Shown here: positions 1-64,000 of the stretch, piece by piece | Layout: each line of letters opens with the position of its first letter | How positions within the stretch are numbered: the first letter of the stretch is position 1 | Assembly: GCF_020921035.1 (NCBI RefSeq) | Contig: NC_063157.1 | Coordinates: 2,666,001-2,730,000, forward strand | DNA length: 64,000 nt | Direction of reading: 5' to 3' | From: Rhodamnia argentea | Lineage: Eukaryota; Streptophyta; Magnoliopsida; Myrtales; Myrtaceae | Made by a program: the position numbers and the translations under genes | Notes under the pieces: generated by a model | What the model was told of the DNA's origin: nothing | The model's input: only the letters and a program-made list of their open reading frames with translations | Databases searched by the model: none

Positions 1-3000
1 ACTTTTGATCACGACATTGATGAATTTTTCATATATCAATCTACTCGTTTCTCGTGCAACAAAATGATGTCCCTATGTACGTCTCAACATAGAAACACCT
101 CACCGTTTCAAACAATTTTGTCCCTTCCGTACTAAAAAAAATAAAATAAAATGGCTCTCGAATGATTTCCTGTTAAAATTGACCAGATGGACTTAATTAG
201 CTAAACGTAAAAAGGTTTAATACTTTTTGAACATTTTCCCCCTCAAAGCAGGCAGCTTTTCTTTGGGAGACAAGGACAACTACAGAGGTGGAGCCCTAGA
301 ACACAGGGCCACATATTAACTCATCCAACGTCTTTATTTCAGGTGTGGGTATGTGCTCATGACTATAATGCAACTTGCATTGGAATAGATCGAGTATTGG
401 CAAACAAAAGAAATGTTAGAGAAAGAGTGGCCAAAAACAAAAGAATAAAAGATTGTCACTTCTTGCATTCATAAGCATTTATGTCGGGTACCATATTTTA
501 TCTTGTCACTTTTTTATGTGGTTCTTGAACAAAGCCATGTTTTTGGACCTGCGCATGTCCTTAAAAGGCTTAACAGAAAGCTGAACGCTTGCTTCCGTAA
601 GACTTTCTGGTACTTTTCTCTTACCAGGGGAAGAAAAAATATTATGGTAGGAATTGTGGGGGGGTGGTGGGGGGCGCTCGGGGGTCGGCCTCGGACCGAC
701 TTTAGATAACCAGTAATTTGGAAGAAGACGGGTAGGTAGCAACCATTGAAATTCGGTTGTCGACCAGGAGAGAACAAACGTTCTGTTTGATATTGATAAG
801 AAGTACGTGGAGAATATTGCATGAAGCTAGCTAGGGTTTGCTACACAAACAGAAATAGAAAATATAGATATTCGTTGTCATGTTTTAAAGGTGACTTCTC
901 TAGAGTCTTGTGCTCTTTTAGGCTGAGAGATCTTGGCATATAATCTAATAGCATGTTCATGAAGATAATTTATAGTATTATCAATTGCTTAATAGAATAA
1001 TGTACAATATCCGAATTGATGAAGTTCAATCTCTTTTTAATCTTTTTTATGGCAATGTTCCCATTTTCCTGGGAAATTACATGTGTAAAATGATCCTTTT
1101 TATGATTTACGTAGTCTAGATTTGCGCTCAAGTTGTACTTCCTTGTCAAATTGTTAATGAGGATAGAAAATCTACTTTTGAGTTAATAATGTAGCCCGAT
1201 TGATTAATTTGTAGTGGAATGACATGGTCATTTTGCATAGTCATATGATCCCACCCATAACCATTTTCTGTAAGATAAGATGTAATAATTCTATCACCAG
1301 CTAAGAAATCTACAACACTTAAAAAAAAATGAATAGAAAAATACTCGAAAATTCGCTATTTGCTAATTTCCGAATTTGTCTCAAACCCAATGTACACAAT
1401 TCATGCTTAAAAACTTTAACGGTAAAATTATCAAAAAAGACCTAAATCTATTGCGATTGTATCAACTCGATCCTAATTTTTTTTTTTTTCGAATTGAGTC
1501 CTAAATTTTTTGCAATTGTGCCAGTTCAATGCATTTGGGCGGCCGGCGTTGACGTGGACATTTCTAATAATATTTTATGCTTTTTAATTTTTTATTTATT
1601 GCTTTTATTTTTTCGTAACTTTTTTCTGTCTTGTTTCTTTACTTTTTTTTCTTTTGTTAGGGCCGGTAGGAGGTCGCCGGCCTTCAACAGCAGCACCTTC
1701 AAACTCTACCACATTTTATGAACCATTTCTTGAACTTTTATTTTGTTACCGTTCCTTCGAATTGTGCATCTTGTCAATCTTTTACCATTAATAAGATTTG
1801 AAACTTATTCCGCCAGTCCCCTCTATTCGACTCGATGGGATGGTTCCCCATAACCTTCTGGCATGATACTCAGTGTTTGCCAGGATTGGCCGGGTCGGGT
1901 CCAATTGGAGTTATTGGTCTCCAAATCTTTAAAAATTTCATTTTTGCTGCCGATTCAAAATAAATGAATTTGACCCGAGAAGGAACTTTTCCACCAACTT
2001 TCCCAATTGACAATTAATCACGAAATTTTTGCTAAGATGTTATTCCCCGGGACCACATTATGTTAACTGAGACTCAGGGTCACGCGCATTTGTAGTGGGG
2101 GCCAAAGCCAGGCAAATTTATTGCTTTAATTGATTGGGGCTTGCATCGTGGAAAATCTAAAGGCATCTATGTTTTCTAATGAGCTGTCCAAATTCTACTC
2201 AAAGCTTAGTTTTATTTAACTGAGGTAATGTTCGTAACTTGTAACCCATCAAAGAAGTATTGTCAATTTACTTAATCGGCGATGTTTGTACTTAATCAAG
2301 GGTGTAGGTAAACATGCGACATTTTGATTTGTTTACTTGAAATCATACGATTTAACTTAAATGGAGTGAGGAAATAGTCCGACCTTTAAAGAGATTAATG
2401 TAGTCCTAATTACCATACGTATTTCATCGATTATGCACATCGTGTTAATGTTGGTATTGACATGGGCGATCTCTAAACTTTTTTTGGGTTGTTGCTCAAT
2501 CTAATTTTCGAAATCTGCTTAATTTTATCAACATCATAAGCACTTTTCTTACATGAATTGCCACGTCAAGGTTTATTTGGCCAAAATTATGATGTAAATT
2601 GCCATATTGTCTTCCTAAGTCAAGCAAATCTTTGTTTTCCTTTTTTTGTTTTCCCTCTCCTATTATTCCGAAATTACGAGACAAAGAGAGATATCATGCA
2701 AAAGCCACATGCAAGCCACGTGGAAGCCAACGTGACAAATCAAAGGTCAAGTTAACATAAATTACGAAACATTAGCTAACGATATTAGAAATTTTGATGA
2801 AAGGACGGCATTGAGAAATATAGCATAGAGTTGCTACATTTTACAGGATCAGAATATGAAAATGCAATCATAGTGGTGTAAAAGGCCTCTTTAATGGACT
2901 AAACTCTTTTGACCAAAAAAAGACTAAATCCTTTTTTTTCCCCTTTTGATAAGCAGCTAACTATTTCCCACAGCGCGCTTTTAGAAAGTAAGAATCAAAA

Positions 3001-4560
3001 CAGTAAAAAGGTCTATTTCACCTTAAACTCAAGAGGGCAAAAGAAGTAATCCATGATTAGCATTGCCCAAATTCTCGCTCATGCTTTTCGTCTTTGCATG
3101 ATCATAAACTTGGGTTTTATTATTTTAACACTAAACAAATCGGAGAACTTGGCTAACATTTTTCGACCAAAGAAAAAAAAAAAAACTTGGCTAACATTTA
3201 ACGCTGTCAAAAGCTATGTGAAAATTACTTTCGTATAGTTTACAAATGAAATTATACTTTTTCAAAGTAATTTAAAGGCTTGAGCACAAACACGTAACCA
3301 TTATATAAATATATCGACGCCTTTAATTAGTTGAAAGGAAGTAAAGCACATGTGATAAGTCAAAAACACTAAAAACACAAGCTAAATTTCACTGGTAATT
3401 GTCAAGGGTACAGCTCAAAATAGGCCATGCCTCTGGATCATTGACGAACGTCGAGGAATAACAAGATCACGATAAAGATCGTGGTCAACTTTAGCAGGTC
3501 AATCCAAATGTCCTTATGCTATAATATTTATCAGTTTATTGCATGTGCATGTGCGTGAATTGACCATTGATTAGGGTTCAGCCCGCCGGGTGCTACGTAA
3601 CCAATAAAAGAACCACGTTCTGTCACTGATTCCTAGAAATCTGTGTGCATCAATGCCTTCTGTGGAATTCCTGCAGAGGCAGATGACCAACAAGAGTCCC
3701 ATTCATACAGCAAACCCTAGATTTAAGACCATTTAACTTCACGAGAAGTGCTCTGGACAGACGGGAATTCTCCCGCTGTTGGGATGCTAACTTAAGTACT
3801 TCTACCCGTGCTGTATAAAGCTAGCCTAGGTACGACCAATGTACAAGAACATGTCAAGACTAATTTACTAAATAAGTAGAACGTTAGGATTTGGGACCCG
3901 TATAAATATTATTTTTCTCAAGTTATTAGGTTAAGAAGCAGAGACAGAACAAGTTTTTAGTTTTGGAGCTACTTTTTGTATAATAGATTTTCCTTCTAGT
4001 CTTCCTATGGTTTTTTTTTTCGTAAGAGTTTTCAAGTAAATCTCTAGAGTCTTCACGTAAATCTATGTATTCGTCTCTTCTTTTTCAATTTTAATTTCGT
4101 TATTGTTTCTGCATCCTTCCATCGTAACACTCAACAAAAAAACAAATCCGAAGACCTTAACAATAGAGCTTTTCGTATGAACTTGTCTCTTCCCTTGATA
4201 TAGGTGTTTTAGGGTTCAACTGCACTAGATGACAGATGACAAACCATACATTCTAAAAATCTCCAAAGGACCGATCATACTACTCCATAACTTCTTCTTC
4301 TCTGTGGAATGAAATTAGGGAAAAGAAACTCAGCCGACCCAATCTTCCCCTTCTCTCCCTCGCCACATATTATTATATTTCTAACTTCTGCCCCGTCGAC
4401 TATGCATGGTTGTTTAATGCAGCTATGACCCCAAACCAAGACGAACCACTTCTATAAATTTCGAGATGTTTAGAAGCAACCAACTCATCAAAAAAGTTCT
4501 GCAAGCCGTATGTGATTTCTCTCTGTGCGTTATTAGAAATCGTATTGAGGGAAAACAATA
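1..4560. other. Gene-poor AT-rich intergenic DNA
   Basis: No open reading frame here shows a recognisable protein family; the short frames are low-complexity or begin with non-ATG codons. The stretch contains A/T homopolymers and repeat relics. One of these (about 1436-1560) resembles the repeat found in the introns of the P450 copies further right. I see no RNA gene. Confidence 0.6.
1436..1700. repeat. Relic of the 'gagtcctaaa' repeat family
   Basis: Phrases such as 'aattgagtcctaaa' and 'ttgcaattgtgcca', followed by a GC-rich 'ggccggcg' block and T-rich DNA, recur in the introns of the three P450 copies (about 39085-39540, 43498-43925, 50298-50740). This marks a dispersed non-autonomous repeat. 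Its borders are not resolved and no target duplication was found. Confidence 0.5.
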
Positions 4561-4581
4561 ATAGTATAGCACCAAAAAGTT

Positions 4582-6114
4582 TTGGACGGAAAAAATAAAA
4601 TAAAAAAGGTGGTGAGAAGTCCATGTTGTGCTAAGGTAGGGATCAACAAGGGAGCTTGGTCTTCCCAAGAGGATGAAACCCTCATTAATTATGTCAGGAT
4701 TCATGGAGAAGACAAGCGGAGAAAAGTTGCCCAGAATGCAGCATCAAACGATGTGTTTGAGGTTGTTCCATGGACGACTTTCACGAGTGAAAGCATAAAA
4801 GTTTGTGTAGCGCCCGGGTTTTATTCGTCTTTCTTGATCTTCTTTTTCCGTTTGCTTTTGTTGGTCGAAAAGGTTTGAACCGATGCGCCAGGAGCTGCAG
4901 GCTTAGGTGGTTGAACAACTTGAGGCCTGGCATCAAACAAGGTGACATAACCAAGGATGAAGAGGATCTCATCCTTAGACTCCACCGGCTTCTCGGCAAC
5001 AGGTGCAACTTCGAATCTCGCATGTTCATGTGGAAATTAGTAAATGAAAACTATCATTTGTGCGCGTTTTCGGCTAGTTGACATGATCAAGTTGATTATC
5101 TAATCGTGGTTAGGATCCAAAAATGCCCCTGTGCATTCATTCTAGTTAAAATCTTAGGATAATGTCAAGTGTATTGTATTTTTTATGTGTGATTAGGTCA
5201 TATAAATAACTTCAATTATATATACTCGTGATTCTTTAGGATCAATCCACGCTCATGATAACAACTTATAAGCCGTATAATGTAAAATAATTACAAAGCA
5301 ATGCAAATCATCCCTCAAGGACGTTCATTAGGGTTTGGTGGTTTTCGTGATACTATTGATCTGATCCACCACGAGCCCCCACGATCGGTAATACTCGCGG
5401 GGTCCTTGAGCAAGGGTGGATCCAATTAGGAGCACAACCCTCCGAATTGTGGTCCTTATTGTCGCCTTCTTGGACGATCTCATGCACAAATTAATTTGCT
5501 CATGAATATAAGGTGCATGAGATAGGGTTCTTGGTGAAGATTCTTTGCTCGATTATGTCCATACATGTGGTCCACCGACCTTAAACCTCTTCAAGCTGGC
5601 TGAATGCATTATCATATCATTCAAGTCACCTTCCGAAGTCCTGCCATCGAACTATTTTCTGTAAGCTGTTGATCACGATCTAATCAGAAGAGATTAATCA
5701 AGCTTACGGTCTCCACGATCTAACCAGGTGGGCCTTAATAGCAGGGAGGCTTCCTGGACGAGCAGACAATGAAATAAAGAACTGCTGGAATGCCAATCTC
5801 GCCAAAAAGTTCGGATCTTTTTCGTTACCATCGTCATGTGCGACGAAATTCGGTTAGGACCGAGGGATTCAGGAATATCAAAATCACAGGACGATGAATC
5901 ACTCGCCGGTGGATCCAAATGAGCCACAGGTATCGATAGCAATGACGTAATCTCTTCATCGTCTCCTTGTGGATACTCTTCATTACACTCCTCAGGACAT
6001 GATCGAGTCGAGGTTGAGAGCGGGTTGATGAGTGGCCAGACCCCGTCGCTGCATGGGGAGCTGAAGAATCTGGCTTCCTTCCTTGATGTGGAAGATGAAT
6101 GGATGGAACTCTGA
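4582..6114 (+). pseudogene. R2R3-MYB transcription factor pseudogene
   Basis: Three exon-like blocks match an R2R3-MYB gene. Block 1 (about 4612-4737) has RSPCCAKVG and GAWSSQED. Block 2 (4873-5002) has [19 protein letters not shown] and LLGNR. Block 3 (from 5728) has [15 protein letters not shown]. The intron 2 borders are good (donor 5003, acceptor ending 5727). The lesions are: no ATG, because the usual MGRSPCC start reads VVRSPCC and is preceded in frame only by a TTG after a stop at 4567; a conserved R2 tryptophan replaced (GEDKRRK); no GT donor after block 1 (GCAG is followed by CATC); and a stop at 5855-5857. A MYB-like C-terminus ending DVEDEWMEL then a stop at 6112-6114 survives in another frame. 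The subgroup is uncertain; the R2/R3 residues suggest a TT2-like or related flavonoid regulator. Confidence 0.85.
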
Positions 6115-7852
6115 GGCTTTCCTTTTTCTGGAAAAATAAATGAGCAAGTTAATAATTAGGACCGACCAAATAATCTGTTGAGATCGAAATCTTAATTGGG
6201 TAAACCTTATTTCATGGGATGTCGTTTATGTTCCAATAATATGGTCCGATGGGCTGGTCGGGCAAATTTGTAACCCATCGTTGGCTCATGTAGCAGAATT
6301 CTACTATTCCAATGTCTTAATATATTTCTGTCCAAAAAAAAAAAACCCTTAATATATCTATTGGTAAGATTAATATATCATTTTCTGCATGATTTTTTGA
6401 AATTTAAATAATGTTTTAAAGTTTGAGAGGTAAATAAAAATATATTTTGTTTTTGCTTAAAAAACAAACAGGCAGGCACCAACTTCTTTGGATATTAGCA
6501 ACAAATTAGCGTGAAATCACTAACTTTAGCCTCATTAAGGTATCATCACCTAATTTTGCTCATTTCTCATATTTCAGAAACTTTTCATGTATTTCCAGCA
6601 TGTCAAAATTGTGCATAATTTTAGGGAAGGAAATTCATGTGCCGACTGGTTAACAAATTAGGTCATTCGCTCATGTGATACGAATGATACCTCAATTCTA
6701 AATAGGCCATCGAGATGTTTGATTCCTTTATTGATAAGTGATCGGGTTGGATCAAATTTCATTAGGCGAGTTCTTGCGTAACATTTGGGCTTTGCCTCTT
6801 GTTTTGTAATAACTTACAATCTAATCTGTATATATATAAAGTCCTTCAGACGTATATTTAGAAAAACAAATTATAAAAAGAGTCTTGTCCTAATTCACAA
6901 GAGGGAGGACCAAATCTTGAAACAGGGATGGGCACTGTGGGGGTGGACCCGTAAATATCCGAAAGTGACGTGCTGTTATTGAATGACCCAGTTTTCCCAG
7001 GTCCTGGACCACAAATACTTCTATTTGTGGGGGTAGATGAGGCCAATTTATTTTCATTTTTAGGTCATCCTTCCTTTGTCCTCACATGCAAAAAGGCAAA
7101 AATTAAGCCCCAAAGAGAAAAACCACATCCTGACAATGTCAACTTGATGCCTGCTTTCTTTTTGTGGGCCACTTCGATTTGAGCAAGGAGGTTTTTTGCT
7201 ACATTTCCAAGGACATGGTCCTACAAACTGTTGACACAAGAAAGGTTGTTGCCCGAATTCTGTCTCGTCTCGGGAGGTAATATGTAATCGCGTGCTTAAG
7301 ATTTAATCGTGCCATCACGGGTATGGCATATTGAGCCGCTTAGAGTGTTGGGAAATGCTATGACAATCGAGTCATTACATAACTAAGGTAATTAATCACC
7401 TGACTACAAAGAGAAAGCGTCACCTGCAACAAAGATTATTCATGATGCTTGAGAAGTTTGGCACACCCACGTAACATCGATCATAATTGTGATAATTATG
7501 CTCTAGCAGTCTTGTTTGTCTAAACTGAGAGCATTTCTGCGCATGCATAGCGTGGTCCTAACAATCATAACTTATTAATTTGTAATCATAGTTTTCATGT
7601 AGTTCGACCAAAAAGCCGAAGGGGAGAATGTATATATTAAGTTAGACCACTTATTGATTATAAGTCGATATTTAACCAAAGATTGAACTGTTTTGAAAAT
7701 CAAGAGAGCATATATCGCGTCATAATGTCAGCACATCACGCGACGTAAATGTTAGACAACGAATTTTCTGGCAACAAGTAGCAACCTAGTGTAAAGCAAA
7801 GATAATCGCACATTGTATCATTCGTAACTTTCCCTATGTCATCCCAATGTGG
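6115..7852. other. Intergenic DNA without recognisable gene
   Basis: The stretch between the MYB pseudogene and the hAT MITE is AT-rich, with short non-conserved frames only. I see no conserved protein motif, RNA gene or clear transposon border. Confidence 0.55.
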
Positions 7853-7860
7853 GCTGCTTG
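7853..7860. repeat. Left 8-bp target site duplication of the hAT MITE
   Basis: GCTGCTTG, identical to 8167-8174 on the other side of the element. Confidence 0.9.
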
Positions 7861-8166
7861 TAGGGGGTGCCAAATGGACCCGTGGGCCCGGAACCGGCCC
7901 GGAACCGGCCCGTTGACCGGCCCGGAACCGGCCCGTTGACCGGGCCCACGGTTCCAACCCGGTTTTTTTAAAAAAAAAAAAAAGAGGAGTAGGTTTGATA
8001 AAAAGAGTAATTGGGCTTTGGAACCGGCGGTTCCGAACCGGAACCGGAACCGGCCCGGAACCGGCGGTTCCAAACCCGGAACCGGAACCGGCTCTTCAAG
8101 GGCCGGTTCCGGTTCCACTTTTTTTTGGAACCGGAACCGGCGGTTCCGTTGAACCGGCCCCCTCTA
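7861..8166. mobile_element. Non-autonomous hAT element (MITE), 306 bp
   Basis: The element starts TAGGGGGTGCCAAATGG and ends GGCCCCCTCTA, which is an imperfect terminal inverted repeat of the hAT type. It is flanked by a perfect 8-bp direct repeat GCTGCTTG (7853-7860 and 8167-8174), the size expected of a hAT target duplication. The inside is packed with the near-palindrome GGAACCGG, in two clusters separated by a T/A tract near 7963-7983. Such subterminal repeats are typical transposase-binding sites in hAT elements; binding here is inferred. There is no transposase. Frames across it encode only Gly/Pro/Arg low complexity. Confidence 0.9.
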
Positions 8167-8174
8167 GCTGCTTG
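8167..8174. repeat. Right 8-bp target site duplication of the hAT MITE
   Basis: GCTGCTTG, identical to 7853-7860. Confidence 0.9.
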
Positions 8175-8483
8175 TGTTGGTCCTCCTCAATTCGGAGGAG
8201 GGTTTTTTGGATGACGGTTCGGTTTGTACAGGTTATTCGGTTATATTAAGCTGGTGCATTAGTCGAAGCACTCACCGACAACATAAATCATGATCTATCG
8301 CCTATGTATTTACACAAAAAAACGTCATTGATCCTTTTTAAAACGTATTCTAAGGCGGAGAGAAAAGCAGACGGTTTCGATGGAGCATTGATTGCGCATC
8401 TTTCACGGAGGATTCATCAGTAGATCCAAAATCAGCGTATCTATTGTCGCCCCCATAGTTTAATTTTGCCGACGAAGGGGAAA

Positions 8484-9213
8484 GGAATAAGTACATCGAA
8501 AGCCCTAAAACTTATCTTCGAAGTACAATTGAGCCTTCAAATTTTTAAAAAGTGTAATTAATTCGTAAAACTTGTCAAATTGGTACCATCAAATCTTTTC
8601 ATTGATTCCGACCAACTTGGTTAACGAAAACTACCAACGTGACTTCTTTTTTCTCCTTCTAATTTTCTCTTTTCTCCGTGGCGATTACGTGGCTAAAACA
8701 TGAAATATTAGGTTGAAAGGACAACGTTTAGGTCAAAATCGGAATTTTTTAATATAAATTCTATTTAAATCATATTTACAAATGCAAAATTTAAAAAAAT
8801 ACAAAAAAAAAGAAGAAGCAGGAAAGGGTTGCCGCCGCCCCACCATCAACAGCCCTTCCCGATGGTGGTGGGGTGGCAGCGGCGACCTCAAGCCCTCACC
8901 TACTTCTTCCTCCTCCTTTTTCGTATTTTTTTTTAATTTTGTTTTTTTTTAATTTAAACAAAATTTGTACGAAGAAAATCATACTTTTACATAAATGACA
9001 TCATTTTAGCCACGTCAGGGTCACATAGAAGAGGGAAAATAAGAAAAAAAAAATCACAACAAGCATTTTTCGTTAGCCAAATTGGACAGAGTTAACAAAA
9101 TGATTGGATCGCACCAATTTGACAAGTTTTAGGACTTCATTATACTATTTGAAATTTTTAAGACTCAATTGCACGTTCGTGATAAATTTTAGGATTTTCA
9201 GCGCACTTATCCC
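8484..9213. mobile_element. Foldback MITE-like element, about 730 bp
   Basis: The left part (8484 to about 8700) and the right part (about 9000-9213) are inverted copies of each other. The motifs ATAAGT, CCTAAAA, CAATTGAG, AAAACTTGTCAAATTGGT and GCTAACGAAAA / GGTTAACGAAAA appear in order from both ends. The centre (8828-8890) holds a second GC-rich palindrome (CCACCATC / GATGGTGG). No coding capacity is seen. The superfamily is undetermined because no clean target duplication was found at the proposed ends. Confidence 0.8.
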
Positions 9214-9511
9214 ACGGCAAAGGACATGCTATTTTGGCAATGTTTTTCAGCAGTGGAGTTCACGTTGGGCCCTCCGAAGGCTTTGTGCCAGCAATGCGTA
9301 ACTGATTGCTGTCCGATTTGACGGCCCGTATTGCCCTCGGACAACTCAGGTGGTCGTCTACGGAGTTCGACTTTTGGTTATGTAAAGCTCGTATTCTGCT
9401 TGCATTGTCATTACCCAATGCACTTTAAGCCTTTACTTTTCACTTTGGAAGGAAGCAAGGTATAAACTTCGACTCTCATCTACACGTTACTGATCACATT
9501 CCCTCGTGGCA

Positions 9512-10100
9512 TGTAATACTTATTTTGTTTTACTAGGTCAACAAGGTGGTGGGACCCACCTTTAAAATAAAATAATAAAAAAGGGGGCTTCTTTGAGTCT
9601 TCCACTCCATGGCTCACACACAGAAAGGAAGGGGAAATGAAGAAGAAAAAAAAGAAGAAAGAAAGAAGGAGAAGGGAGAGAGGGAAAAATAGAAGAAAGG
9701 ATCACGTCGAGCTCGTTTCACTACATGCCGTAATGTTAGGTAAGTGCTCGCACTCCTCGTTTACCTAATTGCTAGAGCTTAAATTCGGATTGATGAAAAA
9801 ATTGAGCCGCGAAGTCAGATTTTGGAGTCATTAAGTTGAGATTCTTTGGGAGGATGATAGTTTAAGGTATTCTGGAACTGTGGGACTTTACATAACTCAA
9901 TTTGGACTTACGGTTTGCCCGGAACAAGTTTTTTCAAATGTAGTGTGCTACAGTATAATGCGAACGGTAGATTTTAAAGGCTAATTTCTTTAGTTTCTAA
10001 TTGTTGGTTGGGTTGGCCACGTTAGGGATCTTGTAGTGCATCAAATAGTACTTGCTGTAATGGAAACTCCATGTTTTACAGTAACTATGGATTCCTAAAT
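9512..10100 (+). mobile_element. Truncated LTR fragment related to the solo LTR at 16816-18878
   Basis: The fragment starts TGTAATACTT and then follows, in order, the minus-strand sequence of the solo LTR: AGGTCAACAAGGTGGTGGG, a poly-purine GAAGAAAG stretch, TCACGTCGAGC / TCACGTGCGTGC, TAGGTAAGTGCTCGCAC, and GCTACAGTATAATGCGAACGGTA. Similarity fades after about 10050, so the 3' part is lost or diverged. It lies just upstream of the DUF4220/DUF594 gene and could supply promoter or 5' UTR sequence; that is inference. Confidence 0.7.
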
Positions 10101-10308
10101 GCTGCCGAGTTTCGAGCACACCCGGTTTCACAATGTCTACTGGTAAATATTTTTCTTTGAGGTTAATGTCCACACCCGGATGATCGTTATTTGCTTTGAT
10201 TCACCGCTGAAACACTGCGATAAATGACGGAGATCTTATGCGCTTTCAGTTGCCAGTGGCCTAATCTTTCTCGCCGCGAGGAAGGCCATCCAGATTTTCC
10301 CAGAAAAT

Positions 10309-12279
10309 GTGAAGAAGCTGTGGAGCAAATGGGAGCTCCGGGTGATGATCACGGCGAGCCTTGTCTTGCAAATCGTGCTCGTAATGTTCGGTTCGAGGCG
10401 GAAATCGACGAAAGCCAGCTGGATCGCTTTCGTCGTCTGGTTGTCATACTTATTGGCGGACTCCGTCGCGACCCTCTCGCTGGGGCTCATCTCAAGCAGC
10501 AGCGGAGAAGATCCGAACGGTGGGCTGCTGGTGTTTTGGTCCCCGTTCCTCCTCTTACACCTTGGAGGCCCTGACACCATCACCGCTTACTCAACCGAGG
10601 ACAACGAGTTATGGTTGAGGCACTTGCTCGGCCTAGTTACCCAAGTTGTCGCCGCCTTTTACGCCTTCCTGACTTCTTGGAGCACGAGCGTTCTCACATT
10701 TATAACGATCCCTGTGTTCATTTCCGGGGTGGTAAAGTATGGAGAGAGGACCTGGGCGCTCAGGTCCGCGAGCTCCGACCACTTTCAAGCCCCCGAACTA
10801 TCGCCGCCTACTCAGTTACTAGCCATGAATCTAAGGCCTGATGAGAAGTACCTTCATGAAGCGTTTTACCTGTTCAGCATGTTCAAGCATCTGTTCACTG
10901 GTGTCATCCTCAACACTGATGAAGCCGAATACAGCTACAGCATCATTTGCAAGAAGTCGGCCGAAGAAGCATTCAAATTGGTTGAAATCGAGCTGAGTCT
11001 CATGTATGATCTGCTCTACACTAAGGCGAAAATAGTCTACTCGATGCCCGGCGTCCTCCTTCGTTTCCTTACCTTCACTTCCGCTGTTTCTGTGCTGATA
11101 ATCTTTTGCATTGCCATCGACAAGCGTGTTTACTCGCACCTTGATGTGGCGATAACTATGTTACTATTGGTGGGAGCTATTGCTTTGGAGGTTTATGCGG
11201 GATTTACTGCTGCATTGTCTGACTGGACGATGATGTTGCTGATAAAGCTGAGGAACCCTTTTGCGGATTTCCTGTATCGAACGACATGGTCTTCCCGATT
11301 ATATTCGTTTTACAACAAGAGGTGGTCCGGATCCATGGGGCAACTCAACTTAATAAGCTATTGTTCAACTGACAGGTTCATGAAGTTCATCGAAGACGAG
11401 CCGTTTGGCTTCTGTTTCATGTTAGAAACATCTTTGCGAGTGATGCAGGCGGAAGCGAGCGTCGTTTTAAAAGAACAGATCTTCAAGCGGCTGATGGAGA
11501 ATCATTCTAGGTGTCAAGATTCAGGGTTCGACCCCAGAACCATCAAAGAGTTGCTTGGTGAAAGAGGTGATTTCGCGCTTCGGAAGAGGAATTGTCTCAC
11601 AGAACTCCAGTGGAGCACCATTAGTATAGACTTCGATCAGAGCCTCCTCCTGTGGCACATAGCTACTGATCTCTGCTACTACTCCGAACTCAATGACGTC
11701 AGCCTTGCCGCTTGCGTAATGAGCCAATTACTGTCTGATTACATGCTGCATATCCAAGTGGTACGTCCCTTTTTGCTACCTAAATCAATCGGTCGGGCGA
11801 AATATCTAGAAGAAACGTACAAGCAGGCGACGGCTTTCTTTCGCCAGAAAGGGTTGAAAACCAAGAGTGGAAGAGATGCCCGAGATCTGTTGTTCAAGGA
11901 ATACAAGCAAACCTTGCATTCTCTACAAATAAGTACGAGCAGCTTGGTGCTGCTAAATGGCCGTAGGCTCGCCGAAGGATTGCAGTCGCTTGTGATGGAG
12001 TTGGGTTGGACGAAGGAGCAATTATGGGAGATGGTATGCGAATTTTGGGTCGAGATGCTGATTTACGCAGCAGGCAAGTGTGAGTGGAACAACCACGCGC
12101 AGCAACTCCGGCGAGGTGGAGAGTTGCTGACTCACGTATGCCTCCTGATGGCGCATCTCGGCTTGGCTGAACAGTTCCAAGGAAAACTGGTGAACATTAA
12201 AATCCCAGAAAGGATGGATGTTCCTAATCTTGCAGGAAGGAGCATAGACGATCCCGCGTTCGACGTATTTCCTGCATGA
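10309..12279 (+). CDS. DUF4220/DUF594 multi-pass membrane protein
   Basis: One long uninterrupted exon of about 656 codons. The N-terminal half has the DUF4220 pattern LWSKWELRV followed by several hydrophobic segments (about residues 12-29, 38-61, 72-87, 105-145, 246-270 and 279-302). The C-terminus carries the DUF594 block WVEMLIYAAGKCEWNNHAQQ, then LRRGGELLTHVCLLMAHLG. The family is plant-specific, usually intronless and often in clusters; its function is unknown. The start is uncertain. Position 10309 is GTG, and the open frame extends upstream to a TGA at 10225 through family-like residues (IQIFPENVKKLW) with no ATG. The first in-frame ATG is 10345, which would cut the conserved N-terminus. 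A small upstream exon spliced near 10290 is possible. Confidence 0.85.
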   Translation: MKKLWSKWELRVMITASLVLQIVLVMFGSRRKSTKASWIAFVVWLSYLLADSVATLSLGLISSSSGEDPNGGLLVFWSPFLLLHLGGPDTITAYSTEDNELWLRHLLGLVTQVVAAFYAFLTSWSTSVLTFITIPVFISGVVKYGERTWALRSASSDHFQAPELSPPTQLLAMNLRPDEKYLHEAFYLFSMFKHLFTGVILNTDEAEYSYSIICKKSAEEAFKLVEIELSLMYDLLYTKAKIVYSMPGVLLRFLTFTSAVSVLIIFCIAIDKRVYSHLDVAITMLLLVGAIALEVYAGFTAALSDWTMMLLIKLRNPFADFLYRTTWSSRLYSFYNKRWSGSMGQLNLISYCSTDRFMKFIEDEPFGFCFMLETSLRVMQAEASVVLKEQIFKRLMENHSRCQDSGFDPRTIKELLGERGDFALRKRNCLTELQWSTISIDFDQSLLLWHIATDLCYYSELNDVSLAACVMSQLLSDYMLHIQVVRPFLLPKSIGRAKYLEETYKQATAFFRQKGLKTKSGRDARDLLFKEYKQTLHSLQISTSSLVLLNGRRLAEGLQSLVMELGWTKEQLWEMVCEFWVEMLIYAAGKCEWNNHAQQLRRGGELLTHVCLLMAHLGLAEQFQGKLVNIKIPERMDVPNLAGRSIDDPAFDVFPA

Positions 12280-14012
12280 TCAGAAGTAAGAACAGCACTC
12301 AGGGGATTGTTTCGATCTCATGACCGTCACATCCTCACATATCAACTGATGAATGATCCGCGCAAAATACATGTTATCATCTTTTAATCTGGTCTCTGAA
12401 GTTCTAGGAGTTACAGATTTCATCTTTTTCACTGTCAGATTTCCTTTCCCCTGGAAATTCTGCTTCTATATTCAAACTTCCCGTGATTTTTTTTATCTAT
12501 ATAGAAAATTGATACAGGTAATTTTTACATTTCATACTTTAATGTGTTTCTATTTTAAGATACCTGCAAATTGATGACGCGGATGCTGCACGACAAAAAT
12601 GCGGTCCAACATCATTGGCGGATGAGAGGAGAGAGCTGGGTAGTCATCACCTGTGGAGACAGGACCGGCTCTGGATCTGGTTGCCACTCGCTAGTGGGGC
12701 GATACCAACTCCTCTTCTTCAGCGTTGTTACTATTATGCCTGCAAGTACAATGTTCTTTATTTCCACCGGCCGTTACCGTCATTCACTCAAGCCTGCTTG
12801 TTTACACTGAAGCAAAAGAAAAAGTCCTGTTCTGTTTCAGGCAAAATTTCAAGTATTATTCCAGTTTCAAAAGATTAAGAAAATATCATATGTGAATTTT
12901 GAGTGTCGAATGGAAGTTTCGGGAATTTCAGATTTAGAAAAAGTCAAAGTGCGTGGATTGCGAGAAAGAATCGGATTAGGCAGAAGGCAAAATCGTTAAA
13001 AGTCAACCCAGATAGGGGACTATCCTGTATTCTGTCATCTTTTTCCTTTGCCTTCCAAAGATCCTGCATGTTTGATGTGTTCGCCGGAGAGGTCAACTTC
13101 TGCAACGTTTTACTGTCATCAACTGGTCTTAGAATGGACACCAACGAAACGGAGCAAGTCTTCACTATGAAACAGAGCTCAAAAACAGAGGCCTCCCGGA
13201 TTTCCACCTCCTAAATCTTTCTGCTTTACTGCAATAGGTCCCCATTCACAGACACGACGGAGTGATTAATCTCTGTCCATTCAGCCAGGAATCAGTTCCA
13301 TACAGGTATTGAATTCACGAGTTAATTGCTTGTCTTCCATACTGCAAACCCTCCTAGTTGTCTTTACAGAGGACAACTATTTTCTGTAGAACTGTTGATG
13401 TGTATCCATCAGCACCATCTCATAGAACAACAGAAGGCAAGCAAACAGGATTACAAAAATGAAGATGGGAACCAATAAAATCGAGTCAACATGGAGCAGT
13501 GTGAGTGGTGACCTGACTTAGGGGATAACAACACAAGGGACAAAGCAAGTTCCTTAAATTTAATCATCATCAACATAGTATTCTAACCTATAAAAATTGT
13601 CATGCAGAGGCCAACCTTCGGAAGGGACAAAGCAGAGCATAACAAAACAGAGGATCCCAAATGTTAATTATAGCTTTGCCGGCTCTTGACAATTCAAATT
13701 CAACCCATCTCTGTCTCCAAACTTTCTCTCTCCCACAGTCATTTGTAGATCTCAACCACCGCTCCCTCCAAGAGAATAAGTTAATAATCAGAACAAAAGG
13801 AGCATGAAGGATTTGTGTCTTTTGCTCCCTTTTTTTTAAAACCCTGGAAAGAACCTTTATCAAAAACATCGCTACATCCAAATGAACAGCACGCCAACAC
13901 ATAAAGAATATGCTCTCCACCGTCCTCTTCCCTGGTAAAAAAATCACTGCCTAAAGTGTTTGTTTAAGCGCGATTTGTTAATGGCCATCTCTATCCTCCT
14001 CCGGCTTGGTCA
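12280..14012. other. Intergenic region and NSP1 upstream DNA
   Basis: No conserved coding sequence. The short frames at 12353-13214 (+) and 13600-13947 (-) have no family signature. CT-rich tracts just before and after 14013 could be 5' UTR of the NSP1 gene. No clear TATA element was assigned. Confidence 0.5.
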
Positions 14013-14108
14013 ATGATCAGACGCTGTCTTTTAAACGCAGAGAGCCTCCTCCTTATCTCTCTCTCCCTCTCTCTCCTGGCACTCGGTCATCGTTCCTATC
14101 GAGCAAAA

Positions 14109-15770
14109 ATGACCATTGAAGAAGCAGAGCCGAATCCTCACATCCTAGGCTGGATAGAGGATTCAGTCTCGTTCTTCCCTTCGCTTCTCGACGACCCGTA
14201 CGACTCCTCCGAGATCAATGGCTACAACTGGTGGGATCCGAATCAGGATTTCGCGCAGGATCTTATCTACACCAGCGCAACTTCCATCACCAGCACCATC
14301 ACCACAGCAGACAGTAGTGCTCACACCGATGCAACCCCTGACACCACAGCCACAGCCATGAATCCTACTGTTGCCGCTAACCATTCGGAGGAGTCGGTCA
14401 CACAAGAGATGTCGAAGAAGAGGAAAGCATCATTGGACAATCAAGATCACACCCAGAGGAGAAACCAAAGTCCTAGTACCATCGAGAACTCCGGATCGAT
14501 CGATGTGAAGCCAGCGAAACCGGTGCTGGGAGTGAAGAGAGCTGCTGGCAAGAAACGCTCAGCTGTGTCCTCGGGAAACAACGGCAACAACTGTAACAAC
14601 AAGGAAGGGAGGTGGGCAGAGCAGTTGCTCAACCCATGCGCAGCCGCAATCGCTGCCAACAACCTTAACCGGGTGCAACACCTCCTCTATGTTCTCCACG
14701 AGCTTGCCTCTCCGACCGGTGATCCCAACCACCGCCTCGCCTCACATGGCCTCCGGGCCTTAACCTACCACCTATCCTCTTCCACCTCTCTGCCATCGTC
14801 AGCTCCTTTCACATTCTCATCCGCAGAGCCGCGCTTCTTCCAGAAATCTATCCTCAGGTTCAACGAGAGCAGCCCCTGGTTCGCCTTCCCAAGCAACATC
14901 GTGAACTCCTCCATCCTCCAAGTGCTCAGTGAAGAACCCGACAAGTCGCGGAACCTCCACATCCTCGACATCGGCGTCTCCCACGGCGCGCAGTGGCCAA
15001 CGCTGCTTGACAGCCTTAGCCGCCGCCCCGGCGGGCCCCCTCCGCTGGTCCGCCTCACCGCAATCTCCCCCACTGGGGACGGTGGAGACGCCGACACGCC
15101 CTTCTCCATGGCTCCCCCTGGCTACGACGTGTCCCCACTCCTCCTCGGGTTCGCCAAGACCCTCAACATCAATCTCCAAATCAACCGCCTCAATAACGTT
15201 CCCCTCCAAGGCCTAAATCCCCAATCCATAGACGCCTCCCCTGACGAAATCCTAATCATCTCCGCCCAATTCCGCCTCCACCACCTAAACCACAGCGACC
15301 GCACTGAGTTCCTCAAATCCCTCCGAGCCCTCTGCCCGAAGGGCGTGATCCTGAGCGAGAACAACGGGGACTGCGCATGCGCGGGGTGCGTGGACTTCGC
15401 GACAGGGTTCTCGCTGCGGATCGAGTACCTGTGGCGGTTCCTGGACTCGACGAGCGCAGCGTTCAAGGGTAGGGAGAGTGAGGAGAGGAGGATGATGGAG
15501 GGGGAGGCGGCGAGGGAGCTGACGAGCGCGGCGGAGATGAATGAGAGGAGGGAGAGGTGGTGCGAGCGGATGAGGGAGGCAGGGTTCGCGGGGGAGGGGC
15601 TCGGCGAGGACGCCATCGACGGAGGCCGAGCGCTGCTGAGGAAGCACGACGGGAACTGGGACATGAAGGTGGAGGAAGACGGTGGGAGCCATTGCTGCTT
15701 GAGCTTGGGGTGGAAAGGTCAGCCCGTGTCCTTCTGTTCGTTATGGAAGTTGAGTGGTGGCGGGAAATGA
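14109..15770 (+). CDS. NSP1: GRAS-family transcription factor NSP1
   Basis: An intronless 553-residue protein. It opens with the NSP1-type N-terminus (MTIEEAEPNPHILGW, then EDSVSFFPSLLDDPYDS and INGYNWW). A low-complexity Thr/Asn region follows, then a basic stretch (GVKRAAGKKRSA), and a GRAS domain from about residue 172 to the end. Within it are LLNPCAAAIAANN, the VHIID-like LHILDIGVSHGAQWPTLL, SAQFRLHHL and the C-terminal SAW-type block ending PVSFCSLWKL. NSP1 acts in the nucleus, usually with NSP2, and is needed for symbiotic signalling and for strigolactone biosynthesis gene expression. The start was chosen at 14109 because the family begins MTIEE; an in-frame ATG at 14013 would add a 32-residue hydrophobic leader encoded by a CT-rich tract. 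No lesions seen. Confidence 0.93.
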   Translation: MTIEEAEPNPHILGWIEDSVSFFPSLLDDPYDSSEINGYNWWDPNQDFAQDLIYTSATSITSTITTADSSAHTDATPDTTATAMNPTVAANHSEESVTQEMSKKRKASLDNQDHTQRRNQSPSTIENSGSIDVKPAKPVLGVKRAAGKKRSAVSSGNNGNNCNNKEGRWAEQLLNPCAAAIAANNLNRVQHLLYVLHELASPTGDPNHRLASHGLRALTYHLSSSTSLPSSAPFTFSSAEPRFFQKSILRFNESSPWFAFPSNIVNSSILQVLSEEPDKSRNLHILDIGVSHGAQWPTLLDSLSRRPGGPPPLVRLTAISPTGDGGDADTPFSMAPPGYDVSPLLLGFAKTLNINLQINRLNNVPLQGLNPQSIDASPDEILIISAQFRLHHLNHSDRTEFLKSLRALCPKGVILSENNGDCACAGCVDFATGFSLRIEYLWRFLDSTSAAFKGRESEERRMMEGEAARELTSAAEMNERRERWCERMREAGFAGEGLGEDAIDGGRALLRKHDGNWDMKVEEDGGSHCCLSLGWKGQPVSFCSLWKLSGGGK

Positions 15771-16810
15771 CGATGATTAACTAGCGAAATTGGGGTTTAG
15801 AGATTATCAATTCAGATCTTGCCTAATTAATCAGTTTGTAAAATAGTGAAATTCGGTGCTTTTGGTTATATTTTTGCGTTCACTTACGCGTTTGCAAATG
15901 CAAAGAGCATCAAAAGTGGGACTGACGAGTGCTCTGGATTTAGCAAACGCCTAGGTTTCACATCCATGTTTCAATAACGAATGGACAGCAGTTCATTAGT
16001 AGCGGTTCCAGATTGCTAATGTTACACAACCGTGATTAGGGACGAAACAGAATTGAGTTACGCGCAAGTATCTCAGGATTGGGTACATGATCATCGGAGA
16101 TCGACTCGATCTTAAGTTGCTATCGAACTTGATCTAGTACCTCCTCGAAATGAGCTCGAACTCATCCATAATCAGCTCAACGGGCTGAAGATCCTGTTCT
16201 CCTAATCAAGCTTGCATTATTTTTCCTTAAATAGTTAACAATCGTAAGACTTATTCACCGGAAATCTATAGCAGCAGCATTAACAAACATAACTTTATTG
16301 GCCGGCTAGTTTGTAGAAATAGGATAGCAGAAATCGTAGTACGATGGATGACTTCAGCCTTCAGTTGATATCCAATATAACTTCTGTAGGGAATACTGAT
16401 ATTCTAGGTTATAAAGCTCAGCTCAAGTTCCTTCAGGAATTGATCACAATCGAATCAAGCTCAGCTCGAGAACGAATTGTAATCGTTTATCTAGCTCGAT
16501 CTTGCATTGTATTTGGCTCGACTGAAACTCGATTCGACCCCTCGATATAGTTTCGAACGAACGACTTACTCAGGGGTTAGCGATAATCATGCGCTGCGAT
16601 GACAAGTTGTCCGTCCTCTCCAAGATGGTGAGTATTCAAGTCGAAGTTCATCTTGATTTGACTGCCGGCGGAGGAGTTTCATGAGAAGCAACAAGCAAGG
16701 AGATTCCTGACCACCGTACCAACATCCACAGACCATAACATACCATCGACAGGGCACTACGTAGCTAGGTCCCATGGCCCCCTCATCTCTATTCCGTGCC
16801 ATGCTAAGTT
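15771..16810. other. Intergenic DNA downstream of NSP1
   Basis: AT-rich sequence with several 'gctcgatct / agctcga' phrases and no conserved frame. Likely NSP1 3' UTR and spacer; I see nothing else. Confidence 0.5.
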
Positions 16811-16933
16811 CATAGTGTTACATCCCAATTCCTACGAGAATAGAGTAATGACACGGTCATCATTTCACTTAAAGGATGCAACCTCAAAATGTAACTTGTT
16901 TAACCTAAAATATATATATACACACATACGTTT

Positions 16934-16972
<39 letters not shown>
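16934..16972. repeat. (TA)n microsatellite
   Basis: About 19 uninterrupted TA units inside the solo LTR. Confidence 0.95.
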
Positions 16973-16975
<3 letters not shown>

Positions 16976-17701
16976 GTCGTACGGTTCTGATAAAATAACC
17001 TTCTATAGACCAACAAAAAGATACGCGTAATCAGCAAAGATTTTAGAAGCTCGTCATCTATACATACAACTTATAAAAAAAAAATCCCCTATCAAAAGTC
17101 CCCCCCGCTAATGAAGCGCTCTTCTACTTGTGCATCATCGAAGAACCCGAAAAACAAGTAAGATGAAAGGAGTGAGCTAATACGGCTCAGTGAGTAATAT
17201 ATTTCTTCTAAGCGGATCGAAGAATTACTATGCACCTTTATAAAAAATAATATACTTCCAGCAAATCCTTTTACATATAAGGTTAACAACACTAATAACT
17301 TACAATCATAGATCAACAATCAATGGTCAATCCATTGAGTAATCCCAAACCAAGTATCAATGGTCTATCCACCGATTAATCTCAATCAAAGCAAAAGACA
17401 ATGGTCCACTCCATCGATCGCTAGAATGCTCTATATCAGACTATGGTCACGTTTAGCGCCGTGACAAAGGCGACCAAGTTTATCCCTCTTGGCTAGGTCT
17501 ACCACCTATATCAACCGGTGGTGCCGCCCAAAAGGACGTCCCGATAGTATACATACCTCTCCCACTTAATGAGTTTTTAACATAGCGATATGAGCATGGC
17601 ACATAAAGCACAATCTCCAATAATCCAATCAAAATCAGAACCATCTCATAACAACTCAAACAAACTCCACAATAGCATTTATTGACAAAATGCATTTCAT
17701 A

Positions 17702-17704
<3 letters not shown>

Positions 17705-17753
<49 letters not shown>
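17705..17753. repeat. (TA)n microsatellite
   Basis: A run of about 24 TA units inside the solo LTR, close to its middle. Confidence 0.95.
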
Positions 17754-17755
<2 letters not shown>

Positions 17756-19350
17756 CTTTCAGATATTTCCTTCGCAAAGCATTTATTCAAGGCATTTCAA
17801 ACGATTTTCTTTCCACAACTACTACAAATAATACATTTCAAAGCTTTGTCAGTCAACGACAAAAGGTAGTAAATGTTCGATCCAATTATGCAAGAAATAT
17901 GCTCTTTTCTTATTTCATAACATATCTAGTATTCTTTTTTTTTTTAAGCTTGAAACATGAGTTTACAAACTCAAAGAAGAAAAGTACTACTCACCTGATA
18001 AAGCCAAAATCCAACCATGTTGGTCACTCGAACCGACTCATCCGAATCATATTCAATATATAGAAAAACGAATCAAATCGAGTAACAAGTCATCCTAACG
18101 CACGACTTAGCTAAACTACACTTATTAGTGACAAAACAACGACTACGCGTCAACGGAAACTTATCCCTAACAGAAAATCAATGATGTTTGCTATAGTCAG
18201 CTCGCGCACCAAAACCGTTAAGGCTATAACTTCCCCCATCAAACTCCGTTTCAAGCTATCTTACTGTCCATGCGAAGCTTGTTCAACATACTACAAAAGT
18301 CTCAACATAGCCAACCTCAGGCGATAACTGGAAACTAACGAAATCAGGTCTCGAAGTTTACTGTTCGCGCTGTACTGTAGCGCATTAGAATTGAAAATCT
18401 TGTTCCGGGCAAACCGTATTGTCAAATTAAGATCCGTTGAATCCTACGGGTCCATAACATCCTAAAGTTTTTTTTTCAAGCAAAAACGCAGCCAATCACC
18501 CATGAGATCATACACAGCAGCTCAGTTTTCCCAAAAATCCGAATTTTTCCCTAAATCCAAAGAATCACGTCAATAGGAGGGAAGAGAGGTGCGAGCCCTT
18601 ACCTAGAGCTGTGACACGTAGTGGAATGAATTCGGTGAGACATTCGTGGCGGGTGGCGCACGCACGTGATTTCTTTTTTTTTTTTTCTTTCTTTTTCCCT
18701 TTCTCCTCTCTCCTTTCCCTTTATCTTCTTTTCTTCCTTTCCTTTTTATATCCTGGTCGTGCAGCTTAAAAGGAGTGGCTGACTGCCCTCTTTTACTTTT
18801 TCTTCTTCTCTCTCTTTTTTTTTTAATGGTGGGTCCACCACCTTGGTTGACCTGCTCAAACAAGGGCCAAATATTACACATAGAGCACCACTAAAGTGGT
18901 CGCGCCACCATGGCGTGTGATGTGCTCGATTACGACATTACTCCGTCGAACGAACGGCATGCTTGTCTGCCAATTCCTGTATGCTGTAAGGGGCACAGGA
19001 ATGTCATATAAGCATCTTACGCATTGGATACATATCCTTAGGATGTGATCGAACAGTTTTGAACAGTCAGCACACTAGGTATTCACTCGTCGCCAGCCTC
19101 GACAAATCGCAATCGGATTCATAGTGGGAATCATATCACAGCCCTTGTCTTATGCCCTGATTTCCTAGACAACTCAAATCCATTCCGTACATGTGCGATA
19201 CAATGGGCATGGACCCTCAGTACCTAAACCACCAATTGCTTCAATCACGAATAACCCCTCTCTTTCCAGGAAACCGCCGAACTGATCACGTTCACATTCG
19301 ACATTCTATGTTCAGACCACATCAGTCAATTAATGCAACTCCGAAGTCAC

Positions 19351-19358
19351 TATAAAAA
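19351..19358 (+). promoter_or_regulatory. TATA box candidate of the LRR receptor kinase gene
   Basis: TATAAAAA lies about 270 bp before the chosen ATG at 19623 and leaves room for a 5' leader. Assignment is by position and consensus only. Confidence 0.45.
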
Positions 19359-19622
19359 ATAGAAGGCGACAGCTGGAAAAGGTGCACACTGGTGAAATGC
19401 GCACTACAAATCATAGTAAAAGTTGACCAAGATTCTCTCTCTTTCCCCACGTCATTGTCCACCTCATTTTCTGCCAAGATCTCTCTGTCTTTCTCTCCCG
19501 TGAACGCTTTTGGCCATTCTTGCAAGAATTTCCCCCACCCTAGTTTCTCTCCAGGACAGGTCTCGTTCCTAGGTTGCCCGGACTCTATAAAATCAGAATA
19601 TGACATACTAAGCGATCTCACC

Positions 19623-22600
19623 ATGAACTGTGTCGAAATGGAATCAAGAAAGCTTTTGCCATTCACTCCACACCCTGTCATCTTCAGTCTCTGCCTCCTG
19701 CTTCCTTGCACTTACTTCACTCTCTCTCACTCTGCTAAACTAGGGAATGACACAGATAGACTTGCCTTGCTGGCCTTCAAGAACCAGATATCCCACGACC
19801 CTTTTGCCACGCTGGGCAATTGGAACGATTCGGTCCATTTTTGCCGATGGAACGGGGTTATTTGCGGTGGTCGACACGAGAGGGTCGTGGTGCTAGACCT
19901 CCAGTCCAGGAACTTGACAGGTACTATCTCACCGCACATAGGAAACTTGACATTTTTGAGGAAAGTCCGTCTGCGGTACAATTACTTCCATGGCAAGATC
20001 CCGAAAGAAATGGGACGTCTGTATCGGCTTCAAGCGATCGGACTCACCCAGAATCTTTTGGAAGGTGAGATTCCTGTAAATCTCGCTCAGTGCTCGGAGC
20101 TGAGGATTCTCGATTTAGTCGCAAACAGCCTCCAAGGAAGAATTCCACCGGAGCTGGGCGAGCTCGGTAAGCTTACGGAATTAGGACTTGCTGTCAACAA
20201 CTTGACAGGCCCAATCCCGAAATCACTAGCGAACCTCACGTTTCTCAGCGAGTTTTCTCTATCTGAAAATAGACTGAGTGGCAACATTCCTAAAGAGCTC
20301 GGCCGGCTGAGGCAGCTCCGCATGTTCCAAATCTCATCGAACGGACTCTTGACAGGTTCGATTCCTGCTCAGCTATTCAATCTCTCTCTCATGGAGTACT
20401 TTGGTGTTAGTGAGAACCAACTTGTCGGAGAAATTCCACCTGATATAGGATTTACTCTTCCAAACGTTCGGATTCTTCTCTTGGGACTAAACCAGTTTTA
20501 CGGTTCAATTCCAAACTCCATATCTAATGCAAGTAGGCTTGAGTGGCTTTTTATTTCATTTGGCCAGTTGACCGGTTCGATACCTCAAGATTTGGGGAAG
20601 TTGAAAAACCTGGTGAAGTTGAATCTTGGGATGAACGAGCTTGGCAACGGGGATGGAAATGACCTTGCATTTCTTTCCTCATTAGTGAACTGCACAAAAC
20701 TTGAGGTCCTTGCCTTCAACAACAACAGTCTCAATGGGGTTTTGCCAAATCACATAACCAATCTCTCTTCAAACCTCAATTACCTTCTGATGGGAGCAAA
20801 TAGGATTTCCGGTAGCATCCCGAACGACATTCAAAAGCTCGAAAACCTGATCTTGATTAGCATGGAAGAGAATCTCTTCACCGGACAAATCCCCGCCTCC
20901 ATTGGGCTTATGAAGAACCTGCAGGTTTTGTCAATTTTCGGCAACAAATTTTCAGGGGAAATTCCTCAATCCATTGGTAATCTTACTTCCATGGTAGAAC
21001 TCGGCTTAAATGATAATTCTCTCCAGGGAAACATACCTTCAACCTTAGGAAACTGTCAGAGTCTTCAGAGGCTCTCTATGGCAAATAATAACCTTTCAGG
21101 TACTATCCCTGAAGAGGTCATTGGTATTCCTTCCATAACGGATTGGTTAGACTTGTCTGCAAATAAGCTAGCCGGTCCGATACCGTTAGAATTAGGAAAA
21201 ATGAGACAGATCACATATCTAGACTTATCAGACAACAGACTATCAGGAGAGCTACCTAGTTCACTTGTAAGCTGCGTTAGTTTGGAATTCTTGAATCTAA
21301 GCGGAAATCTCCTCAAAGGATCAATTCCTTCCTCCTTAAAAAGTCTCAAAGGGATTCAAGAACTCGATCTGTCACGCAACAACTTCACAGGCAACATCCC
21401 TGATTTCCTCGGCTCTCTCACCTTCCTGAAAAATCTGAACTTGTCGTTCAATCATCTGGAAGGTGAGGTCCCGGAAGGTGGAATCTTCAAGAACGCGAGT
21501 GAAGTCTCAATTGCAGGAAACAGTAATCTTTGTGGGGGCCCGGCGGCATTGCATCTACAGAAATGCACAACACCAAGAGTTCATTCCAGGAAGTTGTGGC
21601 GACGTTTGTATGTCAGGAAAATGATAATCCTCGCAGCTGCTGGTGGAACATGTGCAATCTTGATATGTTCCATTCTCATACTTTATAGAAGGAAAAGTGT
21701 CAGGAGGAAGAAATCCTTAGAGACGATTCCTACAGAGGATGAAAAGAAATTTCGGAAGATTACGTATGCTGAGCTTTCCAGGGCAACAGATGGCTTCTCT
21801 TCAGCTAAAAAGATAGGGACCGGCAGTTACGGTTCAGTGTACAAAGGATGCAGCGGAGAAATGGAGGTTGCAGTGAAAGTTCTCGACCTCCAGCAACGTG
21901 GAGCTTCGAAGAGCTTTATAGCAGAATGCGAAGCGTTAAGATCGATCCGGCATCGGAATCTCTTGAAGATAGTCACTTCTTGCTCGAGCATTGATTTCGC
22001 TGGGAACGAGTTCAAGGCATTGGTCTACGGCTACATGCCGAATGGGAGTCTGGAGAAGTGGTTGCATGTAGATAATGCAGATGACCAGAATTCTGGCCGG
22101 AGGCAACTCAGTTTTGTGCAGAGGGTTAGCATAGCCATTGACATAGCTCAGGCTCTGGACTATCTCCATCACCATGCAGACCCTCCAGTCGTTCACTGTG
22201 ATCTTAAGCCGAGCAATGTCCTCCTCGACAAAGACATGACCGCTCATGTTGGCGATTTCGGATTAGCAAGGCTCCTCTATGATAAGAACCCTCAGATTCA
22301 ATCGAGCCTGAGTACTGGTGCCTTTAAGGGTACTATTGGATATGTAGCTCCAGGTAAATTCTTTTTTGCCCTATAATCTTGGACAGAGATATCTCATAGA
22401 TCCTTCACTTCTCAGGACCCTTTTTGTGAAAAATGAACAAAAGACATTTCAAAATTGGACTGCAGAATTCAACCTCTTTTCATTTCGAGAATGCTCATAT
22501 ACAAATGTTTTGGGATTATATTTGTTGAACTGATGCCAAACTGGTATTGTGTTTTGGTGAAGAATATGGAATGGCTGGTGAGATTTCAACTTGGGGGGAT

Positions 22601-22930
22601 GTGTACAGCTTTGGGATTCTAGTGATGGAGATGTTCACTGGGAAGAAGCCAACTGATGAGATGTTCATGGAAGATCTCAGCCTGCATAGCTATGTGAACA
22701 GGGCTATTCCAGATGGAGTGGCCGAAATAGTCAACTCAAAACTACTTGAAGAAGTCTTCCACCATCAAGAGATCGACAGGGCAACCACTTCTAGAAAGCA
22801 AAGCAAAGCTCAAGAGAGCTTGACCTCGATTCTGAAAATCGGCATCTTATGCTCCGCCGAACAACCTGGAGAACGACTTGATATGAAGGAGGTTGTCGTG
22901 CAGTTGCAATCACTCAGAGAAATGATCTAA
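19623..22930 (+). CDS. LRR-XII receptor-like kinase (EFR/Xa21-type, non-RD)
   Basis: Exon 1 is 19623-22353 and exon 2 is 22563-22930, with a GT..AG intron of 209 bp splitting the APE motif of the kinase (GYVAP / EYGMAG). The spliced product is 1032 residues. It has a hydrophobic signal sequence in the first 40 residues, an LRRNT block (DRLALLAFKNQIS...WNGVICGG), some twenty 24-residue LRRs with LSGxIP motifs, a membrane helix at about 666-690 and a kinase domain. The kinase has the glycine loop GTGSYGSVYKG, the lysine in VAVKV, HCDLKPSN and DFG. Cys in place of Arg in HCD makes it non-RD, the class that includes immune receptors FLS2, EFR and Xa21. A plasma-membrane pattern-recognition role is likely but the ligand is unknown. 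The open frame upstream of 19623 starts only with GTG; ATG 19638 is a second possible start. Confidence 0.92.
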
Positions 22931-23324
22931 AATCTATGGATCTGTAATAGTTTCACTGGGTCATGATAAAAGTGATGCGTAGGGTGAGCACCAGAAGTAG
23001 TTAAGGTAGTAGATGAAAACTAAGTTAATAGATATACTAGCTAGGTTTGCATTATATTTCATCTTAAAAGAATTAACCAAACCCAAAACCCATGGTTGGA
23101 CAATGAAGTAGTCTCAAATATGCATAGCATTTTACCTTTTCTCTGCGATGCTGTTTCTAATCGACTTTCATGAAGCAAACGAAGATGCATCAATAGGAAT
23201 CATTTGCTTATATAGATACTTGAAGGATTACTTGAATCAGAGAGCATCAGCAAAAGTTCAGATCTATCAGAGTAGCAAATACGACAGAAAGTTGCAATCA
23301 GAATGCTATCTTCTTTTATCACGT
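22931..23324. other. Convergent 3' intergenic region
   Basis: A short spacer between the receptor kinase stop and the hydrolase stop on the other strand; the two genes converge. Probably 3' UTRs of both. No further feature seen. Confidence 0.5.
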
Positions 23325-25868
23325 TCATTTACCGAGGATAAAGGCTCTTATAAAATTGTTCACAGCTCCAGGGGATTCGACGTTTGCTGCGTGACCGGTG
23401 TCGTTGATGATCTCTAGCTTCGACTTGGGTCCCAGATGCCTGATGTTTGTAGATGTAAGGTTTTGGACATTGGTAAAGTTTAAGCAAACCAAGAAACTGA
23501 TATAAATAATACACAGTACACACTAAGAAAACCTTACTTTTGCAAGTGATGTGCAAAGCTCAATGGGAAGACCTTATCCTGATCGCCCCATATAATCAAC
23601 GTTTCCTGCAAATAACACCCAAGAAATGAATTGCTAAGAGTTATAGTCATTTTATACTGATATGATTGTACATACATCTCACATATGATGTCTTTGAAAA
23701 CATTGGTTCTTAAGTAGTTCAAATGCTCATGTGAATGAACTACCTGAGTCAAAACAGGAAGTTTGCTGTCTTCTTTTCCGAAGAGCAAGTATTCTGCTAG
23801 CTCCGACTTCTCTTCCCTGTAATTGCTGCACATGACCTGCAAAAGTACGCCCGTGAATACAGGAAAATGAAGGGACCTCTAGGTCGTGACTAAAGCTGAT
23901 AATTGGGCGGGTTCGGAGCGGACCCAAACGTCAGGCCAATGTGTTGCTCAAACCCACCCATATCACAAAAATTGTAGAGAAGGGATGCTTGGCCGGCCGA
24001 GCGAAAAATATGTGGGCTGGGTTTCCTCATGTAAGACCTTTGCCCAAGCTTGCCAATTTACGTCTTGGGCCTCAGGAGTGAGCAAGCCGTCTGCTGTTGA
24101 TCACCTTTAGTGCTAACCTATGAACTAATCATAGAAGCAAACGTACACAATGAATCACCAAAACCAACTCAAACTAGGGGTCTGCACCGGGTCCTGTTCA
24201 ACCCAAGAAGTGGACCAAATCAACTTGGACCGACCGTTGCATGGTCAAATATAGGGAACATCGGTTCCTTTCCAGTCCTAAGGCTCGAACTGTCGGTTCA
24301 ATCAGGGAACTAGTTCATACCGGTTCAACCAGTTTGGTTCCCAGGTTGAACCAGTTTTGAAGCATTATTTTAAGAGAAAAACAAAAGGTTTGCAGCTCTG
24401 TGAAAGTCAAACTAGGTCTTCAACGTGAAGAGACAACAACATATTTTGACAGTGAAATACTTTTATAACTTACTGTAAAGATTTGATTTTCAGTGCAAAA
24501 CAAAAAGGTAAGCGGGGCCCGGCCAGTCTAGATTCGACCGGTTCGACTCTCAGTTCCAATCTTTTGGAGCCGATAGTCGCATTGTCGATTCTCGACAACC
24601 CACTCAGGACTGAGACCCCTACCTCAAACAACACTGCTTGGTAGCAAAAGTAGTGGAATTCTATGGAGAGATTCCAATTCAAGTAGGGTAAACAGAATGG
24701 AAAAAATTCTGCTTCGAGGAAGTCCATTAGTTCCAACCTGTCAAAACCAGGATCCAAACCAAGGTAAATCCTAATTCCACGATAATACAACCGATGACGA
24801 CATTTGGATTCTGAAAGCCAAAAGTCACTACAGAATGATTCTCTCCTTTTCTACCATTTAAAAGCCAAGATTCTCAAAATGTCCTCTCTTTAGTTGAGGA
24901 AAAACTCCCAAAGGTTCATGCCCTTTCCTTTTCACTTTGTTGTTCATCACTTCTTTCAAAACCAGCATATTACTCCAAGACACAATAAGATTACAAGTCA
25001 AATTCTCCTATAAACTGATTTATGTAGCAAAGCAAACGCAACTTAAGTAGACAGCTCAGAGCCTGAGACGAGCAACTGCATCAAGCAATAAACAGGGCAC
25101 AACTTTGAAGGGCAACATAAAGAGTAAATGTTAGCTCACATCAATGAACTGCTGGAGGAAGAAATTGGGGACCCATTTGAGAGGGTTGAACTTATAGATG
25201 GACAAATTCACCAGAACCCTCAAATCCTGAGGCTTCTCAGGCAAAAGAAACTCCAAAGGATTCCTGCCAATCTTCCTCAACTGCTCAAACTTCTGCTCAT
25301 CTGTACACGCAATCCCACTGCTGACAATCACCACTTTCTCAACTCCATCGGCACCAATCTCAGCCATCCTGTACCCCACGAACCCACCATAGCTGATCGC
25401 GTAAATTGAGTACTTATCAACCCCAAGTTTCTTCAGACCCTCCACAATGCATGTGGCCTGAAAAACATCACTCCTTTGAGGACCGAGCGTGTGCGATTTC
25501 CCAAAGAAGAGCAAGTCTGGCATGAAGACGTTGAAGCTTCGAGATAAAGGGCCCACTTGGGCCAGGAACTGCCACCTCGAGTTGCCCCCGTAGCCATGGA
25601 TGAGGACCAAATATGGCTTCTTGGACCTCCGGTGAGCGGAGCCCCAGAAGTGGATGGTGGTCTGCCCGTCGTCCAAGTCCACAGCGCAGGGTGTGAGGCC
25701 GCACGACCAGAAATAGAGTGACAGGAATATGTCGACGAGAGTGACGAGAAATGGCGTCCTGTGGAGGGTCGCGAGGTGCGAGAGCAGGTTCTTGAGGACG
25801 TGAATGGCGGTGGACAGGTCGAAGGAGAGGAGGTGTGGGAGTTTGGAGGCGGCCATTGAAGTGGGCAT
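23325..25868 (-). CDS. Alpha/beta-hydrolase fold protein, four exons
   Basis: Exons on the minus strand are 25140-25868, 23744-23836, 23538-23605 and 23325-23439, all with GT..AG introns and consistent phase. Together they give 334 residues starting MPTSMAASK. Visible motifs are the oxyanion HGYGG (91-95), the nucleophile elbow ISYGG (serine 159), the acid in WGDQDKVFP (Asp 284 likely) and the catalytic histidine in NDTGHAAN (His 313). The triad is therefore complete. A hydrophobic segment (about 40-56) may anchor the protein. It resembles plant ABHD6-like / monoacylglycerol-lipase-like serine hydrolases; the substrate cannot be told from sequence. Intron 1 (23837-25139) is 1.3 kb and contains a hAT MITE. 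The gene converges on the receptor kinase gene. Confidence 0.9.
24175..24621. mobile_element. hAT MITE inside hydrolase intron 1, 447 bp
   Basis: The ends TAGGGGTCTG and GAGACCCCTA are inverted repeats of the hAT type. The flanks ACTCAAAC (24167-24174) and CCTCAAAC (24622-24629) match at 7 of 8 positions, as an aged 8-bp target duplication would. The interior carries many GGTTC / GAACC words (CGGTTCAACC, CCGGTTCGAC), like the copies at 7861 and 41741. No transposase is encoded. Confidence 0.82.
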
Positions 25869-26894
25869 GAAGGTGCTTGGGAATGGTGTTTCAGTGTTCA
25901 GTCAGACATCATTCTTGGCATTTGAAGCGTGCGCAATCACATGCAGAGGAAGGAGCAAGAGAACAAGACTGCGAGAGACACACATGACACGACATTGTAC
26001 TTTCTTTCTTTCTTTCTTCTTTCGTTATTCTTAAATTCCTCGACGCAACAGACGCACATGTCGCTGTCGATCGGAGAAGAAAGGGCCGAGCATGGAGGAA
26101 GAAGAGAAGGGCAAGGTGGTCTTTCTGTTCTTCTTTTGGAAAAGGGGGGGCTGCTCTTTGTCTTTTCATTTTTTTCAAAAGTTGATGTTTAACGCTGCAT
26201 AATTATGTGAGGGTCTTCGTACCAGATAACACTCAAGCACAAATCATTTCTATAAGTATTGATGATTCATGGTGATTTATATTTAAGAATAATTCAAACT
26301 TATGAATACAGTTTTTTATAGATCGAATATTCTCTTTCAAATTACGAGCGAATTATGAAGGAAATAGCTTAAGATAATTCTCGGACAACACGCCGTCATG
26401 CACGTCGTATTAGCTTTTATTTCAGTATAGTTTAATGCATTCCGCCACAGCGCGTCATAGCCAATTGCTTTGAATGTCGTGTTTCTTCAATATCTTGTAG
26501 TAGTAGTAGATAGATTATAAAAGAAAATTCAAGAAATAGACCGATTACAAAGAGTTACGATCAACATATAAGCTTGAATTTCATCTCAATTTAGTGCGCT
26601 CCGTCGCATGCATAGTAAAGAATAGGCAAAGTGATTTTGAAGAGTCCCAGAAGTTGTTTCTTGCAAGGATTGGATTTTACTGTCAAAGGGAAAACTGCTT
26701 TGCAATGTGGCAATCGCCTATGGGAGCAAAATGTCTTATCATGGTTGACGTATGATTAACACTAATCACACGTCTTAGTCACTAAAAATGTTTGTTTAGT
26801 TCGATAAACCCATCCAATTTTCTGCCGGTTGCCTGTCCTTAAGTTGACTGTCTCAGACTCTCAGCCAAGCTTGTCATTAAGCACAAGTAAGCAT
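25869..26894. other. Hydrolase 5' flank and intergenic DNA
   Basis: It contains a short CTTT-type microsatellite near 26000-26016 and otherwise unremarkable AT-rich DNA. Probably the promoter of the minus-strand hydrolase gene; no TATA box was assigned. Confidence 0.5.
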
Positions 26895-27544
26895 GTTTAA
26901 ATATTATTGAAAACCTCAAATTGATACATTTATAATAATTTTACCTCAAATTTTTTTTTACCACAAAATCTCGAACGGTACACACATGTGACAAACTTAC
27001 CTCAAATTATTTTTTTATCATAAAAAATTTCAAACTTGTACGTTTGTGACAAATTTATCCCAAATTGGTATATTTGTGATAAATTTACCCTCCGTTAATT
27101 TTCGTTACATTTTACCATCAACTTGTTCAGTCGGATAACACATAGCAGTTGATGAATGTATCAATTTGGCGTTTTTACCCTCTGTTTGTCATAAATACAT
27201 TAATTTGAAATTTTTTGTGGTATTAATCCAATTTAACGGGAACTAATGAAAGGTAAATTTGTCACATGTGTATTATTTTGAAATTTTTGGTGGTAAAAAA
27301 ATTTAGTTTGGGGAAAATTTATCGTAAGGTGTACCAATTTGAAATTTTTGGTGGTCAAAAAAATAATTTGGGGTAAATTTATCATATGTGTATCAATTTG
27401 AGGTTTTTTGTGGTTAAAAAATAATTTGAGGTAAATTTATTGCGGGTGTACCAATTCGGGGGTTTTTTGTGATTGAAAAAATAATTCGGGAAAATTTATC
27501 TCAAATATATCAATTTGGAATTTTTGTGGTATTAATCCTTAAAC
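26895..27544. mobile_element. Inverted-repeat MITE built of internal tandem units, 650 bp
   Basis: The left arm (GTTTAAATATTATTG..., CCTCAAATTGATAC) is mirrored by the right end (...GGTATTAATCCTTAAAC). The right arm (about 27245-27535) holds four to five degenerate units of roughly 60 bp of the form AATTTGAAATTTTTGGTGGT ... GGGGTAAATTTATC. The left arm holds two to three of the same units in the opposite direction. No coding. No target duplication could be defined. Confidence 0.75.
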
Positions 27545-28610
27545 GTTGTGCATAGCTTAACTTCATAGACATCTCTTTCACCTTGAGGAAACAATGCAAT
27601 GATATGATCTATTCGTAGCGTGTCATTCGAGAGTTAGGAGCCAGATCTTTACGGAACATCTAATTACAATTTAGGAGATCTTAGTGGGCTATGGTTTATA
27701 TTTTCCATCAACAAAAAAGCACCGGATCTTGTTCTTTGGTGAGCAAGAGCAGTCCCGGCGAGGGTCTAAAGGGGGCAACACCCCTTGAAAGTCATAGAAA
27801 TTTTATAGCTTGAACCTATATTTTATTGATTGTTTGGGCTTTGGCCCATGAATAGCAATTGTATTATATCTATTATTTTTTCACTTGTAATTGAGTAATG
27901 TAATATAGATGTGCGATGCACTTATTATAGTGGAATCTTCTGGATATAACCCTAATTTAAAGGTGAATCGGAAAAAAAAAAAAAAAGGATGAACCAAGAT
28001 AAAACCTTATTGCTCGATTTTCCTTTCTCGTTTTTATGCTTTATTTCGTTGTAATTGTATATCAATTCTTGACAGATCCAGTGAGGATGGATGACGAGTT
28101 CCACCCATTTCTTGGGTTACAATCCATTAACGAGACTCTGCTAAAAGTTGGAATGAAAGGGGAAAAGAATGCAGATGAAACAAGTTTCAAAGATGCAGAA
28201 AGTAAGATAAAGCTAGCTGACTAAGTAAAGAAAGGCATTAACCTCCAGCAAGATCTGCGTACAGCCAGCATTAGCAACAGAATCACTTCTTGTCACATAT
28301 GAACACACACCCATCCGATACCTTGCCTCCACTTTGTTCCAATCTCATCTTTCTCACTCATTCCCTCCAATAACTTTCAAAGACCCTCCCTCACTTTTTC
28401 ACACTTTTTCCTTGTTGAACTTTATGGACGGCTGTTTAATTTATCACCTGTCACCCAATAGAGACTCTCAGGCCCTTTTCCCACCATGATTCCTGACCTT
28501 CACCAGGTTCATCTTCTTCCCTCTTATAAATCTCCCATCAAACTCAGCCCCTTCTCTACAACACCGTTTCTTCCATTTGGCTCTAGGGTTCCCCTTCAGA
28601 GCCCCCATCA
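27545..28610. other. Intergenic DNA with repeat relics and small-gene promoter
   Basis: The sequence 27755-27990 looks like old repeat sequence, but no border or duplication could be found. A 62-codon frame at 28036-28224 begins TTG and has no family signature. The end of the stretch is the leader of the gene at 28611. Confidence 0.45.
28525..28531 (+). promoter_or_regulatory. TATA box candidate for the small membrane protein gene
   Basis: TATAAAT lies 86 bp upstream of the ATG at 28611, at a reasonable distance for a short leader. Confidence 0.45.
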
Positions 28611-28985
28611 ATGGCTGCTCATCTTTACGAAGCTCAAAGCTCGTCGCAGAGAGGAGTGGCCATGGTGTTGGCTCTTGTATCAGCATTAGTACTTTCTCCG
28701 CTGTATGTTGACAGGAAGAGTGAGGCCAAGTACTACCATGAGGCCAAATGGAGTTCGGGGTTTGTGCTTCCTCTGGTTCTTGCCGGTCTCATAATCGCCA
28801 TCAAGACCACGTCTTCATCATCTTCTTCTTCAGGGTATGTTAGGAGAGGTTCGGCAATTCCATCTCCTGATCCTTCGTGGGTGCTGAGAATTGGGAGCTC
28901 AGCCTGGGGACTCGCTGGGGTTCTGGTGATGCTGATGCTTGTGCTCTCTTGGCAACATTCTGTTCAAGAGTTCTTGTGGAGATAG
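28611..28985 (+). CDS. Small plant membrane protein of unknown function
   Basis: A 124-residue single-exon frame starting MAAHLYEAQ in good context. It shows three hydrophobic segments: about 17-32 (MVLALVSALVLSPLYV), 50-65 (GFVLPLVLAGLIIAI) and 95-112 (GLAGVLVMLMLVLSW). A serine run separates the second from a basic stretch (VRRGS). I do not recognise a named domain. The ATG, the TATA-like element upstream and the clean hydrophobic pattern support a real gene. Location in an internal or plasma membrane is inferred. It could be a family of uncharacterised transmembrane proteins conserved in dicots. Confidence 0.7.
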   Translation: MAAHLYEAQSSSQRGVAMVLALVSALVLSPLYVDRKSEAKYYHEAKWSSGFVLPLVLAGLIIAIKTTSSSSSSSGYVRRGSAIPSPDPSWVLRIGSSAWGLAGVLVMLMLVLSWQHSVQEFLWR

Positions 28986-29470
28986 AGAATGAAAATGCAT
29001 TATTATGCTATTCTATGACTGTTTCATCTGTAGTGGTGCTAGTGGTTGTACTTATCATGCGACTAATAAAAGATTTTAAAGTACCAAATATGAATTGATA
29101 ATACATTAGCATGAGACTATTTCTTCTGTTTCTTGAGAAGCCACACATGATGACAACATCGACAATTCCTTTACAGATCATAACAATCGCCAAATATTAG
29201 CAAAGGGGGGGAAAAACAAATTACGCTCTGGACGGTGCATCTTTGAACTGACAAAGATGGAGCTGACAACGCAGATACAGATTACATACATGCTGGATTT
29301 TGGAGAATCAAATTGTTCAGTGTCTATTCAAGAGCAAAATAAAATGAGAAAAAAAAAAAAACTTTTCCAGACAGAATGAGAGTCCAAATCCCGTCCTATA
29401 TATACAAACATATTTACAAGCAAACCTGATTTTGACAAATGATCATCACAAAGGTATCATCTCGTAAGGG
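28986..29470. other. Convergent 3' intergenic region
   Basis: Probably 3' UTRs of the small membrane protein gene and of the minus-strand RSH gene. AATAAAA at 29066 (+) is a possible polyadenylation signal. No other feature. Confidence 0.5.
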
Positions 29471-32400
29471 TCAACTCCTCCAGGCAACCAAAGTGCTAGT
29501 AGACCGCCCCGGCCTTGATACGGGAAGGCCGTGATCATACATTCGCTGGATCTCTTCCCGATACTCCGTCAATGACTTATTGGGTAATGCAGGAGTCAAT
29601 TCCACAACATCCCCCATCTTCAACTTGCACATAGGCTCGCCAACCGGCTCGCGATTCAACCTTGGCCTCAGTTCTTCCTTTAGAGGGCTCCTGTAAGGTG
29701 TCCATTTTGAGCTCCCCATCCCAGCCCTTTCCAGCAAATCCATGACTGTAGAGTCCGGAGGAAACTCTTGGACCGACATCTGCAGAATCCAACCATCAGA
29801 GAACTTCATCACATCCATCATTGAGCAAGGCAGAGTAATCATATATTAGCATACTGCCAAACCAAGCTTCAAATGTGCTACCCAAGTCATCAAGTACTCA
29901 ATGCACCAGAGAAAAATTTGTTCCAATTGTCCTATGACGATCAGGTAGCATAAGCACCGACATTAGAAAAACACTGTAGGAGAAGAAAAAAAAATGGAAG
30001 TTGAAGAAGTACCTTATCATTTTCAATCATAATGATAAAGATAGGCCTATCCTGATCAGAGAGAGGCTTGTACGAGAACGGACAATCTTCTGTGTGAGTT
30101 GGGAACGTGCAGGTTGGCTCGACAGAATCAACATGGCCGATTGATGACTGATCGTTTCTCATTGCCTCACACTGCCAGCTAACAACCCATCGAGCCCACT
30201 CAACCATCTGAAGCACGAAAGCAGAGTGCTTACACTCACCTTCTTTATATCTCCAATGAGCAGCAAATCCAAATTCAGCCTGCAAATGCATTGCTTTTGT
30301 TCGGATTTGAACTTCAAGGGGAACCATCCCATCACCCATCACTACAGTATGAAGCGATTGATACCTAAATGATAATGACGAAACATTAAGAAAGCAAAGG
30401 CCTTGGCTCTTAAGCACTCAACCAAGGTATTTTAGCAAACATACCCATTAAGCTTTGGATGGGCAATGTAGTCTTTTGATCTTCCAGGAACTTCAGGCCA
30501 CAAACTTTGGACAATTCTCAGTGCCTCGAAACAGTCATCTTCATTTTCAACAATTAATCGTAAACCATGTATATCATGGATTTCATCCATTGTAAGCTTC
30601 TTCCTGCATGAAAACGACAATCTCCATTAATACACCAATTAGCACACAAGTTACTTGCTACAAGAGATACTGGAAATCTATTCTGGGTGCATGTCGCCAT
30701 TGCCGCTGAGAGTGTATATAATTTTTTGAAATATGTGCAGCACTTATTGCTTGCACCAAAAAATGTTCCAAGGATCCAAGTCATCAGCTTCTTCAATCTT
30801 TTTGGCTTTTAGTCATCTTTGGGATTCATGCTCTACTCTCCATGCTATAAGTATGTTAGTTGGGCTGTGTTATTTAGTTTCTTGTGCCCTGTTTTCATTT
30901 ACTTTAGATGTATTACAGCAGTACATCTTTCAATAAATTACCTTACAATTAGTAAAAGAAAGATGAAACATCATCCACCCCTGGCAACTTTTTTTTTTCT
31001 TGGCCAGACACCCATAGCAGCTCACATACCAAAAACTTCGTAATAAACAGTACATCAATTGTTTATTTTGCTCCCTAGGTTTCTGAATTAGCAACTGGTC
31101 CATGAAAATCACATAGTAGAAGCTGTCAACAAACAAAAGCATTCCCTCAAACAACACATAAAGGATATGTCAGGGAGGGAGGGAGGGGCATACTTTAACA
31201 TTTTGCTATATATGCTATATAAGCTTTTGTGCCTTCCTGATAAAGAGTGATAAGAAATGGCCTTATCCTTCAGAGCCAGCTCTAATTTCCCAACAGCAGA
31301 TGCAATCATTGCTTCATCAAAGGACTCAAGAAGCTGCGAGGATAATTGTTTGTGCATGTCGGGGTTGAGATGCTTAAAGCACAAATTCTCTAGCTGCTCC
31401 TTCCAACTATAGATCCCCAAACGGTTGGCCAATGGCACAAATATCTCCATTGTCTCCTCAGCAAACCGCTGTTGCTTGACTAAAGGCAATGCATCCAGGG
31501 TCGCCATATTGTGAAGTCTATCAGCCAATTTTATGAGGACAGCCCTGGCATCTGCCATGGCTAGGAACATGGTATGAAGTCGATCTGCTTCAACAGTCTT
31601 GCTTGCTGTATTGTTTTCCCGTGCAAGTTGGCTAAGTTGGCTTAGCTTTGATACCTACAATACCATACATAACTGCCTTACATTAAAGATCCTCGTAAAA
31701 CATGCATGCATAAGTCGCCATGCAAACAAAGAGAGCTCAAAACAGCAAGAGTACATTACTTCAGACAAGCAGCCGCATGGAAAGGAAAAGTAAAAAGAGA
31801 TGAAACAATCTAGACGGAGAGTCAAGCACCCTACATGACCTGTTATCTTTCAAATTAAAAGAGTAAGCTTCTGAGTGTTGACTAAAGAACAGTGAGCTGT
31901 CAGAATCAAAACCCAGAGCATAACATTAAATGCTCAAATGTCACTTTACCATTATAAAAAACAAATTGCAAATTTTTTTGCACTGAAAAAGCATAACATG
32001 GGAAAGAAAGAAATATCCCTGTTTGCAGCATTACCAGTGGCTAAACCATCAGAAAAAATTCATTTAGGATTGTCATTAATCTTCCTGAATTAGAGAGTGA
32101 AGAGACTGTCAACTTCCCAAGATGTCTACAGAGAACAATTCTTACATCGCAAACACATTATTCATGGACAACAATTCCCCAAAAAAGATAAGCAATTGCA
32201 AAAGCTAACACCAGCAATATTAGCAATAGCATTCTGAGTGACAAGATAATTCAATCCTGCAACTCTGTTTACATAAATATCCATAATAGAGAACTCAGGA
32301 CTCTCTGCAGATAACACAACACAGTATCAGTAAGCTTAACGACGTTGTTTCAAGGACACCCTGAATTGGATCTTACTCAATCAGGAAGTAACTATCTACC

Positions 32401-33704
32401 TAGTTCAGTCAATAACATGAATAGGCATTGTACTCTTTCAGTGGCCTACGAATAGTTGTGCAAGGACATAACCCTAAACAAATACTTGCAAGTGGCGTAT
32501 TGCAAATTTTGTATGCTATGCACTTGTTATTACGCCTCCTAACCAATTTCCAGGGACAGACAAACAGCAGAAACAGCTCATAAGAAAAATAAATGGAAAA
32601 TGTTTAGCTTCTTTCGAGATTCTTGTTTGTCCAAACAGTTCACACGAGGAATCAAGATGGAAATTCTTTCTTACCCCTACAATTAAGTCAGCCACACCAG
32701 CTCCAAAGTTCCTCAATACATAGTCATAACTCATGAAGGTATCGTCAAGGGTGTCATGCAACAGCCCCGCGGCAACCACGGTAGAATTAGCGCCAATAAG
32801 TGCCAGTGACACAGCTGTTTCAACGCAATGCTGCAGATACGGATCGCCGCTTGCACGCATCTACATTACAAACACATCAAAATCTATCAAACAATCATAA
32901 AACAAAATTGCCCCAATGAACAAAGGCCGTTGCACACTTAAACTATACCTGCCCTCTATGCGCTTTTTCGGCCTCATAGAATGCCTTAATGACAAACTCC
33001 TGGCAGAAGATCTTATGCCTTAACTGCGCATTCGCCAACAATTCCCTTGCATACGGCTCAAGATCACTCTCCACAAAGCAATCCTCCAAATTAAAGGCCA
33101 ATTCCTCCATATCAGCAGCTCCACCACTATCACCACGCACCTCAACCACTGGCATTTCTAGCTCAACACAAGAAGCCACCGCCCTCCTAACAAACCCACT
33201 GAACAGCCCGTTAGAACCTCTTCGAATCGAGCCTAGTGCATTAACGTCATTTCTATCACGCGAAGTTCTCACTGGGAAGCTCTTTGCACAACCGTTTCCA
33301 CTACTGCCATTGCTACTACACGAAACAGGTCCGTGAAGAACTGAGACCGGACTCTGATGATCTCGCTTCCACGAACCCACAAATTTACTCGGCGAATAGC
33401 GAAAGGAGCTGCTCAGCTCCCGAAATTCCTCACCTCTTTCTTGCCTCACCAATTCATCTCCGCCCCCACCGAAGCTCGAAGACGACGAGTGCTTCGCCAC
33501 CGTTGGCGTCGGCGAGGCGAAGAGGCACGAGAGACCGCCGACGATTGTCTTCTGAGCCGAAGAAGCGGTCGACGAGGCAGGCGGCGACGATCTGGAGTTG
33601 AATTCGAAATCGCACGACACGTGCGCGTTGATCTGGTGCGACGTCGAGCAGACGCTGCTCGGCGGGCTGGAGTACAGAGTCACCGTCGGGACGGCCATGG
33701 ACAT
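29471..33704 (-). CDS. RSH3: Plastid RelA/SpoT homologue, RSH2/RSH3 type
   Basis: Six minus-strand exons: 32949-33704, 32675-32860, 31194-31654, 30445-30603, 30013-30364 and 29471-29779. All introns are GT..AG and the phases fit, giving 740 residues. The start is ATG 33704 ([15 protein letters not shown], then SSVCS), a Ser-rich N-terminus like chloroplast transit peptides of RSH2/RSH3; the frame upstream has only TTG. The hydrolase domain has LQHC and the HD pair in LLHDTLDD (His 287, Asp 288), then KLADRLHNM. The synthetase domain has [28 protein letters not shown] and EVQIRT, then EFGFAAHW. Such proteins make and break (p)ppGpp in plastids and tune plastid gene expression. The protein ends without an ACT domain, as is usual for this class. 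RSH2 and RSH3 cannot be separated here, so the symbol is by class. Confidence 0.92.
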
Positions 33705-34560
33705 TTGGGGCGGGCTGGATTCTAGGGTTTCGCGCGGGAGTTCAGGGAGCGCAACCAATTCCGTCGGAACCGAGGCCGTTTCTCAAGAACCCAGATTCTT
33801 TTCCCGCGAGATGGGACGATTCCTCGGTAAAAGGAGTCGAATTTTCCCGGGAAAAGCTGTACTTCCTTTCTCAGGGAGACTGTTGACCGACGAGAGGAGG
33901 AGCAAACGACCAAGGAGGACGGCGAAGCACAGTTGAAGGCTGTGATGCGGACCACGTCGTACGTGTTGAGAAGCTCTGGACGTGAGAATTTGAGAGAATT
34001 CACGAGAGATTTTCTGGAAGGAGGATTAGAATGTACGGGAGAAATGGAGGTCAGCCAGTCTCAGATTTTCCAGAAGGTTGAATCTCTCTCTCTCTCTCTC
34101 TCTAAATTGTGGCCCAGAGAAGAGACAACATAATTGGGCATTCACAACTCTGTCCTCGGATTGCACGAAGAGCTTTCCGCCGCCAAGGCTGAAATTTCTT
34201 TGTTAAAAGTACAAATGAACACATTTCCGAAAAAAATGTTCTTGGCCCATCAAAGGTTGAAATTGTTAACCAGGGCTAAGTTGCAGGTAAGGTTTGGTTT
34301 TTTTTTTTTTTAAACGTTGCTGGTAAGTTTATTAATAAGTATTATGCGAAGCACAAGCAAGAACACATGAATTGAAACTCTGATGACTCGCCTCGGGCAC
34401 AAATCGTTACTATACGAGCATATCTAAAAATATGCCATTCAAAAATTACGTGCAGTCTACCTTTCTTACCGTCATATCCAAAAGTTGAGAGAAAATATTT
34501 TTCTTCTCTTCATTTCAGGGAATACTCTCGAAGTTTTACATTTCAGAATTTAAATCGAAC
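33705..34560. other. RSH gene 5' flank
   Basis: Leader and promoter of the RSH gene on the minus strand. The frames on the plus strand here are antisense shadows. It contains the (CT)n run at 34086-34105. Confidence 0.5.
34086..34105. repeat. (CT)n microsatellite
   Basis: About ten CT units, 0.4 kb upstream of the RSH start (GA-repeat on the gene's strand), a common feature of plant promoters and leaders. Confidence 0.9.
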
Positions 34561-34599
34561 GGTTTAAGGATTTTCTTAGGTTCAAACAAACGAACACAT

Positions 34600-35800
34600 T
34601 TCCAAGAAAAACATTTTTGGCCAATCAAGAGAAAAATGTTCAACAGGGAAAAGGAAAAAAATTAAATTTTTATAAGTATTTAGTGTCGTTAATCATGATT
34701 TGAGTTCTTTCTAATCAAATTTTACGCATTTAATTAGCTAAATATAATTAGTTAATTTAAAATCATTTACGATCAAAGAAAATATGCATTCTTTATATTA
34801 AGAATTTCTCTAGCTTGAAAAGTATAAAACTCCGTTAAAACTTCGATTAGCAAAGATTTTTCTCACTCACATAATTGAGAAAACCAGCACCAAATTTTTT
34901 TTGATAACTTGAAAAGAAAATTGGAAATTCCCAAATGAATCAAATTCGAACAATGACAGAATGCTTTTGTATTTGATATTTATGAATCTTTGTCCTTTTT
35001 CAAGCGCAAGTGATTTAACTTTGTAATTGTTGAATGTGAAACTTTTCTAGTTATTGCGCAATTAAAGTATGGCACGTTTTTTCGGTCAAGACGTCGATAG
35101 AGTATCTAAGTATTACCAAGTGCTTTAGAATATTTACACAAATTCTTCAAATTCAATGGTTACATCACAAATATCAAATTTTAATCTCATCATCTCTCTC
35201 ATTTAATCGTATTTATGCTAAGTTTTCACAAGAATTAGTCAACTCGTCTAACAAAATTGATGTTCCGTTTCGCGATCATGGCTCGATTAATTTTCTAATC
35301 CCATAATGTTGTTAAGTTGAGGCATTAGAAAATCGTTCATTGGTGTTTTTCTATTCTCGTTTTGGAGGGAAAATAGTCATATTGTTCTCTTCAAGCTAAG
35401 TACAAGAAAAACTTAGAAAGGAACTCTAATTAGGGACTTTGCCATTTCTCCCCTGTTACGTTCATCTCCTGATGGCTGCGACTGCCACGTGGGGCCGTTG
35501 CGTGTGATCAAAGCCATGTGTCCCGCAGCACCGACAGGCTACTGGAGCCATCAGGAAGCGAGTGCTGACTCAGCACCAATCGCGTTTCTGATCTGGTCAA
35601 GATTGTGGTCCAATCGCCAAACACCGTTCTTATCTTTTCATTCTGTTTCATGGTCAAAGTCAGAGTGTTTTCTCGGTCAACAGAGTCGCCTGCTCAGGCG
35701 AAGCTCGCCGCGGGATGATAGAGGCGGGCGCGTTACGAGCGGGCCAAGTTCTGGGTCCCTGTGACTTTTTCATTGGACAAAAAAGCCTCTCAAGAAAAAC
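34600..35800. repeat. Segmental duplication, copy 1 (partner 47030-48690)
   Basis: Matches 47030-48690 over long diverged stretches: CCAATCAAGAGAAAAATGTT, ATCATGATTTGAGTTCTTTC, TGCTGACTCAG, AATCGCGTTTCTGATCTGGT and GTCAAAGTCAGAGTGTTT occur in the same order. It is noncoding and forms the outer part of the P450 tandem unit. Confidence 0.8.
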
Positions 35801-36025
35801 ACTCAATAATTACGTAGCATTAACACGACACGTCGATACGTAATTTTTACACGACATTCGTTTTTCTCTTGAAGCATCCACGTATCTCGGGAAAAAAAAA
35901 AAAATGTTCGGTGATGCTATCCCTATCATTTGCCTTGAAAGGAGCGATATACTTGTCTCAATCATCATTCTTAAGTACATTATACGTCTCATTACCTATT
36001 GAACGAGCAAGCTTGTTGGAAACAG

Positions 36026-37222
36026 GTGGATGCTAATGGCAAAAGGGTCTCTGGACTACGGAGAGTTTCTTGCTGTTCCACTCCATCTTCAGAGGATGGC
36101 AAATGACTGAGCATCTGCAGAAAGCCTTCTCCTACTTTGACAAGGATGGCAATTCTTTCATCGAACCTGACGGGCTACGTGGAGTGACATAGCTAATGAA
36201 ATCTTCCAGGAAGCGGGACCTACTGCACATGGACAGGTTCTAGTCCTGAACACTTAGCACTAAATACGATCTTCTGTTACTGCAGGACCGGATAATTTGT
36301 TGAAGTTTGTTTGTAAAACAAAAGCTACCTTTTCAATCCCACGTAGGATAGAAAGAAGAGTGCAAGTTTCTTTATTAATTAGAAGGCCATAATAGTCTTT
36401 TGGAATAAAGAAATAAGCAAGTGGGCTAGACTCCACTATACCCGCATGCGGGTGCACGTGTGATTGCCCGATTATTAGATGCACTTAGCACTTTGCACGC
36501 CGCAAACGGAAATAAACTTTAATTATTTTTTAAATTTATTTCTATTTTGAAATCAATTCTTTTTTATAATTATATTCTATATTATTAATTATGACTGTTC
36601 GAACATGAACAGTTGTGTCCGAACGGCGGTTGTCATTTACGAACGGTTGTGTCCGAATGATTGTTATAACTCACGAACGTTCATGTCCGTCGGACATGAA
36701 TAAGTGTGATGTTTCGGACATAAATAGGTGCATTCATACATGGGCAATTTGGACATCAAGAGGTGTGTTCTATTAGTATTATATAAATGACAATTCTGTT
36801 CAATTTCTGTTGTTAACTTTTATTCTTTCGTTTTCCTTCAAAAGAGAGACAACCAATCTTTATTGTTTCGTAGAGAGTTTTAGGAGATTTACTAGAATTG
36901 CTATCTAGTATTCTCATCGTGACTTTGTTATATCTTGAAGGGAATTTGCCGTAAACCTATAACAACTTTATGAGGTAAATTGATCCTAAAAGAGAGTAAT
37001 TACACATCTCAAAGTCCGACTACATTGTTACCTCATTCCATTATATTTTCCAACATAATTAGCTATGAAGAATTCGTAGCAATGATGAGAACGGGAACAG
37101 ATTGGAGGAAAACTTCTTGTCACTATTCAAGAGGGAGATTCAACAGCCTAAGCTTGAAGTTGATGAAGGATGGTTCTCTAAACTTGGGAGCCGATGGAAC
37201 CAACACAAAAGGCCGACATTGA
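36026..37222 (+). pseudogene. Calcium-dependent protein kinase relic (EF-hand and C-terminus)
   Basis: Two exon remnants remain. The first (36026-36236) encodes an EF-hand pair typical of CDPKs: VDANG, LDYGEFLAV, LHLQRMAN, then AFSYFDKDGNSFIEPDGLR and, in a third frame, DIANEIFQE. It needs several frame changes to read. The second (37058-37222) is in frame to a stop and shows [18 protein letters not shown] and [18 protein letters not shown], the C-terminus of CDPKs of the CPK10/13/30 type. There is no kinase domain in the window. The intron between the remnants holds an LTR-like insertion. The relic is absent from the matching position of the duplicated unit (about 48690), so it arrived in or was kept only by this unit. 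Confidence 0.82.
36298..36996 (+). mobile_element. Copia-like solo LTR in the CDPK relic (borders approximate)
   Basis: TGTTGAAGTTTGTTTGTAAA, TTTCAATCCCACGTAGGATAG and GACATAAATAGG, followed by a T-rich tract, are typical of plant Ty1/copia LTRs. TAATT occurs at 36293-36297 and 36997-37001 as a possible 5-bp duplication. The proposed right end lacks the usual CA, so it may instead end near 36963 (ATAACA). No internal coding domain. Confidence 0.55.
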
Positions 37223-37350
37223 CTTCTACCCTTACAAGAGCAGATTTGGATCATTTCCTATGCTTCGAAGATTTGGATCCATGTCCATGTCAGTGATGTG
37301 AATAACATAGTATCAACACAAAAGGCCGACATTGACTTCTCCCCCTTTTC
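37203..37350. repeat. Direct repeat of about 24 bp at the CDPK relic end
   Basis: The phrase CAACACAAAAGGCCGACATT, then GACTTCT, occurs at about 37200 and again about 115 bp later at 37315, just at and after the CDPK stop. It may be a local duplication. Confidence 0.6.
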
Positions 37351-37649
37351 CTTTACTTCGGTGTGCCACATCGGCCAATAAGTCCAGAAAGAGAAGGAAA
37401 GCATTGTATAAAGTGGTGACACTCTGCCTAAGGCAACATTCTTACTTGGGGTCGATCGGCCATCGGGAAGGCCCATGGGATTGGGGCAGATTTTGACTTC
37501 AAATTATACTTCGGACATGCGTGTCCCAACGTATTTCATTTGTTGATTGCGTGCCCGATCGATTCTCAGCGTGTCGGGTGCGTCACACGCAAAAAATGAA
37601 TTTGGGGGATTGTCCGTGCTCATAGTTTAACAGTCATCCCTACCCATAG

Positions 37650-38190
37650 TTACTGCACTGGAATCAAATCTTGTCCAGGGTAATCAAACTCAAAACATTT
37701 TCCAACTTAAGTTTAGAAAGAAATATTCGATCATTCGGTAATTATTGATTATTTAAGATAGCGCCATGAATGATTTAAAAAATATTCTCTAAAATGACCC
37801 TTTACAAAAAAATAAATAATAAAAAAATAATTTCATCATCCAGGAAAATAATGAAATTGTTATCGATAATGAACATATTTTCTATTAACTAATTATTTAG
37901 AATGATACAAGCAATCATTTTAAAGAAAATTGTCAGGAGTACGCGGACAAGCACAACAAAATAGAGAGTAAATGCTAGAAACAAATATCAAGACATAAGT
38001 TAATACCGGTTCACTCTTAAACTAGGGCTACATTCAGCATAGGAATCCACTATTATTAGCACTTCAAAACTCTCTATTGCAACTCTCAATTACAAGAAAA
38101 AGAGATTACATATAGACGATATGCTAGCTATTCATGGGCTCAATCTCAAACTAACAATAAAACAAGAATTTTGGTATCGTCTATCGATGT
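37650..38190. other. Duplicated noncoding flank of P450 copy A
   Basis: 37650-37900 matches 48700-48960, and 37946-38198 matches 41518-41740 (CAACAAAATAGAGAGTAAATGC, TATTCATGGGCTCAATC). It links the units of the tandem array. No gene seen. Confidence 0.65.
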
Positions 38191-38198
38191 GGAGTATG

Positions 38199-38248
38199 TA
38201 GGGGTGTCAAATCGAACTGGAAACTGAACCAAACCGCAAACCAAATCG
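38199..38248. mobile_element. Truncated hAT MITE end at a deletion junction
   Basis: TAGGGGTGTCAAATCGAACTGG is the left end of the same element that is complete at 41741-42233. After CCAAATCG the sequence jumps to TGGCATCGAAGGGAGG, which in the copy B unit lies at about 42681, past the element's right end. The two parental sequences share ATCG at the joint. Confidence 0.75.
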
Positions 38249-38414
38249 TGGCATCGAAGGGAGGATCTTATTAGCTATTCTTGATGCTTAATTACTAAGA
38301 GTTACAAAGCCAATGACATGAAGACAAGATCTTAACATCATGAAGCTTCCCACATTAGCTCCGAACAAAGCAGACGACGATAACATAAGAATGTAGCAAC
38401 AAGACCCGCTCAAC

Positions 38415-40763
38415 TCACAGGGAGTACAAATGATCCGGCAACCTAGGCTCAGCCACAGCAACAAGTGGGATCTTCCTAGGTGTTGAGACTTGAGAGCCCA
38501 AAAACCTCCTCCATGTCCAAATCCCCCTTACTCATCCCCGCGGGCAACTTCCAATTGAACCCGTGCAATAGATTGGCCAAGCTCGCCTGAATCAGCTTGA
38601 GCCCGAGGCTATACCCCGGGCACATCCTCCTCCCGGGCCCAAAGGGCAGGAGCTCAAAGCTCTGGCCCTTCACATCGATGTCCCGACTGAGGAACCTCTA
38701 TGGCTGAAACTCGTATGGGGCATCCCAGATCTCAGGGTCCCTTGCGATGCTCCACACGAGGACAAGGGTCTAGGTGCCCTTAGGATGTCATAGCCGTTGC
38801 TTTTGCAATCCTCCCTCATCATCCGGGGCACGAGCATTGGCTCCACCGGGTGGAGCCTCATGGCCTCCTTGGCAATGGCATCGATGTAGGGCAGGCTCGC
38901 AATGTCATTCTCGCTCACCCACCTGTCTCTCCCGATCACCCTATCCAGCTCTTCAATGGCCTTCTTGAAGATCTTCGGCCTCTTCAGGAGCTCCAAGATT
39001 GCCCACTCCACTGTCATAGCTAAGCTCTCGGTCCCGCCCGCGATTAGGTCCTGCAAGCAATCGTAAGTCATAGAGGATTATTACACGGAAAATTACCCAA
39101 AAAAAAGTCCTAAACCTATTTCAATGTGTCAATTTAGTTCCAAACCTTTTATATTTGTGTCAATTCAGTCTATTCAGCTAATTTTGATATAAAAAAAAAT
39201 AACAGACGTGGCATGGCCGACACCGACGTAAATAATTTTTAATAATACTTTTGATTTATTTATTTATTTTATTTATATTTGATTTTTAATTTTTAATGAT
39301 TTGGTGAGGTCAGCCTCACCATGCCGACCTTGCCTAGCGACCGCGGGGTGGCACCTCCCCAGGGGTGGACGAGGCTTGCCCACTAGCGGCCCGCTAGGAC
39401 GAGCTTCACCGGAGGCCGGCTAGGTCAACCTCGCCGGCCCTCGTCTTTGGCCGGCGACCGGCTAGAAGAAGAAGGAAAAAAAAAAAGAGAAAAGAAAAAA
39501 TGAATAAAATAATAAATAAAGTGACTTTTACAGAACTACCTATGTTCACCAACTAGACTATACGTACTTTTTAAGAACTAATGCCAAAACTCATGAATCA
39601 CTGCAGCAACATAAATTGAATGCAGTCCTGCTTATATGCAGCAACATTTCCTATTTGTCGAATAGCTAATTCACCGAAAACACGCACTTTTTTCCCCTCT
39701 CCTCGTTGTATAGTTACCTCCAACATTTGTGTGAATCGCCAGATTAATAAGTCAACTGAAATTGGCCTCAACACAAGTTGCCTTTTAACTAGTTTATGCT
39801 GGATTGATTCTGCGAATTAAAGAGAAGAATTGGTGCCGCGCACATATATGTAGTACCTGAGTGAACGCTTTGACTGCTATCCTGTCGATCTTTACTTCGA
39901 GATTCGGATCGTCAGTGAACTACAAGAGCACATCTACCATGTCCTTGGCGACGTAGTTGGCTATCCTGCGTCGCCTCTCGTCGTGCTCATCCAAGACATG
40001 CTCTAGAAACCGGTCCATCTTCGTGCTCACCACCTTCATCCTCTTGATGTAGCCCTGGAGGTGCAGGAAAGTGAGCCATGGGATCGAGTCCCCAGTGTTC
40101 AGCTTGCCGTTCAACACGAATAGCTCCTCGAGCATCTTCTTGAACACATCAGGCCGGATGACGGGGTTCTCGGTCTCCTCGGTGTACTTCTTCCCCAAGA
40201 CCATTCGGCTTATCACGTTGAGGTTCTAGTTGCACAGATAGTCCTTCAATGTAATTTGCTCGCCCCTAAGGAGTAAGGAGGTATAGGTTCCTGAGGAGGG
40301 ATATTAGCCCCTCCGTCCAAATGTACTCGTAGGACTCGAGGCGCTTCGCGCTGAAGAGCTCCATGATGCACAGCTTCCGGGCCTGACGCCAGTAGGGGCC
40401 ATAGGGCGACCGGGTGATGTCAGAGTAGTTGTAGGTGGTGTACTTGCCTGCGACAGTCTTGGGCCGGCCGGCAACGGCGACGTCATGGGTCTTGAGGACG
40501 GCCTTGGCCCCTTTTACCGAGGAGAACACGACGACGGGGAAGGATCCGAAGCGGAGTTGCATGAGCGGGCCATATGTCTTGGAGAGCTCGTGGAGGGATC
40601 GGTGCGGGAGGGGACCAATGAGGTTGAGGTTCCCGATGATGGGCCAGGGTTTCGGCCTTGGGGGGAGGTTGTGGTTGTGGCGACGGAGGTGGCAGGAGAG
40701 GAGGAGGAGGGTGAGGGTCGCTAGCCTTGCGGCGGCATAGGTGGTCCAAGAGGGGGACTCCAT
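38415..40763 (-). pseudogene. CYP92-like cytochrome P450 pseudogene (copy A)
   Basis: Same two-exon layout as copies B and C: exon 1 about 39857-40763, exon 2 38415-39060. Intron borders are intact (donor CAG/GTAC, acceptor TTGCAG/GAC). The start MESPSWTTYAAA, KPWPIIGNLNLIG, the heme block FGPGRRMCPGYS and KEAMRLHP remain. The disabling lesions are several. There is a frame change near 40266-40275, a stop in place of the serine near 40230 (LCN* against LCSLSLNV), a stop near 39921 where copy B has LLQ, a frame change in exon 2 near 38780 and another near 38480. The proline hinge reads PPRPKP instead of PPGPKP. This copy, although dead, keeps the ancestral AG acceptor that B and C have lost. 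Confidence 0.9.
39085..39540. repeat. Repeat insertion in intron of P450 copy A
   Basis: AAAAGTCCTAAACC, TTTGTGTCAATTCAGTC and a GC-rich block (GGCCGGCTAGGTC...) match the introns of copies B and C at the same place. The insertion therefore predates the duplication. Confidence 0.7.
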
Positions 40764-40804
40764 AGATGATGGTGGTGGTGGTGGCTGATGCAGTTTCGTA
40801 ATCT

Positions 40805-41520
40805 ATAAAGGCTCGCTGTACCTCGACAAACCCACTTTTCGAAGAATCTTGACAGCTCCGAGTAACTCCCGATGAGATATGGAACTCAAAATCATAGGAG
40901 AAAAGAAAACTTCTTTATCATCCACAACGAACGCATTCGTTGGCATGAAAGCGACGAAATGATAATGGGGAAAAGAGGGAGTTGGTAAAAGCCCATAACA
41001 TGAGTTCAGAGGGGAGGTGAACATGGGTTCTACTTCTTAGGTGTTTTCTATTACTCCGCTAGAAATTGCCATCGTGTTGCTCTGATCAAACGTGTAATTG
41101 TGAGACCCGAAGAGGTAATCACGAGAACTCTTGGTCCTGTTAGTGCAGTTGGTAGCAGAGATGCGTTAGCCACGACGCTATTGTCATGGACCGGAAGTTC
41201 CATGACCCAAACGTACTCACGTACCCTTGTGAGTGGAGCACATGGTGTCGGGGTGAAGAGTGAGGGATGCAGATGGGATGATACAACTGGTCTGTGAGGG
41301 TGGCATCGGGATTGTTTGTGCTAGAAGTTCTAGGATAGAGAGATTTTGCTCTTAGGAGCTCTGAAGACAAGGGTTGGCCTCTCGTGCATAAATTGATCGG
41401 GGGCTGATGCCACTATTCCGATGAGGCCATAGCAAGCCAAAATCAGTTATTGTACTTAAAGGTTCTGTATGTCTCACTCTAGGGACTAGATGCTGGAGCT
41501 AAGTTGGGCATGGTAAAGCG
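40805..41520. repeat. Duplicated P450 5' flank (partner 45260-45920)
   Basis: Long, nearly collinear match to the region upstream of copy B: CACTTTTCGAAGAATCT, GGGAGTTGGTAAA, GAACATGGGTTCTACTTCTT, TAGTGCAGTTGGTAGCAGAG. TGGTAGCAGAGAT at 41150 resembles a methionine-tRNA primer-binding site, so part may come from an old retroelement; that is weak. Confidence 0.75.
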
Positions 41521-41740
41521 GACAAACGCAACAAAATAGAGAGTAAATGCGAGAAAGAGATATCGAGACAAAAGTAAATATCGGTTCATCCTTAAACTAG
41601 GGTTACATCCAGTATGTGAATCTACTATATTACAAGAGAAAGAGATTATATATATAGACAGCATAATAGTTATTCATGGGCTCAATCCCAAACTACCAAT
41701 AAAATTGAAATCTTCGTACCGTCTATCAATGTGGAGTATG

Positions 41741-42233
41741 TAGGAGTGTCAAAATCGAACTGGAAATTGAACCGAACCCCGAACCAAATCGAACTAAATT
41801 GAAAATTTCATACATTTTAGTTCGGTTCAAGTAATTGAAAAATAAGAATTCTTTTTTTTTCAGTATGGTTATTTTGGTTCGGCTCGGTTCAATTATCCAT
41901 ATCACACTGAAAATCTCAAACTAACCTCTTTTTTTATTTTTTTTTTTTTTTTTTTTTTGTGGGGCTGAAGGCTGGGACACCCTTGCCTAGGCCCTCGTGT
42001 CTTTGGAGAAGGCCGCGATGCAATTGCCCGGGGGCCGGCCCTCAACCCCCAAAAAAGAGAAAAAGCGAAAAAAAAAAAAAATTCAAAATCAAGATCAAAA
42101 AAGTAAAATTGAAAATCGAATTGAATATTCAGTTTAAGGAGAGATTCGGTTCAATTCAAGCTTGCACGTTAATGGTTCAGTTCAACTTGATTTTTCAAGA
42201 AAATCGAATTGAACTGAATCAACAACACTCATA
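41741..42233. mobile_element. hAT MITE between P450 copies A and B, 493 bp
   Basis: The ends TAGGAGTGTCAAAA and AACAACACTCATA are inverted. The flanks GGAGTATG (41733-41740) and AGAGTATG (42234-42241) agree at 7 of 8 bases. The interior has GAACCGAACC and TCGGTTCAA words, a poly-T run near 41930-41958 and a GC-rich segment. No transposase. It is a longer relative of the 306-bp element. Confidence 0.8.
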
Positions 42234-42834
42234 AGAGTATGAATCACACTTTAATAAAAGAAAATCGTGCATTTTTCTTAAAATAAACGAAATTAACTTC
42301 ATTTTCTGTGCTTGCAGCTATGCTGCTTCAAGAATAATAACTTCAAGTGGGATTTTCCCTTCTCCTCTTTTAGTCCCTTTTTTTTTCTGTCTTGAATTTC
42401 AAACTATGGACTAACCCACGGTCAGACTTTTGTACACCTCCAAATGGAGTTTTCCTTAGTGTTTGGATCATTAAAGGTACGGGAAGGATCCGGTCTTTTA
42501 AATATTTGTACCAGATTCTTCAATGAAAATGACATTTAAGAAATTAACTCTTAACGATTGTATTTCATTCAAATTACACGAATCGTTAATTGCGAAGTGC
42601 ATGCCATGATTATGTGTCAGACTGTCGATCATGAGAGCAAATACAATGCCAAAGAGTTTACCCGAACCACTACATGATCGTGGCATCGAAGGGAGGATCT
42701 TATTAAGTTGTTAGCCATTCGTGATGAGTTACAAAGCAAAAGACATGAAGACAAGATCTCATGCTTCCCTCATTAGCTACGAACAAAGCAAACGACAACA
42801 ACAGAAGAAAGTAGGAACAACACCCCCCGCAAAC

Positions 42835-45114
42835 TCACAGGGAGTACATATGATCCAGCAACCTAGGCTCCGCCACAGCAACGAGTGAGTTCTTCCTAGG
42901 CGTTGTGAGCCCAAAGATCTCCTCCATGTCCAAGTCCTCCTTACTCATCCCCCCGGGCAACCTCCAATTGAACCCGTGCAATAGATTGGCCAGGCTCGCC
43001 TGAATCACCTTGAGCCCGAGACTGTACCCCGGGCACATCCTCCTCCCGGACCCGAATGGCAGGAGCTCGAAGCTCTGGCCCTTCACGTCGATGTCCCGCC
43101 CGAGGAACCTCTCGGGCTGGAACTCGTCTGGGGCATCCCATACCTTAGGGTCCCTCCCGATGCTCCACATGAGAACAAGGGCCCGGGTGCCCTTGGGGAT
43201 GTCGTAGCCGTCGATCTTGCAATCCTCCCTCGTCATCCGGGGCGTGAGCATTGGCGCCACCGGGTGGAGCCTCATGGTCTCCTTGGCGATGGCGTCGATG
43301 TAGGGCGGGCTCGCGATATCCTTCTCGCTCACCCACCTGTCTCTCCCGATCACCCTATCCAGCTCCTCCGTGGCCTTCTTGAAAATCTGCGGCTTCTTTA
43401 GGAGCTCCGACATCACCCACTCCACTGTCGTGGCTGAGCTCTCGGTCCCGCCTGCGATTAGGTCCCGCAAGCAATCGTAAGTCATATAGGAGTATTAGAG
43501 AGAAAATTATCAAAAAAGTCCTAAATTTATTGCAATTGTGTAAATTCAGTCATAAACCCTTTTTTTTAACCAATTGAGTCCTAAACCTTTTGTGTTTGTG
43601 CCAATGCAGTCCATTCAGCTAATTTTGGCCTAAAATCGCTAATGTGGAGTTACCGATACTGACGTAAATAATTTTTAATAATATTTTAACATTACTTAAC
43701 TTATATATTTATTTGTTTGAATTTAATTGTTTTATTTTAATTTCATTTAATTTTTACCAGACCTCGCCAGTGGCCGACGAGGGTGAGTTTCGCCAGAGGA
43801 TGGTCAGGTCGACCTCATTGGACCTAGTCTCTGGCGGGCGACCAGCTGGAGGAAGAAATAAAAAAGAAAAGATAAAGAGAAAGAACAAAAAGGAATAAAT
43901 TACTAAATAAAGTGACTTTATACAGAACTATTTGTCTCCGCCAACTAGACTGTACATACTTTTTGAGAACCAATGCCAAACTTATTGAGTCACTGCGGCA
44001 ACAAAAATTGAATGCAGTCCTACTTATATGCAGCAACATTTCCTCTCCCCCCTCGTTGTATAGTTACCTCCAGTATTTGCGTAAATCGCCAGATTAACAA
44101 GTCAATTGAAATTGGCCTCAAGCTCAACACAAGTTGCATTTTTAACTAGTTTATGCTGGATTGAATCTGCAAATTAAGGAGAAGAATTGGTGCCAACGCG
44201 CCCATATATAGTACCTGAGTGAACGCTTTCACTGCTATCCTGTCGATCTTCACTTCGAGATTTGGATCTTCAGATAACTGCAAGAGCACATCTACCATGT
44301 CCTTGGCGACGTAGTTTGCAACCCCGCGTCGCCTCACATCGTGCTCTGCCAAGACGTGCTCTAGAAACCGGTCCATCTTCTTGTTCAGCGCCTTCATCCT
44401 CTTGATGTAGCCCTGGAGGTCCAGGAAATCTAGCCACGGGATTGAGTCCCCGATGTTCAGCGTGCCGTTCAGGAAGAAAAACTCCTCGAGCATCTTCTTG
44501 AGCACGTCCGGCCGGACTATGGGGTTCTCGGTGTCCTCGGTGTACTTCTTCCCCAAGACCATCCGGCTTATCACGTTGAGGCTCAGGCTGCACAGGTGGT
44601 CTTTCAACGGGAGGTGGGCACCCCTAGAGTGGTACAGGTTCCTAAGGAGGGACATTAGTTCCTCCGTCCGAATGTGCTCGTAGGACTCGAGGCGCTTCGC
44701 GCTGAAGAGCTCCACGATGCACAGCTTCCGGGCCTGACGCCAGTAGGGGCCGTAGGGCGACCAGGCGATGTCGGAGTAGTTGTAAGTGGTGTACTTGCCC
44801 GTGGCGGTCTTGGGCCGGCCGGCGAAGGCGACATCGTTGGTCTTGAGGACGGCCTTGGCCCCTTCAACGGAGGAGAACACGACTACGGGGAAGGATCCGA
44901 AGCAGAGTTGCATGATCGGGCCGTAGGTCTTGGAGAGCTCGTGGAGGGATCGGTGCGGGAGGGGGCCGATGAGGTTGAGGTTCCCGATGATGGGCCAGGG
45001 TTTCGGGCCAGGGGGGAGGTTGTGGTTGCGGCGGCGGAGGCGGAGGGAGAGGAGGAGGAGGGCGAGGGTCGCTAGCCATGCGGCGGCATAGGTGGTCCAA
45101 GAGGGGGACTCCAT
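42835..45114 (-). CDS. CYP92-like cytochrome P450 (copy B), acceptor site lost
   Basis: Exon 1 44215-45114 (300 codons) and exon 2 42835-43464 together encode 509 residues, the normal length. Seen are an N-terminal membrane anchor, the hinge PPGPKPWPIIGN, WSPYGPYWRQARK (C-helix), the oxygen-binding AGGTESSATT, KETMRLHP (ExxR), FQPERF and the heme loop FGSGRRMCPGYS. It is a CYP71-clan ER monooxygenase closest to CYP92 by pattern; the substrate is unknown (CYP92 members include homoterpene synthases and flavonoid oxygenases). The donor is CAG/GTAC, but the acceptor reads TTGCGG/GAC where copy A has TTGCAG/GAC. The nearest upstream AG leads to a stop. The exons have no stop, so function is in doubt rather than excluded. 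A TATA-like TTTATAG lies about 40 bp upstream of the ATG (45152-45158). Confidence 0.8.
43498..43925. repeat. Repeat insertion in intron of P450 copy B
   Basis: The same repeat as in copies A and C, at the same site. The intron is 43465-44214. Confidence 0.7.
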
Positions 45115-45259
45115 TGGTGGTGGTGGTGGTGGCTGATGCAGTTTCGCAATCTATAAAGGGGCGGGGAGGAGACATTATTGGGGCGCTATCTTTATTCTTT
45201 TTTGCACGTTTGTCGTGGTGTTCCGTTTTAAATATAGCAGGTCAGCATGGCAGTCGGAT

Positions 45260-46230
45260 CAGGCTACCTCGACAAGCCCACTTTTCGAAGAATCTCGGCA
45301 GTGCACACTCCAAACAAAGAAAACTTCTTTATCATCTACAACGAACGCATTCGTTGGCACGAAACCGACGAAATGACAATGGGGAAAAGAGGGAGTTGGT
45401 AAAGCCCATAACATGAGTTCACAGGGGAGGTGAACATGGGTTCTACTTCTTAGGTGTTTTCTATTACTCATCTGGAAATTATCATTGTGTTGCTCTGATC
45501 AAACGTGTGATTGTGAGACCAGAAGAGGTAATCACGTGAACTCTTGATCCTGTTAGTGCAGTTGGTAGCAGAGATGCGTTAGCTAAGACGCTATTGTCAC
45601 GGACCAGAAGTTCCGTGACCCAACCGTATTCACGTACCCTTGTGAGTGAAGCTTGTGGTGTCGGGGTGAAGAGTGAGGGATGCAGATGGGATGATACAAC
45701 TGGTTCGTGAGGGTGGTGTCGGAGTTGTTTATGCTAGGAGTTCTAGGATAGAAAGATTTTGCTCTTAGGAGCTCTGAAGATAGGGGTTGGCCTCTCATGC
45801 ACAAACCGATCGGGAGCTGATGTCATTATCCCGATGAGACCATGGCAGGCCAAAATCAGTTATTGAACTTAAGGATTCTGTGTATCTCGCTCGAAGGACT
45901 AGATGCCCGAGTTAAGTTGGACATGGTATGATCCAATACGAGGATGTTATTCGCCATACTATTCTTAGAAACAACTATGAAAGGAAGGAAGGCTAGCCTA
46001 ACATACTCGACTCACTAGATGCTGCACGATCCGTGACACTATACTATCGCCAGTTTTTTTGATTAGTAATGAACTTGCATCATGTTATTTTTCTTCTCAA
46101 GCTCATTGGGCTATCCTAATTGGTACTCCCTTTCGCTACTTATTGCACTCTAAGAAGTCATAAGTTTACAGGATTGTCGAAAAAATTAACCTTTCAATTG
46201 GGCAGGATCCAAGGTTCACCGACCATTTGA
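45260..46230. repeat. Duplicated 5' flank of copy B (partner 40805-41520)
   Basis: Collinear with 40805-41520 to about 45920; the rest, to 46230, is unique AT-rich DNA. No conserved coding sequence. Confidence 0.7.
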
Positions 46231-47029
46231 GATGTCGAGCATGTTGTGTGCGTTATATCGTAATTTGCCGACCAACGAAGGGGATCACGAGCCGCAGTTC
46301 CCGGTGATCTATCTACCGACCCCGCTCTACTCCAGTAACGTCCAACCGAGCCAAGCTATCAGCCCCACCGAAAAAATACTCTTCCTCCCTCCTGGTTATG
46401 TAATTATAATCCCCGGCGATCTCTTTTACGTTTGCTTTGTTCGGACATGTCACGAACTTCTTCTAGTTAAGGAGATGGGTATTATCAACAATCACCAATC
46501 TCTAACCCTAGCCACCACCTCCTCTCCTCTCCCTCTCAACTCCACACAATTCGTTCTTCTTTCTGTGGAGGAGAGTATGTGAGCTAGATCTCTCCATCCC
46601 CTCTCATCTTCATTAATTGACTTAGCTTTCTGTTTCTTTTTTTTCTTTCCTCCCGTTTATGGAACTTTTTTCTTTCGTTCTAGTCTAGATCTGACAGCTT
46701 CTCTCTCCCATTTCGGTGAGTTTTTTAGTGTATGTTTTCGGGATTTTGCTTTTCTCGAATTTCATTAGTATACAAGTCCAGTTTCAAAGGATACCAGAAA
46801 TTTCGCTCTCACTATCGGATATGTGCTCGTTCAATTTTTCTATTATGCATGGCGATAGTGTTGGGGATGCCGAATCTAAGCGAGCACCGCCGAAAGATAA
46901 AGCCATAACAACAGATGAAGATATTGGTGTGTACTCATTACCGAAAACGGATATGATGTTCGGCCGCCAATTTTGGTTTAAAGAGCTTATCAATTTGCTC
47001 TGTGAGCATATTACTCCTATCATTGTTCT
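46231..47029. other. Intergenic stretch with no recognised gene
   Basis: Frames at 46232-46582 and 46716-47114 (+) are open for 116 and 132 codons, but I recognise no domain in them. The second starts near a CT-rich tract (TTCTCTCTCCC). They could be remnants; I do not call a gene. Confidence 0.4.
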
Positions 47030-48690
47030 GATGATTTGTTTTGGTCAATCAAGAGAAAAATGTTTAGTGGGAAAAAGAAAAATTAAATTTCTTAGTATGT
47101 GTTTAATAACTTAATCATGATTTGAGTTCTTTCTAAGCATGTCTCACGCGTTTGGTTTGTCGAAAATAATTAGTTAACTGAAAATCATTTACAATAAAAG
47201 AAAATATACATTCTTAAAGTTAAGAAAATGAATTCCATGTCTTGAAAAGAGGAAAATATTTTTCTTTATCATGAAATTTTTTCCAAAAATAAATCCGCCC
47301 CAAAATTTCAATCAAAAGTACAAAACTCTATTAAGTCTTCAACTTACATAAAATTTTCTCACTCATGTGATTGAGAAAAAAAGCTCGGGAAAAAAATTGG
47401 TAATTCGAAAATGAAATTGGAAATTCCCAATTGAACCAAATTTGGACAATGACAAAATAATTTGTATCCGATATTCATTGGATCTTTGATGCTTTTTCGC
47501 GCGTTAGTGATTCAACTATGTACTTCCTGATTCTGAAAATTTTTCTAGTTGTTGCGTAGTTGAGGTCTAACACCTTCTTTCAATTTGACCAGGCCCTAAG
47601 TAAAAACCAAAGTGCTTAAGAATATCCGCTGTGTTCTTCAAATAAAGTGGTCACATCACAAATACTATATTTTAATCTTATATATCATCTCTCTCATTTA
47701 CATATCATATTTGTGCTAAGTCTTCACAAAAATTAATCAACTTATCTCCATATGATGACATGTCTTCAGTCCCGAGCAAAACTATGTTGCATTAATCGAA
47801 TCCATGAATTTGTTGAACCCATAATGTTTTCACCTTGAGGTGCTAGAGATCGTTTGTTGGTGATTTTTTTTTTTTCTTTTTGAAAGGAAAAAAAAAAGTC
47901 AAACTATTCTCTTCAAGCTAGGTATAAGAAAAACTCAGAAAGGAACTTTAATTAGGCTGGTTGCGATTACTCATAAATCATCTATATATGCAAAAGAGCA
48001 ATTAAAGCAGTTACTTGCTCTTTCTCATCTTCTTTTAAGTCAGTTCTTCCTACGACATTTTTAACTGAGCGAGAATAAAGAACAGGACAAAAATACGGAC
48101 GTAGTTTTTATCTTCTTCCCCGAGAATGGTAGACGAACTCTTTCTCAAGGCTGCATCGGAGCATTTAATCAGTAGAAATCAAGATACGTTCCGTTAAGTA
48201 GTGTATTCTTTTCGATCAATGGTTAAAGAGATTATGGTGTTCCAGCAAATGACGGATTGTGTATTGCCATGTTCCCTCCCGTTACGTTCATCTCCCAGTG
48301 GCAGCAGTAGCCACGTGGCGCTTTACGGGCTTGAATCGAAGCCACGTGTCATGCAGCACCGACAGCTAATGGAGGCCATCGAGAAGCGAGTGCTGACTCA
48401 GCTACAATCGCGTTTCTGATCTGGTCAGATTGTGGTCCAATCAGCAAACAACGTTTTCATCTTCCTTTCTGTTTCGTGGTCAAAGTCAGAGTGTTTACTC
48501 GACCAACAGAGTCACCGGTTTAGAAGCGAAGCTAGGTGGTGAAGGGTGAATCGGGGATTCACGCCGCTCGTGTCAAGAGCGGGCCACGTGCAGGGAAACT
48601 TACACGTGCGGTTTTGGTTCCCTGTTAATTGAACGAAAAAGCCCCTGAAGAAGAACACTCAACAGCCACCCTAGTCAGTAATTAATACTC
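47030..48690. repeat. Segmental duplication, copy 2 (partner 34600-35800)
   Basis: Same order of matching blocks as in the partner. The CDPK relic and LTR found after the partner (35810-37650) are missing here; this copy runs directly into CTTGTCCCGGCTAATCAAACTC at 48702. Confidence 0.8.
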
Positions 48691-49632
48691 TGAAACAAAA
48701 TCTTGTCCCGGCTAATCAAACTCAGAGCATTTTCTAACGACTTACATTACAAAAATTATGGTTAATCGTTTGGTAATCATGGATTAAATACGACAACGAC
48801 CCGATTAATTAAATCCCGTTGGTGATGAGTAAATGGTACAATTATGATCCCGTTTATTTTGCGAAGAATGAACAATTTCAAAAAAAATTCCGGAAAACAA
48901 TCATTACAAAAATGAATGAGTAAAACTATTTTTGCCGTGAAAAATGATTAGATACAAATTTTTATGGATAAGAAAATATTTTGCATTAATTAATTATTCT
49001 AATCGTTATAAGTAATCATTATTAACAAAATATTTTGTGAAATTGTTCAATTTTTTCAGGAAACGAATGGAGACTTACATTTACCATTATCAAGGCCATG
49101 TCGCTTCAAGACGGATGGCTTCTAGTGGGTGAATTAGTCAACATCAAAAAAATTTCCCTCCTTTTTCTCCTTTTTTTTTTTTTTTTGTCCTGAAGTTGAT
49201 AAATTAGTCAAGCAACATAAACTTAGAGCTAGAAGCAATTCAAACTACGGATCGTTAAAGGCAAGGAAGGATCCAGTCTTTACAAAACAAAAAAACGCAT
49301 TTAATAAACTAACTCATACCATTGCATGTCATTCAAAATTACGTGAATCGTTCAATGTGTAGTGTATGCCATTATTTATATGTGTCGGACGGTTGGTCAC
49401 GAAAGCAAATATAACTCCATAGAGTTTAACCAAACTACTATATGATCGTGGCATCGAAGAGCATATCTTATTAGCTATGATGCTTTATTACTTGGGAGTT
49501 ACGAACAAGACAAGATCTTAGCATCACGAAGCTTATTCCAACAGCCAGAGGCAATTCTTCGAACAAGGAAAAACGACAACAAAGCAAGCGACAACAACGT
49601 AAGCGAGGAGTAGTAACAAGACCTGCACAAAG
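48691..49632. other. Duplicated 3' flank of P450 copy C
   Basis: Noncoding. 48700-48960 matches 37650-37900; GATCGTGGCATCGAAG at 49445 matches the equivalent sites beside copies A and B. No gene seen. Confidence 0.6.
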
Positions 49633-51921
49633 TCACAGGGAGTACATATGATCGGGCAACCTAGGCTCAGCCATAGCAACGAGGGGGATCTTCTTAGGCG
49701 TTGAGAGCCCAAAGATCTCCTCCATGTCCAAGTCCTCCTTACTCATCCCCCCCGGCAACTTCCACTTAAACCCGTGCAATAGATTGGCCAGGCTCGCCTG
49801 AACCACCTTGAGCCCGAGGGTGTACCCCGGGCACATCCTCCTCCCGGACCCGAACGGCATGAGCTCGAAGCTTTGGCCCTTCACATCGATGTCCAGCCCG
49901 AGGAACCTCTCTGGCCGGAACTCGTTTGGGGAATCCCATATCTCAGGATCCCTAGCGATGCTCCACACGAGGACAAGGACCTGAGTGCCCTTGGGGACAT
50001 CGTAGCCGTCGATCTTGCAATCCTCCCTCGTCATCCGAGGAGTGAGCATTGGCGCCACCGGGTGGAGCCTCATGGCCTCCTTGGCAATGGCATCGATGTA
50101 GGGCAGGCTCGCAATGTCCTTCTCGCTCACCCACCTATCTCTCCCGATCACCCCGTCCAGCTCCTCGATGGCCTTCTTGAAGATCTCTGGCCTCTTCGAG
50201 AGCTCCGAGATTGCCCACTCCACTATTGTGGATGAGCTCTCGATCCCGCCTGCAATTAGATCCCGCAAGAAGTCATAAGTCATACGAGAGTATTAGAGGG
50301 AAAATTATCAAAAAAAAAATCTTATACCTATTGCAATTATGTCAATTCAATCATAAACCTTTTTTTTTTATCAATTGAGTTTTAAACCTTTTTATGTTTG
50401 TGTCAATGCAGTCCATTCGACCGATTTTGACCTAAAAAATCGCTAATATAGCGTGGCCTGTGCCGACGTAGATAATTTTTAATAATGTTTTAACATTATT
50501 TGAATTATATATTTATTTATTTGAATTTAATTTTTATTTTAATATTACTTAATTTTTAATGATCCGGTGAGGCTGATCTCGCCCTCACCAATGGCCGGAG
50601 AGGGTGAGCTTAGCCAGAGGCCCAACAGGTCGACCTCATCGGATCTGGCCTCCGGCCGGCGATCAAGAATAAGAAAAAAAATTAAAAGACGAAGAAAAGG
50701 AATAAATTAATAAATAAAGTGACTTTATAGAGAACTATCTATCTCCACCAACTAGACTGTACGTACTTGTTAAGAGATAATGCCAAACTCATGTATCACC
50801 GCTGCAGCATAAATTGAATGCAGTCCTACTTATATCATTATATGCGGCAACATTTCCTCTCCCCCCTCGTTGTATGGTTACCTCCAATATTTGCGTAAAT
50901 CGCCAGATTAACAAGTCAATTGAGATTGGCCTCAACACAAGTTGCATTTTAACTTGTTTATGCTGGATTGAATCTGCAAATTAAGGAAAAGAATTGGCGC
51001 CAAAGCGCGCAAATATATTACCAGAGTCAAAGCTTTGACTGCTTTCCTGTCGATCTTCACTTCGAGATTCGGATCGTCGGTGAACTGCAAGAGCACATCT
51101 AACGTGTCCTTGGCGACGTAGTTCGCGACCCCGCGTCGCCTAGCATCATGCTCATCCAAGACGTGCTCTAGAAACCGGTCCATCTTCTTGCTCAGCGCCT
51201 TCATCCTCTTGATGTAGCCCTGGAGGTCCAGGAAATCAAGCCACGGGATCGAGTCCCCGATGTTCAGCGTGCCGTTCAGGAAGAAAAACTCCTCGATCAT
51301 CTTCTTGAGCACATCTGGCCGGACGATGGGGTTCTCGGTCTCCTCGGTGTACTTCTTCCCCAAGACCATCCGAGTTATCACATTGAGGTTCAGGTCGTAC
51401 AAATGGTCCTTCAACGTAATTTGCATGCCCCTAGAGAGGTACAGGTTCCTGAGGAGGGACATTAGCTCCTCCGTCCGAATGTACTCATAGGACTCAAGGC
51501 GCTTCGTGGTGAAGAGCTCCATTATCAAAAGCTTCCGGGCCTGACGCCAGTAGGGGCCGTAGGATGACCAGGTGATATCGGAACAGTTGTAGTTCATGTA
51601 CTTGCCCGCGGCGGTCTTGGGCCGGCCAACAAAGGCCACATCGTGGGTCTTGAGGACAGCCTTGGCCCCTTCGATTGAGGAGAACACGGCGACAGGGATG
51701 GATCCGAAGCGGAGTTGCATGAGCGGGCCATAGGTCTTGGAGAGCTCATGGAGGGATCGGTGAGGGAGGGGGCTGATGAGGTTGAGGTTCCCGATAATGG
51801 GCCAGGGTTTCGGGCCCGGAGGGAGGTTATAGTTGCGGCGGCGGAGGTGGCGGGAGAGGAGGAGGAGGGCTAGGGTGGCTAGCCATGCGGCGGCATAGGT
51901 GGTCCAAGAGGGGGACTCCAT
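49633..51921 (-). CDS. CYP92-like cytochrome P450 (copy C), acceptor site lost
   Basis: Exons 51022-51921 and 49633-50262 give 509 residues without stops or frameshifts. Motifs: PPGPKPWPIIGN, SSYGPYWRQARK, AGGIESSSTIVEW (I-helix; Ile where B has Thr), KEAMRLHPVAP, FRPERF and FGSGRRMCPGYT. The donor is CTG/GTAATA, changing the last exon 1 residue from Gln to Leu. The acceptor reads TTGCGG/GATC, the same AG-to-GG change as copy B; the nearest upstream AG enters a frame that stops at TGA. A good TATA box, TATAAAG, lies at 51982-51988 (minus), 60 bp upstream of the ATG. A retroelement LTR begins 363 bp upstream, at 52284. Products as for copy B; the function is uncertain because of the splice site. 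Confidence 0.8.
50298..50740. repeat. Repeat insertion in intron of P450 copy C
   Basis: Same family and site as in copies A and B. The intron is 50263-51021. Confidence 0.7.
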
Positions 51922-51981
51922 CTGTGGTGGTGGCGGTGGCGGTGGCTGAGGCTGAGGCTGAGGCTGATGCAGTTTCGCAAT

Positions 51982-51988
51982 CTTTATA
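51982..51988 (-). promoter_or_regulatory. TATA box of P450 copy C
   Basis: TATAAAG on the minus strand, 60 bp before the ATG. Copy B has TTTATAG at the matching place. Confidence 0.6.
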
Positions 51989-52283
51989 AGGTGCGGGGAG
52001 GAGACATTATTGAGTCGCTTTCTTTATTCTGTACACGTTTATCATGGTGTTCAGTTTTAAATACAGCAGATCTGCATGGTGGTCGGATCGGGATCAGGCT
52101 CGCGGCACCTGGACAGGCCCACTTTTCGAAGATCTTGTCAGCGCACGCTCCGAACAACTCCCGATTTGGTTAGAACTCAAAATCATTGGAGAAAAGAAGA
52201 CTTTTTTAATCATCTACAACGAACGCACTCGTTGGCACGAAAGCAACCGAAATGATAATTGGAAAAAAAAGGGAGTTGGTCAA

Positions 52284-53764
52284 TGTCGCGACCTAAAAAA
52301 ATAAACGAGTTAATTTTCGGGCTAATGGATTATCAGGTTAATTAATTAACTAACCTAACTCGGACTCTCCCAAGTCCATACCAAATCGCAACTTAAGGTT
52401 CAAATAATTAACATGCAATGTGTTTTGAATTTGGAGTCGCCACTAATCATTTTCGGTAGGTTGATTAGAAACCTAAATAAAATAGCGGGAGAAGACTATC
52501 TTATTTCCGCGAACCGGAGATTTTGAATTCGGGGATTTGGTTACGCTAGATTACTCTAACGCCCTTTCGGTACCATTTTCATGAAAAATATTTGATTTGG
52601 CAATTTTGATGGATTTTACTTGAAATTCAAAGATGCAATTTTTTGATTTTTTCTTCTTTTTTATGGGGATGTAAAACATTGAACTTTGTACGATATACAC
52701 CATGGGTGATTTAGAAAGAAAGAAAACGCAGCCAATCACGAGTATTTACAAAAATAAATTAACAGGTAATAATACTAAATTTTGGGACACGTGACATGTC
52801 TAAAATAAACAAACAAATGTTCACACCAAACGATTACATTTTTGTAGATCGAGATGGAAAGGGTTACCTTCTATTACACAAAATCTTACTCACGTACACG
52901 TTATGGCTTCCTTCAAGATCTCGGAATTGGAAGAACGTGGCTATCGTCGAAAAAAAGGCAAGTAGTGGCGTTGTTGGATGGCGAGAGGCGAAGTACGTGC
53001 CGGGACTCGTCGAAGATGATGCTCGACTAAAACTCTTTTCTTCACTCTCAAATTTTCTCTTACGATTTTTCTCAAGAACTCTCTTTTTTCCTCTCTAAAG
53101 AATTTCTCTCACAAATTCTCTCAATACTCTTCCACTCTAAAACTCTCTCAATTCTCTTTCACTCTCCCCTAAAACTCTTCTCAAGAGCTCTCTTTTATAG
53201 GCAAAGTTCTTCATCCTTCATTCTTCATCTTCATTTCTTCACCTTCCATCTTCATCTTCTCTTCTTCATCTTCATTTCTCCACCTTCCATTTTCATCTTC
53301 TCTTCTTCATCTTCATCTTCTCTTCTTCATCTTCATTTCTCCACCTTCCATTTTCATCTTCCCTTCTTCATCTTCATCTTCTCTTCTTCATCTTCATTTC
53401 TCCACCTTCCATTTTCATCTTCCCTTCTTCATATTCATCTTCTCTTCACCATCTTCCTTTCATTATCTTCTCTTCACCATCTTCCTTTCTCCATCTTCTT
53501 TTGGTATTTGCAATACAAGTCCCTGAAGTTTCAAGTATTTGCACATACGATCCCTCAAGTTTTAAGTATTTGCAATACAGTCCCTGAAGTTTCAAATCTT
53601 CTCGGTGCATTTTTCCATCACGTGCCTAGTCTAGACGCATGCTAAATTAAGTGTTCTACTTGCCAAATTATATGCCAATGCAATGTATGCTCAAAATAAA
53701 TATGTGAGATGATTTTTATAATTTTTATGCAAAAAATAGATTAGTCAAAATTTAGGCGTCAACA
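52284..53764 (-). repeat. 3' LTR of the gypsy element, 1481 bp
   Basis: On the minus strand it begins TGTTGACGCC and ends GGTCGCGACA, so it has TG..CA ends. It contains GGAGTCGCCACTAATC and AGCGGGAGAAGAC type phrases often seen in Tat/Ogre LTRs. The middle (about 53205-53500) is a CTTCATCTT-rich minisatellite with longer units of about 60 bp, and 53500-53600 has a triplicated TATTTGCAATAC ... CCCTGAAGTTT unit. Frames inside are shadows. Confidence 0.75.
53205..53500. repeat. CTTCATCTT minisatellite in the LTR
   Basis: Units such as CTTCATCTTCATTTCTCCAC, followed by CTTCCATTTTCATCTTC, repeat about four to five times with small changes. Confidence 0.85.
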
Positions 53765-53777
53765 GTTGCCCCTCTTT
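53765..53777 (-). promoter_or_regulatory. Polypurine tract next to the 3' LTR
   Basis: On the minus strand AAAGAGGGGCAAC lies directly before the LTR start TGTTGACG, the place and base composition of a plus-strand primer site for reverse transcription. Confidence 0.65.
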
Positions 53778-54127
53778 GAGTGGAGGCTCGTAGAGGTTCC
53801 ACTCAAAGATAAAATTGAATCCTAAATTTTGACAGTGCAAATTATGGATGAACTTTTTGGCGGGAGTTTTAATCCCATTTTTATGAAGTGATGCATGATA
53901 TGTAAGATCGTAAATAACATGTGTCATAATTTCCCTTTTTCATGTTAGAGAAACTCGCACATGGATCGCATACAAGAATACATGTTTTACCAAATTTCTC
54001 GTAAGCTAATGGTTCTATTAATTTCTCAGTTTCTTGCAAACACGAGGACCTTAAGGTATTTGGCCTATCCGTTATCGGAGACTTCTCCCTAATGCGAGAC
54101 AGCACAAGATATATGTGTCCTTCGAGA

Positions 54128-54367
54128 TCACAAGAGCTACGTCATTGTGAGTCAAAAGAAGTGGAATCAAGTTCACAAGAGCTACGTCGTTGTGAGTTGA
54201 TTAAATGTCGAAATCTCCAAGGCATATGTCTTCACGATTCGACAAAGGGGAATCAAAATCATAAGAGCTACGTCGTTATGATTTGGTTTGGATCAAAAAC
54301 ATGGGTGCTTATGTCTTCATGATTTGATAAAGGAGCCGAGAATCATAAGAGCTACGTCGTTATGATT
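54128..54367. repeat. Array of four hairpins with common loop
   Basis: Four inverted repeats share the loop GAGCTACGTCG (GTCA in the first): 54128-54150 and 54173-54195 have stem TCACAA/TTGTGA; 54256-54284 and 54341-54367 have stem AATCATAA/TTATGATT. Stem changes are matched on both sides. The last three lie 84 bp apart, with a shared spacer including ATGTCTTCA. This is inside the retroelement's noncoding 3' region. Confidence 0.85.
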
Positions 54368-56960
54368 TGATAAGATATCAAGATCGCCAGTGCATATGTC
54401 TTCACGACCTGATAGAAGAGGCATATTGCCCGAATTGAACAATATTTGATAGGAGCACCATCGAATGGAATCGATAAGTACAAAAGGGGCATATTGCCTG
54501 AATTGAATCATAACAACTATCATCAGAAGAGTTGTTAATTTGAAAAGGGGTTCAGAAAACTTACTTGGGTTCTCCAAACGATTAATCAAGGAACGAAACA
54601 GATTGCTCGTATCGTACTTGGTAGGCATTTGCCAACAAAACTTGCTCATTCAATAATCCTTGGATGAATTTCGAGACCTTGGGAGGGAACTCGAACATCG
54701 GGAATGTATTACCTATCAAAGAATGTCGGAGGTAACACACACAAACATATTCAACAATGAGTATAATGCAATCACTCATACTATGGTTCATGCATGACCA
54801 TTCTGTCAAGTTCGCATTACCAATTTTGTCCGGGGAGGTTCTCACAGCACGAATACCCCGAATGTGAGCTGAATGGGGGGACTTTCAGTCCGAAAGGGCT
54901 TTCTCTCACTCTCGAGAAAAGCTATTTATCCTGTCTGCAGGATTCAAAAGAAATCGCTCAATCTTTCCATCATCGCATTCGATAAGGATCCGAGTAATCT
55001 CGCAATTGATACGACCGAGCCGATCGGGAGGTCTTGATTAGGACCGTAATGAGAGCTAGGTCAAAGGTTTACAAAGGGGACTCTAGTTGAGTCAAGGTCG
55101 CTGAAATGAATTTCTTCATCATCTGCTCCGGATTTACAAGTCAAGAGCCCCGCAAAAATGAGAGAAATAATCTTGCTCGAACTTCTTCGAGTGACGCTTA
55201 AAATCATTTAACTCTACGTTAACTCAAATGCCCTAATCAGAAGAGACTTTGGAGGGTTATAACGTAGGCTAGGATTGGGGACCGAGGAACGAAAAGGCTC
55301 GTTTTGGCTCGGAAATTAAATGAGAAGGGGCTTGACGTTGGTGATCATCATCGACTAGTCACCGATCTTGGTCTTCCGGAAATGTCTTCGTAAAGAATAC
55401 CATCATTGAATGAGGGATGGTAGTTTTCTACTGAAAATTGCACTTTGCAAACCGATTTCTTGGGGAGTGCTCTTCACAACAAGTGTCCGTCAAGGATTTG
55501 CAAGAGACACAATGCAAACATGTACATGGAATTTACAACTTAACATGCAAAAATGTACATTCAAAATTCAGAAGTACTTTACAAATGAATGTGCATTGGC
55601 CTTACTTTTGGTAGGCACTTTGCTTTTCCTATGCTTGAAATTTTCATATGAGATCAGCCTTTGCTTTTCTTACTCCCGACTCTCGTTTTTCTTTTTTCTT
55701 CTTCTTTTTTTTTTTTTTTTTCGAGAGCGGGCCCTTCTCCTTTAAGCTGAGTTTGCCTCTCCCTTTTTTTTTTTTTTTTTTTTTTTACAATCCCATGATT
55801 TTGAACCAAGAATTACAACAAACATAAATATTTACAAAGAAAAATTATGTAAACATAAAAAATCTAGCATACAAGAAATGAGTCCATTCGGGAACTCTCT
55901 GTTGACCCGACCATCTCCAATTCTAATCCTTGGGAAAATGCTATCTTCGTCTTTGGAATGAGCAAATGGTCACCAACAAGGGTTTAAGAAATGAATTTGC
56001 AGGCTCAAGTGGGCTATGCAAAGAATGAAGTGTATATGATAGAGAAGTGAATGCTCTTCATCATCTTAAGGCACTTGAATTAAAATTCGAGTATAAATGC
56101 AAAGAAACACCTGAAGATTAATGTTAGTCCGAGCAAGAAAATTTCTAACCATTTACCTCATGTTGCTGCTGGAAATAACTCGCCTGGACTCCGGTGTGGG
56201 GTGGTTCTTGACAGGGGTGAAGAAATGAAACCACCGCTCAAAAAGGGGTAATCAATGGATAACCTGTAGTGTTTAGGATAGAGAAATGAACGCCTCCGTC
56301 ACTTCAGTTATCGTACCTTTCATGAGAAAACTCTTTACCTCGGGGAATGCGGAATTTTGCCACCGTTCATCTCGCCTGAAAAAATTGGACGTGTTTGGGA
56401 AATGATTGCCTTTCATCATCCTGTCATGCCCCATTCCATACATTTGATGTATCTTATGTAGTTCATGTTTCTTATTCAGAGTTGGTAAATTAAATACGAG
56501 GAAAGGTCATGCACAAACTATGCAATGTATGAGTGTTTTCGAGCATATAAAATGTAGCAACTTTTTATCTTGGTGCAAGCACGTAAGAAAATTCTTAAGG
56601 GCGTGAATTGTGAGTTGCCCTCGCTCATGCAAATGAGTTGCAAAACTTCATTATCTAGTTTGAGACATGAGATTGTCAAAGGCTCCAGGAATTTCTCATT
56701 TCATTAATTTTTCGGGAGAAGGGATACTTCCCTATCCGGAAAGGCAATGACCCTCGTAAAAATCAAAAGGGAAAGCGTCAATGTACGTTCTCACGTTCTA
56801 AACGAGTTGAAACGATACCGCTTTACCCTTGTACGTATTCCTTGCAAACTTTGAATTGAAAAGATCAATTCATCCGGATCAGATCGTGTGTCCGGGATGT
56901 TATCTCTCCAGGTTCTGTAACCATCTTGGCTGAGTTTCAATCGGCACCGAATCGCGAAGC
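54368..56960. other. Noncoding internal region of the retroelement
   Basis: No open frame with a recognised domain. It has repeated phrases (GGCATATTGCC.GAATTGAA at 54420 and 54488; GAATGAACGCC / GTGAATGCTC with CTTCATCATC around 56040-56420) and two pure T tracts at about 55705-55723 and 55764-55787. It may be structural RNA or degenerate sequence. Confidence 0.5.
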
Positions 56961-56969
56961 AAAAATTTT

Positions 56970-57072
56970 TTTATTAATCTTTGTACATTGATGCCAAATC
57001 CCAGGATTGAACCCGGGATGCCTCGGACCACTGTCATTCCCCCAACCACTAGGCCGTGGTGATGTTGGCGTC
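56970..57072 (-). mobile_element. tRNA-derived SINE-like sequence
   Basis: On the minus strand it has a box A (GGCCTAGTGGTTGGGG, 57055-57040) and a box B (GGTTCAATCC, 57013-57004) spaced about 42 nt apart, followed by a short body and an A-rich tail (AATAAAAAAATTTTTG). This is the RNA polymerase III head of a plant SINE. A working tRNA is unlikely because no clean cloverleaf or acceptor stem is seen. No target duplication was defined. Confidence 0.6.
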
Positions 57073-57553
57073 CATGGTTGGTTCGCTTTTTGCTATATTG
57101 TTCTCAAAACAGTTGGCAATCCCCTGTCGAGAATAAAATAAGCATAATTTAGAGTTTGAAATGACTAAGAGCCAATTGGGATGATACGGAGTTACCCATC
57201 TTTGAGCCCGCTTGGCCTTTTACTCGTATTCTCCCAAGTAAGGCTATTCGGAATTTCTCTTTACGGGCGTTCAGAGGCGTCGTCCACAAATTGATTTGCT
57301 ATAGGCCTAGCTTAGTAAGGAACTTACGCATTTGACAAGAGAGGAGAAAATTCGTCCTTTAACTCTAGGCAAATTCTAGACAGTTAGAAAGTAAAAAAAT
57401 ATCCCACGTAGGGGAACTATACATGGAATTAAAGGAATATTCATGCGAGATTGGTTCCACCTCTCTTGCTGGCCACTTCAACGATCAACCGATTCTGTCT
57501 TGGACTAAACACCAACAATCGTTGTTTGAAGACCCATAACAACTTGCTTCGGA

Positions 57554-58563
57554 TCACAGCTCTAGAGGTCCTTCATTTCCAAACAGGCTCATCAAGGTAG
57601 CAAGCTCATCATCAAAGTAATCTTCTGATTTTTCGAGCAATTGATACTCGAATTGGGCATTGTTACTTGCTAACACCGGTGACAGATTGCTGTGAGCAGT
57701 CTGACTCCTTAAGCTTGCGCCTCCGTCGTTGCTCGGGAACTTGTAGGGATGATCAATTGGTCTGCTACTAGAACCACCAGCGGAAGGTTGGTATGACCTG
57801 TATTCTTGATTGGGAAGTGGCCGGGTACCTTTTGCTCTGTAGGTTTTCCCGGAATTGATCTTCCAGCCAACTCGGGTCCGGTCGCCTTGGTCCCAAGCTG
57901 CATCGTGCTTCCTCGCCTTATCTCTAACCCTTTGAAGGTGATTTGTGACACTTTGCATGGTGAGTCCGTCTATATTCATCATTTTATGTACAGCCGGTGG
58001 TCGTGCTGAATTGATTCCTAGCTGTCGAACCGCCTCAATGAATATAGAATGAAGCTTGGCGGACCAAAGGGGCCTTTTCTTTTGGACAAAATCGTCGTCG
58101 TCGCCTTGGTCGTGGTTTTTTTGTACAAGTAATTGCTTCCTTACAAGCATGCTGCCAAATGTTTTGGAGCACTTGAACGCAGACCGGCTTCGCAGACGTC
58201 TCGAGCACCATGCGATATGGCCCTCGTTATGAACTCGCCGATCATTACTTGCCGATACTACGATGACCCGTATGTCCAACTCATAATCAATGATCTTTAA
58301 GAGATCGAAACCGTCCATGTCGATCCCTACGACGGCCGTGTGACGACGATGTCAAAATCATATTTGTACTGCCTCGGCACTTGTAAGGCATCCGTTGCTT
58401 TCGCATTAGCAAAAACCCCGTACATGCAACTTCTCAAGATAGCAACGAGGATTGAGAGGGAAACGGGGTTGCCATCAATGACCATGACTCGCAGATCTTC
58501 GGGATAGGAAGGTTCCCATACTTCCGCCTGGAATGAACGTGTTTTTCTTTTAAAACCTTCCAT
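57554..58563 (-). pseudogene. Type-B response regulator-like gene, receiver decayed
   Basis: ATG 58563 opens MEGFKRKTRSF, then a receiver start LRVMVIDGNPVSLSIL and NAKATDAL. The frame ends at about 58329 (TRPS*). A second frame, ATG 58318 to 57554 (254 codons), resumes at the receiver motif MDGFDLLK. The next stretch is read out of the ancestral frame: the alternative frame gives KPVCVQVLQNIWQHA. The acidic pair reads DG instead of DD and the phospho-acceptor aspartate is lost. The GARP/Myb DNA-binding domain (about residues 80-134 of the second frame; KKRPLWSAKLHSIFIEAV, then NHLQRVRDK) is intact. Type-B regulators carry cytokinin signals to DNA in the nucleus. No intron is seen in the GARP region, suggesting a retrocopy. 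A short DNA-binding protein without receiver could still be made from ATG 58318. Confidence 0.78.
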
Positions 58564-59333
58564 ATGTAGATCAAAAATGGCTGTTTCGACCGTAGATCGA
58601 GCTTTAGATGTTCTCGAGACTTGCAAAACAATCTGCCCGAAAATCACAAAAGTGATGGTGGTCTTTCGTGACGAGTTCTGGTGGTCATTTATAAACTTTT
58701 TTCTGATCCGTTAGTCTCGCATATAGGTTCTCGCTTTTTCTACGAAAGAGGACAACTTTTTCTCTCCTTTCCGGTCTTAGTGCCTTGGATCCATTTCGTA
58801 ATAACTCTTGCCTCTCACTCAATCTGTCATCTTTTTCCTTTTCTGATATGTAGGAGCCCTCAAATCTTTTCGCTTTCTCTATGAACGAGGCGCTTATTTC
58901 CTTCCTCGATCTTTTCGGTTCCCCCTACGAACGAGGCGCTTATTTCCTTCCTCGGATCTTTTCACTTCCTCCCGAGGCGGTTATTTCCTCGAATCTTTTT
59001 GCTTTCTCTAATAACGAGGCAGCTATTTTTTCTCAAATCTTTTTGCATCTATCTATGTGAAGGCTTTTAATGCTTTTCCTTTCGGCGTTCAATCAAATCC
59101 GACAAAGAATTCACGCATTTAAGCATGATGATATTTGCGGATAGTAATCGTTCTTTGCCCCTTGATTAACTCTAGGCGTAAAAGGAAGAATGTCTCACAT
59201 GGGGACTTTGTAACAAACAGTACATTCATTCACGCATGTCTCTACTTCTCTTGAGAATTCATAAGGGTAGCTAGTAATGCTCAAAAGAGTGATATTTTGA
59301 AAGCCCATAATAAAAACTCAAGCTTCATGTAGG
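58564..59333. other. Spacer between the response-regulator-like and HD-Zip-like frames
   Basis: Noncoding DNA with a recurring ACGAGGCGCTTATTTCCTTC phrase (about 58887 and 58931, and looser copies to 59040). No gene. Confidence 0.55.
58880..59045. repeat. Short tandem repeat GAACGAGGCGCTTATTTCC
   Basis: Three or four imperfect copies of TATGAACGAGGCGCTTATTT, then CCTTCCTCGATCTTTTC, spaced about 45 bp. Confidence 0.75.
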
Positions 59334-60029
59334 CTACGTATTCGGAGTTTCATCGGTGTTGAATTGGCCGATCGTGACATCGTGGAAACTCCAATTGTAG
59401 TGATGCATGTCACTTCCCTCGAAGGGCATCGGTTCCCGCTCCGCAAGGCCGACATTCTGGGATGTATCCCCAACGAAATCCGATTGTGCGAGAACTTGCT
59501 CGGGAGGATGAATCGATAAATGAGCATTTTCAATGCTCGGATGTGGCTCATCAAGGAACATGCCACCAAAGGTGATGGGGTTGCTGCAGACATGGCAAAT
59601 AGCGATGTTAAGAGCATCCCTATACCTCTTGATCTCTGCTCGAAGCTCTTCATTTTCTTCCTTTAGAGACGCAAGTTCATGACTTTCACTTCGAACCTTC
59701 ACTCGAGCCCGCTTGTTTTGAAACCAAAACCTGACCTTCAAGGGCTCCATTCCTAGCTTCCGGCTCAACTCATTTTTTCGTTTCCCGTTCACGTAAGGGC
59801 ACTCCTTAAAGGCAGCTTCGAGCTCTTTGATTTGATGGTTTCTTTTCGGGGGTTGACTACGGCTGCTGCTGCTGCTATTGTTGTTGCTGTTATCGAGATC
59901 TTGAACTTCACCGCCAAGGGAGTTGGGTTTTACGGCTTCAGCGCTGGATCCGGCCTCGAAATTCAGCAGTTCATTCTCGGGGATGTCTAGGTTGGTTGCC
60001 TCCAGTAAGTGCTGGTAGCCTCCAAACAT
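59334..60029 (-). CDS. HD-Zip IV-like homeodomain protein without START domain
   Basis: A 231-residue intact single-exon frame with an ATG (MFGGYQHLLEATN). After an Asn/Ser run it has a homeodomain at about 59-113 (HQIKELEAAFKECPY, then KVRFWFQNKRARVK), with the recognition helix Trp, Phe, Asn and Arg kept. A leucine zipper-like coil follows (about 114-142; LKEENEELRAEIKRYRDAL), then CHVC, as in the CPNCGG loop of class IV zippers. Full class IV proteins are 700-800 residues with START and SAD domains; these are absent. The frame is unbroken across usual intron sites, suggesting a retrocopy. Class IV factors act in the nucleus on epidermal genes. It lies in sense inside the gypsy element and may bind DNA or act as a dominant-negative dimer partner; that is inference. 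Confidence 0.85.
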   Translation of the reverse strand: MFGGYQHLLEATNLDIPENELLNFEAGSSAEAVKPNSLGGEVQDLDNSNNNSSSSSRSQPPKRNHQIKELEAAFKECPYVNGKRKNELSRKLGMEPLKVRFWFQNKRARVKVRSESHELASLKEENEELRAEIKRYRDALNIAICHVCSNPITFGGMFLDEPHPSIENAHLSIHPPEQVLAQSDFVGDTSQNVGLAEREPMPFEGSDMHHYNWSFHDVTIGQFNTDETPNT

Positions 60030-60521
60030 GTTGGATTGAAATACTTCTTACTTCCTTTTGTTCACTCTACTCTCCGCTGTATGCTTACTCTCTCCAAATT
60101 CTTCCGAGTAAACATGCATGTTCCGTAGTCTCCCTTTTAACGTGGATGAAAACCACCAAGCCAGAGCTTCTCCCAAGATTTCATGTTTCCCGCTCCGTCT
60201 TCTTCATTTCCTTCTGACATGCTGGGACCCTCAAATCTTTTCTGCAGTATGCTTGTCCCTCTTTTAATATGGCGAGACCTTTAAGTCATTTCGCAACTTT
60301 TTCGAATTGGTGAGCCTCGAGATGGTAGATCCGTGATTCACGGACGAAACGTCTGTAGTTTTGCCCAGATAATTAACTCGGCCCCCACAATAATTATTGC
60401 TATAACTTTTTCTGCCCTTTAAATTAGGATTTAACGCCGAGACGATTATCGCTTTCATATCTTCATCTCCAACCTTCTAAGCACTCTTTCGCATCCACTC
60501 TTTTTAGCGACTTCAGCAACA

Positions 60522-61255
60522 ATGGCCTCCCTCCCCGCACGCGTCTTCTCGGCTGAAGTTTTGGCCAAATGGGAGAAACTTTATAATCTCTTAGGCCAGG
60601 GCTACTCTTATATAGCCAACCATCCGGAGGTCGAAACCGAAATCCGTCTCATGTTTACGGATATGGACACCGTTTCTATTCAAGGTACCGAGTTAGAAAA
60701 GGAATATAGGATCTTCCCTACCCTCTTCACTAACTTCCCGGAGGCTTACCATCTTGCTCATCAAGATGTTACTTTGGCTCATCTTGTGAGAGCTCGCTAT
60801 CGGGATCGGTCGGACAGACTTGGTGTTGGCCGGTCTTGTAGCCGACAATCATAAGAAGGCCCTTGACTATGGTAATGAACAAGTCTCGCCGCTGATTCGT
60901 GAGAGGGGGAACTTGGTGGAACGTTTGGCCATGTCCCGGACCATCTTCGAGCGCGATCCGCTCGATATCGCTTTTGAAATTCCAATGCACATGGCTGGAA
61001 GAAAGGCCGGACGATCCGACCCTGGATATAGCCCGCGGGAGAATGCCGATCCATGACTTGGAATCTGCTGCCGAGTATCACGAGGACAGGGTGGCCAAGC
61101 TTAAAGAGAAATGTGAGCTCCTCCTCTTTAAGCTGGCGGATCTCGATTCTCGAAGCGATCGGTGTAGGCGGAGCATCAACTGTATGGAGAGTCAGTTAAA
61201 CTCCTTTGTGATGCTAATTAGGGCTCGGTTTGGCTTTACGTTCCCACCCCGATGA
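60522..61255 (+). pseudogene. Frameshifted ORF of unknown function, antisense in the retroelement
   Basis: ATG 60522 opens a 110-codon frame (MASLPARVFSAEVLAKW, then LMFTDMDTVS). The sense continues in a second frame (about 60820-61056; VADNHKKALDYGNEQVSPL) and a third (to 61255; HDLESAAEYHEDRVAKLKEK, then CELLLFKLADLDSRS). The last part looks like a coiled coil. Two frame changes are therefore needed to join one protein of about 240 residues. I recognise no named domain. Tat-lineage elements such as Grande carry an extra antisense ORF between pol and the 3' LTR; the position and strand fit that pattern. It starts about 490 bp from, and divergent to, the HD-Zip-like gene. Confidence 0.6.
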
Positions 61256-61544
61256 TCTGTTTGTAAGGTTTCCCGATGGATGGAATAAATGCAAGTTTTT
61301 ATTGATTTGCATTTCGCTTTCGCATTATTCCTTCTTCCATATGCTGACAGATTTTATCTTGGTCGTCATATTTTTTTGCAAGATAACCCCTTTACTTTGT
61401 GCATATGTAAATCTCACGCTCCCGATGATCAATTCAATTGGGCCAGAGGAACCCCCATTTGAAATAATCTCTCAACAAACGAATGCCCGAATGTGAACAA
61501 CTCGCGAATCTGTCTTAATATTATAACTCGATTATGAGAGTAAA

Positions 61545-62976
61545 TCAAGTATAATATTTTTTTACAGCATCATAATTGACTGGATTGGTAAAGACACGAC
61601 CATCCATCTCGGCTAGAATCAAAGCACCACCAGGGAGCACCTTCTTTACTATATATGGACCACCATAGTTTGGAGCGAACTTCCCTTCCGGGAGTGGGAC
61701 CATTGGCAACAATTTTCGCAAGACCAGGTTATTGATCTGAAAATATCGAGGCCGAACTTTTTTGTTGAATGAATTAGCAACCCTCTGCTGATAACACTGG
61801 CCATGACATATAACCTTAAGTCTCTTTTCATCGATCAGATTCAATTGGCTCGCCCTCTGTTGGATCCATTCAGCTTCCGTCAAGATAGCTTGAGACAAGA
61901 TACGTAAGGAAGGAATTTCCACTTCAACCGGTAGAACAGCCTCCATTCCATATACAAGAGAATACGGGGTTGCCCCCGTAGATGTCCGGATCGATGTCCG
62001 ATACGCCATAAGTGCAAATGGCAACCTCTCATGCCAATCGCGATAATTTTCAGCCGTCTTCGCTAAGATTTTCTTGATGTTCTTATTGGCGGCTTCTACT
62101 GCTCCATTCATCTCGAGGACGATATGGGGAAGAGTTCAGATGCTTGATCTTGAATTCTTTGAACAATTCGTCCATTAGCTTGTTGTTCAAGTTTGAGCCA
62201 TTGTCGGTGATTATGGCTTCAGGTGAACCATATCGAGCGATGATATCTCGACGGATAAATTTCACGATATTTCGTGCTGTGACCGCTAAATAAGATGCGG
62301 CTTCGATTCATTTAGAGAAATAGTCAATTGCTACCAAGATGAATCGATGCCCATTGGATGCTTTAGGATTGATAGGGCTGATAACATCAATGTCCCACAT
62401 AGAAAACGGCCATGGTTCGGATAATCGATGCAACTCGTTCGGAGAGACATTAATCTTGTCACCATGAATCTGACATTTGTGACAACTCCGGACATGTTGA
62501 ACCGGGTTGGAAGTTCCATCATACTTTTCGAAGTCGGGCATCTTGAACTTTTCCGGCACAATGATCTTTGAAAAGACAGATGTGTCGACCCGGGGTATGT
62601 TGTGAGTCCCCTCGACCTCTCGGATCCTCTGTTCCATTTGGGCCAATAGCTTGGCCGTATCACCATTCAATCCGGGGGCCACGGGGCTGGCTTGAGGGAT
62701 TGGGACTACGGGCGGCGTGCTCGAGCTCATGCCTGTGATGATCACATCCTCTACCGGCATTGTCGGATAGGGAGTAGCTTCCAAGGCTTTACCGAAGTTG
62801 TCCGTAGGAGGAACTAGAGCAGGAAGCGGCGGGATGGCGGCGGATGATTGAAGTTTGGCGGTGAAGGCGGCCATAATTTCTTCCATCTTTCGGGACATCA
62901 TCCCTTCAAAGCGCTCGATCAAGGAGCCAAGTTTCTCGTCTAGGGCAAGACCGACGATAGCGTTGATGTCGGACAT
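61545..62976 (-). pseudogene. Retroelement gag-integrase remnant (gypsy, Tat-like)
   Basis: ATG 62976 begins a gag N-terminal part (MSDINAIVGLALDEKLG, ... MPDFEKYDGTSNP). Right after it, near 62510, the frame enters integrase at VRSCHKCQIHGD (zinc-finger end), so protease, reverse transcriptase and RNase H have been deleted. The core carries the first catalytic Asp (MWDIDVISP), the second in ITDNGSN and a later Glu (EAANKN). A TGA at 62308-62310 replaces a Trp after DYFSK, and a one-base shift lies near 62110 (PYRPRDE). The last frame ends at 61545 after a GPF/Y-like stretch (YGGPYIVKKV). Not functional as it stands. Confidence 0.85.
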
Positions 62977-62999
62977 CCTCTTTGCGACCGATCGAGTAA

Positions 63000-64000
63000 T
63001 GTGTAGAGGATTCGTGACAAATTACCCGTACGTGAGAACAAACCCAAAATGAGTATAGGGAGAAAGAATAGCGAGCCGGCCCATGACATCCCTCTAGACT
63101 CAAACGAACAAAGTGATTATGGCCAAAGGATTGAAACATGTAATTTTCAGTTTGTCCGCTTTTACGAAAAAATTCGTATTAATCCGTACGTTGATCAAAA
63201 CATGTCCAAATTTTACGAGCTTATAGTTGAGAAGGTGATGAACAACTTTTATGTTGGCCAATCAGACTAGAAATGCACGGATCAAATCAGTTTAATGTGT
63301 CTCTCCAAAACAATCACGTTCAGAAAACTGTTATAACCGCATGTTGTTGAAAAAACGAAGGGCCATCTTAAATTATGAATTTAATTCTGAAATTTTGCAA
63401 GATATTAGTTGAAACATAGGTCTACAACTTTCGTGTTTGGCACTTACTCAAAGCTCGATCGTAGAATTTAGTAAAAATCGCACAACAGGAATAAGCCAAA
63501 TCAAAATTGAGGACAACTGATGAAATTGTAAAAGCTACGGAAGCAAAGTGCGAAATTGAAAATAAGACAATGAAACTTCTAAACAATCAACCTAAACCAT
63601 GGACCGGCCCAAAATAAAAATGAGATAACAGGGTACAAGAGACAAGAAATTACCTCTCATACGAAAAAAATGCCAATCACAAAGACATGCGCATGAATTG
63701 TGAGTTTAAATCTTATTCTATCTATCCAAAAGGCTTTTGTAAAGTGAATTGATGAACGAAACGACATGTCGCAGCCTCGCGCGCAATCATCATGACTAGT
63801 CGCAACCTCGCGTACAATAGTCATGACTAGTCGGGTCCAATCACTTCGGCTTGGTTCGGTCGACAAGGGCAATTCTCATGCATCGTAGCCTCACGTGTAT
63901 GAGAACGACCCTTGAGCCATTTTTTTGAAAAAAATTTCGGGATCCAGATGGGATAACCTTTAGCGAAGCCTTACCGCCAAGGTTAAAGGACCATCTAAAT
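63000..64000. other. Leader region of the retroelement, no LTR reached
   Basis: Upstream of gag on the minus strand. No LTR end (GGTCGCGACA on the minus strand) or primer-binding site was found, so the 5' LTR must lie beyond 64000. A diverged direct repeat (TCATGACTAGTCG) occurs at about 63790 and 63822. Confidence 0.5.
63756..63834. repeat. Imperfect tandem repeat
   Basis: GTCGCAGCCTCGCGCGCAAT...CATGACTAGT is followed by GTCGCAACCTCGCGTACAAT...CATGACTAGT, a unit of about 35 bp, twice. Confidence 0.75.

What the first reader, a model, noticed from the sequence alone, without database searches (positions are those of the whole stretch)
57554..60029. Two transcription-factor-like genes carried inside a gypsy retroelement
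Between an integrase remnant (61545-62976) and a PPT plus 3' LTR (52284-53777), in the element's own sense, lie an intact intronless HD-Zip IV-like ORF (homeodomain plus zipper, START lost) and a response-regulator-like gene with an intact GARP domain but a broken receiver. Gene capture by LTR elements is known, but two DNA-binding domain genes side by side, both trimmed to the DNA-binding part, is unusual. It may spread regulators, or be a set used by the element.
Basis: partly seen in the sequence, partly recalled or inferred. Interest (0 to 1): 0.8.

Follow-up and report, generated by a model that had tools for sequence, protein, structure and literature searches.

The report
Jumping gene carrying two plant regulators
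A recently active plant retrotransposon family carries, in more than a hundred places of one genome, a matched pair of genes taken from the host's own transcription factors, which suggests that the element may bring its own gene-control proteins.

Summary
The window's element is a complete LTR retrotransposon: its 5' LTR lies beyond position 64000, 1474 of 1481 alignment columns match the 3' LTR, and GTCAA flanks both ends. The HD-Zip IV-like plus response-regulator-like pair has 391 first-look candidates, of which the 40 scored are all full or nearly full length; 79 HD and GARP protein hits pair up in one order, strand and spacing; 105 distinct places in all. Two of four copies read upstream also carry gag, RT and integrase. 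A related element lacks the module. The host examples are split by introns, the element's genes are not, so spliced mRNA was the source. RR frames survive between lineages where neutral change would add about 8 stops, but dN/dS alone is weak and 0 of 20 close copies has a whole RR frame as assembled. The 'broken receiver' is not a family trait: five divergent copies keep a full-length receiver-like domain with Ala for the phospho-Asp. Local frameshifts resemble assembly error. Function is inferred.

The parts
52279..52283 (.). Target site duplication GTCAA (its twin follows the 5' LTR at 65795-65799, outside the window, in L009)
52284..53764 (-). 3' LTR, TGTTGACGCC...GGTCGCGACA, 1481 bp (its partner 5' LTR is at C8:2730317-2731794 = 64317-65794 beyond the window)
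53765..53778 (-). Purine-rich tract next to the 3' LTR
53765..57553 (-). Long 3' internal non-coding region; holds an 85-bp tandem array at 54173-54407
57554..58647 (-). Type-B response-regulator-like gene; receiver N-half in another frame in this copy (58327-58647), C-half plus GARP in ORF 57554-58318
57926..58072 (-). GARP (Myb-like) DNA-binding domain, uninterrupted by introns
59334..60029 (-). HD-Zip IV-like ORF, 231 aa, open, intronless, no START
59697..59840 (-). Homeodomain (Pfam match); the leucine zipper follows
59041..59415 (-). C-tail plus 3' flank of the HD gene, homologous to 57218-57668
57218..57668 (-). C-tail plus 3' flank of the RR gene, homologous to 59041-59415
58864..58989 (-). 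46-bp tandem repeat in the spacer between the two genes
60522..61255 (+). Antisense extra ORF (aORF), frameshifted here; uninterrupted 243 aa in copy L030; no Pfam domain above cut-off, no TRP28
61545..62307 (-). Integrase, broken by a stop and a frameshift in this copy
62308..62976 (-). N-terminal gag joined directly to the start of integrase (internal deletion of the rest of gag-pol)
62977..64000 (-). 5' untranslated internal region, continuing to the 5' LTR at 64317

Best explanation
The locus is a young, deletion-derived copy of a high-copy Ty3/gypsy element of the Tat clade. SHOWN: between integrase and the 3' untranslated region the family carries a module of about 5 kb with two sense ORFs that lack the introns of the host genes, an HD-Zip IV factor cut before START and a type-B response regulator, plus an antisense ORF. 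The two sense ORFs end in homologous C-tails and 3' flanks, so the second cassette was probably made by duplicating the end of the first (inferred). SHOWN: the pair stays together across divergent subfamilies, and some divergent copies keep open frames where unconstrained change would be expected to destroy them. INFERRED: the products are element-encoded DNA-binding regulators. The HD-Zip protein would bind as a dimer without the START control domain. The RR has lost the phospho-acceptor, so its GARP domain would be blind to cytokinin phosphorelay. Most likely they act in trans on transcription of the element family or tie it to a host expression state. The window copy, which lacks most of gag-pol, was probably mobilised by a relative that has it.
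For: Complete element with TSD and LTR pair; TSDs in 3 of 3 copies with both LTRs read. 391 candidates; 40 of 40 scored reach from query position 12 or earlier to the end at 89-100% identity. 79 linked HD-GARP pairs, spacing 1374-1924 bp, 0 other arrangements within 4 kb; 105 distinct places with the pair counting. Of 19 further copies fetched, 19 have HD, RR and the 3' region in line; 17 have a near-full 3' LTR, one a partial one (L018), one none in the stretch (L022). gag, RVT_1, RVT_3 and rve in two pair-bearing copies, L030 and L032; a clear RNase H in L030, a weak one (0.0076) in L032; rve in L030 is below Pfam's cut-off. Related element without the module, L041. One host HD-Zip IV and one host type-B RR gene are split by introns in the same domains. 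Stops expected without selection: RR L034-L033 8.1 and L038-L033 7.8, 0 of 2000 simulations stop-free in each; HD own-L034 3.6, 34 of 2000. HD core variable sites by codon position 9/8/18, p=0.02. Phospho-Asp position is Ala in 5 of 5 RR ORFs while the receiver of L034 still aligns end to end with ARR1. Shared tails.
Against: No expression data. In the pairs dN/dS is 0.30-0.48 (HD) and 0.40-0.77 (RR), but the element's own transition-rich noncoding spectrum gives 0.58-0.71 without selection, so most comparisons are not significant; RR L038-L039 lies above expectation, and GARP L038-L039 (389 of 400 simulations at or below) and receiver L034-L039 (378 of 400) more so. As assembled, 0 of 20 close copies has a whole RR frame and 5 of 20 a whole HD frame. 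In simulations for closer pairs stop-free survival is not rare (HD own-L038 345 of 2000, own-L039 1056 of 2000). Recalled HD-Zip IV and GARP target motifs are not enriched in 18 LTRs; most are absent. Among the close copies the spacer between the genes diverges less than the genes (K 0.018 against 0.020-0.034), though the copies were picked by a query that holds the spacer.
Confidence: 0.6

Rival explanations
1. Passenger model. The two genes were captured once by read-through or template switching and simply amplify with a successful element, with no benefit to it.
For: dN/dS is close to the element's own neutral expectation in most comparisons; 0 of 20 close copies has a whole RR frame as assembled; no enrichment of recalled target motifs in the LTRs; the spacer is no less conserved than the genes among close copies.
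Against: The pair stays linked among hits whose homeodomain is 48-62% identical to PDF2; four divergent copies keep RR frames of 336-340 aa and a fifth 331 aa; stop-free survival between L033 and L034 or L038 was 0 of 2000 in each simulated comparison.
Confidence: 0.25
2. Host-facing model. The proteins act mainly on host genes, for instance as competitors of epidermal HD-Zip IV factors and cytokinin-response type-B regulators, and the element gains by changing cell state.
For: Both donor families are developmental regulators (recalled); control domains are lost or disabled while DNA-binding parts persist.
Against: No binding or expression data; HD residues in and near the recognition helix differ from PDF2 in this copy, so targets may differ.
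Confidence: 0.12
3. Nested or chimeric locus. Host retrogenes landed next to a solo LTR and only look captured.
For: None found; it was a fair worry from the window alone.
Against: LTR pair and TSD, 105 distinct places with the pair, two more copies with TSDs.
Confidence: 0.01

Closest known systems
Retand/Tat elements with antisense ORFs between pol and the 3' LTR (Vicient 2025, PMC11963269; abstract and passages seen)
   Same: Long pol-3'LTR region, antisense ORF, tandem repeats, non-autonomous members
   Different: There the sense ORFs of that region encode no known domain and 97% of clusters have TRP28; here sense ORFs encode HD-Zip IV and RR/GARP and TRP28 was not detected
Ty3/gypsy elements of Phalaenopsis with a captured AlkB m6A demethylase (PMC9289625; abstract, one results section and passages seen)
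   Same: Host-like extra gene fixed in a gypsy lineage, proposed to help the element
   Different: One enzyme, not a linked pair of DNA-binding regulators; its screen of 121 angiosperm genomes reports a B3 DNA-binding domain in Aegilops, but its main text has no match for 'homeo' or 'response regulator'; its supplements were not seen
Maize Bs1 and other gene transductions (PMC13317346, abstract and one section seen; PMC7264820, parts 1 and 2 of 3 seen)
   Same: Host gene segments inside an LTR element, usually in sense
   Different: Bs1 holds segments of three genes fused into a chimera; PMC7264820 says aORFs from transduction are in one or a few copies; here two separate ORFs in at least 105 places
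Host HD-Zip IV (PDF2) and type-B RR (ARR1)
   Same: Homeodomain plus zipper; receiver plus GARP
   Different: No introns, no START, phospho-acceptor Asp replaced by Ala, shared C-tail

Membership tests
LTR retrotransposon (complete insertion) | Two near-identical LTRs, PPT, 5-bp TSD | tested here: met
   1474 of 1481 alignment columns identical, purine tract present, GTCAA on both sides
LTR retrotransposon (complete insertion) | tRNA primer binding site after the 5' LTR | not tested
   The sequence after the 5' LTR was read but not compared with tRNAs of this genome
Ty3/gypsy, Tat clade (Ogre/Retand type) | Order RT-RH-(extra RH)-INT, extra RNase H between RH and INT (definition from PMC6317226) | tested here: met
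   L030: RVT_1, RT_RNaseH, RVT_3, rve (rve below cut-off) in that order; L032: RVT_1, RVT_3, rve. No RT tree was built; protease was not identified
Retand subclade | Antisense ORF with TRP28 (PF04195) between pol and 3' LTR | tested here: not met
   Antisense ORF present, but no TRP28 match in it
Ogre subclade | Plant mobile domain ORF (found in 57% of Ogre elements, PMC6317226) | tested here: inconclusive
   PMD/DUF7745 ORFs in L031; only 4 copies read upstream; no RT tree built
HD-Zip IV | Homeodomain plus zipper of the PDF2 type | tested here: met
   PDF2 9lpe 3.4e-24 (own), 2.9e-28 (L034)
HD-Zip IV | START domain | tested here: not met
   No START in the ORFs scanned
Type-B response regulator | Receiver domain plus GARP domain | tested here: met
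   L034: Response_reg 1.2e-13, Myb 2.3e-5; ARR1 1.7e-41; Response_reg in 4 of 4 RR ORFs scanned; in the window copy the receiver is frame-broken
Type-B response regulator | Phospho-acceptor Asp in the receiver (position recalled, read off the ARR1 alignment) | tested here: not met
   Ala in 5 of 5 RR ORFs; the Lys of the KP motif kept in 5 of 5
Retrocopy of host mRNA | Introns of the host gene missing | tested here: met
   One host GARP split by about 1 kb; one host homeodomain-zipper region split twice, by eye from its open frames; element ORFs continuous

The most novel reading that the evidence does not exclude
A retrotransposon lineage has evolved its own two-protein transcription switch from host parts: an HD-Zip dimer freed from START control and a GARP protein with a phospho-blind pseudo-receiver. 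Together they act in trans on the whole family, including its deletion copies, and tie its expression to epidermal/meristem cells while escaping cytokinin phosphorelay control.
Probability: 0.3. Interest if true: 0.9.

Novelty: new variant of a known kind. Interest (0 to 1): 0.72.

Why it matters
Extra ORFs in plant LTR elements are common, but most have no recognisable origin, so their role is an open question (PMC7264820, PMC11963269). Here the origin is plain: two named host transcription-factor families, kept as a linked pair in at least 105 places (391 first-look candidates) of one 347-Mb genome. Their binding sites can be assayed directly, so the long-proposed idea that such ORFs regulate the element becomes testable. 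It also means that scans for HD-Zip or response-regulator genes in this plant could count element copies as host genes.

Tried and rejected
Solo LTR, nested gene or chimera: rejected by LTR pair, TSD and recurrence. Viral contigs with each protein: no relatives. Known binding motifs (recalled: L1 box TAAATGYA, GATWCG) in LTRs: 0 in the window's 3' LTR and 0 in 17 others; no support (window-wide L1 box 4 against 5.2 expected). dN/dS as sole proof of selection: rejected after nulls with the observed and with the noncoding spectrum. One search stopped with an error part-way. In one search the block labelled 'RR GARP' covered receiver plus GARP because a motif search failed, and the 'RR receiver' block was read in a wrong frame; one search replaces both. 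Homology of the 5' flanks of the two genes: not significant against shuffles (81, largest shuffle 86), so only the 3' flanks are claimed. The L033 HD tail against its own RR tail was not significant. The flank beyond the 5' LTR gave no BLAST match to the paralogous P450 sites; a local alignment matches them over about 45 bp from the insertion point (scores 43 and 45, largest shuffles 29 and 34). The 'broken receiver' as true decay: doubtful; indels against the window copy are enriched at CAG (4.5x) and CTG (4.1x), next 3-mer 2.25x, and 10 of 18 difference clusters between LTRs of the same element contain CAG/CTG, though only 4-9% of the LTR lies within 4 nt of one. I infer base-calling error at methylated CHG sites; the platform is unknown, and one paper search listed nothing that I could use. 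The four best GARP hits without introns are not shown to be donors: one of four was read and looks, by eye, like a LUX-type host gene. That I found no report of this pair rests on searches in open-licence PMC papers (listings), plus passages of three papers; supplements were not seen.
Full report
What was checked. The window is plant DNA (P450 genes, plant-type transcription factors): it is C8:2666001-2730000 of a 346,658,060-bp assembly in 74 contigs. The 231-aa ORF 60029..59334(-) holds a homeodomain (1.1e-15) and matches the solved HD-Zip IV domain of PDF2 over residues 30-141 (3.4e-24). The ORF 58318..57554(-) holds a GARP domain like that of ARR1 (4e-15). The N-half of its receiver lies in another frame.

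Is it inside an element? Yes. The 3' LTR is 53764..52284(-) and follows a purine-rich tract. BLAST matches of two paralogous P450 loci in the window end at 52283. The first 8 kb beyond the window hold the 5' LTR (64317-65794). It aligns with the 3' LTR at 1474 identities, 4 mismatches and 3 gap positions; GTCAA stands on both outer sides. The flank beyond the 5' LTR, which BLAST did not match to the paralogous sites, aligns with both for about 45 bp from the insertion point, so the paralogues show the empty site. The element is 13,511 bp long. Using recalled substitution rates of 1.3e-8 and 7e-9 per site per year, the LTR pairs of this and two other copies give about 0.1-0.3 million years. These are upper estimates, since many LTR differences look like sequencing error.

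How common is the pair? The 2476-bp query gave 391 first-look candidates; 40 were scored, all 40 reaching from query position 12 or earlier to the end at 89-100% identity. I fetched 19 further copies, the best-scoring ones, so they are not a random sample. All 19 carry HD, RR and the 3' region in line. Seventeen have a near-full 3' LTR, one a partial LTR (L018) and one none in the stretch (L022). Two copies with both LTRs read have matching TSDs, CGTTG and ACATC. Two separate protein searches, PDF2 homeodomain (150 scored of 352) and ARR1 GARP (150 scored of 334), share 79 linked pairs: same strand, HD first, 1374-1924 bp apart, median 1523, with no other arrangement within 4 kb. Because both lists are cut at 150, 79 is a lower bound; with the copies there are 105 distinct places. 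In 8 of the 79 pairs the frame around HD is at least 230 aa and that around GARP at least 335 aa, without stops.

What element is it? The window copy joins N-terminal gag directly to integrase. Of four copies read upstream, L029 shares this deletion, L031 has another one, and L030 and L032 keep the middle part. In separate ORFs Pfam finds gag, RVT_1, RVT_3 and rve in both (rve of L030 below cut-off), and RNase H clearly in L030. The extra RNase H lies between RH and integrase, the mark of angiosperm Tat elements, Ogre and Retand (PMC6317226, section read). TRP28, usual in Retand, was not found; a plant mobile domain, common in Ogre, is in one copy. The subclade stays open.

Where did the genes come from? 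In the same genome a type-B RR-like gene has its GARP domain split by an intron of about 1 kb (85% and 89% to ARR1), and an HD-Zip IV-like gene upstream of a START domain has its homeodomain-zipper region in three open pieces (boundaries by eye). The element versions are continuous, so spliced mRNA was captured. The exact donor paralogues were not identified. A related element, with integrase 86% identical to the window's and an open frame of 1145 aa through it, was read for 5 kb downstream: its 3' region resumes at the point corresponding to about 56436 of the window, with no match to the antisense ORF, HD or RR, no ORF of 110 aa or more, and no match to the window's LTR. So the module of about 5 kb was gained by this family or lost by that one. 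Among 150 integrase hits (of 3080 candidates) 42 have one of the 79 pairs downstream: 16 of 47 at 92% identity or more, 2 of 27 below 86% (lower bounds, as only the 79 pairs served as markers).

How was the second gene added? The end of the HD ORF plus its 3' flank and the end of the RR ORF plus its 3' flank are homologous: score 114 against shuffles of 37.3 +- 6.4 in L034, 82 against 42.1 +- 7.1 in the window copy, 0 of 300 shuffles reaching in each. Each is the other's best match in a scan of the window. The same test within L033 failed (41, 131 of 300), although the L033 HD tail matches the RR tails of the window copy and L034. Both C-tails carry a short acidic DDEL-like stretch in L034 (by eye). 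I infer a tandem duplication of one 3' end.

Are they maintained? Divergent copies keep long frames: RR of 336, 336, 340, 336 and 331 aa in L034, L037, L038, L039 and L033; HD in L034 (273 aa, running past the usual end), L038 and L039. L034 and L037-L039 were chosen at least partly because their frames were open; L033 as the copy most like PDF2, and its HD is split by a frameshift. Against this, of the 20 close copies as assembled, 5 have a whole HD frame (230-231 aa) and none a whole RR frame. With the element's own noncoding mutation spectrum, the changes seen between L033 and L034 would on average make 8.1 stops in RR, and 0 of 2000 simulations were stop-free; for HD between the window copy and L034, 3.6 stops and 34 of 2000; closer pairs are less telling. 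In the pairs, dN/dS is 0.30-0.48 for HD and 0.40-0.77 for RR, but the neutral expectation with that spectrum is 0.58-0.71, so only a few comparisons are low (for example HD core own-L027, 4 of 400; RR L037-L038, 8 of 400; receiver L038-L033, 13 of 400), and some RR comparisons with L039 lie above it. In the HD core, 18 of 35 variable sites among the 20 close copies are third positions (p=0.02); the N- and C-tails show no such bias. Among close copies the spacer diverges less than the ORFs, which the choice of query explains in part. My reading is that long-term maintenance of frames in some lineages is supported and residue-level constraint only weakly to moderately.

Is the receiver broken? 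In this copy yes, as assembled. In L034 the receiver aligns end to end with ARR1 (1.7e-41 for the protein; Response_reg 1.2e-13). The aspartate that accepts phosphate (recalled) is alanine in 5 of 5 RR ORFs, residues of the acidic pocket differ, and the KP lysine stays. It is a pseudo-receiver by sequence; no structure was modelled. The frame breaks of single copies cluster at CAG/CTG, which suggests errors at methylated CHG sites, so neither the window copy's frameshifts nor those of its sisters can be taken at face value.

How it probably works. Shown: intronless capture, linkage, spread with recent activity, frame maintenance between some lineages. Inferred: DNA binding by both products and trans-regulation of the family. 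Against a simple LTR-activation model, recalled target motifs are not enriched, and mostly absent, in 18 LTRs. The proteins may have new specificities, bind elsewhere, or act on host genes.

What is known. Extra ORFs between pol and the 3' LTR are typical of Tat elements; PMC11963269 (abstract and passages) states that sense ORFs there encode no known domain. PMC9289625 (abstract, one section and passages) lists captured domains in 121 angiosperm genomes, including a B3 DNA-binding domain in one species. PMC7264820 (parts 1 and 2 of 3) and PMC13317346 (abstract and one section) review capture. In the open-licence library I found no report of this pair. I therefore rate it a new variant of a known kind: host-gene capture by an LTR element, here a linked pair of regulators fixed in a large family.

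Noticed in passing
52284 and 51921: The young element sits about 360 bp upstream of the first ATG of a P450 ORF, in the same orientation; two P450 paralogues in the window lack the insertion. It may alter that gene's promoter.
   Followed up: partly
56990-57060: SINE-like stretch with sequences resembling tRNA-promoter boxes inside the element's 3' region, by eye; ARAGORN found no tRNA in the window.
   Followed up: no
L031:4641-5635 (-): Two ORFs with plant mobile domain / DUF7745 matches in the 5' part of one pair-bearing copy.
   Followed up: partly
60522-61255 and L030:6774-7505: Antisense ORF, uninterrupted at 243 aa in L030, with no known domain; the related element L041 lacks it together with HD and RR.
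   Followed up: partly
whole element, window copy against L010-L028; LTR pairs of three copies: Small indels between copies are about four-fold enriched at CAG and CTG, and 10 of 18 difference clusters between LTRs of one element hold such a site: a sign of assembly error at methylated CHG sites that could mislead gene calls across this genome.
   Followed up: yes
L041: Related element with an open frame of 1145 aa through the integrase match and no transcription-factor module; a useful outgroup.
   Followed up: partly
26910-27530: Cluster of direct and inverted repeats of about 150-250 bp.
   Followed up: no
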